A DNA stretch of 64,000 nt, taken from contig CALKXJ010000008.1 of the NCBI GenBank assembly GCA_938003835.1, forward strand, positions 186,001 through 250,000, read 5' to 3'. Shown piece after piece: positions 1 to 64,000 of this stretch. Made by a program: the position numbers and the translations under genes. The notes beneath the pieces are model-generated. The model did no database searches and had not been told where the DNA came from. It worked only from the letters and a program-made list of their open reading frames with translations. The DNA is from an uncultured Bryobacteraceae bacterium. GTDB lineage: Bacteria > Acidobacteriota > Terriglobia > Bryobacterales > Bryobacteraceae. The number at the start of each line of letters is the position of its first letter. Within the stretch, counting starts at the first letter, position 1.

Positions 1-234
1 GACGTCGAGCTGATTCTCGAGATCAAGCGCCTGCTTTACGAGGAGCGGTTCACCATCGAGGGGGCGCGAAAGTACCTCGGCCAGAAAGCCAGGCGCCAGG
101 CGGCGCGGGGTGCGAAAGCGCCCGCGCAGGGCGAGCTGTTCGAGACGGCGCCCGAGGGTGTTCCCAACCTCGAAGAGATCCGGCGGGAACTGCGCGAGAT
201 TCTGGAGATCCTGAGCAGGCCGGTGGGCGGCTGA
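1..234 (+). CDS. MerR-type transcriptional regulator, C-terminal part (5' end outside window)
   Basis: The reading frame is open from the first base to TGA at 232-234 and gives 77 residues. The start ELILEIKRLLYEERFTIEG followed by a KYL segment matches the end of a MerR-type winged-helix domain, where recognition of the second helix is followed by the LYEEGFTI(E/A)GAR motif. The tail is Arg/Ala-rich, then holds an acidic helix rich in E, I and L that could dimerise. In other bacteria a regulator of this type often lies next to ihfA/pheT, but the neighbour is not visible. It is followed after 2 bp by the end of the convergent glycosyltransferase gene. The DNA-binding helix itself is missing from the window, so the family call rests on the C-terminal motif. 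Confidence 0.7.
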   Translation, partial: DVELILEIKRLLYEERFTIEGARKYLGQKARRQAARGAKAPAQGELFETAPEGVPNLEEIRRELREILEILSRPVGG

Positions 235-236
235 GG

Positions 237-1385
237 TCAGGGGGACTTCCGGAGGACGGCTTCGTACAGGGCGGCGTAACGGGCGGCTATCTTCTCCCAA
301 GAGTGCTCTTCGGCGTGGCGGCGGCCGTTGTCGCCCAGGCGCAAGGCGAGATCCGCATTCCCTAACAACTCGCGCAGGGCTCGAGCGGCCTCCTCCGGCC
401 GGTCGGCGGGAACGAGCAAGCCAGTCTGACCGTCGAGGATGGCTTCCGGGACGCCTCCGCTGCGCGTGCCGACGCAGGGCTTGCCACAGGCGGCTGCCTC
501 GAGATAGACCAGTCCGAAGCCCTCCATCTCGCCGGTGGGCAATTCTTTCGGTAGCAGCGCGAACACGTCGGCGGCGTGGTAGAAGCCGCGAAGCTCCTCC
601 TCGGAGAGATTCTGAAGGATGTGGAAAGCGGAAGCGACTTCGAGGCGGTGCGCGAGCTCCCGATAGGGGGCGGGATTGCCCGAGCCGATGATGAGCAGCC
701 TGGCGCTCGGAACCGATCGGCGGAGGATGGCGAACGCTTCTATCAGCGTGTCGAAGCCCTTGCGCGGCTTGAGGGCCCCGACCGAGAGAATGAGTTTGTC
801 GTTGCCGGTCAGGCCGAGCCGCGCCCGGGCAGCGTCGCGCGCAGCCGCAGCGCCGGCGAAGGCGGCGACGTCGACGCCGTTGGGGATCACCTGGATAGGC
901 GGCGCGGGAAGGCGCGAGCGGGCACTTTCGGCGGTACGGCTGCTGACGGCCACCAGGAGCGAAGCGTGGCGCAACGCCGGCCCGAACAGCAGGCGGTCGG
1001 CAGGATGGCGGCTCCACTTAACGGCGTAGCTACCGTGGAGCGTCACCAGATACGGCAGCTTATAGCGGCGCGCCAACCACCGTGCCGGGCAGGCGTACGG
1101 CACCTCGACGAGACTGTGAATCAGCCGGCCGGTCGGGCGAACGCCCCAGCTTCCGGCATACAGGGATAGGAACCGCCAGGGACGCCAACCGAAAGTGACG
1201 AAAGCGGCGGGCAGACTCCTGCGGACTTCCAGGCCCGGTGTCGCCGGAAGCTCCGCCCGGCCGCGGGCCGGGACGTGGAGTTCGACAGGCAGGCCGGCCC
1301 GCGCGAGCGCGACCGACAGGGCGGCGGAGTACCGCCCCCAGCCTTTGCGAACGTCGAGCGTCGAGGTGAGCAGGGAGACCTTCAT
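237..1385 (-). CDS. Glycosyltransferase family 4 (GT-B), last gene of polysaccharide operon
   Basis: 382 residues, full length for a GT4 enzyme. The N-terminal Rossmann half carries an acceptor-side segment (LVTLHGSYAVKW). The C-terminal half has the nucleotide-sugar half-site ILSVGALKPRKGFDTLIEAF and the EX7E motif in EGFGLVYLEAAACG, followed by GGVPEAI. These features are typical of retaining GT4 enzymes that use NDP-sugars in the cytoplasm. The start codon overlaps the stop of the upstream kinase gene by 4 bp (ATGA), which indicates translational coupling. It probably adds a sugar made by the neighbouring kinase, nucleotidyltransferase and epimerase to a surface glycan. The donor and linkage cannot be read from sequence. 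Confidence 0.9.
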   Translation of the reverse strand: MKVSLLTSTLDVRKGWGRYSAALSVALARAGLPVELHVPARGRAELPATPGLEVRRSLPAAFVTFGWRPWRFLSLYAGSWGVRPTGRLIHSLVEVPYACPARWLARRYKLPYLVTLHGSYAVKWSRHPADRLLFGPALRHASLLVAVSSRTAESARSRLPAPPIQVIPNGVDVAAFAGAAAARDAARARLGLTGNDKLILSVGALKPRKGFDTLIEAFAILRRSVPSARLLIIGSGNPAPYRELAHRLEVASAFHILQNLSEEELRGFYHAADVFALLPKELPTGEMEGFGLVYLEAAACGKPCVGTRSGGVPEAILDGQTGLLVPADRPEEAARALRELLGNADLALRLGDNGRRHAEEHSWEKIAARYAALYEAVLRKSP

Positions 1386-2385
1386 GGCGTTGGGCGCAAA
1401 ACATCAGGCTGGTCGGCATGGACGATGCGGCTTCCTTCCGGCTCGAGTCGGATGGGGACCGGTCGCAGCTCGGGAAGCGCCTGGAGGATGGCAGGGTGCT
1501 TTTCGGGTGGGGCAAAGAGCACCAGAAAGCCCCCGCCGCCGGCGCCCGCGAGTTTTCCTCCAAGCGCGCCGGCGCGCCGCGCGCGGGCATACCAGTCATC
1601 AATCCGGTCGTTGGAGATGCCCTCGGCAAGCTGCCGCTTGCGCCGCCAGCCCTCGTCCAGGATCTGGCCGAACGCAGTCAGGTCGCCGCTCAAGATGGCC
1701 AGGCGCAGCTGCTCGGCGAGCCGGCCCATCTCGCGCAATAGATCGCGGGTAGCCTCGCTGGCGGCGGTCCGCTCGGTCTGTCGCTGGAGGATGGCGTCGG
1801 AGGAACGGCGCAGCCCGGTGTGGAGCAACAAGAGGCCGGCCTGGAGCCGCTCGAGAGTATCGGGAGAGCAGGCGAGCGCTTCGGTGGTGACACCTCCGTC
1901 GGGGTGGAAGCGAATGGCGCGCAGACCGCCGTAGGCGGCGATGTACTGATCCTGTTTGCCGATCGGCTTGCCGCAACGCTCGATCTCGATGTGGCAGGCC
2001 TCGCGCGCGAGGCGCTCGGCGTCTGCCGGCAGCCCTTTGTAGGCGTAGAGGGCGTTGAGCAGGCCGACGGTGTAAGCGCTCGAGGCGCCGAGCCCGCTGC
2101 CTTCGGCCGGCACGTCGGAGATGGAGACGACCTCGATGGCGTGCCGGATCCCGGTGAGCTCGAGCGCGTTGCGAATCAGTTCGTGCCGGAGCTCGCCGGC
2201 TTCCTCGACGATTTCGGTCACCGAGTAACTGGCGCGGACTTTCCCGTCAAATTTCCGGTTGACGGCGATGTAAACATACTTGTCGATGGCCGAGCTGACG
2301 ACACAGCCGGGTTCGCGCCGCCAGAAGGCGGCGAGATCGGTTCCGCCGCCGGCGAAGCTGATGCGCATGGGAGTGCGGGACAGGA

Positions 2386-2389
<4 letters not shown>
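1382..2389 (-). CDS. GHMP family sugar kinase, HddA-like (heptose 7-phosphate kinase type)
   Basis: 335 residues. It starts with RTPMRISFAGGGTDLAAFW, the N-terminal signature of D-glycero-D-manno-heptose 7-phosphate kinases and related GHMP kinases (GGGTD). The ATP-binding motif 2, PAEGSGLGASSA, lies near residues 93-104, and the C-terminal motif KLAGAGGGGFLV follows near residue 280. Such enzymes phosphorylate C1 of a sugar phosphate, which a nucleotidyltransferase then activates. A nucleotidyltransferase is two genes upstream in the same operon. GmhA isomerase and GmhB phosphatase are not in the window, so the substrate could be a heptose phosphate or another sugar. The start overlaps the galE-like stop as ATGA. 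Confidence 0.85.
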
Positions 2390-3365
<976 letters not shown>

Positions 3366-3369
<4 letters not shown>

Positions 3370-4112
3370 GGCCGCGGCGCGCGCTCCTTGAGGAATTGCC
3401 GGGCCGCTGCCGTTGGCCACTCACGCTGCGCCCGCGCGTAGGTTTCCGGGGTGCCGACGTCGATGAGATAGCTCTCGGGCGGCAGGATCCAGCCGAAGAT
3501 GGGCACGCCGGCGGCGAGCAGGCGGGGGATGAGATCGCGGCCCACGTCGCTCGGCGCCGTTTCGGGAACCTCGGCGATCAGCTCAGGCGCCATCACGAGG
3601 ATGCCGGCGTTGGTGAGGTCGGAGAACTGCTCATGTTCGGCCGGTTTTTCGAGGAAGCGAAGCAAGCGTCCGGAGCCATCGAGCTGGGCGATGCCGCAAC
3701 CTGCCGGCGGGCGCCGCACCAGGCTGAGCGTCAGCGAAGCACCGCGTGCGAAGTGATAGGCGACCAGGGCGCGCAGGTCGAAGTCCGTGAGAACGTCGCC
3801 GTAGACGAGCAGGAAGGGCTGTGTGAGGAAGTGTGCGAGCGGGCGGAGCGCCCCGGCGGTGCCCAGCAGACGGGGCTCGCGCGAGTAGATGATGCGTATG
3901 CCGAACCGGCTGCCATCGCCGAAGTGATCGACGATGGCATCCGGCGCATGGAAGAGGTTCACGGCGACCTCATCCATGCCATACCAGGCGAGCCAGCGCA
4001 CGATGTACTCGAGCACAGGCCGGCCGTTCACCGCGAGCATCGGTTTCGGCACCTCGCGGGTGAGTGAACCGAGCCGCGTGCCTTGCCCCGCCGCGAGAAT
4101 AAGCGCCCTCAT
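3366..4112 (-). CDS. Sugar-1-phosphate nucleotidyltransferase (NTP_transferase family)
   Basis: 248 residues. The signature LILAAGQGTRLGSLT with VPKPMLAVNGRPVLEY is the nucleotide-binding loop and lysine of sugar-phosphate nucleotidyltransferases, and VYGDVLTDFD supplies the metal-binding Asp. There is no C-terminal left-handed beta-helix, which fits the short HddC/GmhC-like or mannose-1-phosphate guanylyltransferase-like class. It would make an NDP-sugar in the cytoplasm. The paired GHMP kinase suggests an NDP-heptose or related sugar, but nucleotide and sugar specificity are inferred only. Both gene ends overlap neighbours by 4 bp. Confidence 0.88.
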
Positions 4113-5380
4113 GTTCGCGATTCCACGGCTGGGCCCGCGTAGTGGGCCAGCAGCCGGTCGATGAATTGATCCATTGTAAAAAAGCGCTCGAAGCGCTCGC
4201 GGCCGCGGCGGCCAAACTCGTCCGCGAGAGCCGCGTCCGCGAGGAGCGCGACGACGCGGGCGGCGAATCCGTCCACGTCAAACGGGTTGGCGATGAATCC
4301 GGTCTCCCCGTCGACGACGATTTCCTTCGTGCCCCCGAACGAGGTGCCGACGACCGGCCGGCCCGCGGCCATGGCTTCCAGGCTGATGGCGGGGAACGGA
4401 TCGAGATAGAGCGACGGCACGATAGCGAGCCGGCAAGCGTAGTATGCCAGACGCGCCTGCTGGGGCTCGAGCCAGCCCGGCGTCACGAGGGCATCCGCGA
4501 TGTCGAGGGCGCCGGCCAGGCGGCGCATCTCCTCGAGGCCCGGGCCGCGGCCGAGAACCAGCAGCACCACCTGGGGAATCTTGCTGCGAACTGCACGGAG
4601 AATCTTCACCGCCTGTAGGGAGCCCTTCAAGCGGCTGAGGCGGCCGGCAAACAGAATGGGGAGACGCCCTTCGAGATCCCAGGTCTTCTGGAAACGCTCC
4701 CGCTCCCCGGCATCCGGGGGTGTCATCCAGAGCGAGGCGTCGCGGCCCACGTGGCAGACTGCGACGTTCGGAATGCCGTTGGCTTCCAGGGCGGCTTTGA
4801 GGCTGGCGCTCACGGCGAGGATCCGGTCGACGTCCCGGAGCCGTCGGCGGATCATCCGGGTGCGGAAGGGGTTGTAGTGGAGCCCGGCGCGACGCAGTTT
4901 GCGCCATTCGCTCAAGCGCAGGTCGACACTGGCTTCGTCGACGAGTGGATGCCCGCGCGGGATGAATTCCCAGAACTTGCCGTAATGAAAGAGCATCGCA
5001 TCATGAGCCGTGAGGAAAACCCTGGCGCCGGCGGCCTTGGCCAGGCTGAGGACGTAAAAGGACAAGTGTCTGTGCAGATTGTGGGCGTGCACGATCTCCG
5101 GCCGCAGGCGGTCCAACAGAGTCCGCACGGCGGGCACGACGAGCGGGTTGTACAGGCAGAACCAGGAGCGCAGCGCCTCGGGGTAGCGGCTGCGAAGGGC
5201 ATAGATTCTCAGGCCGTCGCGGAGTTCCTCCCGCAAGGGATGCGCCTGAGTGTCCGATGTGGTGATGATGCTGACCTCATGCCCTCGCTCGGCGAGCGCC
5301 CGAGCGTGTTCGAAGGCGGTCAGGCCGGCGCCACCTCTTTCGCGCGGAGGGATGTGATCGGAGAGAATCGCGAGTCGCAT
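4109..5380 (-). CDS. Glycosyltransferase family 4 (GT-B)
   Basis: 423 residues. The N terminus has RERGGAGLTAFEHARALAERGHEVSI-type GT4 architecture, followed by IVHAHNLHRHLSFY. The donor-site half has ILFAGRLSRLKG and the EX7E region reads DPFPAISLEAMAAGRP, so the first acidic residue is Asp instead of Glu. The closing motif SFGGTKEIVVDGETGFI is canonical. It is the second GT4 enzyme in this operon and lies 59 bp downstream of the membrane phosphodiesterase gene. It probably builds part of a cell-surface polysaccharide. No signal peptide is present, so it acts on the cytoplasmic face. Confidence 0.9.
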   Translation of the reverse strand: MRLAILSDHIPPRERGGAGLTAFEHARALAERGHEVSIITTSDTQAHPLREELRDGLRIYALRSRYPEALRSWFCLYNPLVVPAVRTLLDRLRPEIVHAHNLHRHLSFYVLSLAKAAGARVFLTAHDAMLFHYGKFWEFIPRGHPLVDEASVDLRLSEWRKLRRAGLHYNPFRTRMIRRRLRDVDRILAVSASLKAALEANGIPNVAVCHVGRDASLWMTPPDAGERERFQKTWDLEGRLPILFAGRLSRLKGSLQAVKILRAVRSKIPQVVLLVLGRGPGLEEMRRLAGALDIADALVTPGWLEPQQARLAYYACRLAIVPSLYLDPFPAISLEAMAAGRPVVGTSFGGTKEIVVDGETGFIANPFDVDGFAARVVALLADAALADEFGRRGRERFERFFTMDQFIDRLLAHYAGPAVESRT

Positions 5381-5439
5381 TCGTCGCTTGTACCCCCGCC
5401 TGCCGTCATTCTACGGTACGACCCCTTGGTGGATCCCAA

Positions 5440-7062
5440 TTACCGGACGTAGCCGAGCGTCCGAAGCAGCTCGAGCATCTTCTGCTCACCCTGCGTATTT
5501 GAGGGAGCCTTGAGCGGGGGAGTCCTCCAGCGATATCCATAAGAGCGCGGGCGGGCGGCTGCCGCCAGAAGGTTGCGGTCGAGCTCGGCAAACAGTTCGA
5601 CCAGCGGCCGACCCGGCATGTCGAGCGAGGGCGGATAACCGGTGAGCCACAGGATGGTGGGCGCGATGTCATAGACGCCGGCTTCGACCGGCGGGGTGCC
5701 GGGACGAGCGCCTCCACCCAGGGCGAACAGAACGCCGGGCGGGGCGAAGTGGTGGTTGAAATAGGCCTCCTTCTCGCGCTCGAAGCCATGGTCGGAGGCG
5801 ATGAGGACCAGCGTCTCCTCACCCGCGCGCTCGATCAGGCGTCGAATCCGCGAAACGACATAGGCGTAGTAACGCGAAACGAGTTTTCCGAAGCGGCGGC
5901 GTTCGGAGGCCGGCGCGGGAACCTCCGGGTAAAGCTCCGAGAAGGGCAAAGCCGGATGCGAGACGACGTCGAGGCCCCGGAAATAGAAGGCGAACACGCC
6001 GTTGCGGGCGCCGTCGTCGAGAAACTGCTCGGCGAGCGCGAAGTGGGTCTCATCCATGGCCAGGCCGTAGCGAAGCTCCCTCAGAACCGTTTCGTCCTGC
6101 GAGTCTGCCCCGGCGAGATCGACGAACTCGAGCAGCCGCTCGAGGGAGAGTTCCTCGGGCGCGATGCGGAATGGGGCCAGGCGGCGTTCCAGATGCGGTG
6201 GGAAGGCGGTGTACGGGTCGATTGTTCGTTCCCAAGTGTCGCCGCCGCGGCTCTTGACAAAGTAGAAATGATCGCTGACGAGACGACCAAAAAGGGGTTG
6301 GGGCGGCCAGGTCGCCCAGAAACCGACGACATCACAGGGCCGCTCCGGACGGCAGACAATTTCCCAGAAGGGCCGGCGGCGCATATCCAAGCTGGAGGTG
6401 GGCCGGAGCTGAGCCAGGCCGAGGCGCAATAGGGCGCGCATCAGGTAGTTGCGTCCGGGCCATGCCGGCACTTCCAAGCGCGCCCGGTCGAGGGCCGGAA
6501 ACTCAAATGTGCGAAAGCTCTTCACTCCGTGCTGCTCTGGAGGCACGCCGGTGGCGATCGTGGTCCAGAGCAGGGGAGAATCGGTCGGCGTGATCGTTTT
6601 CAGGGGGCCCAGGTAGCCCCGGTCGAGCAGCCACTCGAGGTCCTGGTTTCGCTCCTGGTTACGCCAGCGCCGGAGGGTCTCCCAGCACAGGCCGTCGACG
6701 CCGATGAGGAGAAGACGGCCCGGGTGCGGGGCAGGGAAGAGGCTCGGGGCGGGCGGCTCGGCGGGGCGAAGGGTAGGACGCCAGATCAGAGCCGACAGGC
6801 TGGCGACAACGAGCACCGCAATCCACAGCGGTCGAGTTGGCAGCCGTGGTGGCCGGCTCCGGCGGGGAAAACGGTAGCCGACAGCAGCGATCACGACGAG
6901 AAACAGCGCGGAAGACGCCAGCGCACCCGAGAAGAGAAATCCGAAGACCAGCGCCGCGTCCCGGCTGAGCAGCGGCAGCTCGTTCAGAGCGCAGAGCTGC
7001 AAGGCCAGCGGAATCGCAACGAGCAGAGCGAGCCCCGGCGCCAAAAAGGCGACAGCCCCCAT
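5440..7062 (-). CDS. Membrane-anchored alkaline phosphatase/phosphodiesterase superfamily protein
   Basis: 540 residues from the ATG at 7062. Three hydrophobic segments near residues 5-29, 37-62 and 79-94 anchor the protein. The catalytic domain then starts with LLIGVDGLCWETL (metal Asp at residue 123). The nucleophile region TPTDSPLLWTTIATGVPPEQHG, split here only by description, has the Thr typical of nucleotide pyrophosphatase/phosphodiesterase enzymes. The second metal site is in LIASDHGFE. The enzyme class hydrolyses phosphodiesters or transfers phospho-groups outside the cytoplasm. It heads the polysaccharide operon and may modify or release a lipid-linked glycan. The same frame is open far upstream to 8781, but that part lies over the opposite-strand gene and has no homology-like features. 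Confidence 0.8.
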   Translation of the reverse strand: MGAVAFLAPGLALLVAIPLALQLCALNELPLLSRDAALVFGFLFSGALASSALFLVVIAAVGYRFPRRSRPPRLPTRPLWIAVLVVASLSALIWRPTLRPAEPPAPSLFPAPHPGRLLLIGVDGLCWETLRRWRNQERNQDLEWLLDRGYLGPLKTITPTDSPLLWTTIATGVPPEQHGVKSFRTFEFPALDRARLEVPAWPGRNYLMRALLRLGLAQLRPTSSLDMRRRPFWEIVCRPERPCDVVGFWATWPPQPLFGRLVSDHFYFVKSRGGDTWERTIDPYTAFPPHLERRLAPFRIAPEELSLERLLEFVDLAGADSQDETVLRELRYGLAMDETHFALAEQFLDDGARNGVFAFYFRGLDVVSHPALPFSELYPEVPAPASERRRFGKLVSRYYAYVVSRIRRLIERAGEETLVLIASDHGFEREKEAYFNHHFAPPGVLFALGGGARPGTPPVEAGVYDIAPTILWLTGYPPSLDMPGRPLVELFAELDRNLLAAAARPRSYGYRWRTPPLKAPSNTQGEQKMLELLRTLGYVR

Positions 7063-7069
7063 CGCGGGT

Positions 7070-7075
7070 AATGTA
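7070..7075 (-). promoter_or_regulatory. Candidate -10 box of the polysaccharide operon
   Basis: The minus strand reads TACATT, seven bases before the ATG at 7062, and no Shine-Dalgarno sequence lies between. This would place transcription start at about 7063, so the mRNA would be essentially leaderless. No good -35 is visible, so the call is weak. Confidence 0.3.
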
Positions 7076-7095
7076 GCACAGCGAATCGGGCGAAC

Positions 7096-7124
7096 TTGCG
7101 ATTGTCCGCGGTGGTGGGTATAAC
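7096..7124 (+). promoter_or_regulatory. Sigma-70-type promoter for the secreted protein gene at 7135
   Basis: TTGCGA at 7096-7101, a spacer of exactly 17 bases and TATAAC at 7119-7124 form a good housekeeping promoter. Transcription should start near 7131, only four bases before the ATG at 7135. The alternative TTG start codon at 7096 is thus part of the -35 box and not a start. Confidence 0.6.
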
Positions 7125-7134
7125 GGGTGACGTC

Positions 7135-8889
7135 ATGATGGTTTGGATTCTCTGTGCCGTACTCCTGCTTCCGAGGGCGGCCTGGCCCCAATGGCCCACT
7201 GTGGTGATCGAGCGACCGATGCCCGCACCGGACTGGGCCCTGGCCGAGCGCGCTTTGCTCAAGGCGAACGCCGAGGCGGCGGCGGAGTTCGCCGCCAAGT
7301 ACCTTGACGATCGCGGATTCCTGCGGTGCGTGGAGCGTTGGGGCGGAAACGACGGCCCGGACGATGCGATGGAGAATTTTCACAACTGGACGCTGGCCTA
7401 TGCGCTCGGCGCGCCGGAGGAGTTGCTGCGGCTCTTTGAAAAGGCCTGGGAGGGGCATCTCATCCAGTACACGCGCGCCCGGGCCCCGAGCGTCGAGATG
7501 GCGCGCGGAGGAATGTACTACCGCGAATTCATCACCGCTTTCGATTGGGAGCATAACGGCGAGGGGCTGGCGGCGTTTCTCTTCTACGGTCTCGGCCGGC
7601 CGAACGATGCAGCCTACGTTCAGCGGATGCGGCGCTATGCGGGCTTCTACACCGGCGAGGACCCGGCGGCGCCGAACTACGACCCCAGGCACAAGATCAT
7701 CCGCAGCCTTCACAACGGCAGTCGCGGGCCGAAGCTCAGCCCGGCGACGGTCCACGACTGGGGCGGAGAGCCCGTGGCCGGCGAGCCGGAGAGGCTGGAG
7801 CGTTACAGCACGGCGTCGAACATCCGGGGCGATCACCCGCTGAACCTCTGCTCGACCGCGCTGGCGATGAACGCTTACCTGCTCACCGGCGAGGAAAAGT
7901 ACCGCGAGTGGTTGCTCGAGTATGCCGGCGCCTGGCGCGACCGCGTCATGGCCAACGGGGGCAACATCCCGACCAATATCGGGCTCGACGGGCGCATCGG
8001 CGGGGAATGGGAGGGCAAGTGGTACGGCGGCGTCTTCGGCTGGAACTTCTGGCCGCAGGAGAGCGGGCGGAATTACTTCAAGCGGGGGCCGCGGATCGCC
8101 TTCGGCTCGGCGTTTCTGCTCACGGCCGACGAAAGTTACATCGAGCCGTTGCGGCGGCAGATGGAGAACCTGTACCGGGCGGCGAAGGTCGAGGATGGGC
8201 GGGTTCTGCTGCCCAACAAGTATGGCGAGAACGGCTGGTACGGCTACATGCCCAACCGTCATGCGGATCTGGAGCGCGACCTGTACCTGTGGTCGATGCG
8301 AGAGAGCGACCGCCGGCCTGTGGCGCGCGATCCCTGGATCTCCTATCTGGCGGGCGAGAACGCAGGCTACCCGATGAAGGCGCTCCAGGCGGAGCTCGAG
8401 CGCGTGCGGAGAGCCGTGGCCGGCTTGCGGGCGGATTTGAGCACGCCGGACACGCGCGCCTCCGATCACCCGCAACGCTACAACCCGGTGGCGACGGCGG
8501 CTCTGCTCAACCTGACCATCGGGGCGAACGATCCGGGCAGCGTGGGCAACATCCTGCACAGCCGCCTGCGTTATTTCGATCCGGTTCGCCGCCGGGCGGG
8601 GCTGGCCGAGGATGTGGCCGCGCTGGTGGAGAAGATCGGGGCCTCGGAGCTGACCCTCGTGCTGGTGAACACAAACCCGGTCCACGCGCGGGAGCTGGTG
8701 GTGCAAGCAGGCGCCTACGCCGAGCACGAGTTCGAATCGGTGAGCCTCGGTGGGAGTGCACTTGTGGTAGGCGGCCCGCACGTTCGCGTGCGGCTCGAGC
8801 CCGGCGCGGGCGACCGGCTCCTGGTCCGCATGCGGCGCTACGCCCGCCGGCCTACGCTGGCTTTTCCCTGGGACCAGAGCGGGCGATAG
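7135..8889 (+). CDS. Secreted protein of unknown function, probably alpha/alpha-toroid fold
   Basis: 584 residues from the first ATG of a double ATG (7135/7138). The N terminus MMVWILCAVLLLPRAAWPQ is a clear Sec signal peptide. The body is rich in Trp, Tyr and Gly with helical repeats such as NLCSTALAMNAYLLTGEEKYREWL and a segment GGVFGWNFWPQESGRN. This pattern resembles alpha/alpha-barrel glycan-active enzymes (lyases and unsaturated glucuronyl hydrolase-like). The C-terminal 90 residues look like a small beta domain. I do not recognise a named family and see no proven catalytic residues. It is divergent from the polysaccharide operon, with a 72-bp shared promoter region. Confidence 0.75.
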   Translation: MMVWILCAVLLLPRAAWPQWPTVVIERPMPAPDWALAERALLKANAEAAAEFAAKYLDDRGFLRCVERWGGNDGPDDAMENFHNWTLAYALGAPEELLRLFEKAWEGHLIQYTRARAPSVEMARGGMYYREFITAFDWEHNGEGLAAFLFYGLGRPNDAAYVQRMRRYAGFYTGEDPAAPNYDPRHKIIRSLHNGSRGPKLSPATVHDWGGEPVAGEPERLERYSTASNIRGDHPLNLCSTALAMNAYLLTGEEKYREWLLEYAGAWRDRVMANGGNIPTNIGLDGRIGGEWEGKWYGGVFGWNFWPQESGRNYFKRGPRIAFGSAFLLTADESYIEPLRRQMENLYRAAKVEDGRVLLPNKYGENGWYGYMPNRHADLERDLYLWSMRESDRRPVARDPWISYLAGENAGYPMKALQAELERVRRAVAGLRADLSTPDTRASDHPQRYNPVATAALLNLTIGANDPGSVGNILHSRLRYFDPVRRRAGLAEDVAALVEKIGASELTLVLVNTNPVHARELVVQAGAYAEHEFESVSLGGSALVVGGPHVRVRLEPGAGDRLLVRMRRYARRPTLAFPWDQSGR

Positions 8890-9203
8890 TTGGCGCCCGC
8901 TGTTGGCTGCTCTGGGAAGCTGGATGGCCGGACGGACGATTCCGTACGTTAGGGTTTATAGGGCGAGCTGTCCGTAGGTGGCTTTGCGAGCGCGCGCCGG
9001 GCGCTTGTCCCTGTTCCTAACCCAGGCCGCGACGGCGGGCTGGTTCGCAGCAGAACAGACAGATTGACCTGATTGGCCAGCCGCAGAGATCTCTTCGTGC
9101 CGGGACTTGGTGCCCTGGACGCAGTAATAAGATAAATCAATCCTAAAACCTCTTTTTGGCGGCAAGGGGTGCCGTTTTGTTTCGAGAAGGGGAGTGATCT
9201 TCC
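8890..9203 (+). other. 314-bp intergenic region, no gene seen
   Basis: No convincing coding sequence on either strand; short open frames lack start signals and homology. A small hairpin with a CGGCA/TGCCG stem at 9160-9174 is followed by TTTTG and could end transcription weakly. A GGGGAG Shine-Dalgarno-like sequence at 9189-9194 serves the GTG of the following pseudogene, which suggests that gene was once expressed. Confidence 0.5.
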
Positions 9204-11213
9204 GTGTTTCGTCTCATTCAGACCCGTTTCTTCTCCCTAGCGCTCCTGCTCGGCGCGCCTCTCATCGGGCAGAGCAACCAGGCCCGGGTTGCCACATCCG
9301 GGGTGGTCAACGCGGGCGACTACACCCCGGTGCTCGCCCCTAGAATGCACATGTCGGTTTTTGGGCTCCAATCTGGCGGCGACAACGAAGATTGCCGAGA
9401 CGGCGCCCCTGCCGGAGGTTCTCGACGGGGTGAGCGTGGAGGTGGTCCAGGCATGGCGGCTGATGCGCGCGGTTGGTGTTCGTCTCGCCAGGCCAGATCA
9501 ATGCGCAGGTGCCTTACGAGGTGGCGGGCCCGGAGATCGCCGTGCGGGTGCGCACCTCCGCCGGCATCTCCAACGAGGTGCGGTGCAGCCCAGCGCCTTG
9601 CTCAACGAAACCGAGCTGGCCCCGGCGGTGCTCGTGGCCGGCTACCGGGCGGAGGTCCTCCGGTCCGGCCTGGCGCCCTATTGTGCGGGGCTCTACCAGC
9701 TGAACATCCGGTTACCGCGGCACTTGCCGCGGGGCCGGCACACGATTCAGGTCGTTGCCGGGAGCAACGCTTCGCAAGCCGAGGTTTGGATGGCGGGCGG
9801 GGCGCCCGTCTGGCAGAGCGTCAGTTCGGCTTCGGTGGGCGCGAGCGGCGGTACGGTTTCGGGCGCGGGTCTGGAGGTGAGGATTCCGGCGGGCGTTGAG
9901 CTCAGACGCGGAGTTGACGATCTCGACTCCGGCGGTGCAGGTGGCCCCGTCAGAGTCGAGGGTGACCGGCGTTTGGAAGGTGGCGGGACTGCCGCTCGAA
10001 AGTTCGGCGCCGCTGCCGGCGACGGCGCCGCCTGGTTCCGGGGCGGCCTCCAAGGATGAACGCCGCCGCGAGGCGCTGATCATTCCCAAGGATTTCACCG
10101 CCACCGTGTGGGGCATGGCAGGTTTTTCGCCAATCCGATCGCCGGCAGGCAAGTTCACGGTGTGGGTTCCGCGGGGCGACGACCGCGACTTTCGGGCGGC
10201 CGAGGACACCAGACGGATTCTCGAGGAAGCCCTCGCGAAGCTGAAGGCGATTGGCATCGAAACCGACAGCCTCCGGACCGCGCCCATCGACGTCGACTTT
10301 TCGCTTTCTCCCCGGCCGCAGGGAAGCTGTTCCTGCTGGACGACGAGTTTGCCGGGATGACCGAGACCGAGGTCTGGGGCCGGGACGACATGGGCCTGTC
10401 GCTGAACCTCAATCCCTGCCGAACGAACCGGGAGGCGTTCCGCGCCACCGTGGCTTGCGAACTCTTCCACATCTTTTCCAGAGCTATTACGATCCGAAGC
10501 GCTGGTGGACGGGCGCACATCGCTCTACGTTCTGATCGCCAACCCGCACTCCGAGAGCCCGTACAACGGGAGGACCGGCATCGAGCTCGAAGTCACCACC
10601 GAGGCGCTCTGGCCGCGGCTCGACCATGTGTCGGTGGGCCTGGAGATCGGGATCACGACCAGGAACAACATCACCGGGTGGGGCGGTGAGTCAGTGCGGC
10701 CTGTTCACGGTGAACAACAATCTCTTCTCCTTTGGCTTTGGTGACGGCACGCAGCGCATCGTCAAGAAGATCCCGTGGACGGACAACAGCTTCGCCACCG
10801 ATCCGGGCCGCTTTGTGCAGATGAGGGGAAGCGTGCGCCACACCGGCGAGGTCCAGATCCGGGGCACTCTGGACCCGGCCAGAAAGCAGCTCGTGAGCTT
10901 CGTGGCGCGGATCTGGCGCATGACCGAATGTTGCGCTTCGGACCCCCGACCCTTCAGCTCGACGAAGACGGAAAGTGTTCAGGAACTCGAGCTCGGGCCG
11001 GTGCCGTTATCGGAGAGGGAACTGGTGCGGGCAACCGCCCGCCACCGGGGCGGCGAGCTGACCGCCGCCATCCGCAAGGCGAGCGTGACCGAGAGAAGCT
11101 GGACGGGCGACAAGCTGGAGCGGGACGTCACGACGACGCAGGGGCAGTGCGCGCGGGCGCCGGTTCTCCACCTCACCTTGGAACCGGTTGCCCCGGCGAA
11201 CGTGATTCCGTGA
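9204..11213 (+). pseudogene. Multiply frameshifted TIGR03437-domain plus metallopeptidase-like protein
   Basis: A GTG start with a good ribosome site opens a signal peptide (SLALLLGAPLIGQ), then homology-like text runs on but changes frame at least eight times. Recognisable pieces in order: SGVVNAGDYTPV (9290s), FLGSNLAATTKIAETAPLPE after a shift, VFVSPGQINAQVPYEV at 9476, GLAPYCAGLYQLNIRLP at 9660s, VPRGDDRDFRAAEDT at 10170s, FRATVACELFHIF at 10440s, QSYYDPKRWW, DGRTSLYVLIANPHSE, and the C-terminal piece 10626-11213. The first set matches the TIGR03437 repeat described from Solibacter. ACELFH stands where metallopeptidases have AHELFH, so the first zinc His is also lost. The first shift is one extra G in GGG at 9363-9365. 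Adjacent genes have no shifts, so local decay is the simplest reading; a poorly sequenced stretch is the alternative. Confidence 0.8.
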
Positions 11214-11304
11214 GTGCCGCACCGGTGGCGGCGCGCCGCGACCGCTGCGCGCCCGCCCCCGTTCGCTGCCCGTGCGTGTTAGGCTCCCGGTGAAGGAGTC
11301 ATCG

Positions 11305-12609
11305 ATGTCTGTTTTAGCCGTGCGTGGCGCCAGACCTCTCCGGCGCAAGCCCTTTGCCCCGTGGCCGCAGTATTCCGCCGAGGATCTGGAGCGGCTTGTT
11401 CGCGTGGTGGAGAGCCGCAACTGGGGTGGCTTTCCCTTTCCGAACACCTGGGCGCGGGAGTTTGGCGCCCGGTTTGCCGAAATGCATGGGGCGCGCTATG
11501 GGGTGGCGGTAGCCAACGGCACACTCGCCCTGCAAGTGGCGTTGAGAGCCGCCGGGCTGCGGTTCGGCGACGAGGTGATCGTCCCCGCCTACACCTGGGA
11601 AGGGACGGCGGCGGCGGTGCTGTTCGAGGGCGGGGTGCCCGTCTTCGTCGATGTGCGCGAGGACACGATGTGCCTGGATGCGTCGCTCGTTGAGGCGGCG
11701 ATCACCGAGCGGACGCGGGCGATCATTCCGGTGCACCTGGCGATGCGGTTCGCCGACATGGACGCGCTGGCAGCCATTGCGCGGCGGTACAAGCTCGTCA
11801 TCATCGAAGACTGTGCGCACGCGCACGGGGGCCGCTGGCGGGGGCGCGGAGCGGGTTCGATGGGCGACCTGGGTTGTTTCAGCCTCCAGACGAGCAAGCT
11901 CATGACCGCGGGAGAGGGCGGCGTCGTCATTACCAGCGATCCGCGGTATCACGAGGCGGTTCAGGCTTATGTGAATTGCGGGCGAGTGGGCGAGACCGAC
12001 GACTACGGCATACGGCTGGTGGGCGGCAACTTCCGCATCACGGAGCTCCAGGCGGCGCTGCTCATCGGCCAGCTCGAGCGGCTTGGTGAGCAGAACGCGC
12101 TGCGCCGGGAGCGGGCGGCGCGCCTTCGGGCCGGTCTCGAGAAGATTCCGCACGTCGCCCCGCTCGAGCCCGATCCCGACATCACCGAGGAGGTGATGTA
12201 CCAGTACGTGTTCCGTTTCCGGCCGGACCAGACGCCCATCCACCGCGACGTCTTCGTGCGGGCGCTCGAGGCGGAGGGCATCCCCTGTGAGGGCCGTTTC
12301 TACGAATCGGTGCCACGGAGCGACCTGTTTCCGGCGACGGCCGAACAGTTTCCGGCCCTAGCCTTTGGCCGCGCTGAGCCGGTCGATTACCGGAGCGTGC
12401 GGTGCCCGGTAGCCGAAAGGCTTGCCTACGAGGAGACGGTCTGGCTGCCGCACTTCCTGCTGCTCGGAAGCGAGGAGGACATCGACGACATTCTGGCGGC
12501 GATTGAAAAGGTGGCGACGCACCTTGAGGAGCTCGAGGGCGTCGACGCCGGCGTCAAGGGCGTGAGCCGCACGGGGCGGTCGCGGCTGGAACGCGACCGG
12601 GCATGGTAG
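11305..12609 (+). CDS. DegT/DnrJ/EryC1/StrS family PLP aminotransferase
   Basis: 434 residues from the ATG at 11305, which has GAAGGAG 6 bases upstream; an in-frame GTG at 11272 is less likely. Fold type I aminotransferase with GVAVANGTLALQVAL (phosphate loop), PAYTWEGTAAAVLF, IIEDCAHAHGG (Asp that pairs with pyridine N) and the Schiff-base lysine in CFSLQTSKLMTAGEGG (K198). Family members aminate keto-sugars on NDP carriers, or act in aminocyclitol and AHBA synthesis. Here the partner dehydrogenase is not adjacent, so the substrate is open. It follows the pseudogene by 91 bp and converges with the permease gene, 9 bp away. Confidence 0.9.
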   Translation: MSVLAVRGARPLRRKPFAPWPQYSAEDLERLVRVVESRNWGGFPFPNTWAREFGARFAEMHGARYGVAVANGTLALQVALRAAGLRFGDEVIVPAYTWEGTAAAVLFEGGVPVFVDVREDTMCLDASLVEAAITERTRAIIPVHLAMRFADMDALAAIARRYKLVIIEDCAHAHGGRWRGRGAGSMGDLGCFSLQTSKLMTAGEGGVVITSDPRYHEAVQAYVNCGRVGETDDYGIRLVGGNFRITELQAALLIGQLERLGEQNALRRERAARLRAGLEKIPHVAPLEPDPDITEEVMYQYVFRFRPDQTPIHRDVFVRALEAEGIPCEGRFYESVPRSDLFPATAEQFPALAFGRAEPVDYRSVRCPVAERLAYEETVWLPHFLLLGSEEDIDDILAAIEKVATHLEELEGVDAGVKGVSRTGRSRLERDRAW

Positions 12610-12618
12610 CGCGCCGGT

Positions 12619-13971
12619 TCAATCGGGGATCTCGAAACGGACCGCCTCGCGCCGGAAGCCGCGCGTGCGGATAGCGCCCCAGAGCAAGCCAACGCCGAGC
12701 CAGACCGTGCCTGCGAGCTTGGCCACCGGGCGCAGATTCAGCCAGATGGACAGGCAGATGAGGAAGCCGGCGAGCGGCGGGGCGAAATGGCGCAGGCGCT
12801 TGTCAGGGCTTCGCAGCCAGTAGCGCGTGAAGGCGGCCAGATTTACGCCCATGAAGGCGATGAACGCGCCGAAATTGAGCAGCTCGGCGGCGAGCTGGTA
12901 GTTGATGAGGAAGCCGCCGACGAGCGCGATGGCGCCGACGAACAGGACGTTGTTGCGGGGAATGGCGCGGCGCGGCTCGAGCGCGCCGAAGAACCGCTTG
13001 GGGATGGCGTCGTCGCGGCCCATCCCGTAAAGTAGGCGCGCCGCGCCGAGCTGGGCGCCGGAGCCGGAGCCCACTGAAGCCACCAGCAGCGCGAAATTCA
13101 CGATATGCAGGAGCACGGGCCCGCCCACGCGGCCGGCGACGTGGACGTAAGCGGTGTCGACATCCGGGAAGTTGGAGTAGTCCGGCCAGACAAGCTGCGC
13201 CAGGTAGACCTCAAGGCTGGCCAGGATGCCCGTGATCAGGCAGGTGAGCACGGTGGCGCGGAGCACGTTGCGCTGCGGGGCCTTCACTTCTTCCGAGAGC
13301 GTGGAGATGCCGTCGAAGCCGATGTAGGTCAGTACGGCGATCGAGGTGCCGGTGAGCACGTGGCTCCACGCAAAGGTTTCGGGGTTGTAGAGAGGCCGGG
13401 TGAAGTCGGCCGACCCGAGGGCGGGCCCGGCTGCCAGGTGCCGGATGGCGTAAACGAAGAAAAGGATGATAACCAGGCCGAGGCCGGCGGCCAGGGCTTC
13501 GTTGGTGCGCGCCGAGGCCTTGATGCCGCGCAGGTTCAAGCCGGTGAAGAGCGAGGCGAAGAAGACCACCCAGAAGGCGTAAGGAAGCTCCGGCGCGATG
13601 TTGAGTGCGGCCTTGCTGCACCAGATGGTGCACAGCACCGGGTTGACGATGTAGTCGAGCGCCATGCTCCAACCGGTGAGATAGCCCAGGGCGGTGTGAA
13701 GCTCCCGGCCCACGTACGTGTAGGCCGAGCCGGCGGCCGGATAGGCGCGCGCCATGCGCCCGTAGCTGGCGGCGGTGAACAGCATGCCGCACATGGCGAT
13801 GAGGATGGTGGTCGCGACGTGGCCGCGCGCCTCCTGGGCCACCACGCCGAACAGCGGCATCGGAGCGGTGGGCTGGATCAGAACGATCCCGTAGAAGACC
13901 AGATCCCAGAGTGAAAGTTCGCGCCGCAGCCGGGTGGCCGGGGCGGCGGCCGGCGATTGCGGCGGCGTCAT
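12619..13971 (-). CDS. APC superfamily amino acid permease
   Basis: 450 residues with about 12 hydrophobic segments. The first helix region LSLWDLVFYGIVLIQPTAP and the SAYTYVGRELHTALGYLTGW segment are characteristic of amino acid-polyamine-organocation permeases, as is TYIGFDGISTLSEEVKAPQRN in the middle. It would import an amino acid or related amine by proton or sodium symport through the inner membrane. The gene lies 37 bp downstream of the GH3 gene on the same strand and could be cotranscribed. Substrate is not predictable. Confidence 0.88.
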   Translation of the reverse strand: MTPPQSPAAAPATRLRRELSLWDLVFYGIVLIQPTAPMPLFGVVAQEARGHVATTILIAMCGMLFTAASYGRMARAYPAAGSAYTYVGRELHTALGYLTGWSMALDYIVNPVLCTIWCSKAALNIAPELPYAFWVVFFASLFTGLNLRGIKASARTNEALAAGLGLVIILFFVYAIRHLAAGPALGSADFTRPLYNPETFAWSHVLTGTSIAVLTYIGFDGISTLSEEVKAPQRNVLRATVLTCLITGILASLEVYLAQLVWPDYSNFPDVDTAYVHVAGRVGGPVLLHIVNFALLVASVGSGSGAQLGAARLLYGMGRDDAIPKRFFGALEPRRAIPRNNVLFVGAIALVGGFLINYQLAAELLNFGAFIAFMGVNLAAFTRYWLRSPDKRLRHFAPPLAGFLICLSIWLNLRPVAKLAGTVWLGVGLLWGAIRTRGFRREAVRFEIPD

Positions 13972-14008
13972 GGCGCGACCACCCGCCGGCCCGCCCGCTT
14001 CGGGCCGC

Positions 14009-16165
14009 TCACGGCACCACCTCGAAGCTCCCGCGGAGGTGAATCTTCTCGGAGGAGCTGCCGACCATCACCTCGAACAGCCCAGGTTCGACGACGGGTT
14101 CCAGGTGCTCGTTGAGCAGAGAGAGGTGTTCCGGCGCCAGCCGGAAGCGCATGGTGCGGCTCTCGCCGGGCTTGAGCCAGACCTTCTCGAAGCCCTTCAG
14201 CTCCTTGACCGGTGTCGAGACCGAGCTGATGACATCGTCCAGGTAGAGCTGCACCGCCTCGGCGCCCTCGCGTGGGCCGGTGTTGGTGACGTCGACGCTC
14301 ACCTCGACCTCCCCGGCCGGCCGGATCTGTTTCGGGCTGATGTGGAGGTTGGCATAGGCGAAGGTGGTGTAGCTCAACCCGTGCCCGAACTCAAACAGCG
14401 GCGTGGCCGGCATGTCGACATAGTGGCTCCGGCTCATCCAATAGGCCTTGGAGGGCCGGTAGTTGTAGTAGACCGGCAACTGGCCGGAGTGGCGAGGTAC
14501 GGTGACCGGGAGGCGCCCGCTCGGATTGACGTCGCCGAACAGGACGTCAGCGACGGCGTGGCCGCCCTGCTCGCCGGGGAGCCAGGCCTCGACGATTGCC
14601 GGCACGTGTTCGGCGATCCAGCGGACGGCGAGCGGCCGGCCGTTCACCAGCACGACGACGGTGGGCGTGCCGGTGGCGTGCACGGCGCGGACGAGCTCCT
14701 CTTGCATGCCGGTCAGATCGAGCGAGGCGAGGTCCTTGCCCTCGCCGTTGGTGCCGTCGGGAGCGCGGCGCTCGTTCTCACCGACCACGACGATGGCGAC
14801 GTCGGCGGCGCGGGCAGCTTCGCGCGCTTTCCCGATCTCGTCGAGGCCGGAGCCGATGACGTTGCACCCCTTGACGTAGCTGACCCGGGTTGACGGCGAG
14901 ACCTTGGCGCGGATGCCTTCGAGGATCGTCACCACCTCCTGGAGGATGGTGCGGGACACATAATCGCCGAGCAGGTTGCGCTCGTGAGCGGCATTGGGCC
15001 CGATGACGGCGATCGAGGCGAGATTCTTGCGCAGGGGCAGGAGGTTGCCCTGGTTCTTGAGCAGGACGATCCCCTCGCGGGCGGCCTCGAGCGCCAGGGC
15101 GCGGTGCGCGGCGCGGGGGACGCCGTCGACGGCACGGGCCGGGTCGACATACGGCCTCTCGAAGAGGCCCAGGCGGAATTTCTGGCGAAGGATGCGGCGC
15201 ACGGCGCGGTCGATGTCGGCCATCGAGACACGCCCCTCGCGAACGCTGTCGATCAGGTCCCGCATGTAGCCGGACTCGAAAGAGATTCCCACGTCCAGAC
15301 CCGCCCGGAGGGCGATCTGGCCCGCCTGTTTCTGGTCGGCGGCGACGCGCTCATAGACGAGCGTGCCGATGCCGCCACCCTCGCCGAGCACGAGACCCTG
15401 GAAATTGAGCTCGCCGCGGAGAATGTCCGTGAGGATCTTCTTCGAGGCGTGGGCGGGGATGCCGTCGATGGCGGGATAAGTGGCCATGACGCCGAGCGCG
15501 CCCGCCTTCCGGATCCCGGCGACCCAGGGAGGCAGGAAGATTTCGCGAAGCATGCGCTCGGAGATCTCCATCGCGCCCCGCTCGATGCCGCTCACCGGCT
15601 GGCTCTGGCCGGGGTAGTGGCAGAGACCGGCGATCGCCTTGTTCGGGGCCGAGACGTCGTCACCCTGGACGCCGCGCACAATCGCCTCGGCGAAGCGGGC
15701 GCACAGATACGGATCTTCGCTGTAGGCCTCCTCGTTGCGGCCCAGGCGCGGGTCGCGGATCGGCTCGACGACCAGCGTGAAGAGCTGGTGGATGCCCACG
15801 ATGCGGGCCTCGGCGGCGACGGCAGCGTAAATACGCTCGAGGAGCGCCGGGTTGAAGGTGCTGCCCAGGGACGGGCCTTCGGGGAAGATCGTCCCGCCAG
15901 AGCACATCAGGCCGTGCGTGCCTTCCTCGGTTTGGAGCAGGGGGATCTTCAGGCGGGTCTTCTCGAGGGCGATCCGCTGAAGTTCGTTGAAGTATTCGGC
16001 CTGCTCGCGCGGGCCTCCGGGCAGGATGTTGTCGGCGAGGGTGAAGAAGCCGCCGGCGGGCCCGATGCCTTCGACGAAGGCGCCCGCGGCGAAGCGGCGG
16101 CAGTTTTCGCGCTTGGAGGGGACATCGCGGCCGAGCTCGGCCAGATACACGCACGGCATGTTCAT
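14009..16165 (-). CDS. Glycoside hydrolase family 3 protein, main part (cut from its signal peptide by a TAG)
   Basis: 718 residues: GH3 N-terminal barrel (about 1-300), GH3 C-terminal alpha/beta sandwich (about 330-570) and a fibronectin III-like domain (about 600-705, SVDVTNTGPREGAEAVQLYLDD). Family enzymes are exo-acting beta-glucosidases or xylosidases. Two active-site regions are unusual: the lysine-His pair reads LCHYPGQ (Cys in place of Lys) and the nucleophile region reads LVLGEGGGIG with Glu262 where most members have Ser-Asp-Trp. The first ATG follows directly after an in-frame TAG at 16166-16168; the expected N-terminal helix RVEDLLARMTLEEKVG and a signal peptide lie upstream in the same frame. 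As it stands this frame would give a cytoplasmic product if restarted, or none. Confidence 0.8.
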   Translation of the reverse strand: MNMPCVYLAELGRDVPSKRENCRRFAAGAFVEGIGPAGGFFTLADNILPGGPREQAEYFNELQRIALEKTRLKIPLLQTEEGTHGLMCSGGTIFPEGPSLGSTFNPALLERIYAAVAAEARIVGIHQLFTLVVEPIRDPRLGRNEEAYSEDPYLCARFAEAIVRGVQGDDVSAPNKAIAGLCHYPGQSQPVSGIERGAMEISERMLREIFLPPWVAGIRKAGALGVMATYPAIDGIPAHASKKILTDILRGELNFQGLVLGEGGGIGTLVYERVAADQKQAGQIALRAGLDVGISFESGYMRDLIDSVREGRVSMADIDRAVRRILRQKFRLGLFERPYVDPARAVDGVPRAAHRALALEAAREGIVLLKNQGNLLPLRKNLASIAVIGPNAAHERNLLGDYVSRTILQEVVTILEGIRAKVSPSTRVSYVKGCNVIGSGLDEIGKAREAARAADVAIVVVGENERRAPDGTNGEGKDLASLDLTGMQEELVRAVHATGTPTVVVLVNGRPLAVRWIAEHVPAIVEAWLPGEQGGHAVADVLFGDVNPSGRLPVTVPRHSGQLPVYYNYRPSKAYWMSRSHYVDMPATPLFEFGHGLSYTTFAYANLHISPKQIRPAGEVEVSVDVTNTGPREGAEAVQLYLDDVISSVSTPVKELKGFEKVWLKPGESRTMRFRLAPEHLSLLNEHLEPVVEPGLFEVMVGSSSEKIHLRGSFEVVP

Positions 16166-16327
16166 CTAGCCGACTTTTTCTTCGAGCGTCATGCGCGCCA
16201 GCAGGTCTTCGACGCGCCGCTCGAGCGGCTGTGCGGGATCAAGGGAGAGGGCGCGCTCCTGGCCGACGATCGCGGGCAGGGCCAAGGCGAGCATGAGGGA
16301 GAAGAAGACGACCCGAAATTCCCGCAA
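16166..16327 (-). pseudogene. Detached 5' end of the GH3 gene (signal peptide plus first helix, ending in TAG)
   Basis: On the minus strand a TTG at 16325-16327, with GGAGG ten bases upstream, opens 53 codons. They encode a Sec signal peptide (FRVVFFSLMLALALPAIVG) and then RVEDLLARMTLEEKVG, the conserved N terminus of secreted GH3 enzymes. The next codon is TAG at 16166-16168 and the frame goes on as MNMPCVYL. In homologous proteins the text usually runs EKVGQMN, so one C-to-T change of a CAG codon explains the stop. Sequencing error, a true nonsense mutation, or restart at the immediately adjacent ATG are all possible. Confidence 0.75.
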
Positions 16328-16440
16328 AGCGAGAGGACCTCCGAATCCTGAAAGCCCGATCGTATCGCAACAGCACCTGGTGCGCGTCGCAGGGCGGCCG
16401 ATGTTAGGATGTTAGCTCCGGAACAGCGGGAGACTGAGGT

Positions 16441-17640
16441 TTGGATTCGCGACGAAACTTCATCGGGAAGTTCGCCGGCGGGCTGGCGGGAGCCCTGGCC
16501 GCGCCAGGTGCGGTTTCGGGCGCCGGCGAGCGGATCCGGTTGGGCCTGATCGGAGCGGGCGCGCGCGGCATGCAGCTTGCCCGGGAGGCGGTGGCGAGCG
16601 GCAAGGGCAAGCTCGTCGCGGCAGCCGACATCTACCCGGCGCGGCTCGAGCAATGCCGCGCGGCCTTTGCCGACGCCAGGTCCTATGGCGACTACCGCGA
16701 GCTGGTGCGGGACCCGTCTGTCGAGGCGGTAATCATCGCCACGCCGCCGCATCAGCATGCCTCCCAGTTTGTCGCTGCGCTCGAGGCCGGCAAGCCTGTT
16801 TACCAGGAGAGGGTGATGGCCTTCACGGTGGAGCATGCCGGGCGAATGCGGGCAGCCTGGGAGCGCACCGGCCAGGTGGTCCAGATCGGCCATCAGACGT
16901 GTTGCTCCGGCCAGGTGCGTGACGCAGCGGAATGGGTCGCTGCCGGGCTGTTGGGGAAGGTGACGGCCATCCGGGCACATTCCTTCCGCAACACCCCTCG
17001 CGGCAAGGCGCCCTGGTTCCGGCCGGCCCACCCGGGCATGACCGAGGCGGCGATCGACTGGAAGGGATTTCTCGGCGAGGCGCCGGCGCGCCCGTTCGAT
17101 CCGAACCGCTACGTCAACTGGCGCTATTTCCTGGACTATTCCGGTGGTCAGGTTTTCGAGAGCATGAGCCAGCAGCTGGCCTTCTGGGTCAAGGTGCTCG
17201 ATCTCGGGGTTCCGCGCGCCGCCACCATGCGGGGAGGCGTCTATCTGTGGAAGGACGGCCGCGAGGCGCCGGACACGATGAGCGTGACGCTCGAGTTCGA
17301 GGAGGAGCTGATGTTCAGCTGGGACTCCGGCATGGGCAACAGCGAACCGGGCACGGGCGAGCTTGTGCTCGGCACCGACGGAACGATCGTCCGCGGCCAG
17401 CAGATCCGTTACCTGCCGCAGAAGGTGAACCGGCCCGGCGAAATGGAGCGCCTGGGCCGGAGCCCGGCCCGCCCCCGCGCGGCCATGGAGAACTTCCTCG
17501 ACGCCGTAGCCGGCGTGAGCGCGCCGGAGTGCCCGTTCGAGATCGGCTTCCGGGTATCGGTGGCGTGCCGGATGGCGCTCGAGAGCCTGCACCGGGGCCG
17601 CCCGGTCTACTGGGATCCGGACCGCGGAGAGATCGTATGA
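16441..17640 (+). CDS. Tat-exported Gfo/Idh/MocA family oxidoreductase
   Basis: 399 residues, TTG start. The N terminus [21 protein letters not shown] is a twin-arginine signal with a hydrophobic stretch. The NAD(P)-binding motif [10 protein letters not shown] follows and then [17 protein letters not shown]. The usual EKP motif, whose Lys takes part in catalysis, reads YQERVMAFT here, so Lys is replaced by Arg. The C-terminal half holds [22 protein letters not shown], common in acidobacterial and planctomycete members. The family oxidises sugars or sugar derivatives with a bound nicotinamide cofactor; export through Tat would allow a folded, cofactor-loaded protein in the periplasm. It is divergent from the GH3 gene, and a shared sugar substrate is plausible but unproven. 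Confidence 0.85.
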
Positions 17641-17683
17641 GGGCCGCCTGAGACCGGCTCTCGCGCGTTCCGCAGTGGGAGAC

Positions 17684-18562
17684 ATGAGCAAACCAGACAC
17701 GGTGCAAGCAACAATCGGCGTGATTGGCGGCAGCGGGCTCTACGCCATGCCCGGGTTTGCCGCGCAGGAGGAGGTCTTCCTGGAGACGCCCTGGGGCGCG
17801 CCTTCGGAGGCATATGTGGTCGGCGAGCTGGCCGGCCGGCGCGTGGCCTTCCTGGCGCGACACGGCCGAGGCCACCGGATTTCGCCGTCGGAGCTGAACT
17901 TCCGGGCCAACATCCACGGCTTCAAGCAGCTTGGTGTGGAGCGGATCATCTCCTTGAGCGCGGTCGGCTCGCTCAAGGAGGACCTGCGGCCGCTCGACTT
18001 CTTGATCCCAGACCAGTTTTTCGACCGAACGCGGGGGCGGGACTCGACGTTTTTCGGTGAGGGGCTGGTGGCGCACATCAGCTTCGCGCACCCGATCTGC
18101 CCGCAACTGGCGGATCTGCTCGAGGCCTCGTGCCGGAAGGTGGGCGTCAACGTCCGGAAGGGGGGCACGTACCTGTGCATGGAGGGTCCGGCATTTTCAA
18201 CGCTCGCCGAATCGAACCTCTACCGGGCCTGGGGCATGGACGTCATCGGGATGACGAATCTACAGGAGGCCAAGCTGGCGCGAGAGGCCGAGATCTGCTA
18301 CGTGACGGTGGCGATGGTCACCGACTACGACTGCTGGCATCCGGAGCACGATGCCGTGAGCGTCAACGACATTCTGCATAACCTCATGCGGAATGCCGAG
18401 AACGCCGCCCGGGTGGTGGCCCAGGCCGTGGCGGACATGCCGGCTGAACGGCGCTGCAAGTGCGGCTCGGCGCTGGCCCACGCCATCATCACCGAGAAGA
18501 GCCGGGTGCCGGAGGCGACCCGCAGGAAGCTGGAGCTGCTCGTTGGGAAGTACTTCGCCTGA
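17684..18562 (+). CDS. mtnP: S-methyl-5'-thioadenosine phosphorylase
   Basis: 292 residues from the ATG at 17684; a GTG at 17675 would add three residues. The phosphate-binding [13 protein letters not shown], the base-binding [21 protein letters not shown] and the ribose-site [16 protein letters not shown] are the MTAP signatures. The motif [14 protein letters not shown] with Asp at the base pocket favours 6-aminopurines. The enzyme splits MTA with phosphate to adenine and methylthioribose 1-phosphate, recycling the by-product of polyamine and autoinducer synthesis. The 3' end overlaps the following GT9 gene. Confidence 0.93.
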
Positions 18563-19814
18563 GGAGCTGGCGGCGGCGCTGCTCGAGGAATGTCTCCGGG
18601 GCGGGGCCATCTCGACACGCTGGATCGATCAGCTCGCTGAGATGGCCCTGAGTCCTGATGAGGCGACGGCGCGCGAGGCGACCCGAGCGCTGTTTGCCGG
18701 GCTGGTGGAGCCGTTGGCGGACCGTTTCGAGCCGCGGCTGTGCGAAGCCTACGTGAAAGTCTTCAGCCGCGTGCTCGAGCGGGTGGATCCGGCGTGGGAG
18801 GCGCCGGAGCTCGAAGCGCGCTACGAGCGGCTGCGCCGCTTCCGCCACTTCGACGCGACGGCGGGAGTTCCCGAGCGCGTCTATGTGCTCTCGCGGGTGA
18901 CGCTCGGCGCCGATGTCGCTGTCACGAGCGTCATGCTCGATGCGGCGAAGAAACGTTTTCCCGCCGCGGAGATCTACTTCGTGGGAGAGAGGAAGGCGTG
19001 GGAGCTGTTTGCCGGTGACCGGCGCATCGCGCATCTGCCGGTGGTCTACGGGCGGCGCGCGAGCTTGCGGGAGCGGCTCGCGGCGGGCCGGATGCTGCGC
19101 CAGGCGCTGACGGCGAGCGGGGCGATCGTCATCGACCCAGATTCGCGGTTGAGTCAGCTCGGCCTGCTGCCGCTCGCGGAGGAGGAGCGCTACTACTTTT
19201 TCGAGAGCCGGGCCTACGGTGGGCAGGGGGGCGAAAGCCTGTCGCGGCTGGCGATGCGGTGGGTGGCCGAAGTCTTCGGCGTCCCCGACGCGGTCCCCTA
19301 TATCGCGCCCTTGCCCGAAGGCGGGCCGGTCGAGCGGGGGATCGCGGTGAGCCTGGGGGTGGGGGAAAATCCAGCCAAGCGGCTGGCCGATCCCTTCGAG
19401 GAACGGCTGCTGGCCGCCCTGGCGCGCAAGGGGCTGCCGCTGCTGGTGGACCGGGGGGCAGGCGGGGAAGAGGCTGAGCGGGTCGACCGGGCGCTGGCGG
19501 CGGCGGGGCCCGGAAAACGGATCAGGACCTGGGACGGCTCGTTTGCCGGCTTTGCCTGGCGGATCGCCCGGAGCCGTCTGTTCGTGGGCTACGACTCGGC
19601 CGGCCAGCACGTGGCGGCAGCGTGCGGAGTGGCGCGCGTGAGCGTATTTGCGGGCTATCCTTGCGAGCGGATGTTCCTGAGGTGGCAGCCGACGGGGCGG
19701 GGGTTGGCGGAGGTGGTGGCAGCCGAGGGGGTTGACCCCGAGACGGTTCTGGCGCGGGTTCTGGCCGGAGTTGACCGCTGTCTCGGCTGGGAGGGTGAGC
19801 GTGCAAGCTATTGA
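18543..19814 (+). CDS. Glycosyltransferase family 9 (heptosyltransferase-like)
   Basis: 423 residues. The open frame reaches back to 18393 inside mtnP, but the TTG at 18543 has GGAG seven bases upstream and starts just before the homologous part, so translation likely begins 20 bp before the mtnP stop. The C-terminal half shows the GT9 pattern: [21 protein letters not shown] (donor ADP-heptose site equivalent), and [26 protein letters not shown] with the Asp-Ser..His motif. The N-terminal 70 residues are helical and unlike standard GT9. Family members add heptose to lipopolysaccharide core. The pairing with mtnP looks accidental and not functional. Confidence 0.82.
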
Positions 19815-19848
19815 AATCAAGGAAGAAACGATTAGGCGTCGGCTGGAC

Positions 19849-19963
19849 TTGCAAAAGCCGGGGAACTTTGTTACGCTACTGTTGAAGCCGCAAACCCGAA
19901 GCAGAACCGGGGCAAGCAAAAAAGCAAAAAAGGCTTGCGCAAGACGTTCGGTTCTGTTATTCT
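19849..19963 (+). promoter_or_regulatory. Tandem promoter candidates of the rRNA operon
   Basis: Two hexamer pairs, each with a 17-base spacer: TTGCAA (19849-19854) with TACGCT (19872-19877), and TTGCGC (19935-19940) with TATTCT (19958-19963). Paired promoters 300-400 bases before 16S are common for rRNA operons. The rest of 19815-20257 has no gene; it is leader RNA. Neither pair is close to consensus at both boxes. Confidence 0.45.
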
Positions 19964-20174
19964 GGTCGATGGCGACAAAAGTTCGGTAGAGGCAGGCAAA
20001 CGGGCTGCGGAGAGTGAGGCAGCCCCGGAGGCCAGCCGCCTCAAGCTCTTTTGAGATTCCCGAGTTTGCCGGTCGGTCCGGCGCGTCGACACTGGCGCAG
20101 CGGAGGGCCGGCTTTCTTCGAGGCCGCCGCAGCCGCACGGTCTTCCGGTAGCGGATCGCCGGGGGCTGCGGAGA

Positions 20175-20186
20175 GATCTTTGACAA
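20175..20186 (+). promoter_or_regulatory. boxA antitermination site, 16S leader
   Basis: GATCTTTGACAA matches the boxA consensus (GCTCTTTAACAA in E. coli), where NusB/NusE and other factors load to stop early termination. An identical 12-base copy precedes 23S at 22286-22297. Confidence 0.7.
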
Positions 20187-20257
20187 TCTGGTTGGACGCA
20201 CGGCTTGATTCGTCAGGACTTCGAGTTTTGATCCGGGCGACCTAAAGCTCCAACGGT

Positions 20258-21784
<1,527 letters not shown>

Positions 21785-21991
21785 AGAGAACGTGGGTGGA
21801 GCCACCTCGGAGCCCGGCCTGCCGGGCCGGTGGCAGCCGTTCCACTCCATTCGTCCGGAGCTCTCTTCTCGAAGGTTCATGCGACAAGCCGAAGGCCGCC
21901 TGCCGGGTGCGGGCGGCCGCGTCCAACCGGCCTCGAACCGCTCGTTCGAAGCTGAGCGCCGGAGGCGCCGGGCGCCGACGGCGGGGCAAAT

Positions 21992-22067
21992 GGGGCTGTA
22001 GCTCAGCTGGGAGAGCGCCTGATTTGCAATCAGGAGGTCGTCGGTTCGATTCCGATCAGCTCCACCA
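21992..22067 (+). tRNA. tRNA-Ala (anticodon TGC)
   Basis: The acceptor GGGGCTG pairs with CAGCTCC, the anticodon loop is TTTGCAA with TGC, the T-arm is GGTTCGATTCC, and CCA is encoded. It lies in the spacer 212 bases after 16S. Confidence 0.97.
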
Positions 22068-22116
22068 GCCTGCCACCCCGGGCGGTGGGACCGGCGGCCG
22101 GAAAAGGGTGCAGGCC

Positions 22117-22193
<77 letters not shown>

Positions 22194-22285
22194 AAGGCGC
22201 TGGGGCAAGGGCCAGCGATCAGCGGCCGGCTTTCCGGGCCAGGAGGCGAGAGCCGGGCGCTGGTGGCTGGAAGGCCGCCGGCGGA

Positions 22286-22297
22286 GATCTTTGACAA
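22286..22297 (+). promoter_or_regulatory. boxA antitermination site, 23S leader
   Basis: A second exact copy of GATCTTTGACAA, 71 bases before the 23S processing stem begins its mature end. The surrounding GACAACTGAATA text is common in bacterial spacers at this place. Confidence 0.7.
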
Positions 22298-22346
22298 CTG
22301 AATATTGACGGGCAACAGCAAGTTGCCGTAGCGCGAACGGACGTGT

Positions 22347-22367
22347 TGTGTCCGGAGTGAATTTTAT

Positions 22368-22375
<8 letters not shown>
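22347..22375 (+). repeat. 23S processing stem, 5' arm
   Basis: The 29 bases here are complementary to 25242-25270 with one mismatch (G at 22355 against T-side), including an unbroken stretch of 19 pairs. This is the long helix that RNase III cuts to release pre-23S rRNA. Confidence 0.85.
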
Positions 22376-25241
<2,866 letters not shown>

Positions 25242-25252
<11 letters not shown>

Positions 25253-25270
25253 AAATTCACTACGGACACA
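25242..25270 (+). repeat. 23S processing stem, 3' arm
   Basis: Reverse complement of 22347-22375 with one mismatch; see the 5' arm. Its outer part extends into the 23S-5S spacer. Confidence 0.85.
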
Positions 25271-25300
25271 GCCTCCAGGCGCCGTCAATATTCAGCAAGT

Positions 25301-25418
<118 letters not shown>

Positions 25419-25430
25419 CCTTAACGAAGG

Positions 25431-25462
25431 GCCCGGCTCAAGCAGCCGGGCTTTTCGTTTTT
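25431..25462 (+). terminator. Intrinsic terminator of the rRNA operon
   Basis: A perfect 8-bp stem GCCCGGCT/AGCCGGGC with a five-base loop CAAGC, followed by TTTTCGTTTTT. It lies 13 bases after 5S. Confidence 0.93.
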
Positions 25463-25478
25463 GAGCCGGTTCGGGGGC

Positions 25479-25484
25479 TATAAT
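25479..25484 (+). promoter_or_regulatory. -10 box of miaB
   Basis: A perfect TATAAT with no clear -35. Transcription would start near 25491, downstream of the in-frame ATG at 25483, which supports the miaB start at 25504. Confidence 0.5.
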
Positions 25485-25503
25485 GGAGTTAACCCGTCTC
25501 TCC

Positions 25504-26835
25504 ATGAAAACCTTCTACATCGAGACGTTCGGCTGCCAGATGAATTTCCACGATTCGGAGAAGGTGGCCGGGACGCTGGCGGCGCTGGGCTATCGTGAGG
25601 TCAGCCGGCCGGAGCAAGCCGACCTGGTGCTCTACAATACGTGCAGCATCCGCGACAAGGCCGAGCAGAAGGTGTTCAGCCGGCTGCGGGAGCACCGCAG
25701 GGAGGGCGGCAACGGCAAGCGCTTCGGCGTGCTGGGCTGCGTGGCGCAGCAGGAGGGCGAGCGGGTTTTCGAGCGGGCGCCGCACGTGTCGCTGGTCTGC
25801 GGTTCGGCCAGCTACGGCAGGCTCGCCGAACTGGTGGCGCGCCTGGAGGCTGGAGAACGCCGCGTAACGGGGCTCGAACTCGATGCGGAATCGACCTTCG
25901 AGACCCCTTACACGCGACGGGAGAACCCGTACCGCGCCTACATCACGATCATCGAGGGTTGCGACAAGAGTTGTGCCTACTGCGTCGTGCCGTTTACGCG
26001 CGGGCCGGAACGCAGCCGGATGAGCGGGGCGATCCTCGAGGAAGCGCGGCGCCTGGCCGGGGAGGGCTACACGGAGATTCAGCTCCTCGGGCAGAACGTC
26101 ACCCGCTACCGGGATCCTTCGCCGGCCGGCTGGGATTTCGCCACGCTGCTCGGGCGTGTGGCCGAGATCGAGGGTATCCGGCGCGTGCGCTTCATGACGT
26201 CGCATCCCCGGGATTTTGTTGCCGAGATCGTGCGCGCCATCGACGCCAACGAGCGCCTGTGCAATCACGTGCACCTGCCGGTGCAGTCCGGTTCGACGCG
26301 CGTGTTACGCCGCATGCAGCGGCTGTACGACCGCGAGGAGTACCTCGAGCGAATCGCCTGGATCAAGGCGGCGCGGCGGCGCATTGCCATCACCACGGAC
26401 ATCATCGTAGGATTTCCGGGTGAGACCGAGCAGGACTTCGAGGAGACGCTGAGGCTGCTCGACGAGGTCGAGTACGACGCGCTTTTCAGCTTCAAATACT
26501 CGCCGCGGCCGAACACGGCGGCACTCGCGCTGGACGGCCAAGTGCCCGAGGAAGAAAAGAGCCGGCGCCTCGTAATCCTCCAGGAGAAGCAGCGCTCGAT
26601 TCAGCTCCGGCGCAACGCCCGGCTGGTGGGCGAGCGGCAGGAGGTGCTGGTGGAGCGCTACAACCCGGCCACCGGCCAGTGGGTCGGTCACTCGGCCGAG
26701 AACCGCACGGTGAACTTCACCAGTCCGGGCGGAGCAGCCGATGCTCTTGGCGGGCGCTACGTCGCCGTCCGGATCACGCGCGCCGGGCCGAACTCTCTGG
26801 TGGGAGAATGGAGGGGAGAAGCGGAAGGACGCTAG
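25504..26835 (+). CDS. miaB: tRNA-2-methylthio-N6-dimethylallyladenosine synthase
   Basis: 443 residues from the ATG at 25504. Three domains: UPF0004 N-terminal with FYIETFGCQMN, VLYNTCSIRDKAEQK and VLGCVAQQEG (three Cys for the auxiliary 4Fe-4S cluster), radical SAM core with CDKSCAYCVVPFTRGPERSR, and a C-terminal TRAM domain for RNA binding. It adds a methylthio group to i6A37 of tRNAs that read codons beginning with U. GRENPYR-type spacing and the RSR after the cluster favour MiaB over RimO or MtaB. An in-frame ATG at 25483 is part of the -10 region and unlikely to be used. It is the first gene behind the rRNA operon terminator. Confidence 0.95.
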   Translation: MKTFYIETFGCQMNFHDSEKVAGTLAALGYREVSRPEQADLVLYNTCSIRDKAEQKVFSRLREHRREGGNGKRFGVLGCVAQQEGERVFERAPHVSLVCGSASYGRLAELVARLEAGERRVTGLELDAESTFETPYTRRENPYRAYITIIEGCDKSCAYCVVPFTRGPERSRMSGAILEEARRLAGEGYTEIQLLGQNVTRYRDPSPAGWDFATLLGRVAEIEGIRRVRFMTSHPRDFVAEIVRAIDANERLCNHVHLPVQSGSTRVLRRMQRLYDREEYLERIAWIKAARRRIAITTDIIVGFPGETEQDFEETLRLLDEVEYDALFSFKYSPRPNTAALALDGQVPEEEKSRRLVILQEKQRSIQLRRNARLVGERQEVLVERYNPATGQWVGHSAENRTVNFTSPGGAADALGGRYVAVRITRAGPNSLVGEWRGEAEGR

Positions 26836-26844
26836 GGGGACGGA

Positions 26845-27330
26845 ATGGAAATCGAAATGAAGATCCGGGGCCTGATGATGGACCCGGTGACGAACATGCC
26901 GATCGTCATCCTCAAGGATGTCAACGGCAGCGCCATCCTGCCCATCTGGGTAGGCATCTATGAGGCCAATGCGATTGCGCTCGAGATCGAGAAGGTCACC
27001 ACGCCCCGGCCGATGACGCACGATCTGATCAAGACGCTGCTGGTGGGGCTGAACGCCACGGTGCGCAAGGTGGTGGTCAACGAGCTCAAGGAGGACACCT
27101 TCTACGCCATGATCTGGCTGGAGCGCAACGGCGAGCTGATCAGCGTCGACAGCCGGCCAAGCGACGCCCTGGCGGTGGCGCTGCGCACGGATTGTCCGAT
27201 CTATGTGGAGGACTCGGTGCTGCAATCCTCGAAGATGGCGGGCACCGTCTCCGACAAGGTGAATAACGAAGAGCTGCGCCGATGGCTCGAGGGGCTCAAC
27301 GACGAGGATCTCGGGCGCTACAAGATGTGA
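26845..27330 (+). CDS. Bifunctional nuclease family protein (DUF151)
   Basis: 161 residues, ATG with AGGGGGACGG upstream. The text MKIRGLMMDPVTNMPIVILKD, LPIWVGIYEANAIALEIE and RPSDALAVALRTDCPIYV covers the whole BFN/DUF151 domain. Proteins of this family have been reported to have DNase and RNase activity, and occur widely in Thermotogae, Actinobacteria and Acidobacteria, often beside miaB as here. It follows miaB by 9 bp, in the same operon. Cytoplasmic; physiological substrate unknown. Confidence 0.92.
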   Translation: MEIEMKIRGLMMDPVTNMPIVILKDVNGSAILPIWVGIYEANAIALEIEKVTTPRPMTHDLIKTLLVGLNATVRKVVVNELKEDTFYAMIWLERNGELISVDSRPSDALAVALRTDCPIYVEDSVLQSSKMAGTVSDKVNNEELRRWLEGLNDEDLGRYKM

Positions 27331-27345
27331 GCCGGCCGGAGTCCG

Positions 27346-27657
27346 ATGAGTGAGGAGCTGGAGAGGCTGGAGGCCGCCCGCATCCGCATTGTGACCGTCT
27401 CGCCGACCGGCAGCCACTACGTCATGGCGCGGGAGGGCTTCGCGGCGCTCGTCGAGCGCACGGAGAGCGGTTTCGGCCAGATCGGGAGCGCGGGGCTGGT
27501 CACGGAGCGGGGCCTGGCGGTGCTCATCTGGCGCGGCGAGGAGCCGTATTTTGTAGCCAAGAGTTATGAGCGCCGGGCCGAAGCCGCCGAAGTGGCCGCT
27601 CTCCGTGAATTCGCGCGAGATCTCGAAGGCGCCCTGCGGCGTGGCTCTCAGGCGTAA
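27346..27657 (+). CDS. Small conserved-looking protein of unknown function
   Basis: 103 residues, 15 bp after the DUF151 gene and so third in the miaB operon. The start is MSEELERLEAARIRIVTVSP and the middle MAREGFAALVERTESGFGQIGSAGLVTERGLAVLIW predicts a small alpha/beta domain; the end is a charged helix. No catalytic motif, signal peptide or membrane segment is seen. Its last 10 bases overlap the end of the convergent FAD oxidoreductase gene. Codon use is like its neighbours, so I consider it real. Confidence 0.7.
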   Translation: MSEELERLEAARIRIVTVSPTGSHYVMAREGFAALVERTESGFGQIGSAGLVTERGLAVLIWRGEEPYFVAKSYERRAEAAEVAALREFARDLEGALRRGSQA

Positions 27658-29606
27658 CAGCGGACTTCGAAGACCCGGGCATAGTCGTCGCCGTTCGTCG
27701 CCATGATGTGGATGCGCACGGCCACAACTTCGGCGGGTTCGAAGCGGTGCCGGCGCAGTCGCTGATAGTTGCCCGTGACGGCGACGGCGGTTTCGTAATC
27801 GTCGCGCCCGGCGCGGCGCAGCGCCACCGTGTAGTCCCGCACGGTCTCCGGTTGAGGCGCGCGGATGATGCCCTGGTTGACGCTTTGCGCCGCGCTGAGC
27901 GTGAGTTCGCGCTCGAAGCCGGTGTCGAAGGTGATCTGAAGCTCGCTGATACGCTGCGGGCGCTCCCAGGCGAGTTCCAGCCAGACGCCACCGTCCCGCA
28001 TGCGGGCGGCCCAGTGGTGAATCTGCTTGCCTTCCTTCGAGGGATAATCCCGCAGGTGGCCGTCCAGCACGCAGGCCGCGGGTGCGGCCGCGTGTTCATC
28101 GGAGGCGCGCACGCGCGCCCGGCGGGCCACGTCGCGCGGATCCTCATTGACGCGGTTCCTGATCGTCTGGTCATCGCGCAGGAGCTGCTGCTGAAGGTGC
28201 GCGAGCAGGCTCTTGTCCTCGTAGATGTGACGGGGCAAGACGCCGCGTTCGACGCACAGAGCGGCGGCCGTGCCTGCCGCTTGCCCCACGACGGCGCAGG
28301 TCGCCATCACGCGCGTGGAGGTGAAGGCGACGTGCGAGCAACTGATGTTTCTTCCGGCCATCATCAGGTTGGCGATGTTCCGGCTGTAGAGCGCGCGGAG
28401 CGGAATGTTGTAGACCTCGGCGGTGCGAATCGCGCGGTTGGGCGCGAGGTCGGTCCGGTCAAAGCCTTCGGGCGGGTGATCGTCCATAGGCCAGCCGCCG
28501 ATGGCGACGGCATCCTCGATGTCGCCCCGTTCGAGATCGTGCTGGGTGAGGATGTAGTCGCCGACCAGGCGCCGGCTGCCGCGCTTGCCGGGGAGGAAGC
28601 CCACCCAATCCAGGGCCCAATTGGCGCTCGTGGGGTGGTCGCCCGAGTTCTTGATGTAATCCCAGACGCCCATGACGATGGACAAGAGCTCGAAGCGGAT
28701 GCGTTGCTGGTTGTGAATCGTGTCCCGGTCGCCTCCCCAGGCGATCCACCAGTAGCCGTAGTCCCAGGATCGGATGGGGCGAAAGCGCAGGTGCTCGCTG
28801 GTCACCTTCCGAGCCCAACGAGGCGGGCGGAACGGCATCGGCCGGCCGTAGTCGCGGGCGGTGAAGAGGATGCTCGAGCCGAGCGTGAGGTCGTCGGCCT
28901 GCTCGGGGGCGAGCGATTCGCCGAACTCGGCCCGCGCCTCGCGTCCGGTGCGCATTTCGGCGCCGGCCTCCAGTCCCAGGCGGCTGTCGCCGGTGGCGTC
29001 GATAAAGATGCGGGCGCGAATCCGGTAGAGATGCTCGGTGGAGTCCGAGCGGACCATCACCCGGTCGATGCGGTCGCCCTCGCGGTGCGCGGCAAAGAGG
29101 GTGCTGTCGAGCAGCAAGGTGATGTTCGGTTCGCTCACCACCTTGTCGTACAGGAGCAGATCCCACAGCTCGAAGGACCGCTGGGGGTTGTTGACGGCGT
29201 CCTCCAGGCGCAGCTCTTCGATGATGCCGCTCTCGCGCCAGCCGGGGCGTCCCTTGTGGCAGGAGGCGCCGACGACGTGCATCTTCACTTCGCTCGAGGA
29301 ATTGCCGCCGAGCCGCGAGCGGTCCTGGACCAGGACCACACGCGCGCCGTGGCGGGCCGCGGCGACAGCGGCGCAGACTCCGGCCAGACCGCCGCCGGCG
29401 ACGAGAACGTCGGTCTGGAGCTCGACGAGCCGCATGTGGGGTTCGGCAGGAATCTCACCCGGCCGGATTCCCGCCGGCGCCAAGCTCTGAAGAGCCTCGC
29501 TGATGTCGGCCGCCGACGGTTCCGGGCGAGGGGGGAGCTGGTCGGCAAAGACCGCTAGGGCGTAAGGGCCCAGGCCGAAACCGGTCAACCAGTCACGCCG
29601 CCGCAT
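27648..29606 (-). CDS. FAD-dependent oxidoreductase with C-terminal carbohydrate-binding-like domain
   Basis: 652 residues from the ATG at 29606, which has GGAGG close upstream; the frame extends to 29693 without homology. The N terminus MRRRDWLTGFGLGPYALAVFA looks like an export signal with twin Arg. The FAD motif DVLVAGGGLAGVCAAVAAARHGARVVLVQDRSRLGGNSSSE, given in parts, lies around residue 55-95, and the family MMAGRNISCSHVAFTSTRVMATCAVVGQAAG, also in parts, closes the flavin domain near residue 440. The last 150 residues (ARMRDGGVWLELAW..) resemble a discoidin/F5-8 type C sheet. Members of this PF12831-type group are thought to act on sugars or glycosides in Planctomycetes and Acidobacteria, but substrates are unknown. 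Confidence 0.82.
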   Translation of the reverse strand: MRRRDWLTGFGLGPYALAVFADQLPPRPEPSAADISEALQSLAPAGIRPGEIPAEPHMRLVELQTDVLVAGGGLAGVCAAVAAARHGARVVLVQDRSRLGGNSSSEVKMHVVGASCHKGRPGWRESGIIEELRLEDAVNNPQRSFELWDLLLYDKVVSEPNITLLLDSTLFAAHREGDRIDRVMVRSDSTEHLYRIRARIFIDATGDSRLGLEAGAEMRTGREARAEFGESLAPEQADDLTLGSSILFTARDYGRPMPFRPPRWARKVTSEHLRFRPIRSWDYGYWWIAWGGDRDTIHNQQRIRFELLSIVMGVWDYIKNSGDHPTSANWALDWVGFLPGKRGSRRLVGDYILTQHDLERGDIEDAVAIGGWPMDDHPPEGFDRTDLAPNRAIRTAEVYNIPLRALYSRNIANLMMAGRNISCSHVAFTSTRVMATCAVVGQAAGTAAALCVERGVLPRHIYEDKSLLAHLQQQLLRDDQTIRNRVNEDPRDVARRARVRASDEHAAAPAACVLDGHLRDYPSKEGKQIHHWAARMRDGGVWLELAWERPQRISELQITFDTGFERELTLSAAQSVNQGIIRAPQPETVRDYTVALRRAGRDDYETAVAVTGNYQRLRRHRFEPAEVVAVRIHIMATNGDDYARVFEVRCYA

Positions 29607-29672
29607 AGACCTCCATGGTAGTCCACCCGATGATAGCTGGCCGGAATTCCGATTACAAGGCGACACGCCTGT

Positions 29673-29678
29673 TATAAT
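29673..29678 (+). promoter_or_regulatory. -10 box of gmd-fcl
   Basis: A perfect TATAAT, with transcription expected near 29685 and the gmd ATG at 29705. The -35 region is poor. Confidence 0.5.
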
Positions 29679-29704
29679 CCGGCTGAAGTTCACCTACCGC
29701 GACG

Positions 29705-30745
29705 ATGAGGACGGCTCTCATCACCGGCATAACGGGTCAGGACGGCTCCTACCTGGCGCGCCTGCTTCTCGAGAAAGGCTACGTCGTCCACGGGATCATC
29801 CGCCGCGCCTCGACCTTCAATACCGACCGGATCGACGAGCTGTACCGGGATCCGCACGAGCCGGGCGTGCGCCTGTTCCTGCATTACGGCGACATGGCCG
29901 ACGGGGCGAGTCTCCGGCGGGTGCTCGAGCGAGTGGCCCCGGATGAAATCTACAATCTGGCGGCGCAGTCGCACGTCAAGGTCTCCTTCGAGCAGCCGGA
30001 GTATACGGCCGACGCAGTGGCGCTCGGAACGCTGCGGCTGCTCGAGGCCTTCCGGCAGTATGTCGAGACGACCGGCAAGCAGGTGCGTTTCTATCAGGCC
30101 GGCTCTTCAGAGATGTTCGGCGCCTCACCACCGCCGCAAAACGAGGCGACTCCGTTTTCTCCGCGGAGCCCCTATGCGGTATCGAAGGTCGCGGCGCATT
30201 GGTATGCGGTCAATTACCGGGAGGCTTACAATCTCTTCATCGCCAACGGCATCCTGTTCAATCACGAGTCGCCCCAGCGCGGCGAGACCTTCGTGACGCG
30301 CAAGATCACGCGGGCGGTCGGGCGGATCAAGTACGGCCTGCAAAGCAAGCTCTATCTGGGAAACCTGGAGGCGCGGCGCGACTGGGGCTTCGCCGGCGAC
30401 TACGTGGAGGCGATGTGGCGCATGCTCCAGCAGCCGGCCCCGGACGATTACGTGATCGCCACCGGCGAGGCGCACACCGTGAGGGAGTTCGCCGAGGAGG
30501 CGTTCGGGCTGGTCGGGCTGGACTGGAGGCGTCACGTGGAGCTCGACCCGCGCTACCTGCGCCCCACCGAGGTGGATGCGCTTCTCGGCGACGCTTCGAA
30601 AGCCCGGCGGCTGCTGGGCTGGCAGCCCACCGTCGGCTTCAAGGAGCTGGTGCGCATGATGGTGGAGCATGACCTGGAGCTGGCGCGGCGCGAGGCAATG
30701 CTCAAGGCCAGCGGCTTTCCGGTGACGCCTGGGGGCAGGATGTGA
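29705..30745 (+). CDS. gmd: GDP-mannose 4,6-dehydratase
   Basis: 346 residues. Extended SDR enzyme with [20 protein letters not shown], the [12 protein letters not shown] substrate loop, [14 protein letters not shown] and the catalytic [12 protein letters not shown] (Tyr/Lys). [20 protein letters not shown] is diagnostic of GMD. It turns GDP-D-mannose into GDP-4-keto-6-deoxy-D-mannose with bound NADP. The next gene completes GDP-L-fucose synthesis and overlaps by 4 bp (ATGTGA arrangement), so the two are coupled. No GDP-mannose synthesis or fucosyltransferase gene is close. Confidence 0.96.
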
Positions 30746-31692
30746 ACCCGGACTCGCGCATCTATGTGGCGGGGCACCGCGGCCTGGTCGGCTCCGCACT
30801 CTGCCGCCGGCTGGAGCGGGCGGGCTTCCGCAACCTGATCGTCCGGACGCGCCAGGAGCTGGATCTGCTCTCGCAGTCCCAAGTGGAGCGCTTCTTTGCC
30901 GAGCAGCGTCCGGAATATGTCTTTCTGGCCGCGGCGCGCGTGGGCGGCATTCAAGCCAACCGGACGCGGCCGGCCGAGTTCATCTACGAGAACCTGGCGA
31001 TCGAGGTGCACGTCATTCACGCCGCGTGCCGCTGGGGGGTCAGAAAGCTGCTCTTCTTGGGTTCCTCGTGCATCTATCCGAGGCTGGCGCCTCAGCCGAT
31101 TCCCGAGTCGGCGCTGCTTGCCGGTCCGCTCGAGCCCACCAACGAGCCCTATGCCGTCGCCAAGATCGCAGGGGTGAAGATGTGCCAGGCTTACCGGCGC
31201 CAGTATGGCTTCGACGCCATTTCGCTGATGCCGACCAACCTTTACGGGCCGGGAGACAACTTTGATCTCGAGACCGCCCACGTGCTTGCCGCGCTGATTC
31301 GCCGGTTCGACGAGGCGCGCGAGCAGGGCAAGGATTCGGTGACGCTCTGGGGCACGGGCACGCCCCGACGCGAATTTCTCCATGTGGACGATCTGGCCGA
31401 TGCGGCGCTCTTCCTGATGGAGCGATACACGGGCGAGGAGATCATCAACGTGGGCTGCGGCGAGGATCTCACGATAGCCGAACTGGCGCGCCTGGTGGCG
31501 GAGATCGTCGGCTACCGCGGGGAAATCCTCTTCGACCGATCGATGCCCGACGGCACGCCGCGTAAGCTGCTGGACGTCTCACGCCTGTTTGCGCTCGGCT
31601 GGCGTCCGAGGATCGGGCTGCGGGAAGGAATTACCGAGACCTGGCGCTGGTGGCGGGAGCACGGCCGCGGCGCGCCAATGGCGCGGACCTGA
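30742..31692 (+). CDS. fcl: GDP-L-fucose synthase
   Basis: 316 residues, GTG start overlapping the gmd stop. [21 protein letters not shown] is the NADP motif; [39 protein letters not shown], in pieces, carries the Ser, Cys, Tyr and Lys of the epimerase/reductase site, and [18 protein letters not shown] is typical of WcaG/Fcl. It converts the gmd product to GDP-L-fucose in two epimerisations and a reduction with NADPH. Together they supply fucose for cell-surface glycans. Confidence 0.95.
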
Positions 31693-31705
31693 TCCTGGCA
31701 GCCAG

Positions 31706-31711
31706 TATAAT
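31706..31711 (+). promoter_or_regulatory. -10 box for Gfo/Idh-hemerythrin-purC-cvpA
   Basis: A perfect TATAAT, 14 bp after fcl. Transcription would start near 31718, leaving a 54-base leader with GGGAGGT six bases before the GTG at 31772. No strong -35. Confidence 0.5.
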
Positions 31712-31771
31712 GAGACACGAGCCGGGGCCGTCTTCGCCCAGCGAAGACCGCGCCGGCCGGGAGGTCAGCTC

Positions 31772-32896
31772 GTGGAGAAAGCATCGACTCGCCGCAAGTT
31801 CGTAGGGAGCGCGAGCGCCGCAACGGCGTTCTGGATCCTCAAACCTGAATCGGTCCGCGGTTCGCAAGCCAATTCCGCCGTCTCGGTCGGCGTGATCGGC
31901 TGCGGCAACCGCGGCATGTATGTTTCCGGGCTGTTTGCCAAGAACGAGTTCGCGCGCGTGGCTGCGGTCTGCGACATCTACGAGGATCGGCTGGAGGCGG
32001 CCCGGAAGCAGTATTCGGGGGCGCGTGTTTTCAAGAGCCATCAGGATCTGCTGGGCTCGGATGTGGACGCGGTGCTGATCGCTACGCCGGCCTACCTGCA
32101 CCCGGAGCATTTCGAGGCCGCGGTGGCGGCGCGGAAGCACATCTTCATGGAGAAGCCGGCGGCGGTCGATCCGGCCGGCTGCCGGCGCGTGCGGGAGGCC
32201 GCGCTGCGTGCCGATCCCCGCAAGCGCATCACGGTGGATTTCCAGCAGCGCTACGGCAAGGATTACCGCGAGGCGCACCGCATCGTCACCGGGGGCCAAC
32301 TCGGCGAGATCAAGATGGTGCGCGCCTCCTGGCTGGGCGGCGGGCCGCCGATCGCCACCGGCCATCCGGCGGACCAGGAGCGGGTGCGGAACTGGTTTTT
32401 CTACCGGGAGCTCTCCGGCGACATTCTGGTGGAGCAGGACTGCCACAACATCGACGTGGTGAACTGGTTTCTGGGAAAGCACCCGGTGCGGGTTTCCGGT
32501 TACGGCTCCCGTCAGGTACGGCATTACGGGAACATCTTCGACAACGTCGCCTGCACCTTTGCCTACGATGATGGGCGGCTGTTCAGTTACTCCGCCAATC
32601 AGTTCCGCACGCCGGGCTTTTCCGACGTCTCGGAGACCTTCATCTGCGAGCACGGCGCCCTGAACGTTTCCCGCCGCGGCTACACCATCTGGCGGGAGAA
32701 GGCGCCCGAGGTGCGTGTGGAAACCAAATACGACATCACCATCGACGCGGTGAACGAGTTCGTCGAGGGCGTGCGCCGCGGCATGATCGAGAACTTCGGC
32801 GTGGCGGCGGCCGAAAGCACGCTGACGGCGGTGATGGCGCTTCACGCCTGCGTCACCGGGCGCGAGGTGAGCTGGGAAGAGATCTCGGCCGCCTGA
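31772..32896 (+). CDS. Tat-exported Gfo/Idh/MocA family oxidoreductase
   Basis: 374 residues from the GTG at 31772 with GGGAGGT upstream; the frame runs back to 31589 inside fcl but has no homology there. The twin-arginine signal is STRRKFVGSASAATAFWIL. The NAD(P) motif VGVIGCGNRGMY follows and then VDAVLIATPAYLHPEHF. The canonical EKP motif is present (FMEKPAAVDPAG), unlike in the paralogue at 16441. C-terminal GGGPPIATGHPADQERVRNW, in pieces, is typical of the group found in Acidobacteria. It is likely a periplasmic sugar or cyclitol dehydrogenase or isomerase. The gene is 9 bp upstream of the hemerythrin gene. Confidence 0.88.
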   Translation: MEKASTRRKFVGSASAATAFWILKPESVRGSQANSAVSVGVIGCGNRGMYVSGLFAKNEFARVAAVCDIYEDRLEAARKQYSGARVFKSHQDLLGSDVDAVLIATPAYLHPEHFEAAVAARKHIFMEKPAAVDPAGCRRVREAALRADPRKRITVDFQQRYGKDYREAHRIVTGGQLGEIKMVRASWLGGGPPIATGHPADQERVRNWFFYRELSGDILVEQDCHNIDVVNWFLGKHPVRVSGYGSRQVRHYGNIFDNVACTFAYDDGRLFSYSANQFRTPGFSDVSETFICEHGALNVSRRGYTIWREKAPEVRVETKYDITIDAVNEFVEGVRRGMIENFGVAAAESTLTAVMALHACVTGREVSWEEISAA

Positions 32897-32905
32897 GAGG
32901 CCCCG

Positions 32906-33343
32906 ATGCTTCGCGACAAGAGCCTGATTCCGCTTTCGCAGCAGCACCACAACGGCCTGGCGCTGGGCGTGCTGGTTCGGCGTGCACTGGCTGAGGACGC
33001 GGGCCCGGAAAACGTCGAGCGGCAGGCACGCCGCATCGTCGAGCGCTATGAGATCGAGCTCACCAATCACTTCGCGATCGAAGAGGAGGTCCTGTTTCCG
33101 GCCTGCCCGCCGGAGCTGGTAGGCCCGCTCGTCGAGGAACACCGGCGGATGGAGGCGCTCGTCGAAGAGCTCCGCGCCGGGCCGCGCCTGGAGACGATCG
33201 AGGAGTTTCTCGAACTTCTCCGGGGCCACATCCGGCGTGAGGAAGAGGGGCTGTTCGAGCGCATCCAGCGGGAGCTGCCGCGCGAGACGCTCGACCGGCT
33301 CGGAGGCGAGATTGACGCCCGCGCCGTCCGAGTTTGCTTATGA
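32906..33343 (+). CDS. Hemerythrin HHE domain protein
   Basis: 145 residues forming a four-helix bundle. Iron ligands can be read as HH in [15 protein letters not shown] in [18 protein letters not shown] in VEEHRRM and [11 protein letters not shown]. Such proteins bind a diiron centre and sense or store O2, NO or iron in the cytoplasm. Its stop overlaps the start of purC (ATGA at 33340-33343), so the two are coupled. The link to purine synthesis is unusual and probably reflects operon economy. Confidence 0.9.
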
Positions 33344-34230
33344 ATCAGAAGGTTCTTACTGAAACCCGCCTTCCGGGCGTGGAGCTCTACGCACGCGGAA
33401 AGGTGCGCGACATTTATCGGGTGGACGACAGGCTGCTCATTGTCGCCACCGACCGGATTTCGGCCTTCGACTACATCCTGGGTTCGGGGATTCCCCGCAA
33501 AGGCGAAATCCTTACCCAACTGTCGCTGTTCTGGCTGGATTTCCTCAAAGATGTGGTGCCGAACCACCTGATCACGGCCCGCGTCGAAGCCTACCCCGAG
33601 CCGCTCCCCGCTTACCGCGACCAGCTCGAGCGCCGCTCCATGCTGGTGCGCCGCGCGCAGATGCTCGAGGTGGAGTGCGTCGCGCGAGGATATCTCGCCG
33701 GCTCGGGCTGGAAGGATTACAAGGCCACCGGCTCGATCTGCGGCATTGCGTTGCCGCCGGGACTCGAGGAGAGCGCGGAATTGCCGGAGCCGATCTTTAC
33801 GCCGGCGACGAAGGCGCAATCCGGGCACGACATCAACATCAGCTTCGAGGAGGCGGCGGCGCTCATCGGGCGCGAGGTGGCCGAGCGGGTTCGGGATCTG
33901 ACGCTCGAGATCTATCGCCGGGCGGCGAGCTATGCGCGCGGGCGCGGGATCATCATTGCCGATACGAAGTTCGAGTTCGGCTTTGCCGACGGCGAGCTGA
34001 TTCTGGCCGATGAGGTGCTGACGCCCGACTCCTCGCGTTTCTGGCCGGCAGCCGGTTATCGGCCCGGAGGTCCGCAACCCTCCTTCGACAAGCAGTACGT
34101 GCGGGATTATCTCGAGTCGATCCGGTGGAACAAGCAGCCGCCGGCGCCCAGCCTGCCCGAGGAAGTGGTGCGCAACACCAGCGCCAAGTATCTGGAAGCC
34201 TACCGGCTGCTGACCGGCAAGTCCCTGTGA
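33340..34230 (+). CDS. purC: Phosphoribosylaminoimidazole-succinocarboxamide synthase
   Basis: 296 residues from the ATG at 33340. SAICAR synthetase signatures: [28 protein letters not shown], in pieces, for the nucleotide loop, [17 protein letters not shown], and [30 protein letters not shown], also in pieces. The length fits the long, yeast-like PurC type. It joins CAIR and aspartate with ATP in de novo purine synthesis. The 3' end overlaps cvpA as GTGA. Confidence 0.96.
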
Positions 34231-34796
34231 ACTGGAACTGGCTGGACTACTTGCTGGCGGTGTTGGTCGCCGCCTCGGTGGTGGCGGGCTTCCTGAAGGG
34301 ATTCGCCCGCACCGGCATTGCGCTCGCGGCGGCTGCGGCCGGTCTGCTCTGCGGCATCTGGTTTTACGGGACCGCAGGGGCTTTCCTGCGCCCCTATGTC
34401 AGTTCTCCGGCGGTCGCCAACTTCATCGGCTTCTGGATCGTTTTTGGCTTGTGCGTACTTGCCGGGGCGCTGCTCGGCCGGTTGCTCGCGGCCCTGCTCC
34501 GATGGGCTGGACTCTCCTGGTTCGACCGGATGCTGGGCACCGGTTTCGGCCTGCTGCGCGGCCTGGTCGTCGCGGTGGCGATCGTGCTCTTGTTGCTGGC
34601 CTTTCCGCTTGAGCCGCCGCCGCGTGCCGTGGTGGAGTCGCGGTGGGCGCCGTACTTGGTGGGGGCGGCGCGCGCCTGCGCGAGCCTTGCGCCGCGCGAG
34701 CTGCACGACGCCTTCCAGTCGAGCTACGAAAAGGTGCGCGAGCTGTGGAAGCAGGCCCTGGAGAAGCCCAAACCCCTTCCCAAGACCGAGATCTGA
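34227..34796 (+). CDS. cvpA: CvpA family membrane protein
   Basis: 189 residues, GTG start overlapping the purC stop. Four membrane helices: about residues 6-26, 28-48, 62-85 and 100-122. The first helix [26 protein letters not shown] has the Gly-Phe-x-Gly pattern of CvpA. The C-terminal 60 residues are soluble and charged. CvpA was named from colicin V export in E. coli, where it is linked to purF; here it follows purC. The exact function in the envelope is not known. Confidence 0.88.
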
Positions 34797-36284
34797 TCAG
34801 AACCGGCGGGTCCACTCCCTGGGCCAGCGCTCGATGACCACTTTCTTGTCAGTGTAGAACTCGACGGCATCCCAGCCCTGCCCGTGCAGGGTTCCGAGAA
34901 AGCTGTCTTTCCAGCCGCTGAAGGGGAACCACGCCATCGGCGCGGCAATGCCGACGTTCACCCCGATGTTGCCTGCCGGGACCTCGTAGCGGAAGCGCCG
35001 GGCCGCCAAGCCGCTGGCGGTGAAGATCGAGGCGGCGTTGCCGTAGGGATTGGCGGCGATCATGCGGATCGCCTCGTCGAGGTCGCGCGCGTGCGCCAGG
35101 CTCAGCACGGGACCAAAGATCTCGGTCGTGGTGAGTGGGCTTTCCAAGGGAACGCCTTCGAGCACCGTGGGGCGAACAAAGAAGCCGTCCTCGTAGCCAG
35201 CGACGACGGCGCCGCGGCCGTCGACGATGCCGCGCGCGCCCTCCCGGATTCCTTCGGCGATCAGCGCCTCGATGCGGCGCTGGCTCTCGCGGGAGATCAC
35301 GGGCCCCATCTCGACGGTGTCGTCGAGGCCGGAGCCGACCTTGAGCGAGGCGGCGCGGGCGGCGATCGAGTCGCGGAAGCGCTCGTGGATCGCGCCGACG
35401 GTGACCGCCACGGAGACAGCCAGGCAGCGCTGGCCTGCGCAGCCGAAAGCGCTGTCGCTGATGATCTGAGTGGCCCCCTCGATTTCCGCGTCGGGCATGA
35501 TGACGACGTGGTTCTTCGCTCCCGCCTGGCACTGCACGCGCTTGCCGTTGGCCGCGGCGCGCGCGTAGACCTGGCGGGCCGCGCCGGTAGAGCCGACGAA
35601 GCTGATGGCGCGCACCCCGGGATGGTCGATCAGGGCCTCGGCGGTCTGGCGGCCGCCGTTGACCAGGTTGATGACTCCCGGCGGGAGTCCGGTTCTCTCG
35701 ATGAGCTCGATCACCTTCTGCATGGTGAACGGCACTCTTTCCGAGGGCTTGGCGATGAAGGTGTTCCCGCAGGCGATGGCATAGGGCAGGAACCAGAGCG
35801 GGATCATCGCCGGGAAGTTAAAGGGCGTGATTGCTGCGACGACGCCGAGGGGCTGCCGGATCATCATCTCGTCGATACCGCCGACGACATCCTCGAGGTT
35901 GTAGCCCTGCGTGAGCATCGGAATGCCGCAGGCCGTCTCGACGTTCTCGATGCCGCGGCGTAACTCCCCGCGCGCTTCCGCCAGCGTTTTGCCGTTTTCA
36001 ATGGTGATGGTGCGGGCGAGTTCCTCGAGATTGTCCTCGAGAAGCTGCTTGAGCCGGAACAGGTATTGGATGCGCTCACCCGGGGGCGTGGCGCGCCAGG
36101 AGGGGAAAGCGGCGGCAGCGGCTTCGACGGCCGCAGCGACGTCGCCGGCGTCGCCCAGCGGAACGTGGCCGAGCAGGTTGCCCGTGGCCGGGTCGTGTAT
36201 GTCACCCCACTCCCGGGTCCGTGGCGTGCGCCAGGCGCCTCCGATGTAGTTGCGCACTTCAGGCAGGCTTGTGGCGGGATGCAT
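34797..36284 (-). CDS. mmsA: CoA-acylating methylmalonate-semialdehyde dehydrogenase
   Basis: 495 residues, aldehyde dehydrogenase superfamily. ITPFNFPAMIPLWFLPYAIACGN is the MmsA-type NAD-site text, AFGCAGQRCLAVSV holds the catalytic Cys287 and the usual Glu of general ALDHs is replaced, as in all MmsA enzymes. It oxidises methylmalonate semialdehyde to propionyl-CoA with NAD+ and CoA, in valine, thymine or myo-inositol breakdown. No valine or iol genes are near. It lies 34 bp downstream of the radical SAM gene on the same strand. Confidence 0.93.
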   Translation of the reverse strand: MHPATSLPEVRNYIGGAWRTPRTREWGDIHDPATGNLLGHVPLGDAGDVAAAVEAAAAAFPSWRATPPGERIQYLFRLKQLLEDNLEELARTITIENGKTLAEARGELRRGIENVETACGIPMLTQGYNLEDVVGGIDEMMIRQPLGVVAAITPFNFPAMIPLWFLPYAIACGNTFIAKPSERVPFTMQKVIELIERTGLPPGVINLVNGGRQTAEALIDHPGVRAISFVGSTGAARQVYARAAANGKRVQCQAGAKNHVVIMPDAEIEGATQIISDSAFGCAGQRCLAVSVAVTVGAIHERFRDSIAARAASLKVGSGLDDTVEMGPVISRESQRRIEALIAEGIREGARGIVDGRGAVVAGYEDGFFVRPTVLEGVPLESPLTTTEIFGPVLSLAHARDLDEAIRMIAANPYGNAASIFTASGLAARRFRYEVPAGNIGVNVGIAAPMAWFPFSGWKDSFLGTLHGQGWDAVEFYTDKKVVIERWPREWTRRF

Positions 36285-36318
36285 CCCTACGAGTATGTCA
36301 CGCCGGTTGCCGGTTCGC

Positions 36319-37356
36319 TCAGACGGTGACGCCGTCCAGCCGCGTCAGGCCGGCTTCGAGAGCCCAGCGAATCGCCTGTTGATATTCGGCGGCGGTGATT
36401 CTCCGCGAAAGAACGGGATATTTGTGGGCCTCGTGCTCGGGCCGGTACTGCCCCATGATGTTGACGTAAGTGCCGGGGGTGAGTTCGCGCGCCACCCACT
36501 GGACGAACTTGTCGGTGCCGGCAATGTTCTCGGGCATCACCAGATGGCGGATCATCAGCCCGCGCAGCGCAATGCCGCGCTCATCCACCACCACTTCGCC
36601 CACCTGGCGGTGCATCTCCTTGATGGCGGCGGCCGCGGCCTCCGGATAATCGCTCGCTCCCGCAGAGTACTTGGCCGCCATCTCGCCGTCCGTGTACTTG
36701 TAATCGGGCAGGTAGATATCCACGATGCCGTCCAGAAGCTGGATCACCTCGAGCGATTCGTAGCCGCCGCAGTTGTAAACCAGTGGAATGTTCAGGCCCA
36801 GACTGATCGCGGTGCGCAGGCCGCTGACGATGTTCGGGACGACGTGCGTCGGTGTGACCAGGTTGACGTTGTGGCAGCCGATCTCCTGCATGCGCACCAT
36901 CAGCCGTCCGATCTCTTCGTCCGAGACATAGCTGCCGTCGCCGCGGTGGTTGATCTCCCAGTTCTGGCAGAAGACACAGCGCAGGTTGCAATAGGAGAAG
37001 AAGATCGTTCCCGAACCGCCGCGGCCCACAAGCGGCCGCTCCTCGCCAAAGTGCGGATGGGCGGAGTAGACCTTGGCGCGGGAGGTCGAGCGGCATACGC
37101 CGGTCTCCCAGCGCGCCCGGTTGACGCCACACTCGCGCGGGCACAGGCGGCAGCTCTTGTAAATCTCCTTGAGCGCTTTGATGCGCTTGTCGAGTTCTCC
37201 GGAACGAGCCAGCTTCAGATAGGCCGGTTTGAAATCTTTCCGGCGCATCACCGGGAGCGGTTCGCCCTTACCGGTGCCCTGGCAGCCTTCAAGAGGTGCA
37301 ATCGACACAAGCCCCACTCCGAAAGCTTTGACGGCAAATTCGCGCCGCGACTGCAT
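36319..37356 (-). CDS. Radical SAM protein of the PflA-like COG1313 type with Tat/lipoprotein-like signal
   Basis: 345 residues from the ATG at 37356; GAGGG lies nine bases upstream. The N terminus SRREFAVKAFGVGLVSIAPLEGC has a twin-arginine motif, a hydrophobic run and a Cys at residue 25 in a lipobox-like place. The enzyme part has the 4Fe-4S motif CNLRCVFC (residues 123-130) and, before it, Cys69, 72, 76 and 88 in CRLCPRECGVNR..GVC, as in COG1313. The product is normally a cytosolic activase-like protein of unknown substrate. Export of a radical SAM protein by Tat would be unusual. The ferredoxin gene 58 bp upstream on the same strand is a plausible electron donor only if both are in one compartment. 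Confidence 0.82.
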   Translation of the reverse strand: MQSRREFAVKAFGVGLVSIAPLEGCQGTGKGEPLPVMRRKDFKPAYLKLARSGELDKRIKALKEIYKSCRLCPRECGVNRARWETGVCRSTSRAKVYSAHPHFGEERPLVGRGGSGTIFFSYCNLRCVFCQNWEINHRGDGSYVSDEEIGRLMVRMQEIGCHNVNLVTPTHVVPNIVSGLRTAISLGLNIPLVYNCGGYESLEVIQLLDGIVDIYLPDYKYTDGEMAAKYSAGASDYPEAAAAAIKEMHRQVGEVVVDERGIALRGLMIRHLVMPENIAGTDKFVQWVARELTPGTYVNIMGQYRPEHEAHKYPVLSRRITAAEYQQAIRWALEAGLTRLDGVTV

Positions 37357-37386
37357 GATGGAAGGCCCTCCCGCTCTGACACCCTC

Positions 37387-37392
37387 ATTATA
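37387..37392 (-). promoter_or_regulatory. -10 box of the radical SAM gene
   Basis: The minus strand reads TATAAT in the 58-bp gap behind the ferredoxin gene. The transcript would begin near 37380, 24 bases before the ATG at 37356. Confidence 0.5.
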
Positions 37393-37414
37393 CCGCCATA
37401 CTGGAAAAAGGGGT

Positions 37415-37819
37415 CTAGAATTCGTTTCCCGGACGCCGTCCGGCGGGCACCGCTTCGCCCAGATTGATCGAGCCGCCGGCTTCACGCACCCAGTTGCGGT
37501 TCCAGGATGGGATCTCCACCACCACGTCGCCGCGGACGACGGACTGACAGGCGAGCCGGGAGTGGAGCGTCAAACCGGCCGCCAGGTCCAGCCGGTCAGC
37601 CTCGTCCTCCTCGATTTCAGAAAGATTGTCCTCCCCCTGGCGGACGATGACGTGGCAGGTGGTGCACGCGCAGTTTCCGCCGCAGGCGTGCTCGAGCGGG
37701 ATGCCGAAGTTGAGCGCCACATCGAGCAGCGAGCCGGGTTTGCCGTGATGGCGATAGGGGAGTTGGCCGAGCTCGAATTCGACGAGAACGTTTGCCGGCA
37801 AAAACGTTACTTTTGCCAC
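37415..37819 (-). CDS. fdx: 2Fe-2S ferredoxin, adrenodoxin/Isc type
   Basis: 134 residues, GTG start. The cluster ligands follow CX5CX2C...C: ACGGNCACTTCHV then LACQS. The spacing is that of vertebrate-type [2Fe-2S] ferredoxins used in Fe-S cluster assembly (Fdx of isc operons) or with P450 systems. The C-terminal 30 residues after the fold are extra. No isc genes are near; it lies between mscL and the radical SAM gene. There is no ribosome site, and the start codon is six bases behind a perfect TATAAT, so the mRNA is probably leaderless. Confidence 0.9.
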   Translation of the reverse strand: MAKVTFLPANVLVEFELGQLPYRHHGKPGSLLDVALNFGIPLEHACGGNCACTTCHVIVRQGEDNLSEIEEDEADRLDLAAGLTLHSRLACQSVVRGDVVVEIPSWNRNWVREAGGSINLGEAVPAGRRPGNEF

Positions 37820-37825
37820 ACCCCG

Positions 37826-37831
37826 ATTATA
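37826..37831 (-). promoter_or_regulatory. -10 box of fdx, leaderless start
   Basis: The minus strand reads TATAAT, then CGGGGT, then the GTG start. By usual spacing the first transcribed base is the G of the start codon. Confidence 0.55.
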
Positions 37832-37844
37832 TCGTCCGGCCGAT

Positions 37845-38261
37845 TCAGGACCGTGCTTTCAGCAGGTCGCGGATCTCGGCCAGCAGCACCTCTTGCCGCG
37901 GGGGCTCGACCGGCGCCGGAGTAGTCTCCTGCTCGCGCTTCAACCGGTTGATCTGCCGGATCACCAGAAAGATCGCGAAGGCGACGATGAGGAAGTCGAT
38001 GATGGTGTTAATGAAGACGCCGTAGGCGATGACCACGGCGCCGGCTTCCCGGGCGGCAGCCAGCGTGGGATAGCTGCCTCCGGAAAGGTTGAGATAGAGC
38101 TCCGAAAAGTCCACCTTGCCGAGCAGCATGCCGATGGGGGGCATCAACACGTCGTTGACGAACGAGCTGACGATCTTGCCGAAAGCCGCACCGAGAATGA
38201 TGCCGACCGCCATGTCCACCACGTTGCCCCGCATGGCGAACTCGCGAAACTCTCTGAGCAT
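37845..38261 (-). CDS. mscL: Large-conductance mechanosensitive channel
   Basis: 138 residues. [40 protein letters not shown], in pieces, is the amphipathic N helix plus TM1 of MscL with the Gly/Ala pore-lining face. TM2 is [24 protein letters not shown], and the C-terminal helix ends with [11 protein letters not shown]. The homopentamer in the inner membrane opens under high tension to release solutes in osmotic downshock. A strong AAGGAGG precedes the ATG by six bases. Confidence 0.96.
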
Positions 38262-38301
38262 GGATTCCTCCTTGTGACAGGTTTCTCCGACCCGGTCCGC
38301 G

Positions 38302-38331
38302 ATGCTAGCACTGCGCGATAGACTTTCGCAA
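38302..38331 (-). promoter_or_regulatory. mscL promoter candidate
   Basis: On the minus strand TTGCGA (38326-38331), an 18-base spacer and TAGCAT (38302-38307). Transcription would start near 38295, 34 bases before the mscL ATG. Confidence 0.4.
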
Positions 38332-38385
38332 CTCGTCCACGCATGGTCAGCCGGTATGATATCCTGTTCAAGTTAAGGAAACCCG

Positions 38386-38682
38386 GTGGCTGGGCTAAAG
38401 CGCCATATCGGTCGGCTGGCGGCGCCTGTTTTTGCCTTGGCCGGTGCGCTCGTGCTGGTCTGGTTGACCAGTATCCTGCCCGCGCTCGAGATTGCCCACT
38501 CCGGGGACCCAACGCACCGCTGCGAGCTTTGTCAGCTCGGGCAAAGCGCTGCTGTCAAGCCATCATCGGGAGGCCTGCGAGCTCCTTCCATCCAGGGCAC
38601 GAGCCTTGTGCCTGCCGGGCCGGTCAAAGCTGCACCACAGGCCGCGCTTCTGTGGCGCTCCCCCCGCTCTCCTCCCGCGTAG
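38386..38682 (+). CDS. Small membrane protein upstream of TonB receptor (DUF2946-like)
   Basis: 98 residues, GTG start with AAGGA five bases upstream. One hydrophobic segment at residues 12-33 (PVFALAGALVLVWLTSILPALEIAH) is followed by HRCELCQLG, a His-Cys-Cys cluster, and then a Pro/Ala-rich tail. Small membrane proteins with a CXXC next to TonB receptors are often found in copper or other metal loci (DUF2946 group). The tie to that group is by layout and composition, not by strong homology. The TonB receptor gene starts 120 bp downstream. Confidence 0.55.
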   Translation: MAGLKRHIGRLAAPVFALAGALVLVWLTSILPALEIAHSGDPTHRCELCQLGQSAAVKPSSGGLRAPSIQGTSLVPAGPVKAAPQAALLWRSPRSPPA

Positions 38683-38802
38683 TTTCTTCTCCTTCGCTTT
38701 TTCTCTGTATCGAGTCAGCGCGCCCGTGGAGACGCCGGGCGGAATGCGGGACTCTTCCCAGATTAGGCGTCTTGCTGTGAATGGGTTAAAGGAGAGGATT
38801 TC

Positions 38803-41115
38803 ATGCAAGGATTGATTCGAACGGCTTTGTTCGGCCTGATACTTTTTGTTTCGTGTTCGCCAGCGGTGCTTTGGGGACAAGGGGGGCGCATTGAAGGCGA
38901 GGTTCTCCTAAAACGTACGGGCGACCCGTTGCATAATGCCGTGGTTCACTTGGACGAGTTGGGCCGTACGGCGCAGACGAACCATCAAGGCCGCTTCGCG
39001 TTTGACAACGTGCCCCCGGGAGAGTACCGCCTCCACGCCCATGCGGACATAGCCCTGACGGAGGCGGCCGAGACGGTGACCGTTGCTGCCGGCGGCACGG
39101 CCCGAGTCAAGATCGAGTTGGATCTGGCCACCGTTCGGGAGAGGGTGACGGTCACGGCCACGGGGGTCCCACAGAGCGTCTTCGAAAGCTTTCAGGCGGT
39201 GGATGCCCGCAACTCCTTCGATCTGGCCACACAGATCTCCCCCACGATCGGCGAGACGCTCGCCAACCGGCCGGGAAACGGCGTCGCCATGCGCAGTTTC
39301 GGACCGGGCTCGGGCCGTCCGATCATCCGAGGCTTCGACGGCGACCGCGTCCTGATCTTGCAGGATGGCATCCCGACTGGAACGCTTTCCTCCCAATCGG
39401 GCGATCACGCCGAGCTGATCAACACAGCCGGCCTTGACCGTCTGGAGGTGGTGAAGGGCCCGGCCACGTTGCTCTACGGGGGCAGCGGCATGGGAGGCGT
39501 GGTGAACGCCATCACCCGCCACCATGCGTTTCACGAACATCCTCACCGGGGCCTGCGAGGATATCTGTCCGGCACGGGCGGCTCTGCCAACGCTTTCGCC
39601 AACGGCTCGGGCGGCTTCGAATACGGTCTCAAGAACTGGATGGTGTGGGGCGGAGGAGGCGGGCAGCGCAGCGGCGATTACGGGACGCCGATTGGCAGAA
39701 TCCCGAACTCCGACACGCGGCTTTCGACCGGCTACGCGGGCCTAGGGCGCTACGGGAACAGACACTTCTTTAGCCTCAACGCAACTTACGACAGCGGACT
39801 CTACGGTGTGCCGTTCTCCAACCTCTTGCACGGGCACGAGCACGAGCCGGAGCAGCAGGCGCAAGGCAGCCGAGGGAAAGCGGCCGCGCCGGTGCGGGCC
39901 GAGGAACATGATCACGAGCACGAGCTGGCGCGCACGGAACTGGACAGCAACCGGCAGGCGTATCAGTTCAGTTGGGGCGTCCGAAACCCGCTCCAGGCGC
40001 TTGAAAATTTTACATTGCGCCTCAACTACAGCCGTTGGCGTCACGATGAAGTCGAGCTGTTCGACGATGGTCACCGCCAGACCGGCACGCGCTTTGACAA
40101 CCGCCAGTTCGTCTGGCGTGGCACGTTCGAGCAGGCCCGGCGGGGCAGCCTATCCGGACGCTTTGGTTTCTGGGGGATGGTACGCGACTACAGGGCGACG
40201 GGCGAGGAGGCGCTGGCGCCGCCGGTCGATCAGCAGGCCTTTGCCCTGTTCGCTCTGGAGGAGGTGAATCTGGAGCGCGTGAAGTTCCAGTTTGGCGGGC
40301 GCCTCGAGCACAACCGGTACACGCCGGGCGAAGCCGAAGAGCCGTTTCCCAACCGCAGCTTCACCGGCGTGGCGGCTTCGGGGGGCATCCAGGTCGGGCT
40401 GTGGCAGGGAGGGGTCTTCCTGGCCAATTACAACCGCTCCTTCCGCGCCCCGGCGCTCGAGGAGCTCTACAACCGGGGGCCCCATGCCGGCAACCTCGCC
40501 TACGAGATCGGCAATCCGCGCCTGAAGCCCGAAACCGGCAACGGTCTCGACCTTTCGCTTCGCCAACGCAGCCGCCGCGCACAGGGCGAATTCAACCTGT
40601 TCTATTACGACTTCAGCAACTTCGTCTTTCCCTTCGCCACCGGCGAGCGGGAAGAGGGCTTCCAGGTCATCCGGTTTGCCGAAGCCGACAGCCGCTTCTA
40701 CGGCACGGAGCTGAACCTGGGCTTGGGGCTCCACCGCTACCTCTGGCTGCACCTCGGCGCTGACTACGTCAACGCACAGGAGAAGCGAGAAAAGATCTCC
40801 TTGCCGCGGATTCCGCCGCTGCGCGGCCGCGCGGGGCTGGAATGGAACTGGCAGGGCTGGCGGATCGAGCCTGAGCTGATCGTGGCCGCCCGTCAGGACC
40901 GCACCTTCACCGGGGAGACCGAAACGCCAGGCTACGCCGTCTTTCACTTGACGGCGTCATACATCATCACCCGGGGACATTTCGTCCACCAGTTCGCCGT
41001 CAATACGTTCAACCTTGGCGACCGACTCTACCGAAACCACTCGTCTTTCCTCAAGGATCTGGCGCCGGAGATTGGCCGCGGCGTGCGCTTTACGTACCGC
41101 GTGCGTTTCTACTGA
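38803..41115 (+). CDS. TonB-dependent receptor with His-rich loop, probably for zinc or another metal (ZnuD-like)
   Basis: 770 residues, ATG with AAAGGAGAGG upstream. Signal peptide (FGLILFVSCSPAVLWG), then a carboxypeptidase-regulatory beta domain (about 30-105), plug domain with SFGPGSGRPIIRGFDGDRVLILQDGI, in parts, and a 22-strand-type barrel ending in aromatic-Arg-Phe-Tyr. An extracellular loop at about residues 343-374 is rich in His and Glu (HGHEHEPEQ...HDHEHE), as in ZnuD and related metal receptors. It would bring zinc, or possibly nickel, cobalt or copper complexes, over the outer membrane. No Zur box was found. The small CXXC membrane protein upstream fits a metal role. Confidence 0.85.
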   Translation: MQGLIRTALFGLILFVSCSPAVLWGQGGRIEGEVLLKRTGDPLHNAVVHLDELGRTAQTNHQGRFAFDNVPPGEYRLHAHADIALTEAAETVTVAAGGTARVKIELDLATVRERVTVTATGVPQSVFESFQAVDARNSFDLATQISPTIGETLANRPGNGVAMRSFGPGSGRPIIRGFDGDRVLILQDGIPTGTLSSQSGDHAELINTAGLDRLEVVKGPATLLYGGSGMGGVVNAITRHHAFHEHPHRGLRGYLSGTGGSANAFANGSGGFEYGLKNWMVWGGGGGQRSGDYGTPIGRIPNSDTRLSTGYAGLGRYGNRHFFSLNATYDSGLYGVPFSNLLHGHEHEPEQQAQGSRGKAAAPVRAEEHDHEHELARTELDSNRQAYQFSWGVRNPLQALENFTLRLNYSRWRHDEVELFDDGHRQTGTRFDNRQFVWRGTFEQARRGSLSGRFGFWGMVRDYRATGEEALAPPVDQQAFALFALEEVNLERVKFQFGGRLEHNRYTPGEAEEPFPNRSFTGVAASGGIQVGLWQGGVFLANYNRSFRAPALEELYNRGPHAGNLAYEIGNPRLKPETGNGLDLSLRQRSRRAQGEFNLFYYDFSNFVFPFATGEREEGFQVIRFAEADSRFYGTELNLGLGLHRYLWLHLGADYVNAQEKREKISLPRIPPLRGRAGLEWNWQGWRIEPELIVAARQDRTFTGETETPGYAVFHLTASYIITRGHFVHQFAVNTFNLGDRLYRNHSSFLKDLAPEIGRGVRFTYRVRFY

Positions 41116-41122
41116 GGCCGGC

Positions 41123-42430
41123 CTAGGCCGCCATGCGCCCGAAGATGCGCCGGATCGCCTGAAGCGTATCGTCGGCGTCCTGCTCGGTGTGGACGACGGA
41201 GACGTAAAAGCGGCCGTCGGGCAGCAGGTACAGGCCTTCCTCGAGGGCTAACCGGATGAAGGTGGCGAGCCGGGCCCGGTCATCTTCGAGCGTGTCGCGG
41301 TAGTCGACCAGTGCGGCCTTCTTCGTGAAGTGGATCGCGAACGCGGCGCCGAAACCGCACACCGCCAGATCGATCCCCGCCTCTTGCGCGGCCGTGGCGA
41401 TCCCTGACATCAGGGTGCGCCCAATCCGGTTGGCGTGCTCGAGCAGGGCGCCGCCGTCTCGCGTGAGCTCTTCGAGCGCCACCTTCGCACCGGTCAGCGA
41501 TACGGGGTTACCGTTGAAGCTGCCCCCGTAAGCCACTCCTCCGGTATAGAGCAGATCGAGGATGTCCTGGCGGCCGGCGATCACGCTGAGCGGCATGCCT
41601 CCGCCCGCCGCTTTGCCGAATGTCGCCAGGTCGGGCGTCACGCCGAAATGAGCTTGCGCGCCGCCCGGAGCGATGCGAAATCCTGTGATCACCTCGTCGA
41701 AGATCAGGAGCGCCCCGTAGCGCCGGGTGATGTCGCGGGCAGCTTCGAGATAGCCCGGCGCCGGCATCAGGCAGCCGCTGTTGCACAGCACCGGCTCCAT
41801 GATGACGGCAGCGATTTCCTCGCCCCGCTGCTTGAAGGTCTTTTCGAGCAGATCGCTCCGGTTCCACGGCAGCACGATCACGTTATCGACCGAGTTCGGA
41901 ACCTGACCGCGCGATTCGAGTACGGCGTTCGGCGCCTCGAGCGGTCCGACGCGGTCGGCGGGAGGTTTGTAGCTAATGAGCACCGAGTCGAACCAGCCGT
42001 GGTAGTGGCCCTCGAACTTCACGATCCGGTTGCGCCCGGTAAAGGCCCGGGCCAGCCGCCAGGCGCACTGGACGGCCTCGCTGCCGCTCGAGGTGAAAAT
42101 GAGCCGCTCGGCGCACGGCACGGCGGCCTGGAACCGTTCGGCCACCTCGATTTCCAGCCGGTGCTGCGCGCCATAGGCAACCGGTCGTCGCGCCTGCTCG
42201 GCAAGCGCGTCGACCAGCTTCGGGTAGCAGTGGCCCAGGATGGCCGGACCCCAGGCTAGGGCGTAATCGATGTACTCGTTGCCGTCCTCATCGATCAGGT
42301 GCGAGCCGCACCCGTGACGGAAGTACAAAGGCACCGGAGCTTTGGCGCGAAACGGGCTGCTAACGCCGCCGGCCAGCGAGCGCCTCGCCCGCTCCAATAA
42401 CTCCACGGAGGTTCTCCACTTTTCGCTCAC
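41123..42430 (-). CDS. Class III PLP aminotransferase, glutamate-1-semialdehyde aminomutase-like
   Basis: 435 residues, GTG start with AAGGAGAG six bases upstream. LIFTSSGSEAVQCAWRLARAFTGRNRIVKFEGHYHGW, in parts, LLIFDEVITGFR and the Schiff-base lysine K273 in FGKAAGGGMP are present. The closest group is HemL-like aspartate aminotransferase family proteins of secondary metabolism or catabolism; true HemL usually lies elsewhere and has GGGFPVGA-type text. It is 57 bp downstream of the PHP phosphoesterase gene and probably cotranscribed. Amino donor and acceptor are unknown. Confidence 0.87.
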   Translation of the reverse strand: MSEKWRTSVELLERARRSLAGGVSSPFRAKAPVPLYFRHGCGSHLIDEDGNEYIDYALAWGPAILGHCYPKLVDALAEQARRPVAYGAQHRLEIEVAERFQAAVPCAERLIFTSSGSEAVQCAWRLARAFTGRNRIVKFEGHYHGWFDSVLISYKPPADRVGPLEAPNAVLESRGQVPNSVDNVIVLPWNRSDLLEKTFKQRGEEIAAVIMEPVLCNSGCLMPAPGYLEAARDITRRYGALLIFDEVITGFRIAPGGAQAHFGVTPDLATFGKAAGGGMPLSVIAGRQDILDLLYTGGVAYGGSFNGNPVSLTGAKVALEELTRDGGALLEHANRIGRTLMSGIATAAQEAGIDLAVCGFGAAFAIHFTKKAALVDYRDTLEDDRARLATFIRLALEEGLYLLPDGRFYVSVVHTEQDADDTLQAIRRIFGRMAA

Positions 42431-42487
42431 TATCGACTCTCCTTCAGGTCAAAGCCGGGGACGGGCGGCACCGTCCAGCCGCAGAGA

Positions 42488-43501
42488 TCAGTTCGCAAGG
42501 AAGACCGGCTGCGTCCAGGCGATGTCTCCATTCGAGGAGACGACGCGCGCCCGGACGTAGCGCTCGCCGCGGAACCTGTACACCGCGGTGTTATCGACCG
42601 ATTTGGCCAGCGTCTGGCCGCCCGGGCCGATGAAGTAGGTAGTATAACGCTGGGAGCTCTGGGGCTTGATGTCGACCCGCAGCTCGGTCTCGGACGCCTG
42701 CACGTCGGCCAGCTCGACTCCGGTAGAGGCGTAGAAATTGCCGGCCGCGAGGGCCTCCAGGATGTCCTGCGCCGTGAGGGCGGGGGCACGGACCATCACC
42801 CATCCGCGACCGGGGTTGGAGTACTGCCGTCCCCAGTTCTTGAAGTGGTGCGCATCGTCCGTCGCCACCCCATAGATCTTCCGCCCGGCGGTCAGCAACG
42901 CGTCCCACATCTCATCGAGCGACTCGAAGCCCCCGCCGCCGAAATTGTTCACTAGCGGGTGGCCGTTGTAAACCTCGATGAAGCTCAGGTCGCGGATTTC
43001 GAGCAGGTCCTTCGACCGAAAGGCCCAACCGAAGTTCGGGTGATTGAGAGCCGGCAGCCCGCCGGCGCGCCGGATGGCGTCGACATTCCGTTGGACGGTC
43101 TCGGCCAGGGTCGAGCCGCCGGCCGGCTCGACCAGTCCGCGCGGATTATAGGCGTTCAAATGGACGGGCGCCTGCCCGAAGCGGTCGGTGACCTCCTCGC
43201 CCGGGATGAGCAGGAACCGCTCCTTGGCCCCGTAGACCGCATTGAGCCCGTCCACCTCGGTGAAATAGTTGTGATCGCTCAGGATCAGGAAGTGGTAGCG
43301 ATTGGCGCGATACCAGGCGGCCACCTCGGCGGGCGTCGAATCGCCGTCGCTGTTCAGCGTGTGCGTGTGCAGGTTGCCCTTGTACCAGTTCAGTCGCGGG
43401 GCCTGGACGGCGCGGCTCGGGCCGACGGCAGCCAAAGCCCAAATAGCGCCGCCGGCGAGCAACAGGCGAATGGCGTAGGTCACGTTCATCCTTCCCGACA
43501 T
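42488..43501 (-). CDS. Secreted PHP-domain metal-dependent phosphoesterase
   Basis: 337 residues; an alternative start at 43489 removes four residues and begins [11 protein letters not shown]. Signal peptide, then metal-site motifs [46 protein letters not shown] and ATDDAHHF. These are the PHP set that binds two or three metal ions, as in the polymerase/histidinol phosphatase superfamily. The secreted members found in Bacteroidetes and Acidobacteria probably cleave phosphoesters outside the cytoplasm. The C-terminal 80 residues form a beta domain typical of these secreted forms. Confidence 0.85.
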
Positions 43502-43560
43502 TATCCCCCATGCAACCGCGGCTGCAATCGAGCATCCAAGGAGGTAGCAAGGAGGGACAT

Positions 43561-44115
43561 GTGCGTCGCCGCAATTTTTCGACCCTGCTGGCCGGCCTGG
43601 CAGGTTTGACTGCCTGCGGCGGAGGTCAGGCGAAGGAGCCGGCCCGATCGCGGAAACCGAAAATGGTCAAGATCGTCGAATTCTCGGCCGATGGCAAACG
43701 TCTGGGGACCGTCGAGGTCGAACGGGTCGTCAAGACGGACGAGGAGTGGAAACAGCAGCTTTCGCCGCTCGCCTATAAGGTGACTCGGAGGAAAGGCACG
43801 GAGATCGCCTGCACGGGCATTTACGACAAGCACTACGAAAAGGGCATCTACCGGTGTGTCTGCTGCGGCACGGCGCTCTTCAGCTCCGAGCACAAGTTCA
43901 ATTCCCGCACCGGCTGGCCGAGCTTCTTTGCCCCGATCGCGCGGGAGAACATCGAGACGGAGGCGGATTTCAGCTTCGGCATGTATCGGGAAGAGGTGCT
44001 CTGCAAGCGCTGCGGCGCCCATCTCGGGCATGTATTCCCGGACGGCCCGCCGCCCACCAACCTTCGCTACTGCATCAACTCAGCCGCGCTGGTTTTCGAG
44101 AAGGCCGCCCCGTAA
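43561..44115 (+). CDS. msrB: Peptide-methionine (R)-S-oxide reductase, exported as a probable Tat lipoprotein
   Basis: 184 residues from the GTG at 43561, with GGAGGG four bases upstream; the frame starts further up at 43510 inside the opposite gene's leader. [18 protein letters not shown] has twin Arg, a hydrophobic run and a lipobox Cys, so the protein is probably anchored outside the inner membrane. The MsrB domain has the zinc cysteines CVCCGTALF and [12 protein letters not shown] and the catalytic Cys in [12 protein letters not shown]. It reduces methionine-R-sulfoxide in envelope proteins and needs a periplasmic thiol source, which is not visible here. Confidence 0.93.
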
Positions 44116-44124
44116 GACGCCGCG

Positions 44125-45330
44125 CTACTCGTAGCGCAACGCCTCGGTGGGGTTCAGCCTGGCGGCCCGGTTTGCCGGCAGGAGCCCAAAGATCACGCCT
44201 ACGGCGAACGAGACGCCGAAGGCCATCCACACAGAGAGCCACGAGAAGCTGATTTCGAGGCCCTCCACCAGCCGGCGGGCTGCGATCGGGATCGACACGC
44301 CGAGGAGGATGCCGGCCAGGCCGCCACCCAGACTGATCAGCACCGCCTCGGTCAGGAACTGCTGCTGGATGTCGCGGGCGCGGGCGCCGATCGCCCGGCG
44401 GATACCGATTTCCCGCGTCCGCTCGGTCACCGTCACCAGCATGATGTTCATGATGCCGATGCCGGAGATCACCATGGCGATCGCGGCGATGAGGATGAGC
44501 ACGACGGTCAGGATCAGGGCGATGTTCTTGGCCGCGTTGAGGATCGCCGTCAGATTGCCAACGTAGTAGTTCGCTCCGCGGCGGTGGCGCCCCTCGATGA
44601 TCAGGCGCACCTGCCGCGTCACCTGCTCGACTTCGGCCGCCTCGCGCGCCTGCACGTACATCGGTTCGATCCGCTCGTAAGGCGTGAAATAGAGCATCAC
44701 GGTGACCGGGATGAGAATCGTTTCGCGCGCGAGCTCCGACAGACCGAAGCTCTCCACCTTTTCGCGGAAGGTGCCCACCACGGTGAACTCGAGCCCAAAA
44801 ATCTTGACCTTCTCGCCGATGGCGGCCGACTGCGAGCCGAACATGCGGTTGGCCAGCCGCTCGGTAAGCAGGGCGACCCTCTGGCGCAGGCTGACGTCGC
44901 TTGCCACCAGCGACCGCCCGGCCAGCCGGACTAGGTTGCGCACCCCGGCGTAGTACTCGTCGGTGCCCAGAATAAGCACGTCCCGTGGCTGCCCCGCCAC
45001 CAGGAGGCTGTCATAATTGGCAATGACTCCGGTGGCCGCACGAATCCTCGGGCCGAGCTGGCGCCGCACGGCCTCGACGTCGGCGAGCTTCAAGAAGTCA
45101 GCGTCAACGGTGGCTGCCTCGCGCGTGCCCGTCTCGAAATAGGCAATGATCAGGTTGCTGCCGACGCCGCTGATCTGCTCGAGGATGTAATCGCGGCTGG
45201 TGAGCGAAATCGTGACGACCAGGATGATCGAGGCGTTGCCGATCACCAGCCCGAGGGCGGTGAGGAATGTTCGGATTTTGTTGGCGCGGAGGGCCTCGAT
45301 GCTGAACCGGAGCGCCTCACCGAGCAGCAT
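44125..45330 (-). CDS. MacB-like ABC transporter permease (FtsX family)
   Basis: 401 residues. One N-terminal helix (residues 20-45, RTFLTALGLVIGNASIILVV), a MacB periplasmic core domain, then three C-terminal helices in the FtsX arrangement, the last ending ANRAARLNPTEALRYE, the standard tail. Such permeases pair with an ATPase and a membrane-fusion protein to move peptides, macrolides or lipoproteins. Neither partner is next to it in this window, so it would rely on an ATPase encoded elsewhere. Orientation suggests its own promoter behind rpsT. Confidence 0.9.
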   Translation of the reverse strand: MLLGEALRFSIEALRANKIRTFLTALGLVIGNASIILVVTISLTSRDYILEQISGVGSNLIIAYFETGTREAATVDADFLKLADVEAVRRQLGPRIRAATGVIANYDSLLVAGQPRDVLILGTDEYYAGVRNLVRLAGRSLVASDVSLRQRVALLTERLANRMFGSQSAAIGEKVKIFGLEFTVVGTFREKVESFGLSELARETILIPVTVMLYFTPYERIEPMYVQAREAAEVEQVTRQVRLIIEGRHRRGANYYVGNLTAILNAAKNIALILTVVLILIAAIAMVISGIGIMNIMLVTVTERTREIGIRRAIGARARDIQQQFLTEAVLISLGGGLAGILLGVSIPIAARRLVEGLEISFSWLSVWMAFGVSFAVGVIFGLLPANRAARLNPTEALRYE

Positions 45331-45365
45331 CGGCCCCCGAGCCCCTCAGACGGGCTGTGTGGCCC

Positions 45366-45635
45366 TCAGGCGGCGAGAGCTTTGCGGAACCGCGCGTGCA
45401 ACCGGCTCTTGTAACGGGCGGCCGTGTTGTCTTTGATGATACCCCACTTGGCGGCGCGGTCGATGATCGAGAAGGTCTTGGGCAGCATCCGCTCCGCCGC
45501 CGTCAGGTCGCCCTTGTCCAGCGCTTTGCGCAGGGCCTTGATCTGGCCGCGCAGTCGCGACTTCCGGGCGCGGTTGACAATCGTCCGGCGCTTGATCTGC
45601 CTTGCCCGTTTGAGAGCCGAGTAATGCTCCGCCAT
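45366..45635 (-). CDS. rpsT: 30S ribosomal protein S20
   Basis: 89 residues, all-helical, with [21 protein letters not shown] at the N terminus and [16 protein letters not shown] near the end, the S20 pattern. About a third of the residues are Lys or Arg. It binds 16S rRNA early in 30S assembly. The gene is alone, with AGGAG upstream. Confidence 0.96.
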
Positions 45636-45702
45636 CCTGCGAGCTTCGCTCCTAGGTGAAGGAAATGTTAAGCGTTAGGATAGCGTACCGGTGCCCGCTA
45701 CG

Positions 45703-45912
45703 TCAACCGCGGCCCCCGGCGCTCTCCCGGGCGGCTTTGGCCTTCGCCTTCGCCCAGACGACCAGGCGCCGTAAGGGCGGGAAAAACTCGCTCAGGATGA
45801 GCAGGCCGGGGATCAGAAAGACCCAGCCCGGCATGATGGGCAGAATCAGTCCGGCCACGCCGAGCCCTACGAGCAGGAACCCGCCACCCAAGCGTGCCGC
45901 CTTGCCCAGCAT
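45703..45912 (-). CDS. Small PGPGW-type membrane protein
   Basis: 69 residues. One or two close hydrophobic segments contain LPIMPGWVFLIPGLLILSEFFPPLRRL, in the form of the PGPGW family of putative transmembrane proteins. The C-terminal tail is Lys/Ala-rich and probably cytoplasmic. A GGGGAG site precedes the ATG by three bases. Function unknown; related proteins often lie near ribosomal or tRNA genes. Confidence 0.75.
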   Translation of the reverse strand: MLGKAARLGGGFLLVGLGVAGLILPIMPGWVFLIPGLLILSEFFPPLRRLVVWAKAKAKAARESAGGRG

Positions 45913-46007
45913 CAGCTCCCCACTTGCCAGTCTAGCATCCGACCCTCCAGCCGCCCGACTACCAGAAGGTACTATGACGAGTTTTACCGAAAAACGGCTC
46001 TCCGCTG

Positions 46008-46036
46008 TTGACCTTCGCCGCCGCCCACACTACAGT
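46008..46036 (+). promoter_or_regulatory. Promoter of the PilZ gene
   Basis: TTGACC (46008-46013), exactly 17 bases, TACAGT (46031-46036): five and four matches to consensus. Transcription should start near 46043, four bases before the ATG at 46047, so the mRNA is nearly leaderless. Confidence 0.6.
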
Positions 46037-46046
46037 GAAAGTGAGA

Positions 46047-46385
46047 ATGATGGAAAGGCGAGACCAGCGCCGGTTCAGACGCTTCGAGCTCCACCTGCCC
46101 TTCGAGCTGGTTCGTGCCGGCTCGCAACCGCTGAGCGGGCGGGGCGAGACCCGCAACTTGAGCTCCGGCGGCGTGCTCTTCGTCACGGACCACGAGGTGG
46201 AGGTGGGTGATGTCATCGAATACATCATCACCCTGCCGGGCCCCGACGGACACAAGGTCAAGCTGCATTGTGTGGGCAAGGTGATCCGGCTGGAACGCCC
46301 ACGAGGCCCGAACGCAGAAAAGCACTTGCGGGCTATCGCCGCCACCCTCGAACGCTACGAGTTCGTCCGCCCCGAAGAGGCTTGA
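46047..46385 (+). CDS. PilZ domain protein, possible c-di-GMP receptor
   Basis: 112 residues from the first of two adjacent ATGs (46047, 46050). ERRDQRRFRRFELHLPFEL and TRNLSSGGVLFVT give the RxxxR and [D/N]xSxxG motifs that bind cyclic di-GMP in PilZ proteins. No other domain is attached. It would pass the second messenger signal to a partner such as a motility, polysaccharide or secretion system. An open frame from 46008 is not used because that codon is the -35 box. The HpcH gene lies 36 bp downstream. Confidence 0.9.
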   Translation: MMERRDQRRFRRFELHLPFELVRAGSQPLSGRGETRNLSSGGVLFVTDHEVEVGDVIEYIITLPGPDGHKVKLHCVGKVIRLERPRGPNAEKHLRAIAATLERYEFVRPEEA

Positions 46386-46421
46386 TTCGTCTCGACGCCG
46401 TGGCTCAAAATGGGCGGAGCC

Positions 46422-47186
46422 ATGCGTGTCAACCGTGTCAAGAAAGCTCTGGCCGAAGGGCAAGTTCAGCTCGGCTGCGCCTTCGCCCAGTTCCGCTGCC
46501 CTGAGGTGGCGCGGATCCTCGCCGTCGCCGGCTTCCACTGGACCTACCTCGATACCGAGCACGGCAATTTCGGCATCGAGACGGTGCAGGACATCTGCCG
46601 CGCCGCCGTCGAATGGAACCTGTGTCCGGTGGTCCGGGTCGCCGATCTGCAATATGCTCTCATCGCCCGCGCCCTCGACAACGGGGCGATGGGTATCATC
46701 TTTCCCCGCGTTGAGTCGCCGGAACGGCTGGCGGAGGCGGTGAGCTGGACCAAGTTCCCGCCCGTCGGTGTGCGCGGCTTTGGCCTGACGCCCACCCACG
46801 TCGAATACGAGAACGCCACCATCTCCGAGATCGCCGAGCACGTCAACGCCAACACGCTCGTCGTCCTCCAGATCGAGACGGCGCTGGCAATCGAGCGCCG
46901 CGAGGAGCTGCTGGCGGTTCCGGGCATCGATGCGGTGATGATCGGCCCCGTCGACCTGTCGGTTTCGCTCGGCGTCCCCGGCGAGTTCTTTCACCCCAGG
47001 ATGGTCGAGGCGATCGAGAAGGTGCGCGACAGTTCGATCGCCCACGGCGTGGCCCCCGGCATCCAGACGCGCACCGTCGAGCTGGCGAAGTTCTGGAAGG
47101 AGCGGGGCATGCGATTCCTGGGCTGCGGCGCTGAGACGGGGATGCTGCTTCAGGGTGCGCGCGGCATTGTGAGCGCCCTGAGCTGA
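46422..47186 (+). CDS. HpcH/HpaI family aldolase
   Basis: 254 residues from the ATG at 46422; an ATG at 46410 would add four. TIM-barrel class II aldolase of the HpcH/HpaI/GarL type: YLDTEHGNFG with catalytic His, GIIFPRVESPERL with the metal Glu, and AVMIGPVDLSVSLGVPG with the metal Asp. Members split 2-keto-3-deoxy sugar acids or 4-hydroxy-2-oxo acids to pyruvate and an aldehyde. The substrate here is open; the aldolase could serve breakdown of uronates from the glycan enzymes elsewhere in the window. Confidence 0.9.
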   Translation: MRVNRVKKALAEGQVQLGCAFAQFRCPEVARILAVAGFHWTYLDTEHGNFGIETVQDICRAAVEWNLCPVVRVADLQYALIARALDNGAMGIIFPRVESPERLAEAVSWTKFPPVGVRGFGLTPTHVEYENATISEIAEHVNANTLVVLQIETALAIERREELLAVPGIDAVMIGPVDLSVSLGVPGEFFHPRMVEAIEKVRDSSIAHGVAPGIQTRTVELAKFWKERGMRFLGCGAETGMLLQGARGIVSALS

Positions 47187-47279
47187 AGGCGGCGCCGCGC
47201 CGCAAGCCCGGTTGTGCCGCGCCTCTGAAGGCGGCTATGCTGGAAACTTCGCCCGGCGGCGGGCCCGGGTCAAGCGCCG

Positions 47280-48860
47280 ATGGTCGCCTTTGGATTTCTC
47301 GACTGGCTGTGGATCGTCCTCTACCTGCTCATCATGGTGAGCGCCGGGGTGCTGTTTTACCGGCTCGGCCGCCGGAGTGAGTCCGACTTCTTTCTGGCGG
47401 GCCGGGGTCTGCCCTGGTGGCTGCCTGCCGCCAGCGTCTATGCCACGCACACGGCCACGGACACGCCGATGTGGGTGAGCGGCGTCATCTATCGCCATGG
47501 GCTGGCGGGCCTGTGGTACTCCTTCTTCGCCGGCTGGTGCGCCATCAGCGCCTTCGTCTCGACGCGCATCTTCCGTCGCTCGCTCGCCTACACCCAGGCC
47601 GAATGGAACACCGTGCGCTTTAGCGGCCTCGGCGCGGAGCTGCTGCGGGGCTGGATGTCGGGCTGGCAGGTCTTCATGTCGATGTTCATCCTGGGCTGGG
47701 TGGGCATCGCCATGGGCAAGGTCTGCCAGTATGTGTTCGGCTGGCCCACCTGGATCGGTCTGGTGGTTTTCTCCTCGGTCTGCGCCGTTTACGTGATGGC
47801 GGCCGGCTACTGGGGCGTGATCATGGCGGATTTCCTCCAGGGGGTGGTCGCCTTTGCCGTGATTCTGATCGTCTCCGTCTGGGGAGTCGTGGCCGCCGGG
47901 GGACCCTCGGCGATCGTTTCTCGCCTCGAGGAGATGGGCGAGGGCTGGCGGCTGAATCCTCTGGCCTTCAGCGGCTGGTTCACCGGTGACTTCCCGATCG
48001 CCTGGTTCGTGACGATGCTGTTCATTGCTTTGCTCGGCGGCTTTGGCATGGGCACATCCATCGACTGGTATGTCGAGGCCCAGCGGATCCAGAGCGCCCG
48101 GACCGTGCGCGATGCGAGCTACTCCATCTGGTGGGGCACCGCGCTCGTTCTCATGCGCAACAGCATCTGGGCGGTGGCGATTCTCGGCTTCTATGTGCTC
48201 TACCCGCGGATCCCCGACACCGCCGATTATGAAATGGCCTGGTTCCGCATCGGCTTTGACTATTTGCCCGCAGGGATGCTCGGCTTCTTCTTTGCCGGCA
48301 TCATCGCCATCCATATCTCGACCATCTCGGCTGTGCTGAACCTCGGAGCGATGTACTTCACGCGCGACCTCTACCTGCACTACTGGAAGCAGACCGCCTC
48401 GGAACGGGAACTGGTCTGGGTGGGCCGGGTGGCGACGCTCGTGCTGCTTGTCGGCTCGTTCTTCTATGGGCTGATCATGGAGGAGATCACCTCCTGGCTG
48501 ATCTTCGCTCTGTGGATCATGGCCGCGGGCGTCTGGTTGCCGAACATCCTCCAGGTGGTCTGGTGGCGCTTTAACGCCTGGGGATATCTGGCTTCCTGGA
48601 TCGCCAACCTCGGTCTAAGCTGGCTGGTGGTTTGGGTGCTGCCGAGCTTCGGGCTTTTGCCGGAGCTGCCGGACTACCAGCAGTTCTGGGTTCTGATGGT
48701 GCTCGGGGCGCTGATCTACCTGCCCATCACTTTCCTGACGAAGCCCGACGACATGGATCAGCTGGTGCGCTACTACGTGATGTCGCGACCCATCGGCTGG
48801 TGGGGACCGGTTCGGCGCGAGGCCGAGCGGCGAGGACTGCTCCGTCCTGAGGCAAGATGA
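47280..48860 (+). CDS. Sodium:solute symporter family transporter
   Basis: 526 residues, about 13 membrane helices. YRLGRRSESDFFLAGRGLPWWLPAASVYATHTATDT, in pieces, matches the SSS family at TM1-TM2, and HISTISAVLNLGAMYFTRDLY corresponds to the TM8 region with sodium ligands. Trp is unusually frequent. Related acidobacterial and planctomycete proteins are annotated as Na+/glucose-type symporters. It is directly followed (16 bp) by a small membrane protein and then the cytochrome genes on the same strand. Confidence 0.87.
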   Translation: MVAFGFLDWLWIVLYLLIMVSAGVLFYRLGRRSESDFFLAGRGLPWWLPAASVYATHTATDTPMWVSGVIYRHGLAGLWYSFFAGWCAISAFVSTRIFRRSLAYTQAEWNTVRFSGLGAELLRGWMSGWQVFMSMFILGWVGIAMGKVCQYVFGWPTWIGLVVFSSVCAVYVMAAGYWGVIMADFLQGVVAFAVILIVSVWGVVAAGGPSAIVSRLEEMGEGWRLNPLAFSGWFTGDFPIAWFVTMLFIALLGGFGMGTSIDWYVEAQRIQSARTVRDASYSIWWGTALVLMRNSIWAVAILGFYVLYPRIPDTADYEMAWFRIGFDYLPAGMLGFFFAGIIAIHISTISAVLNLGAMYFTRDLYLHYWKQTASERELVWVGRVATLVLLVGSFFYGLIMEEITSWLIFALWIMAAGVWLPNILQVVWWRFNAWGYLASWIANLGLSWLVVWVLPSFGLLPELPDYQQFWVLMVLGALIYLPITFLTKPDDMDQLVRYYVMSRPIGWWGPVRREAERRGLLRPEAR

Positions 48861-48876
48861 AAGAGAGATCCGGCTG

Positions 48877-49179
48877 ATGGCGTGGATTCGACGAACTTGG
48901 ACACCGGCGGCGGCCGACGAGTGGACCCGGGAGGATTGGTACACGATTGTGATTTCGCCTCTCGCCTACATCCTGCTCATGGTGGGCGTGGCGCTCAGCC
49001 TCCTGCTATTTCCAGCCGGGTTTGCCGTCCTCGGCCTTGGGATTCTGGCGACGCTCCTCATGCATTGGATCATTGATCCCAAGCTCAAAGTAATTTCCGG
49101 CGAGTACGAAAAGAAGCAACGGCAGTATTTGGAAGAGCTCGAGCGGGCCGCGCGCTGGAAGGAGACGGGCCATGGATAA
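48877..49179 (+). CDS. Small membrane protein between symporter and cytochrome
   Basis: 100 residues, ATG 16 bp after the symporter stop. Two hydrophobic segments at about 25-46 and 48-66 (PLAYILLMVGVALSLLLFPAG..), then a charged coiled-coil-like tail EYEKKQRQYLEELERAARW. The N terminus is Trp-rich. No family recognised. It could be a small subunit of the symporter or of the cytochrome complex. Its stop lies inside the next gene (8-bp overlap). Confidence 0.72.
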   Translation: MAWIRRTWTPAAADEWTREDWYTIVISPLAYILLMVGVALSLLLFPAGFAVLGLGILATLLMHWIIDPKLKVISGEYEKKQRQYLEELERAARWKETGHG

Positions 49180-49291
49180 TAAAGGCTTTTACATGGTAGT
49201 GGGCATGTCGATCGCCTACCTGGCTTCCTTCCTCGGCATGCTCTTGGCCTGGTACTCTTATCGACGCCACCGGAGGGATAAAAGAAAGTGA
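49172..49291 (+). CDS. 39-residue single-helix membrane protein (CcmD-like shape)
   Basis: ATG at 49172, overlapping the previous stop, with GGAGACGGG nine bases upstream. The product has one membrane helix (residues 7-28, YMVVGMSIAYLASFLGMLLA) followed by YSYRRHRRDKRK, a strongly basic tail. Size and layout resemble CcmD, which helps CcmABCE in heme export, and here a multiheme cytochrome gene follows. Homology is not proven. It is below usual gene-finder length but its overlaps at both ends show it to be in the operon. Confidence 0.7.
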   Translation: MDNKGFYMVVGMSIAYLASFLGMLLAWYSYRRHRRDKRK

Positions 49292-49419
49292 ATACCGGGA
49301 TGATCTTCGCGGCGGCGGAACGCATTGGCGGGCCTCTCTGGGGCATCCTGATTCCGGGCGTCATCCTTTTGGTGGCTTTGTGGGTTACCTGGTCTCTTTA
49401 CAAACATTTTTCCGAGTAA
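49288..49419 (+). CDS. 43-residue single-helix membrane protein
   Basis: GTG at 49288 overlapping the previous TGA (GTGA). The product MNTGMIFAAAERIGGPLWG is followed by one hydrophobic helix (ILIPGVILLVALWVTWSLY) and ends KHFSE. The cytochrome gene starts 3 bp after its stop. No family recognised; a small membrane subunit of a quinol-oxidising complex is a reasonable guess because of the place and the coupling. Confidence 0.65.
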   Translation: MNTGMIFAAAERIGGPLWGILIPGVILLVALWVTWSLYKHFSE

Positions 49420-49422
49420 TTT

Positions 49423-50865
49423 ATGACGAAAACTGAAAAATATCTAGGCGGTGCGCGAGGTTGGCTTCAGCCACTCGTGCACCTGACTAATAACCCAATC
49501 AGTTTTGTCGGAGTCTTTCTACTTACAGCGGCAGGAGTGGCGTTCTTCTTCATTCTTCCAGTTGAGATCCGCGCCGGCGCTAAGCATCCTTATCTCGGCA
49601 TCTTCTCCTTTGTGGTGCTGCCGGCGACGTTCTTTCTGGGGCTATTGCTCGTGCCGGTGGGTATCTGGTTACGACTTCGGGGCGAGCGGCGCCGGCACCT
49701 GCTGCCTGAGGTCCTGCCTCCGCTGACCTGGCAGAATCGGGATTTCCGCCGCTTGGTGCAGTTCTTCGGCGTCGCGACGGCCTTCAACGTCATCATCGGG
49801 GGCTACTATAGCCATGCGACAGTCACCTACATGGACTCGAGCGGGTTTTGCGGGGTGACCTGCCACACCATGAAGCCGGAGTACACGGCCTACCTGGATT
49901 CGCCGCATGTCAACGTGCCGTGCGTCGACTGTCACGTCGGCGCCGGGGCGCGCGCCAATGTCGAGAGCAAGTGGCGCGGAGCCGGGCAATTGGTGGCCAT
50001 GATACTCGATAGCTACGAGCGGCCGATCCCGACGCCGGTTACGACGCTGCGGCCGGCTCGCGAAACGTGTGAGAACTGCCACTGGCCGCAGAAGTTCGGC
50101 GGCTACCGACTCCGAGTCTGGGACAAGTTCGCCGAGGACGAGCACAATAGCCCGTCCAAGTCGGTCCTGGTGATGCGCATCGGCGGCGGTTCGATGACCA
50201 CCGGGATCCACGGCTTTCATGTGGCACCCGGCATCGTCATCGAATACGCCGCCAATCCCAAGCGCACCGAGATTCCCTGGGTACGCTACGTGGATGCGCA
50301 GGGCAACGCGACCGAGTATCAGACCGAGGATTGGACGCCGGAAAATCAGGGCAACTACGAGCGCCGCACGATGGACTGCCTGGATTGTCACACGCGCCCG
50401 TCACACCAGTTCCAGCTTCCCGAGCGGGCCATGGATGGGGCGCTGTCTCTCGGGCGGATCGACCCTTCACTGCCCTGGGTGAAGCGAAAGGGGCTTGAGA
50501 TCCTCAAGAAGGAATACGCGACGACGGCCGAGGCCGAGCAGCAGATTCCGGCGGCCCTCATCGAGTACTACCAGAAGGAGCATCCGGAGATCTATGCGGC
50601 ACGGCGCGAGGCGGTGGAGCGGTCCGCCCAAGGGCTGCTCGAGATCTACAAGCGTAACGTCTTCCCTGAGATGAAGGTCACCTGGGGCACCTATCCGGAC
50701 TACATCGGCCACACCGACTTCATCGGCTGCTTCCGCTGCCACGACGACCTGCACAAGAGCGCCGACGGCAGGACGATTAGTCAGGATTGCAGCGCCTGCC
50801 ATGAGTTGTTGGCCGTTGAGGAATCCAATCCGGAGATCCTGGGTAAGCTCGGCATCCGCCCGTAA
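49423..50865 (+). CDS. NapC/NirT-type hexaheme c-type cytochrome, membrane quinol dehydrogenase
   Basis: 480 residues. Three N-terminal hydrophobic segments (about 27-46, 56-83, 112-129), more than the single anchor of classic NapC. Six heme-attachment motifs follow: CGVTCH (143-148, CX3CH), CVDCH (167-171), CENCH (216-220), CLDCH (319-323), CFRCH (436-440) and CSACH (456-460). The text PEYTAYLDSPHVNVPCVDCHVG is typical of the NapC/NirT domain. Such proteins take electrons from menaquinol and hand them to periplasmic reductases. No reductase gene is near, so the terminal acceptor is unknown. It is the last gene of the cluster and ends at a bidirectional terminator. Confidence 0.9.
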   Translation: MTKTEKYLGGARGWLQPLVHLTNNPISFVGVFLLTAAGVAFFFILPVEIRAGAKHPYLGIFSFVVLPATFFLGLLLVPVGIWLRLRGERRRHLLPEVLPPLTWQNRDFRRLVQFFGVATAFNVIIGGYYSHATVTYMDSSGFCGVTCHTMKPEYTAYLDSPHVNVPCVDCHVGAGARANVESKWRGAGQLVAMILDSYERPIPTPVTTLRPARETCENCHWPQKFGGYRLRVWDKFAEDEHNSPSKSVLVMRIGGGSMTTGIHGFHVAPGIVIEYAANPKRTEIPWVRYVDAQGNATEYQTEDWTPENQGNYERRTMDCLDCHTRPSHQFQLPERAMDGALSLGRIDPSLPWVKRKGLEILKKEYATTAEAEQQIPAALIEYYQKEHPEIYAARREAVERSAQGLLEIYKRNVFPEMKVTWGTYPDYIGHTDFIGCFRCHDDLHKSADGRTISQDCSACHELLAVEESNPEILGKLGIRP

Positions 50866-50881
50866 AGCGTTCCGGCGGCGG

Positions 50882-50913
50882 AAATCGGGGATTGAGTATA
50901 CTGTCCCCGATTT
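50882..50913. terminator. Bidirectional terminator between cytochrome and RidA genes
   Basis: Arms AAATCGGGGA (50882-50891) and TCCCCGATTT (50904-50913) with a 12-base loop. A-rich and T-rich ends allow function on both strands for the converging genes at 50865 and 50920. Confidence 0.8.
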
Positions 50914-50919
50914 TCGATT

Positions 50920-51378
50920 TTAGGGCACCCAGGCCACCAGCTCGATCTCCACGCGCGTGGCCGTATCCGGAAAGTCGGCGCCAACGGCCGAGCGGGCCGG
51001 AGGATTCTTCGGGAAGTACCGGGCGTAGACCTCGTTCATGGCGTTCTTCTCCGTCTTCACATCGGCGAGGAAGACCGTCACTTTGATGACGTTCTCGAGC
51101 GAGGAGCCCATGGCCTCCAGATTCTTCTTGTGCATCTCGAGGATGCGCTCGGTCTGCTCCTTGATGTCGCCGCCGAAGGCGAGCGGATTCTTGCGGGCCT
51201 CCTCGCGCACGCCGGTGAGGCCGCTCGAGAAATAGAGATTGCCGATCCGCATGCCGCCGGGCGCCCGGACCGGTTTCCCCCCGCCGGTGCCCTGCGCCAG
51301 GGCGGCCATGCCTGCCAGCGCCGCTCCGCCGCCGACGCCGGCGGCCCGCTTCATGAACTCACGTCGTTTCGCTTTCAT
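50920..51378 (-). CDS. RidA family protein with Tat signal
   Basis: 152 residues. Twin-arginine signal KRREFMKRAAGVGGGAALAG at the N terminus, then a complete YjgF/YER057c/UK114 domain: GNLYFSSGLTG, DIKEQTERILEMHKKNLEAMGSS and AVGADFPDTATRVEIELVAW. Cytosolic RidA removes reactive enamines and imines; the Arg that anchors the substrate carboxylate is present (TRVEIE). A periplasmic place is predicted from the signal; its role there is unknown. It stands alone, converging on the cytochrome gene. Confidence 0.88.
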   Translation of the reverse strand: MKAKRREFMKRAAGVGGGAALAGMAALAQGTGGGKPVRAPGGMRIGNLYFSSGLTGVREEARKNPLAFGGDIKEQTERILEMHKKNLEAMGSSLENVIKVTVFLADVKTEKNAMNEVYARYFPKNPPARSAVGADFPDTATRVEIELVAWVP

Positions 51379-51433
51379 CGGTAGAAATCCTCTGTCTGCC
51401 TATTGTTCCATGCGCGGGGCGCGCGGGCCAAGC

Positions 51434-54400
51434 TCAGCGGGCCGCCCGCTCAGCGCGGAGGAGGCCGTCGAGGTAGCCCAGGAAGTGCGGCGCTACGCGA
51501 GTATATTGCGTGAAGCCCTTGCCCCAGCCTTGCATGGTTTTGATGGCCGCAGGCGTACCGCGGCGGAGCACTTCGCCGAGCTTGGCGTCACCCGTGCGCC
51601 GGTGCGCGAAGACGATGCCGTCGAACAGCAGAAAGTTCGACCAGGCGCCGGCGTTCGTGCGCGGGCAACTGGTGTAACGGAAGCCGTTGACCTCGGGCAC
51701 CCACATGTCATCGATCAAATAATGCGCGCCGCGCTCGATGGAGCGCGCGACACGCTCATCGCCCGTGGCCTCGTAGAAATAGCGGAGCCCGGTTAGCAGG
51801 ATGCCCACCATGAAGCCCGCCTCCCCGTGGTGGCGGGGGAGGCAGTGGCAATGGCCCGGAACGAGCTGGCGCCGCCAGCCGCCGTCCTCGGTCTGCCGTT
51901 CGAGTACACGCTCGACGATGATGCGGGACGCATTGAGGTGAAACGGGTCGCCGGTGGCGTTGTAGGCCGCCATGGCGAGAATCAGGTGCCAGCCGGGATT
52001 GCGGCAGTTGGTGAAGTCGTAGTTGCGCGTCTCGAGCGTGTTGTGACGGTCCGCGGTGCGCAACGCGGTCTCGAGCGACCGCCGGTCGCCGGTCAGGAAG
52101 TAGTAGTCGAGGTGGCCCTCGATGAAGGTGTGCGAGATGCTGAACCGGCCCTCGTTGATGCCCTTGCCTGGCACCGGGCTGGCAGGATAGTAGTCGCCGG
52201 TGTGGCCGACGCAGTGCAGGTAGACGCCCCCGATGCGCCGCGGGTCCCGGTGGTGGTGCACGGTGTCGACGTCGCGGTTGTGCCACTCCATCTCTTCGGC
52301 GGCGCGGAAGTAGCGCAGGTCGCCGGTGCGGGCGAACTGGAGCAGGAAGGCGTGCTGCGTGTCGTATTCGCTGTTACCCCAGTTAATCTCCCGCTCGCCC
52401 CACCAGTCGCCGAAGTTGAGCATGCCGTACTCGCGGTTCTTCTCCCGCATGGCGAGATAGTTGCCGAAGGAGGTGGCGAAGGCGGCGTCGTAATCGGCGG
52501 GGATGCCGGCTTTGGTGACGGGAGCGAGCTCGCCGAGCGCCTTCGAGCGGGCGTACCAGTCGGCGGGCGCCACCAGGCGGAGTGGCGTGAGCGGAGGATC
52601 GACCTCTCGATCGCCCGCGCCGAGTGCCAGCCAGAGATCGTGCGTTTTGCTTACCCCCTGGCGCAGCTTGTAGCCACCCTCCTGGAAGAAGTAGAGCAGC
52701 CGGTGCTCATCGACCCTGCCTTTGTACTCCTTGTACGTCTCCGGCGTGAGTCGCGGCATCAACGCCAGTTCGAAACCCTCCCGTGTGACGGCCACCTCTT
52801 TCGGGTAGTTCTGCCAGAAGTCGCGCAGCGCCAGGGTCACGGTGCGGCGCCCGGCGCGGAAGCGGACAACCCCGTCCGCTCTTTGTCCCTGGCTGGTGCG
52901 GCCGCCCTGCGTCAAGCTGTAGCGGTCGTCATGAAATTGGGCCAGGCGTAGCGGCTCCCCGAGCCCGCGTCCGGCGAGCGGAAGCCGGAGAGTCAGGCTC
53001 CCGATCGTGGTGAATTCGTCGGCTTCGGCATTGTTGACCAGCGTGTGCGCGGCACGAAGATAGGGCTGGCCGGCGAAGAAGTGTAGCCGGAGCGTGTAAC
53101 CGAACAGGCGCCCCCGCGCGGATTCGTGATTGCCGCTGACGCGAATGACGGCACGCAACGGGCCGGGCTCTTCGACGACAACCTCCTCCGGCCGGGCGGC
53201 GCTGGTGTAATCGTTGCCCGCAAGATCGCGCAGCAGGAAGGCGCCCGGTTCGGCGCCCGTTACGCGCTCGGCGTCTTCGAACCGGCCGTCGCCGTTTTCA
53301 TCGAACCAGAGCTCGGCGGGAAAGCCGTAACGGCTCCTGCTTACGACCGCGCGCAGCGGGCCGGTGATCACCTCCACGCCCTCGGCGCCTTCGCGCACCG
53401 CAAGGGAAGACGGGACGGCGGCGCAGCGCACCTCGCTTCCGTACTCGAGCGCATAATCGCCGCCGGCGGCCGGCGCCTGAGCATCGAGAAGCACCCACTT
53501 CACGGTTCTGTCGTCCCAGCGGCCCAGCGTGCGAGCCTGTAGCGGAACCTCCCTGCCTTGCTTGTCGATGAGGCGCAGGTGGGCGTCGGAAGCCAGTACA
53601 CCTTTGGGGAAAGGTATGCCGGAGGTCAGCGGCCAGAGCCCCTCGGAACGCTGCGCGCGGCCCAGGGGATCGCGAGCGCGCAGTTCGATCCGCTCCCGTT
53701 TCGCGGTGCCCGCGGCCGGCATCTCCGGCGCTCTCTCCACGGTATGCCAGGCGCTGGCAATCAGGCTGCTGTCCGGCGCCTGCGCCGTGACGCGAAACCG
53801 GAAGGCTTCACCCGGGGCAGGGTCGGGGAGGCGGAGGCGGTGATTGTTGGCCGTCTCCGCCTCCTTGCGGCTGCCCGAGCGCGGGCCGGACCACTCCACG
53901 GTGCAGGCCGCGGGCCAGCTTGTGATCCAGGTGAAGGAGACCTCGCCGCCCTCCAGGCGCCGCGCCTCCACTTCCGAGATCGTGTAGCGCGGCTTGCGCG
54001 CGGCAGGTTTCCGCGCCAGCAGCAGCAGGCTCTCGGTGCGGTATTGCCCTGCGGGCGCGAGCGCCTTGAGCTCGATCGCCTCCCCGCCGGAGAAGCGTAC
54101 CCGTTCGGCCAGGAAGAACAACTTCTGGCGGTTGTCGTCAGCGCCGGCGAGTACAGTTCCGAGGGAACGGCCGTTTATGACCAGCTCGATCTGCTCGGCC
54201 CCTGCGCCGTCATAGAAAACGAAGCCGGGATAATACTCGCCGGTCACGGGCACGACGGCCCGGATTCGGCCGCCGGGGCCGGTTCGCCGAACTGAGTCGG
54301 CCCGGTACTCGGTCACCAGATCGCGCTCGAAGCCTTCGAGCTGCCACTCATCGATGGGAATCCGGACGTTGGCCTCGTCCGAAAGGATTGCGTGCAGCGC

Positions 54401-54505
54401 ATCCAGTCCCCAGACGGCCTCGAAGCGCGAGGCCGCCGGGGACTGGCTGAGCAGGGCGGCGGCGACCGCCGCCAGGACGGCGACCGGGATGATTCGTTTC
54501 ACCAC
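51434..54505 (-). CDS. PcRGLX/YetA-like protein (exo-rhamnogalacturonan lyase family), long form
   Basis: 1,023 residues with signal peptide (PVAVLAAVAAALLSQSPA). An N-terminal beta part (about 20-270) with a lectin-like and a fibronectin-like section is followed by the PcRGLX/YetA set: SGIPFPKGVLASDAHLRL (first beta domain), GPLRAVIRVSGNH (second), VSKTHDLWLAL and then the alpha/alpha toroid from REYGMLNFGDWWGEREINWGNSEYDTQHAF, in parts, to the end. Several His pairs (HHHRDPRRIGG, GHCHCLPRHHGE) may be catalytic or bind metal. Family enzymes cut rhamnogalacturonan I or related glycans. A shorter relative lies at 57857 on the other side of the TonB receptor. Confidence 0.8.
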   Translation of the reverse strand: MVKRIIPVAVLAAVAAALLSQSPAASRFEAVWGLDALHAILSDEANVRIPIDEWQLEGFERDLVTEYRADSVRRTGPGGRIRAVVPVTGEYYPGFVFYDGAGAEQIELVINGRSLGTVLAGADDNRQKLFFLAERVRFSGGEAIELKALAPAGQYRTESLLLLARKPAARKPRYTISEVEARRLEGGEVSFTWITSWPAACTVEWSGPRSGSRKEAETANNHRLRLPDPAPGEAFRFRVTAQAPDSSLIASAWHTVERAPEMPAAGTAKRERIELRARDPLGRAQRSEGLWPLTSGIPFPKGVLASDAHLRLIDKQGREVPLQARTLGRWDDRTVKWVLLDAQAPAAGGDYALEYGSEVRCAAVPSSLAVREGAEGVEVITGPLRAVVSRSRYGFPAELWFDENGDGRFEDAERVTGAEPGAFLLRDLAGNDYTSAARPEEVVVEEPGPLRAVIRVSGNHESARGRLFGYTLRLHFFAGQPYLRAAHTLVNNAEADEFTTIGSLTLRLPLAGRGLGEPLRLAQFHDDRYSLTQGGRTSQGQRADGVVRFRAGRRTVTLALRDFWQNYPKEVAVTREGFELALMPRLTPETYKEYKGRVDEHRLLYFFQEGGYKLRQGVSKTHDLWLALGAGDREVDPPLTPLRLVAPADWYARSKALGELAPVTKAGIPADYDAAFATSFGNYLAMREKNREYGMLNFGDWWGEREINWGNSEYDTQHAFLLQFARTGDLRYFRAAEEMEWHNRDVDTVHHHRDPRRIGGVYLHCVGHTGDYYPASPVPGKGINEGRFSISHTFIEGHLDYYFLTGDRRSLETALRTADRHNTLETRNYDFTNCRNPGWHLILAMAAYNATGDPFHLNASRIIVERVLERQTEDGGWRRQLVPGHCHCLPRHHGEAGFMVGILLTGLRYFYEATGDERVARSIERGAHYLIDDMWVPEVNGFRYTSCPRTNAGAWSNFLLFDGIVFAHRRTGDAKLGEVLRRGTPAAIKTMQGWGKGFTQYTRVAPHFLGYLDGLLRAERAAR

Positions 54506-54517
54506 GGCCTCACGATA

Positions 54518-57500
54518 TCAGAAGTCGAGCCGCAGGCTGAGCTGCATTGTCCGCGGCCCGGCCACATCCCGGCTCTGAAGCGAGCGGATCTTGCCGACGG
54601 TACCGGGCGAGGAGATGTTCATGTCGGGATTCCCGAAGTTGGGGCGGTTGAAGGCATTCGTGGAGGAAGCGCCGAGCCGGAAGGCGAGTCGCTCGCGCAC
54701 GCGGATGAACTTGTAGAGGCCAAGGTCGATATTCGCCGTGCCGGGGCCCTCGATAATCGTCGGGGCCGAATTGCCGAAGAAACCGTTCCGGGGCACGGCG
54801 AAGGCTGAGGCGTCGAACCAGCGCTCGATGCTTCGTTCGGCGGGTGGGAGGTTGCCGTCCTGCAACCGGTCCGGCCGCCCTCCGATCGTATTCGTGTTGG
54901 AAGTGTCGACACCGGAGAAGGAGGGCGTGAGCCAGCCGCCTGTCTGGAACAGCAGGATGGCGCTCACCTGCCAGCCGCCCACCAGATGCCCGGCCAGACC
55001 TCGCAGATCCGTGCCCAGGCGCTTGCCGGGACCGACGGGAAGTTCGTAGATCACGTTGCTGATCCAGCGGTGCCGGCGCGTGTAGTCCACATTGCTGTAG
55101 TCGCGGCGGCGGTCGAACTGGTTCTCGATGGTGGCGCCCGCCTCGCTGTCGCTCTGCACATCGGTCAGATTTTTGGCCCAGGTCCAGCCGGACTGGAGAT
55201 AGAGGCCGCTGCGGTACTTGTGCTCGACGACCACGCTCAAGGCGTGATAGGTCTGATTTCCGCCGTCATCGCGCATGACGATGTTTTGAAGCGCAGGCCA
55301 GGGCCGCCGGTCCTGGCTGAAGCGTTCGGTCGAAGGCGGCGGCTGATTGATGTTGCGACTGTAGGTGAGCTTGCGCGAGGCGGTGGTGATATAGGACAGG
55401 CGCAGGCCCCAGTTGCGGAAAAGCTCCTGCTCGATGGTGAAGTTGGCCTGCTGGATGTAGGGCAGGCGCAAGTAGGGGTCGTTGAAGGAGACGTTCTGCG
55501 CCCCGAGCGTGCCGAAGCCCGGCGGGAAGGCCAGGGGGAAGCGGAAGCGCGGCACGCCACCGGTGATCCAGTTGGTGAACGACTCCGAGGATTGGAACGG
55601 ACCGCCCACCTGCGCGGCGAACAACGAGCCGGTCGAGTAATCGGTGTAGATGCCATAGCCGCCGCGGATGACCGAGGTGGAGCGCAGGCGCCAGGCGAAG
55701 CCGACACGCGGCGCCAGGTTGAAGTTGTCGGCATAGCGCAGCGAGGCCGGCAGGCCGGCCTTGTCGGCCGTCACGATCGGAATCGAGGCGGGAAATAGAG
55801 GGTTGACCGCCTGGAGGGCCGCCGGGGAGGGCACCACCAGCGCGCCGGCGCGCGGATCGAAGCTGAACATCCGGTCGTTGTGCTCCACATAAGGCGGGTT
55901 GAGGTCGTAGCGCAGGCCCAGGTTCAGCGTGAGGTTCTTGGTCAGGCGGAAGTCATCCTGAATGAAGAAGCCCGAGTCGACGTTGCTCGCCTTGTAGCGC
56001 GGCGCCGGATTCAGCCGCGAGGAGGTCCGGGGCAGCCCGTAGAGGAAGTCGGCGTAGGCGTGCCCGGTGAAGGTGTTCTGGAAGCTGAAGGTGCCGAAGG
56101 CGCCCGAGGGCGACGACGGCTCGCTGGCGATCCAGTTGTGCCGCAGGTCGAAGCCGAAGCGCAGCGAGTGCCGGCCCCGGACCCAGCTCAGCGTGTCGCG
56201 ATACTCGAAGATCATCTCCTCGGGTGTCAGATAGGCGATCTGGCTGATCGTCTGGAAGCCGGTGATCGAGATCGTAGGCAGCGAATTGATGTTGGGCAGA
56301 TTCGGGGGCAACCCTTCCAGGCCCAGCTCGCGGACGATCGTCGGACCGTGGATCGGGCCTTGCCGCGGATTGAAGTTGCGCACCAGTCCGAAACGGAATT
56401 CGTTGATCAGGTTGGGCCGGAAGATGAAGGTGTCGGAGACGTTGAGCGAGCGGGTGCGCCGGAGCTGATCGCGCAACCCGATGGTGGGCAAGCCCCCTTC
56501 GACATACAGCGGCGCGGCCTGCATCCAGGAGAAGCGCCCGAACAGGCTGTGCCGGTCGCTGAAGCGGTGATCGCCGCGGATGTCGAACATGTCCTTGTCG
56601 AGGCTCTGCGGCAGCGAATCGCGCCAGTTGGCGACCACCAGATCCGGGTCGCCGTAGTTCGGCAGCGGATAGAAGCGCTCCTGGATCTTGATCGAGGTGG
56701 GGCTGAGCTGGCTGGCCGGAATGCGATTGCCCGGTAGCGGTTGCCCGGAAAAGGGGTCGCGCACGACGCTCGCAACCGAGGAGAAATCGCCCTGGCGGAA
56801 CTTCACCGTCGGCACGTTGGGTGAAAGCACCGCCTGCGTCTTGTCGCGGAAGGCTTCGTAGGCGAAGAAGAAGAAGCTGCGGTTGCGCCCGTTGTAGCCG
56901 GGCAGAAGCACCGGGCCGCCGAGGCTGCCGCCATAGTCGTGGAGGATGCGGAACGGGGTCCGGGTGGCGAAGAAGTTCCGCGCATTGAGCGCGCCGTTGT
57001 CGTGGTAGTAGAGCAGGCTGCCGTGCCAGTCGTTGGTTCCGGCCTTGCTGATGGCGTGCACCGTGCCGGGCAGCACGTACTCGGCCGAGTTGTTGTTGAG
57101 ATCGACCTTCATCTCGGCGACGCTCTCCATGCTGGGGTTCGCCGGGCCGATCGAGTTGCCGAACAGCGGCGAGTTGGTGGTGGAGCCGTCCACGGTGAAG
57201 TTGTTCTGCATGCCGCGCGTGCCCCCTATGCTGAAGGCCGAGCCCTGGCCCCACTGCGCGGTGGGGATGAGCGCCAGGAAATCGTAGAGGAAGCTGTCCC
57301 AGGAACCGCGCAGATTCATCGGCAGGGACTGAATCTCGCGGTTCGTGCGGATCGAGGAAAGCTGTGCCGTTTCGGTTTCGATCGTCGGGCTGTGGGCTTC
57401 GACGATCACCTGGGTGGTGACCTCGCCCACTTCCAGCACGACGTCATTGCGCAACATGCGGCCGGCTTCGAGCAGCAGGCCCTGCTTGACGAATTGCCGG

Positions 57501-57748
57501 AAGCCGGTCTGCTCGACAACGACGGTGTACCGGCCGGGTTGCAGGTGGCTGGCTTCGTAGTAGCCGCTCGTGTCGGAAGTAGTTTCCCTGGCAATTCCGG
57601 TGAGTTCGTTCCGGACGGTGATCCTGGCGTTGGGAACGAGCGCGCCGGAGGCGTCGGTGACGACGCCGTTGATGGTTCCAAAGGTGGACTGCGCCAGAAG
57701 CGACTGGGCCCCGAGCGCAGCCAGCAAGAGGATGCAACCCCTCCTCAT
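54518..57748 (-). CDS. Oar-like TonB-dependent receptor with carboxypeptidase-regulatory domain
   Basis: 1,076 residues; AAGGAGG seven bases before the ATG. Signal peptide, carboxypeptidase-regulatory domain (about 22-105, INGVVTDASGALVPNARITVRN), plug with LSSIRTNREIQSLPMN and a large barrel; the end FNRPNFGNPDMNISSPGTVGKIRSL..RTMQLSLRLDF is the standard close of these acidobacterial receptors. They import large glycans or peptides with TonB energy. It stands 12 bp upstream of the long PcRGLX-like gene, so the two form an operon, and is divergent from the shorter PcRGLX-like gene. This suggests a polysaccharide-uptake locus like PUL/SusC systems but without SusD. Confidence 0.92.
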   Translation of the reverse strand: MRRGCILLLAALGAQSLLAQSTFGTINGVVTDASGALVPNARITVRNELTGIARETTSDTSGYYEASHLQPGRYTVVVEQTGFRQFVKQGLLLEAGRMLRNDVVLEVGEVTTQVIVEAHSPTIETETAQLSSIRTNREIQSLPMNLRGSWDSFLYDFLALIPTAQWGQGSAFSIGGTRGMQNNFTVDGSTTNSPLFGNSIGPANPSMESVAEMKVDLNNNSAEYVLPGTVHAISKAGTNDWHGSLLYYHDNGALNARNFFATRTPFRILHDYGGSLGGPVLLPGYNGRNRSFFFFAYEAFRDKTQAVLSPNVPTVKFRQGDFSSVASVVRDPFSGQPLPGNRIPASQLSPTSIKIQERFYPLPNYGDPDLVVANWRDSLPQSLDKDMFDIRGDHRFSDRHSLFGRFSWMQAAPLYVEGGLPTIGLRDQLRRTRSLNVSDTFIFRPNLINEFRFGLVRNFNPRQGPIHGPTIVRELGLEGLPPNLPNINSLPTISITGFQTISQIAYLTPEEMIFEYRDTLSWVRGRHSLRFGFDLRHNWIASEPSSPSGAFGTFSFQNTFTGHAYADFLYGLPRTSSRLNPAPRYKASNVDSGFFIQDDFRLTKNLTLNLGLRYDLNPPYVEHNDRMFSFDPRAGALVVPSPAALQAVNPLFPASIPIVTADKAGLPASLRYADNFNLAPRVGFAWRLRSTSVIRGGYGIYTDYSTGSLFAAQVGGPFQSSESFTNWITGGVPRFRFPLAFPPGFGTLGAQNVSFNDPYLRLPYIQQANFTIEQELFRNWGLRLSYITTASRKLTYSRNINQPPPSTERFSQDRRPWPALQNIVMRDDGGNQTYHALSVVVEHKYRSGLYLQSGWTWAKNLTDVQSDSEAGATIENQFDRRRDYSNVDYTRRHRWISNVIYELPVGPGKRLGTDLRGLAGHLVGGWQVSAILLFQTGGWLTPSFSGVDTSNTNTIGGRPDRLQDGNLPPAERSIERWFDASAFAVPRNGFFGNSAPTIIEGPGTANIDLGLYKFIRVRERLAFRLGASSTNAFNRPNFGNPDMNISSPGTVGKIRSLQSRDVAGPRTMQLSLRLDF

Positions 57749-57786
57749 AGGCGGCCTCCTTCGTGGCGACGTTCAATTGTTTAGGC

Positions 57787-57815
57787 ACGGTATCATCAAA
57801 ACCGGCCCCTGTCAA
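57787..57815 (-). promoter_or_regulatory. Promoter of the TonB receptor-PcRGLX operon
   Basis: On the minus strand a perfect -35 TTGACA (57810-57815), a 17-base spacer and TACCGT (57787-57792). Transcription would start near 57780, about 32 bases before the ATG. Confidence 0.55.
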
Positions 57816-57844
57816 CTTGCCTGTGCCGCGCACGCCGTCCGCTG

Positions 57845-57850
57845 TAGAAT
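57845..57850 (+). promoter_or_regulatory. -10 box for the short PcRGLX-like gene, leaderless start
   Basis: TAGAAT, then six bases, then the ATG at 57857; the first transcribed base would be the A of ATG. No Shine-Dalgarno sequence is present and the -35 is weak. Confidence 0.45.
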
Positions 57851-57856
57851 TAGTCG

Positions 57857-60073
57857 ATGATTCCGTTGACGTTGCTTGCTCTGGCGACGGCCCCCGCGCT
57901 CGATCTGCCCCTGACGCTCGAGGAGAGTGCCGGCTTCCGGCGCGCGGCCGAGCCGGTGACCTTTGGCGTCCCACTGCCAAAGGGGCTGCTGCGTGACGTC
58001 GCGGGGCTGCGGCTTTACGGCCCCGGGGGCAAGCCCGTGGCGGCCGATTTCCGCGTGGTCAACCGCTGGTGGGACGACGCTGCCGCCCAGGTCGCTTCGA
58101 TTCAGTGGGTGCATGGCGATTTCTTTGCGGATGTCGAGGCCGGCGGCCGGGCGGTTTACCGCCTGCGGATATCCGACGAAGCCCCGCCTCCGCCGCCCGC
58201 GACACTGCGGGTTTCAAGGACCGCCGAGGGAATCCAGGTCGACACCGGCCCGATTCGGTTCACGGTGCACCGCAGCGGGCCGCTGCTCGACGGGCCCGGC
58301 TTGCGCTCGCTCGATGTGCTCCTGCGCTCCGACGAGCGCATCTACAAGCTCAGTAACTGGGCTGCTTCTGAACTTGCCGTCGAACAGGAAAGCCCGCTCA
58401 AGCTGGTGCTCAAGCGCACCGGCTCGCACGGCTGGGTGGACGGCAAGGACCGCGCGCTCGACTACGTCGTTCGCATCATCGCCTGGGCGGGGCAACCCGC
58501 CGTCCGCATCGTATACAGCTTCGTCAACCGCCAGGGCGAGCGGATGAGTGATTTCGTGAGGCTCGACGGTTTATGGTTCCAAGGCCGTCTCGAGCAGCCG
58601 GCCATGCCCGTGGTCATCGAACAGCTCTCCGCTGAGCCCCGGCGCCGCGGCTGGTTCGAGGCGGGCGGCATCGGTTTCGGCCTGCGCTGGTTCTGGCAGC
58701 TCTATCCGAAAGGCTTCCAGGTGCGCGAAGGCGGGCTGGTGCGCCTGGAGCTCTTTCCGGAGACCGCGCGAGCTCAGAACATTTACACCGGCGTGGCCAA
58801 GACCCACGAGCTGATGCTTGCCTTCGACGGCAAGTCCCGCTGGGAGCAGCTCGAGGAGCCTCTCCATGCGGTGGCGCCTCCGAAATGGTACACCCGGGAC
58901 ACGCGCGCCCTCGGGCGGCTGGTCGAGTCCTCGCCCGAGGCGATGCTGCCCGAGTACTGGCCCCTGGTAGAGCGTTACGACCGGTGGCTGGTGGCCTCGC
59001 GCGAGGCGGTGCGCGCCAAGCGGGACCGCGGCTTTGTCTTCCAGGGCCGCCGCTACGACGAATACGGCATGCTCAACTTCGGCGACGCCATGCACAAGCT
59101 CATCACCGATGACAGCCAGCCGGATTACGGCATCCACTGGGAGAACGAGTATTACGACTTCCCGCACGCGCTGTTTCTGCACTTCTTCCGCACGGGCGAC
59201 ATGAAGTCGTTCCGCATGGCGATCGAGGCGGCGGCGCATCTGGCCGACGTCGATATCTCCCATCACGAGGTGGAGCCGGGCCGCGACGGCGCGCCGCGCA
59301 CCGGGCCGGGCCTGAACCACTGGACCCGGTATTCCAACGGCGTGTTCATTTCCTCGACGAGCTGGGCGTTTTACAAGAACGAAGGGCTGTTCGATCGCTG
59401 GCTGCTGACCGGCGACTTGTGGTCGCGCGACGTGGCGCGGCTTTCGGCCGATTTCGGGGTCACCTACAACGGCCTCGATCTACAAAGCAACACGCGCTCG
59501 ATCGGGCACGGCCTCTTCGCCATGCTCAAGGCCTACGAGGTCTTTGGCGACAAGAAGTATCTGGACCGGGCGCACTGGATTATCGATTGCGTGCACGCCT
59601 GGCAGGACGGCGACGTAGAGCGGCTGAAACAGCTCAACCGGCGCGCCGTCTGGGATCCGATCTTTCGCGGCGGCTACAGCCACCAATCCTGGATGTACGG
59701 CATCGCGCTCGAAGGCATGGCGCAGGCTGCCTGGATGCTGGGACGCGCCGACATGCCTGCCTACATGCGGCGTGCAGCGGACTGGATCTTGGCGAACCCC
59801 AAGGAGTGGGATCCCGCCCGCCGGATCTTTTTCCGCTACCAGGACCTGGCGATCATGCTGACGCCGGGACTCGCCTACATCGCCGAGGTGACGGGGGAGC
59901 GTAAGTATTGGGATCTGGCCTACGAGGCGTTCGAGCGGCAGACCAGGGAAGGGCAGGTTACGGACCGTCTCAAGCTGTTCGCCCAGTACTTTCGCCACTC
60001 GCAGCGCTTCCCCTGGTATCTCTCGGTGGAGGCGGCGCGGCGCTGGACGCCCCAGAGCCCTGCGACCGACTGA
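57857..60073 (+). CDS. PcRGLX/YetA-like protein (exo-rhamnogalacturonan lyase family), short form
   Basis: 738 residues with a short N-terminal hydrophobic signal (PLTLLALATAPA). The domains match the C-terminal two thirds of the 1,023-residue protein: FGVPLPKGLLRDVAGLRLYG, GPIRFTVHRSGPLLDG, FWQLYPKGFQVREGG, VAKTHELMLAF and the toroid YDEYGMLNFGDAMHKLITDD..HWENEYYDFPHALFLHFFRTGD, in parts. The long N-terminal beta region is missing. It is divergent from the TonB receptor gene with a 108-bp common regulatory region. The two PcRGLX-like proteins probably act on the same glycan at different linkages. Confidence 0.8.
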   Translation: MIPLTLLALATAPALDLPLTLEESAGFRRAAEPVTFGVPLPKGLLRDVAGLRLYGPGGKPVAADFRVVNRWWDDAAAQVASIQWVHGDFFADVEAGGRAVYRLRISDEAPPPPPATLRVSRTAEGIQVDTGPIRFTVHRSGPLLDGPGLRSLDVLLRSDERIYKLSNWAASELAVEQESPLKLVLKRTGSHGWVDGKDRALDYVVRIIAWAGQPAVRIVYSFVNRQGERMSDFVRLDGLWFQGRLEQPAMPVVIEQLSAEPRRRGWFEAGGIGFGLRWFWQLYPKGFQVREGGLVRLELFPETARAQNIYTGVAKTHELMLAFDGKSRWEQLEEPLHAVAPPKWYTRDTRALGRLVESSPEAMLPEYWPLVERYDRWLVASREAVRAKRDRGFVFQGRRYDEYGMLNFGDAMHKLITDDSQPDYGIHWENEYYDFPHALFLHFFRTGDMKSFRMAIEAAAHLADVDISHHEVEPGRDGAPRTGPGLNHWTRYSNGVFISSTSWAFYKNEGLFDRWLLTGDLWSRDVARLSADFGVTYNGLDLQSNTRSIGHGLFAMLKAYEVFGDKKYLDRAHWIIDCVHAWQDGDVERLKQLNRRAVWDPIFRGGYSHQSWMYGIALEGMAQAAWMLGRADMPAYMRRAADWILANPKEWDPARRIFFRYQDLAIMLTPGLAYIAEVTGERKYWDLAYEAFERQTREGQVTDRLKLFAQYFRHSQRFPWYLSVEAARRWTPQSPATD

Positions 60074-60089
60074 GGACTGGCCACCGGCG

Positions 60090-60629
60090 TCAGCGGCTCG
60101 CCCGCAGCCGGCGGATCCGCGCCGCCAGCTCGCCGGGCAGCGCGTCCCGATTTGCCGGCGTCACGAGGAAGAGTTCGGCGTCTCGGCGGGCGCGCACCTC
60201 GGCCGGGAACCCGCCTCCCTTGAAGGCCACCGTGGCCAGCACGAGCGCGGGGCCATCGAGCAGGCGCCGCACCGAGGCGACGAATTCCCTGCTGAAGCAC
60301 TCCATCTTGCCGATCTCGTCGATGACGAACAGATCGACGCTTTCGGGCGCCCGTCCCAGTTCGGAGGCGAGCAGGGGCGCGAGCGCCGACGGATCTACGC
60401 CGTAGCTGCCTACGCGAAACGGCGACGCGATCGACACGTGGGCCAGAATCGCCTCGCCGCCATTCAGGCCCACAGCGCGGAACCCGACACGGCGGCCCTG
60501 TTCGCGAATCTCCTCGGTGTAAAAGCCGGCCAGGGAGAGGTCTCTCAAAAACTCGGCTACACGCCAAACGACCGTGGTCTTGCCGCAGCGGGGTGGGCCG
60601 CTGAGCAGGAGGTTCGAGACCCGCGTCAC
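60090..60629 (-). CDS. THEP1-type nucleoside-triphosphatase
   Basis: 179 residues. Walker A is GPPRCGKTT (residues 11-19), Walker B is LFVIDEIGKMECFSREF, and TEEIREQGRRVGFRAVGLNGG is the second conserved block of the NTPase_1/THEP1 family (as in Aquifex and human NTPCR). Enzymes of this family hydrolyse NTPs slowly; their cell role is not settled. The gene is alone with 24 bp to the M16 peptidase gene upstream on the same strand, so likely in one transcript. Confidence 0.9.
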   Translation of the reverse strand: MTRVSNLLLSGPPRCGKTTVVWRVAEFLRDLSLAGFYTEEIREQGRRVGFRAVGLNGGEAILAHVSIASPFRVGSYGVDPSALAPLLASELGRAPESVDLFVIDEIGKMECFSREFVASVRRLLDGPALVLATVAFKGGGFPAEVRARRDAELFLVTPANRDALPGELAARIRRLRASR

Positions 60630-60653
60630 GGCGAGGGCGAGCCTGACGGCTGC

Positions 60654-61955
60654 CTAACAGACGAGATCCTTCCGGCTCAGGCGCAGCCCGTCGAGCTCGC
60701 CGAGCAGCGTGAGAGCGATCTTGTCCGACTGGAAAAAGTCTTGCGAAATCCGGCCGAGATCCTCCGCGGTCACGGCTTCGATGCCGGCCAGGATCTCGTC
60801 CAGGTCGAAGAAGCGGCCGAAGTAAAGCTCCTGCCGCGCCAGGTTGGCCATCCGGCTGGAGGTCGACTCCAGGCCCAGCATCAGCGACCCCTTCAGGTGA
60901 TCCTTGGCCCGCCGTAGCTCCTCGGGCGCGACGAGTTCGTTCTTGAAGCGCCGGAACTCCTCGAGGATGAGGTGGACGACCTTGCCTGCCGCCTCGAGCG
61001 AAGTTCCCGCGCTCACCAGCAGGCAGCCGGTGTCGCGGAACAGGTTCAGCTCGGAGAAGACCGAATAGGCCAGACCCTGCTTTTCCCGGATGTTCTGAAA
61101 GAGCCGCGAGCTCATGCCCCCGCCGAGCAGCGTGTTCAGAATGTAGCAGGCGTAGCGGAGTTCATGGTCGATCGGGTAGCAGGGCACGCCCAGACACAGG
61201 TGAACCTGCTCGAGCGACCGCTTCTTCTTGAGCAGCAGGTGCGGGTGTGGGTTGGGCAGCCAGACGGCGAGCCGGCGCCCGTTGTCCTTGAGATGTCCGA
61301 ACTCCCGCTCGACCAGCTCGAGCAGCGTGGCATGCCGGAGATTGCCCGCCGCGGTAATGATCATGTTGGCGGGCACATAGGTGCTGTGGAAATAGTCCTC
61401 GAGCACGCGGCGATTGAAGCTCCGGATGGTCCGGCGCGTACCGAGAATCGGCATGCCGAGCGGATGGTTCTTCCAAAACCGGCCGGTGAACAGCTCATGA
61501 ACCAGGTACTCCGGGCTGTCGGTCTCCATCTTCAGCTCCTCGAGCACGACACCCTTTTCCTTTTCGATGTCCTGCTCGCGGAACAGGGGCCGCAGCACCA
61601 GGTCGGCGAGCACGTCGAAGGCGAGCGGCAGGTGCTCGTCGAGAACCTTGGTGTTGAAGCTGACCAGCTCCTTGGCGGTGAAGGCGTCGAGATTGCCCCC
61701 GATGGAATCCACTGACCGGGCAATCTCCTCGGCCGAGCGCCGCGCCGTCCCCTGGAAGACCATGTGTTCGATGAAATGCGAGATGCCGTTGTGCTCCTGG
61801 GGCTCGTGCCGGGCGCCGGCGCCGATCCAGACTCCGACCGAGACCGAACGCACATACGGCATGGTCTCGGTGATCACGCGGATGCCGTTGGGCAACCTGG
61901 TGGACTGAACCTCGCGGGACGTCATCGGCTGGTGCGACAAGGCGATGTGGGGCAA
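60654..61955 (-). CDS. M16 family zinc peptidase (processing peptidase-like)
   Basis: 433 residues. The inverted zinc motif HFIEH (residues 60-64) with the third ligand in EKGVVLEEL about 75 residues on is typical of M16B enzymes, as is GGGMSSRLFQNIREKQGLAYSV in the second domain. The TTG at 61955 has AGGGA five bases upstream; the ATG at 61925 has none, so TTG is preferred. No signal peptide. Members degrade or trim peptides in a closed chamber made of two homologous subunits; here only one gene is present, so a homodimer is likely. Confidence 0.92.
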   Translation of the reverse strand: MPHIALSHQPMTSREVQSTRLPNGIRVITETMPYVRSVSVGVWIGAGARHEPQEHNGISHFIEHMVFQGTARRSAEEIARSVDSIGGNLDAFTAKELVSFNTKVLDEHLPLAFDVLADLVLRPLFREQDIEKEKGVVLEELKMETDSPEYLVHELFTGRFWKNHPLGMPILGTRRTIRSFNRRVLEDYFHSTYVPANMIITAAGNLRHATLLELVEREFGHLKDNGRRLAVWLPNPHPHLLLKKKRSLEQVHLCLGVPCYPIDHELRYACYILNTLLGGGMSSRLFQNIREKQGLAYSVFSELNLFRDTGCLLVSAGTSLEAAGKVVHLILEEFRRFKNELVAPEELRRAKDHLKGSLMLGLESTSSRMANLARQELYFGRFFDLDEILAGIEAVTAEDLGRISQDFFQSDKIALTLLGELDGLRLSRKDLVC

Positions 61956-61970
61956 ATTTTCCCTAATGTC

Positions 61971-61976
61971 ATTGTA
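61971..61976 (-). promoter_or_regulatory. Extended -10 box of the M16 peptidase gene
   Basis: On the minus strand TGATACAAT, an extended -10 (TG, one base, TACAAT). Transcription would start near 61964, nine bases before the TTG. Confidence 0.45.
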
Positions 61977-62021
61977 TCACAACAACTTACCTAACTGCCG
62001 GACTGGTAGAATCAGAAGGGG

Positions 62022-63077
62022 ATGCACGCAGCGCTCCTCGGTTCGGAAGTGGCCGACATCCGGGAGCTCATCGGACCGGATGAGCCGGCCTATCGTGCCC
62101 GCCAGCTCTACCAGGCGCTCTACCGGCAGCGCGTCCGCTCGATCTCGGAGGTCACGACGCTGCCGGCTGAGCTGCGGCGACGACTCGAGGCGATCCCGCT
62201 GGGCCTGCCCAGCATCGAACGCCGCTACGAGTCGGCCGATGGCACCCGGCGCTATTTGCTGGGACTCGCGGACGGCCGGACGGTGGAAACGGTCCTGATG
62301 CCGGAAGCGGGGCGCAACACGATCTGCATTTCCACGCAGGTCGGCTGCCCGGTGGACTGCAAGTTCTGCCTGACAGCGCTGATGGGGCTCGAGCGGAACC
62401 TCACGGCCGGGGAGATCGTCGGCCAGGTGCTGGTGGCGCTGGCCGACAATGGCCTGTCGCCAGGCGATGCCCGCGTGAACGTGGTGATGATGGGCCAGGG
62501 AGAGCCGCTGCTCAATCTGCCCAACGTATTGAAAGCCACCCGCATTCTCGTGGACCCGGAAGGCGTCGGCCTCAGCGAGCGCCGGATCACGCTGTCGACG
62601 GCGGGCATCGTGCCCAAGATCGATGAGCTCGGCCAGGCTCCGGTGCGGCCGAAGCTGGCCGTCTCGCTCAACGCCTCGACAGAGGAGCAGCGGCGTGAGC
62701 TGATGCCCATCACGCGCAAGTACCACTTGGCGGATCTGCTCGAGGCGTGCCGGCGCTATCCGCTCCGCCCGTGGGAGAAGCTGACGTTCGAGTACGTGCT
62801 GCTGCGGGGCGTCAACGACAGTGAAGCGGACGCAAGGCGCGTGGTGCGGCTGCTGGCGCAACTGAACGCCAAGGTCAACCTCATCGCGCTCAATCCCGGC
62901 CCGGGTATTCCCTTCGAGACCCCGGAGCCCGAGAGGGTGCTGGCCTTTCAGCGGATCCTGCGGCGGAGCCTGCCCTGCTTCATCCGCAAGCCGCGCGGCC
63001 GCGACATCTTCGCCGCCTGCGGGCAACTGAAGCGGATGGCGGCGCCGGCGTCCGGTGAATTCGCCTTAACTCGTTAA
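62022..63077 (+). CDS. rlmN: 23S rRNA (adenine2503-C2)-methyltransferase, dual tRNA activity
   Basis: 351 residues, ATG with AGAAGGGG just upstream. Radical SAM motif CPVDCKFC (Cys109, 113, 116), Cys102 in ICISTQVGC, and the methyl-carrying Cys near the end in [25 protein letters not shown] and [13 protein letters not shown] are also signature blocks. It methylates A2503 in 23S rRNA and A37 in some tRNAs, by a ping-pong mechanism with two SAM. No frame shift or missing residue. The next promoter starts 17 bp after the stop. Confidence 0.96.
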
Positions 63078-63093
63078 TTCTTCGCGAATTGCA

Positions 63094-63122
63094 TTGCTCC
63101 GGGCAACCGGTTCTGGTATACT
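63094..63122 (+). promoter_or_regulatory. Promoter of the PhoH gene
   Basis: TTGCTC (63094-63099), a spacer of exactly 17 bases and TATACT (63117-63122). Transcription should start near 63129, giving an 87-base leader. The leader holds a nine-codon open frame (63190-63219) whose TGA overlaps the PhoH ATG; it may be chance. Confidence 0.55.
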
Positions 63123-63215
63123 CCAAATGGATGGCATTCATGATTCCGCGCCCGCGGAAGGCCCGCCACCGAAACCCCACCGTCTTCGCATGGAGGTAAG
63201 AATCATCCCCAGACC

Positions 63216-64000
63216 ATGAGAGTTAGTGTGCAGATCAGTCGCGGTCTGGAATCCCTGTTCGGGACCCGCGACGAGAATATTCGTGTCTTGGAAAATGGCT
63301 TGAACATCCAGACTCGCCTGCTTGATGACTCTCTGGAGATCGAAGGGGAAGAGGCCGCGGTACTCCGCGCCGAGAGCATCCTCGAGGATTACGTCGCGCT
63401 GGTCAAGCAGGGGCAGTCGTTCTCCAACGGCGACCTCAACAGTTATCTCCGGATTCTCATGGCCGATTCCGGTGCCAGCCTTCGCGGCTTGGTTGAGAGC
63501 GGGCGGGCGAGGAATTTCGGCAAGAAGCTGGTGACGCCGAAGACGATTAACCAGCGCGTGTACCTGGACGCCATCGAGCGGCACGATCTGGTGTTCGGCA
63601 TCGGGCCGGCGGGCACGGGCAAGACCTATCTGGCGGTGGCCATGGGGATCTCGGCGCTCGTGAACAAGAAGGTGGCCCGCATCATCCTGACGCGACCGGC
63701 CGTCGAGGCGGGCGAACGGCTGGGTTTCCTGCCCGGCACCCTTCAGGAGAAGGTCGATCCCTACCTGCGGCCGCTCTACGACGCCCTCTACGACATGCTC
63801 GAGGCCGACAAGGTGGAGCGGCACCTGGAGCGGGGTGTTATCGAGGTGGCGCCCATCGCCTTCATGCGCGGGCGCACGCTGAATGACAGCTTCATCATCC
63901 TCGACGAGGCGCAAAACAGCACCTCCGAGCAGATGAAGATGGTGCTCACCCGCCAGGGCTTCAACTCGAAGATGGTGGTGACCGGAGACGTGACCCAGAT
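63216..64000 (+). CDS. PhoH family ATPase (3' end outside window)
   Basis: 261 residues visible, open to the window end. A KH-like N-terminal part (residues 1-90) is followed by the PhoH P-loop domain: Walker A in [53 protein letters not shown] (Walker B) and [10 protein letters not shown] at the edge. This is the YbeZ/PhoH layout; YbeZ usually lies next to YbeY and a 7TM-HD gene in a ribosome-maturation operon, which may follow downstream. It is an RNA-linked ATPase of the cytoplasm. The ATG at 63216 is the first in frame. Confidence 0.93.

Follow-up and report, generated by a model that had tools for sequence, protein, structure and literature searches.

The window, a 64,000-nucleotide stretch of DNA from an uncultured Bryobacteraceae bacterium, carries on its minus strand a GH3-type gene whose frame is broken once, by a TAG at codon 54. 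The features of the locus are as follows.

14009-16327, minus strand: frame of the GH3-type gene, TTG start to TGA stop, broken at codon 54 (translation, Pfam)
16166-16327, minus strand: 53-codon leader and then the stop, comprising a signal-peptide-like stretch (by eye) together with the barrel domain's first two helices (structure model)
16166-16168, minus strand: in-frame TAG, codon 54, at a position occupied by Gln in relatives (translation and alignments)
16163-16165, minus strand: ATG abutting the TAG with zero gap, a codon of the family (comparison at the column in 37 relatives)
15380-15382, minus strand: codon 316, Glu where GH3 canonically has its nucleophile Asp (alignments; position = 16327 - 3*315)
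14009-16165, minus strand: 718-codon open frame after the TAG, with the rest of Glyco_hydro_3 and the Glyco_hydro_3_C and Fn3-like domains (Pfam)
12619-13971, minus strand: amino acid permease gene, on the same strand as the GH3 gene and 37 bases downstream of it

From the TTG at 16325-16327, which has a GGAGG upstream, the minus-strand frame reads LREFRVVFFSLMLALALPAIVGQERALSLDPAQPLERRVEDLLARMTLEEKVG, a stop and then MNMPCVYL..., and continues to the TGA at 14009-14011. The hydrophobic leader runs to RMTLEEKVG, directly before the TAG. With the TAG read as a residue, the Pfam Glyco_hydro_3 match covers residues 47-381, starting at profile position 1 and crossing residue 54; in the part after the stop alone this match begins at profile position 41, and a Pfam search with the 53-residue leader alone gives no match. 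All three Pfam domains score above cut-off in the 718 codons after the TAG. By sequence family the protein belongs to GH3, with 185.8 bits for PF00933 and 216.3 bits for PF01915 (gathering scores 27 and 31), and it is the sole match to the GH3 query in its own genome at E 0.001. The initial annotation described an in-frame TAG, with an ATG immediately behind it, that splits a secreted GH3; its coordinates are exact, and one homologous unit spans the stop.

A permease 77% identical to this one likewise sits behind the GH3 gene at L156 and L159, two of 34 loci, most of which have short flanks; a 31-residue permease match lies at the end of L175. Further along the window, an rRNA operon (16S, 23S, 5S) occupies 20258-25418, with tRNA-Ala (TGC) followed by tRNA-Ile (GAT) in its spacer; the more usual order of the spacer tRNAs in rRNA operons is Ile-Ala.

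Related loci were taken from 61 genomes including the window's own, from 237 family genomes and from named genomes, and the best named matches include Bryobacteraceae and other Acidobacteriota MAGs as well as MAGs labelled otherwise. We checked 37 loci base by base, namely 29 from the family-genome search (window excluded) and 8 of the 80 named-genome loci. At the codon-54 column these relatives have CAG (22) or CAA (9), hence Gln in 31, a gap with Gln just after it (5) or GAA for Glu (1), and none of the 37 has a stop there in the aligned frame. A separate count over 43 loci, partly overlapping the 37, gives 40 Gln, 1 Glu and 2 gaps, and in alignment A1 all 18 rows other than the window's keep Q54. 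Relatives read EKVGQMN or near variants at the site, in agreement with the earlier proposal that EKVGQMN is the family text and that a single CAG-to-TAG change suffices; the comparison of related genomes at this site, likewise suggested in the initial annotation, thus returns a Gln column free of stops. Because all 37 relatives align through the site, the reading of the TAG as an interruption is not a matter of chance. As expected of the disabling lesion of a pseudogene, the stop is absent from the relatives, and the conservation expected of a programmed readthrough stop is not found among them (0 of 37).

The same alignments bear on the ATG behind the stop. In each of the 37 relatives the open frame extends upstream and contains, no fewer than 34 codons ahead of the column, a codon that could serve as the start, so that no relative needs one at MNMPC; that homologues might all start there had been raised beforehand, and this did not occur. 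Next to the column, 12 relatives have ATG, 20 a codon for Ile, Leu or Trp and 5 a gap, which identifies the adjacent ATG as inherited protein sequence. No Shine-Dalgarno-like text precedes it by eye, in contrast to the GGAGG at the TTG. In the AlphaFold2 model (mean pLDDT 86.5, pTM 0.90), the stop falls on the last residue of helix 48-54, and a restart would drop the leader together with helices 35-45 and 48-54, which are confidently modelled (block mean pLDDT 93, 96 and 91). A restart product would nevertheless have 718 open codons, and its Pfam score of 181.5 bits is only about 4 bits below that of the whole frame, so its fold might persist; stop-ATG adjacency also occurs in the same genome at a junction that reads, by eye, as nuoJ-nuoK. 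Taken together, it is very unlikely that ribosomes restart at this ATG to yield a cytosolic GH3 enzyme that is put to use, and the restart suggested in the initial annotation is not borne out as a purposeful one.

The frame shows no sign of long decay. Its aligned part forms one continuous alignment, with no second stop and no frameshift. For the rate comparison, the 78% identical locus L155 served as the intact yardstick against five outgroups; the tree leaves the window's nearest relative unsettled (support 0.135), and L155 is a yardstick rather than a proven sister. Unique amino acid changes in the window and in L155 number 41 and 61, 61 and 49, 55 and 57, 42 and 59, and 64 and 43 with the successive outgroups, while the window's unique DNA changes fall mostly in third positions (41, 35 and 139 by codon position, first outgroup). 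Neither relaxed selection nor further lesions, as a pseudogene would show, are seen in the frame, and a very young lesion would look alike; no genome of the same genus is present among the 61 searched. The lack of further decay would make the change young or a strain-level variant, and on these sequence comparisons the lesion is either young on the window's branch or false. The latter case, in which the TAG is a minor allele or was introduced in sequencing or assembly and the gene is intact in the living organism, accords with a one-base difference in a gene that is otherwise intact and evolving normally, and with a draft genome of 38 contigs. It is in our view rather unlikely: there is no positive sign of error, and other lesions of this genome, described below, resemble ordinary decay with frame loss, beyond what substitution errors alone would give.

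The initial annotation had also considered readthrough by a suppressor tRNA. Among the 43 tRNA matches of the draft, an incomplete set, none has a CTA anticodon, so this claim lacks support; ARAGORN typed 42 of them, and the remaining one is tRNA-Trp by eye from the cmscan alignment. A tRNA-arm pattern search of the genome found nothing beyond these 43, and the window itself holds only tRNA-Ala TGC and tRNA-Ile GAT, neither of them a suppressor. A tRNA-Leu with anticodon tag (L149) was rejected as a suppressor, as it reads CUA and not UAG. No tRNA for Tyr, Thr (GGT, TGT) or Gly (TCC) turned up in the draft, although its completeness is stated as 100; the missing ones may share a presumed assembly gap close to tRNA-Trp, where contig C36 begins. 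A pyrrolysine system was rejected, the best PylS match reaching 24.6 bits where the cut-off is 178.15, and so was a stimulating RNA element at the stop, where folding is no better than in shuffled sequences (z-scores of -0.11 after the stop and -0.84 across it). RF1 is intact, its prfA match being free of stops and scoring 533.5 bits (cut-off 423.25). TAG terminates 199 of 841 long frames in the 2.42 Mb surveyed, and an internal stop is absent from all 66 listed matches of one family, that of the outer-membrane barrel gene described below (65 of 123 candidates were scored, and the known broken copy is not listed). TAG is therefore a working stop in this organism, and global recoding of TAG was rejected on the same three observations.

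The GH3 gene is not the only interrupted gene of its genome. A coding-signal survey, run first on 864 kb and then on 2,416,406 of 5,001,867 bases, lists 192 stops between coding-like stretches (96 TGA, 66 TAG, 30 TAA). The survey lists are incomplete, since the GH3 stop passed the 864-kb filters yet is absent from the 2.4-Mb lists. For checking, 36 of the 192 were chosen by eye (20 TAG, 14 TGA, 2 TAA); the other 156, mostly gene-gene junctions, were set aside by eye and include C7:123361 and C8:7764, the second TAGs of genes named below. A Pfam scan that took in 20 of the 36 (11 TAG, 9 TGA and no TAA) found a domain spanning the stop in 5 of 11 TAG cases and 0 of 9 TGA cases, and the S9 peptidase, the TrkA-type gene and the second TAGs of the sulfatase and GH36 genes rest on alignment with relatives. 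Altogether, the 2.42 Mb hold ten homology-supported in-frame TAGs in seven genes including GH3. The other nine lie in six genes: a sulfatase, a GH36 melibiase-type gene and an outer-membrane barrel gene (two each), and a Mur ligase-like, an S9 peptidase and a TrkA-type gene. Three of the loci are as follows.

C7:122434-123828 (L308): sulfatase frame with stops at C7:123037 and 123361 and no frameshift; 11 compared relatives free of stops
C8, about 6025-8222 (L205): GH36 melibiase-type gene that holds two TAGs and, in a different frame, a probable TGA, with loss of frame as the result
C16, about 7779-13603 (L288): cluster of interrupted genes with TAGs, namely Mur ligase-like, outer-membrane barrel and S8-like

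The strangest of these is the sulfatase, whose two TAG columns hold Tyr in 9 and 10 of the 11 relatives and Phe in the rest. The TAG column is Gln in the S9 peptidase and His in the TrkA-type gene, with Tyr in the nearest relative of the latter, and relatives of the Mur ligase-like gene align too loosely at the TAG to name a residue. In the barrel gene the two TAGs belong to different frames, and in the GH36 gene the TAGs and the probable TGA are likewise spread over two frames; both genes are therefore frame-broken. The TGA of the GH36 gene (C8:6565) and a TAG in the S8-like gene (C16:13061), which seems frame-broken, are seen by eye only. Unique amino acids in the window's genome and the nearest relative number 32 and 27, 25 and 23, and 24 and 28 for TrkA, and show a mild excess for the sulfatase (42 and 31, 43 and 33, 49 and 29) and for S9 (81 and 58, 80 and 65, 83 and 61).

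From codon usage, the TAG share expected for random nonsense changes is 0.58, at which ten TAGs at ten sites has P=0.004 and seven of seven genes P=0.02 if sites are independent and unselected, neither of which holds. Rows listed for other genomes under the same queries, not individually checked, hold internal stops as 14 TGA, 3 TAG and 3 TAA, and beside them a pattern of TAG alone seems less ordinary. The pattern is still no more than suggestive, since the candidates were chosen by eye and sites that share a gene are not independent. It is one argument for a useful level of UAG decoding, by which some full-length enzyme would be exported and several genes would tolerate an in-frame TAG, and it is joined by the Gln columns of GH3 and S9, the Tyr columns of the sulfatase, the His column of TrkA, and the missing tRNA-Tyr, an altered copy of which could hide in the gap. 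In-frame TAGs at CAG columns under selection are also reported in bacteria, in the portion of PMC7918605 available to us. The absence of CTA among the 43 tRNAs, the PylS score, the intact RF1, the many frames ending in TAG and the uninterrupted outer-membrane matches all point the other way, as do the frame loss of the GH36 and barrel genes and the choice by eye of candidates of which the Pfam scan took in TAG and TGA but no TAA; we judge such decoding distinctly unlikely. A specific form of it, in which a near-cognate or changed tRNA, for example a tRNA-Tyr in the gap, inserts Gln or Tyr while several genes keep their TAGs, is very unlikely; the genes meant are GH3, the sulfatase with its two Tyr-column TAGs, the S9 peptidase and the TrkA-type gene, in a genome where about one quarter of long genes end in TAG.

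A plain gene-breaking change or a sequence error, rather than special decoding, is the most likely explanation, and a recent single nonsense substitution of a conserved Gln codon, confined to one lineage, in a secreted GH3-type gene is the probable one. The further interrupted genes of the genome, at least two of them also frame-broken, support the substitution. Against it stand the lack of relaxed selection, which would be expected in a longer-dead gene, and, in the surveyed half of the genome, homology-supported splits that are all TAG, several at Gln, Tyr or His columns, while the unchecked rows of other genomes hold mostly TGA; the sulfatase, S9 peptidase and TrkA-type genes, with isolated stops in continuous frames, would also fit sequence error. 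Under a nonsense substitution, one recent change in a single lineage would have turned the conserved Gln codon into TAG. Ribosomes would terminate at codon 53, leaving the exported enzyme absent or limited to the small amount that background misreading of UAG allows. The adjacent ATG would be a leftover protein codon, any restart product being unexported and short of two helices. As found, the GH3 case matters little, being another interrupted gene in a draft genome. Were the TAG-only pattern shown to be decoded, partial amber tolerance beside a working RF1 and many genuine TAG stops would represent an intermediate toward codon reassignment.

A second feature of the protein concerns its active site. 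GH3 enzymes use an Asp nucleophile in the barrel domain, according to the accessible part of PMC6277957. At the equivalent position, residue 316, which directly follows strand 312-315 of the AlphaFold2 model, the window has Glu, shared by 30 of 30 distinct relatives whose identity is 55% or higher; below that level 35 of 35 have Asp, the equivalence of residue 316 and the Asp column resting on local alignments and on alignment to 7zb3. The Asp nucleophile is thus lacking, and the window protein is a GH3 by sequence, with catalysis unproven. The Glu clade includes, for example, L155-L176, L031-L037 and L042. A Cys-His pair in the window is Cys-His or Thr-Asp in close relatives and mostly Lys-His in distant ones. 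Close relatives keep a GE..D motif of the sandwich domain, whose Glu is the putative acid/base. A literature search on GH3 enzymes with a Glu nucleophile found nothing fitting among the papers listed, and a GH3 clade with Glu fixed at the nucleophile column poses a testable question of enzyme mechanism.

By sequence, the nearest solved structures are 7zb3 and 8c7f, named beta-xylosidase and xylosidase, which share with the window protein both GH3 domains and the Fn3-like domain. The window gene differs from this three-domain type in its TAG, in Glu rather than Asp at the nucleophile column and in Cys-His in place of the mostly Lys-His of distant relatives. With pyrrolysine and natural amber-suppressor systems it shares the in-frame TAG, but here PylS is under cut-off, no CTA tRNA was found and TAG is a frequent real stop. 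A literature search on pseudogenes in acidobacterial MAGs found nothing fitting. In-frame stops of this kind are already known, whichever reading holds: in the part of their paper at hand, Belinky and colleagues describe them as widespread in bacterial genes and argue that many are not pseudogenes, with a TAG/CAG sulfotransferase of Paenibacillus among the examples (PMC7918605). As far as that text goes, the Paenibacillus TAG is common to several genomes and appears to revert, whereas the GH3 TAG is known from one genome; the two are alike in having a single TAG at a CAG column with coding signal on both sides.
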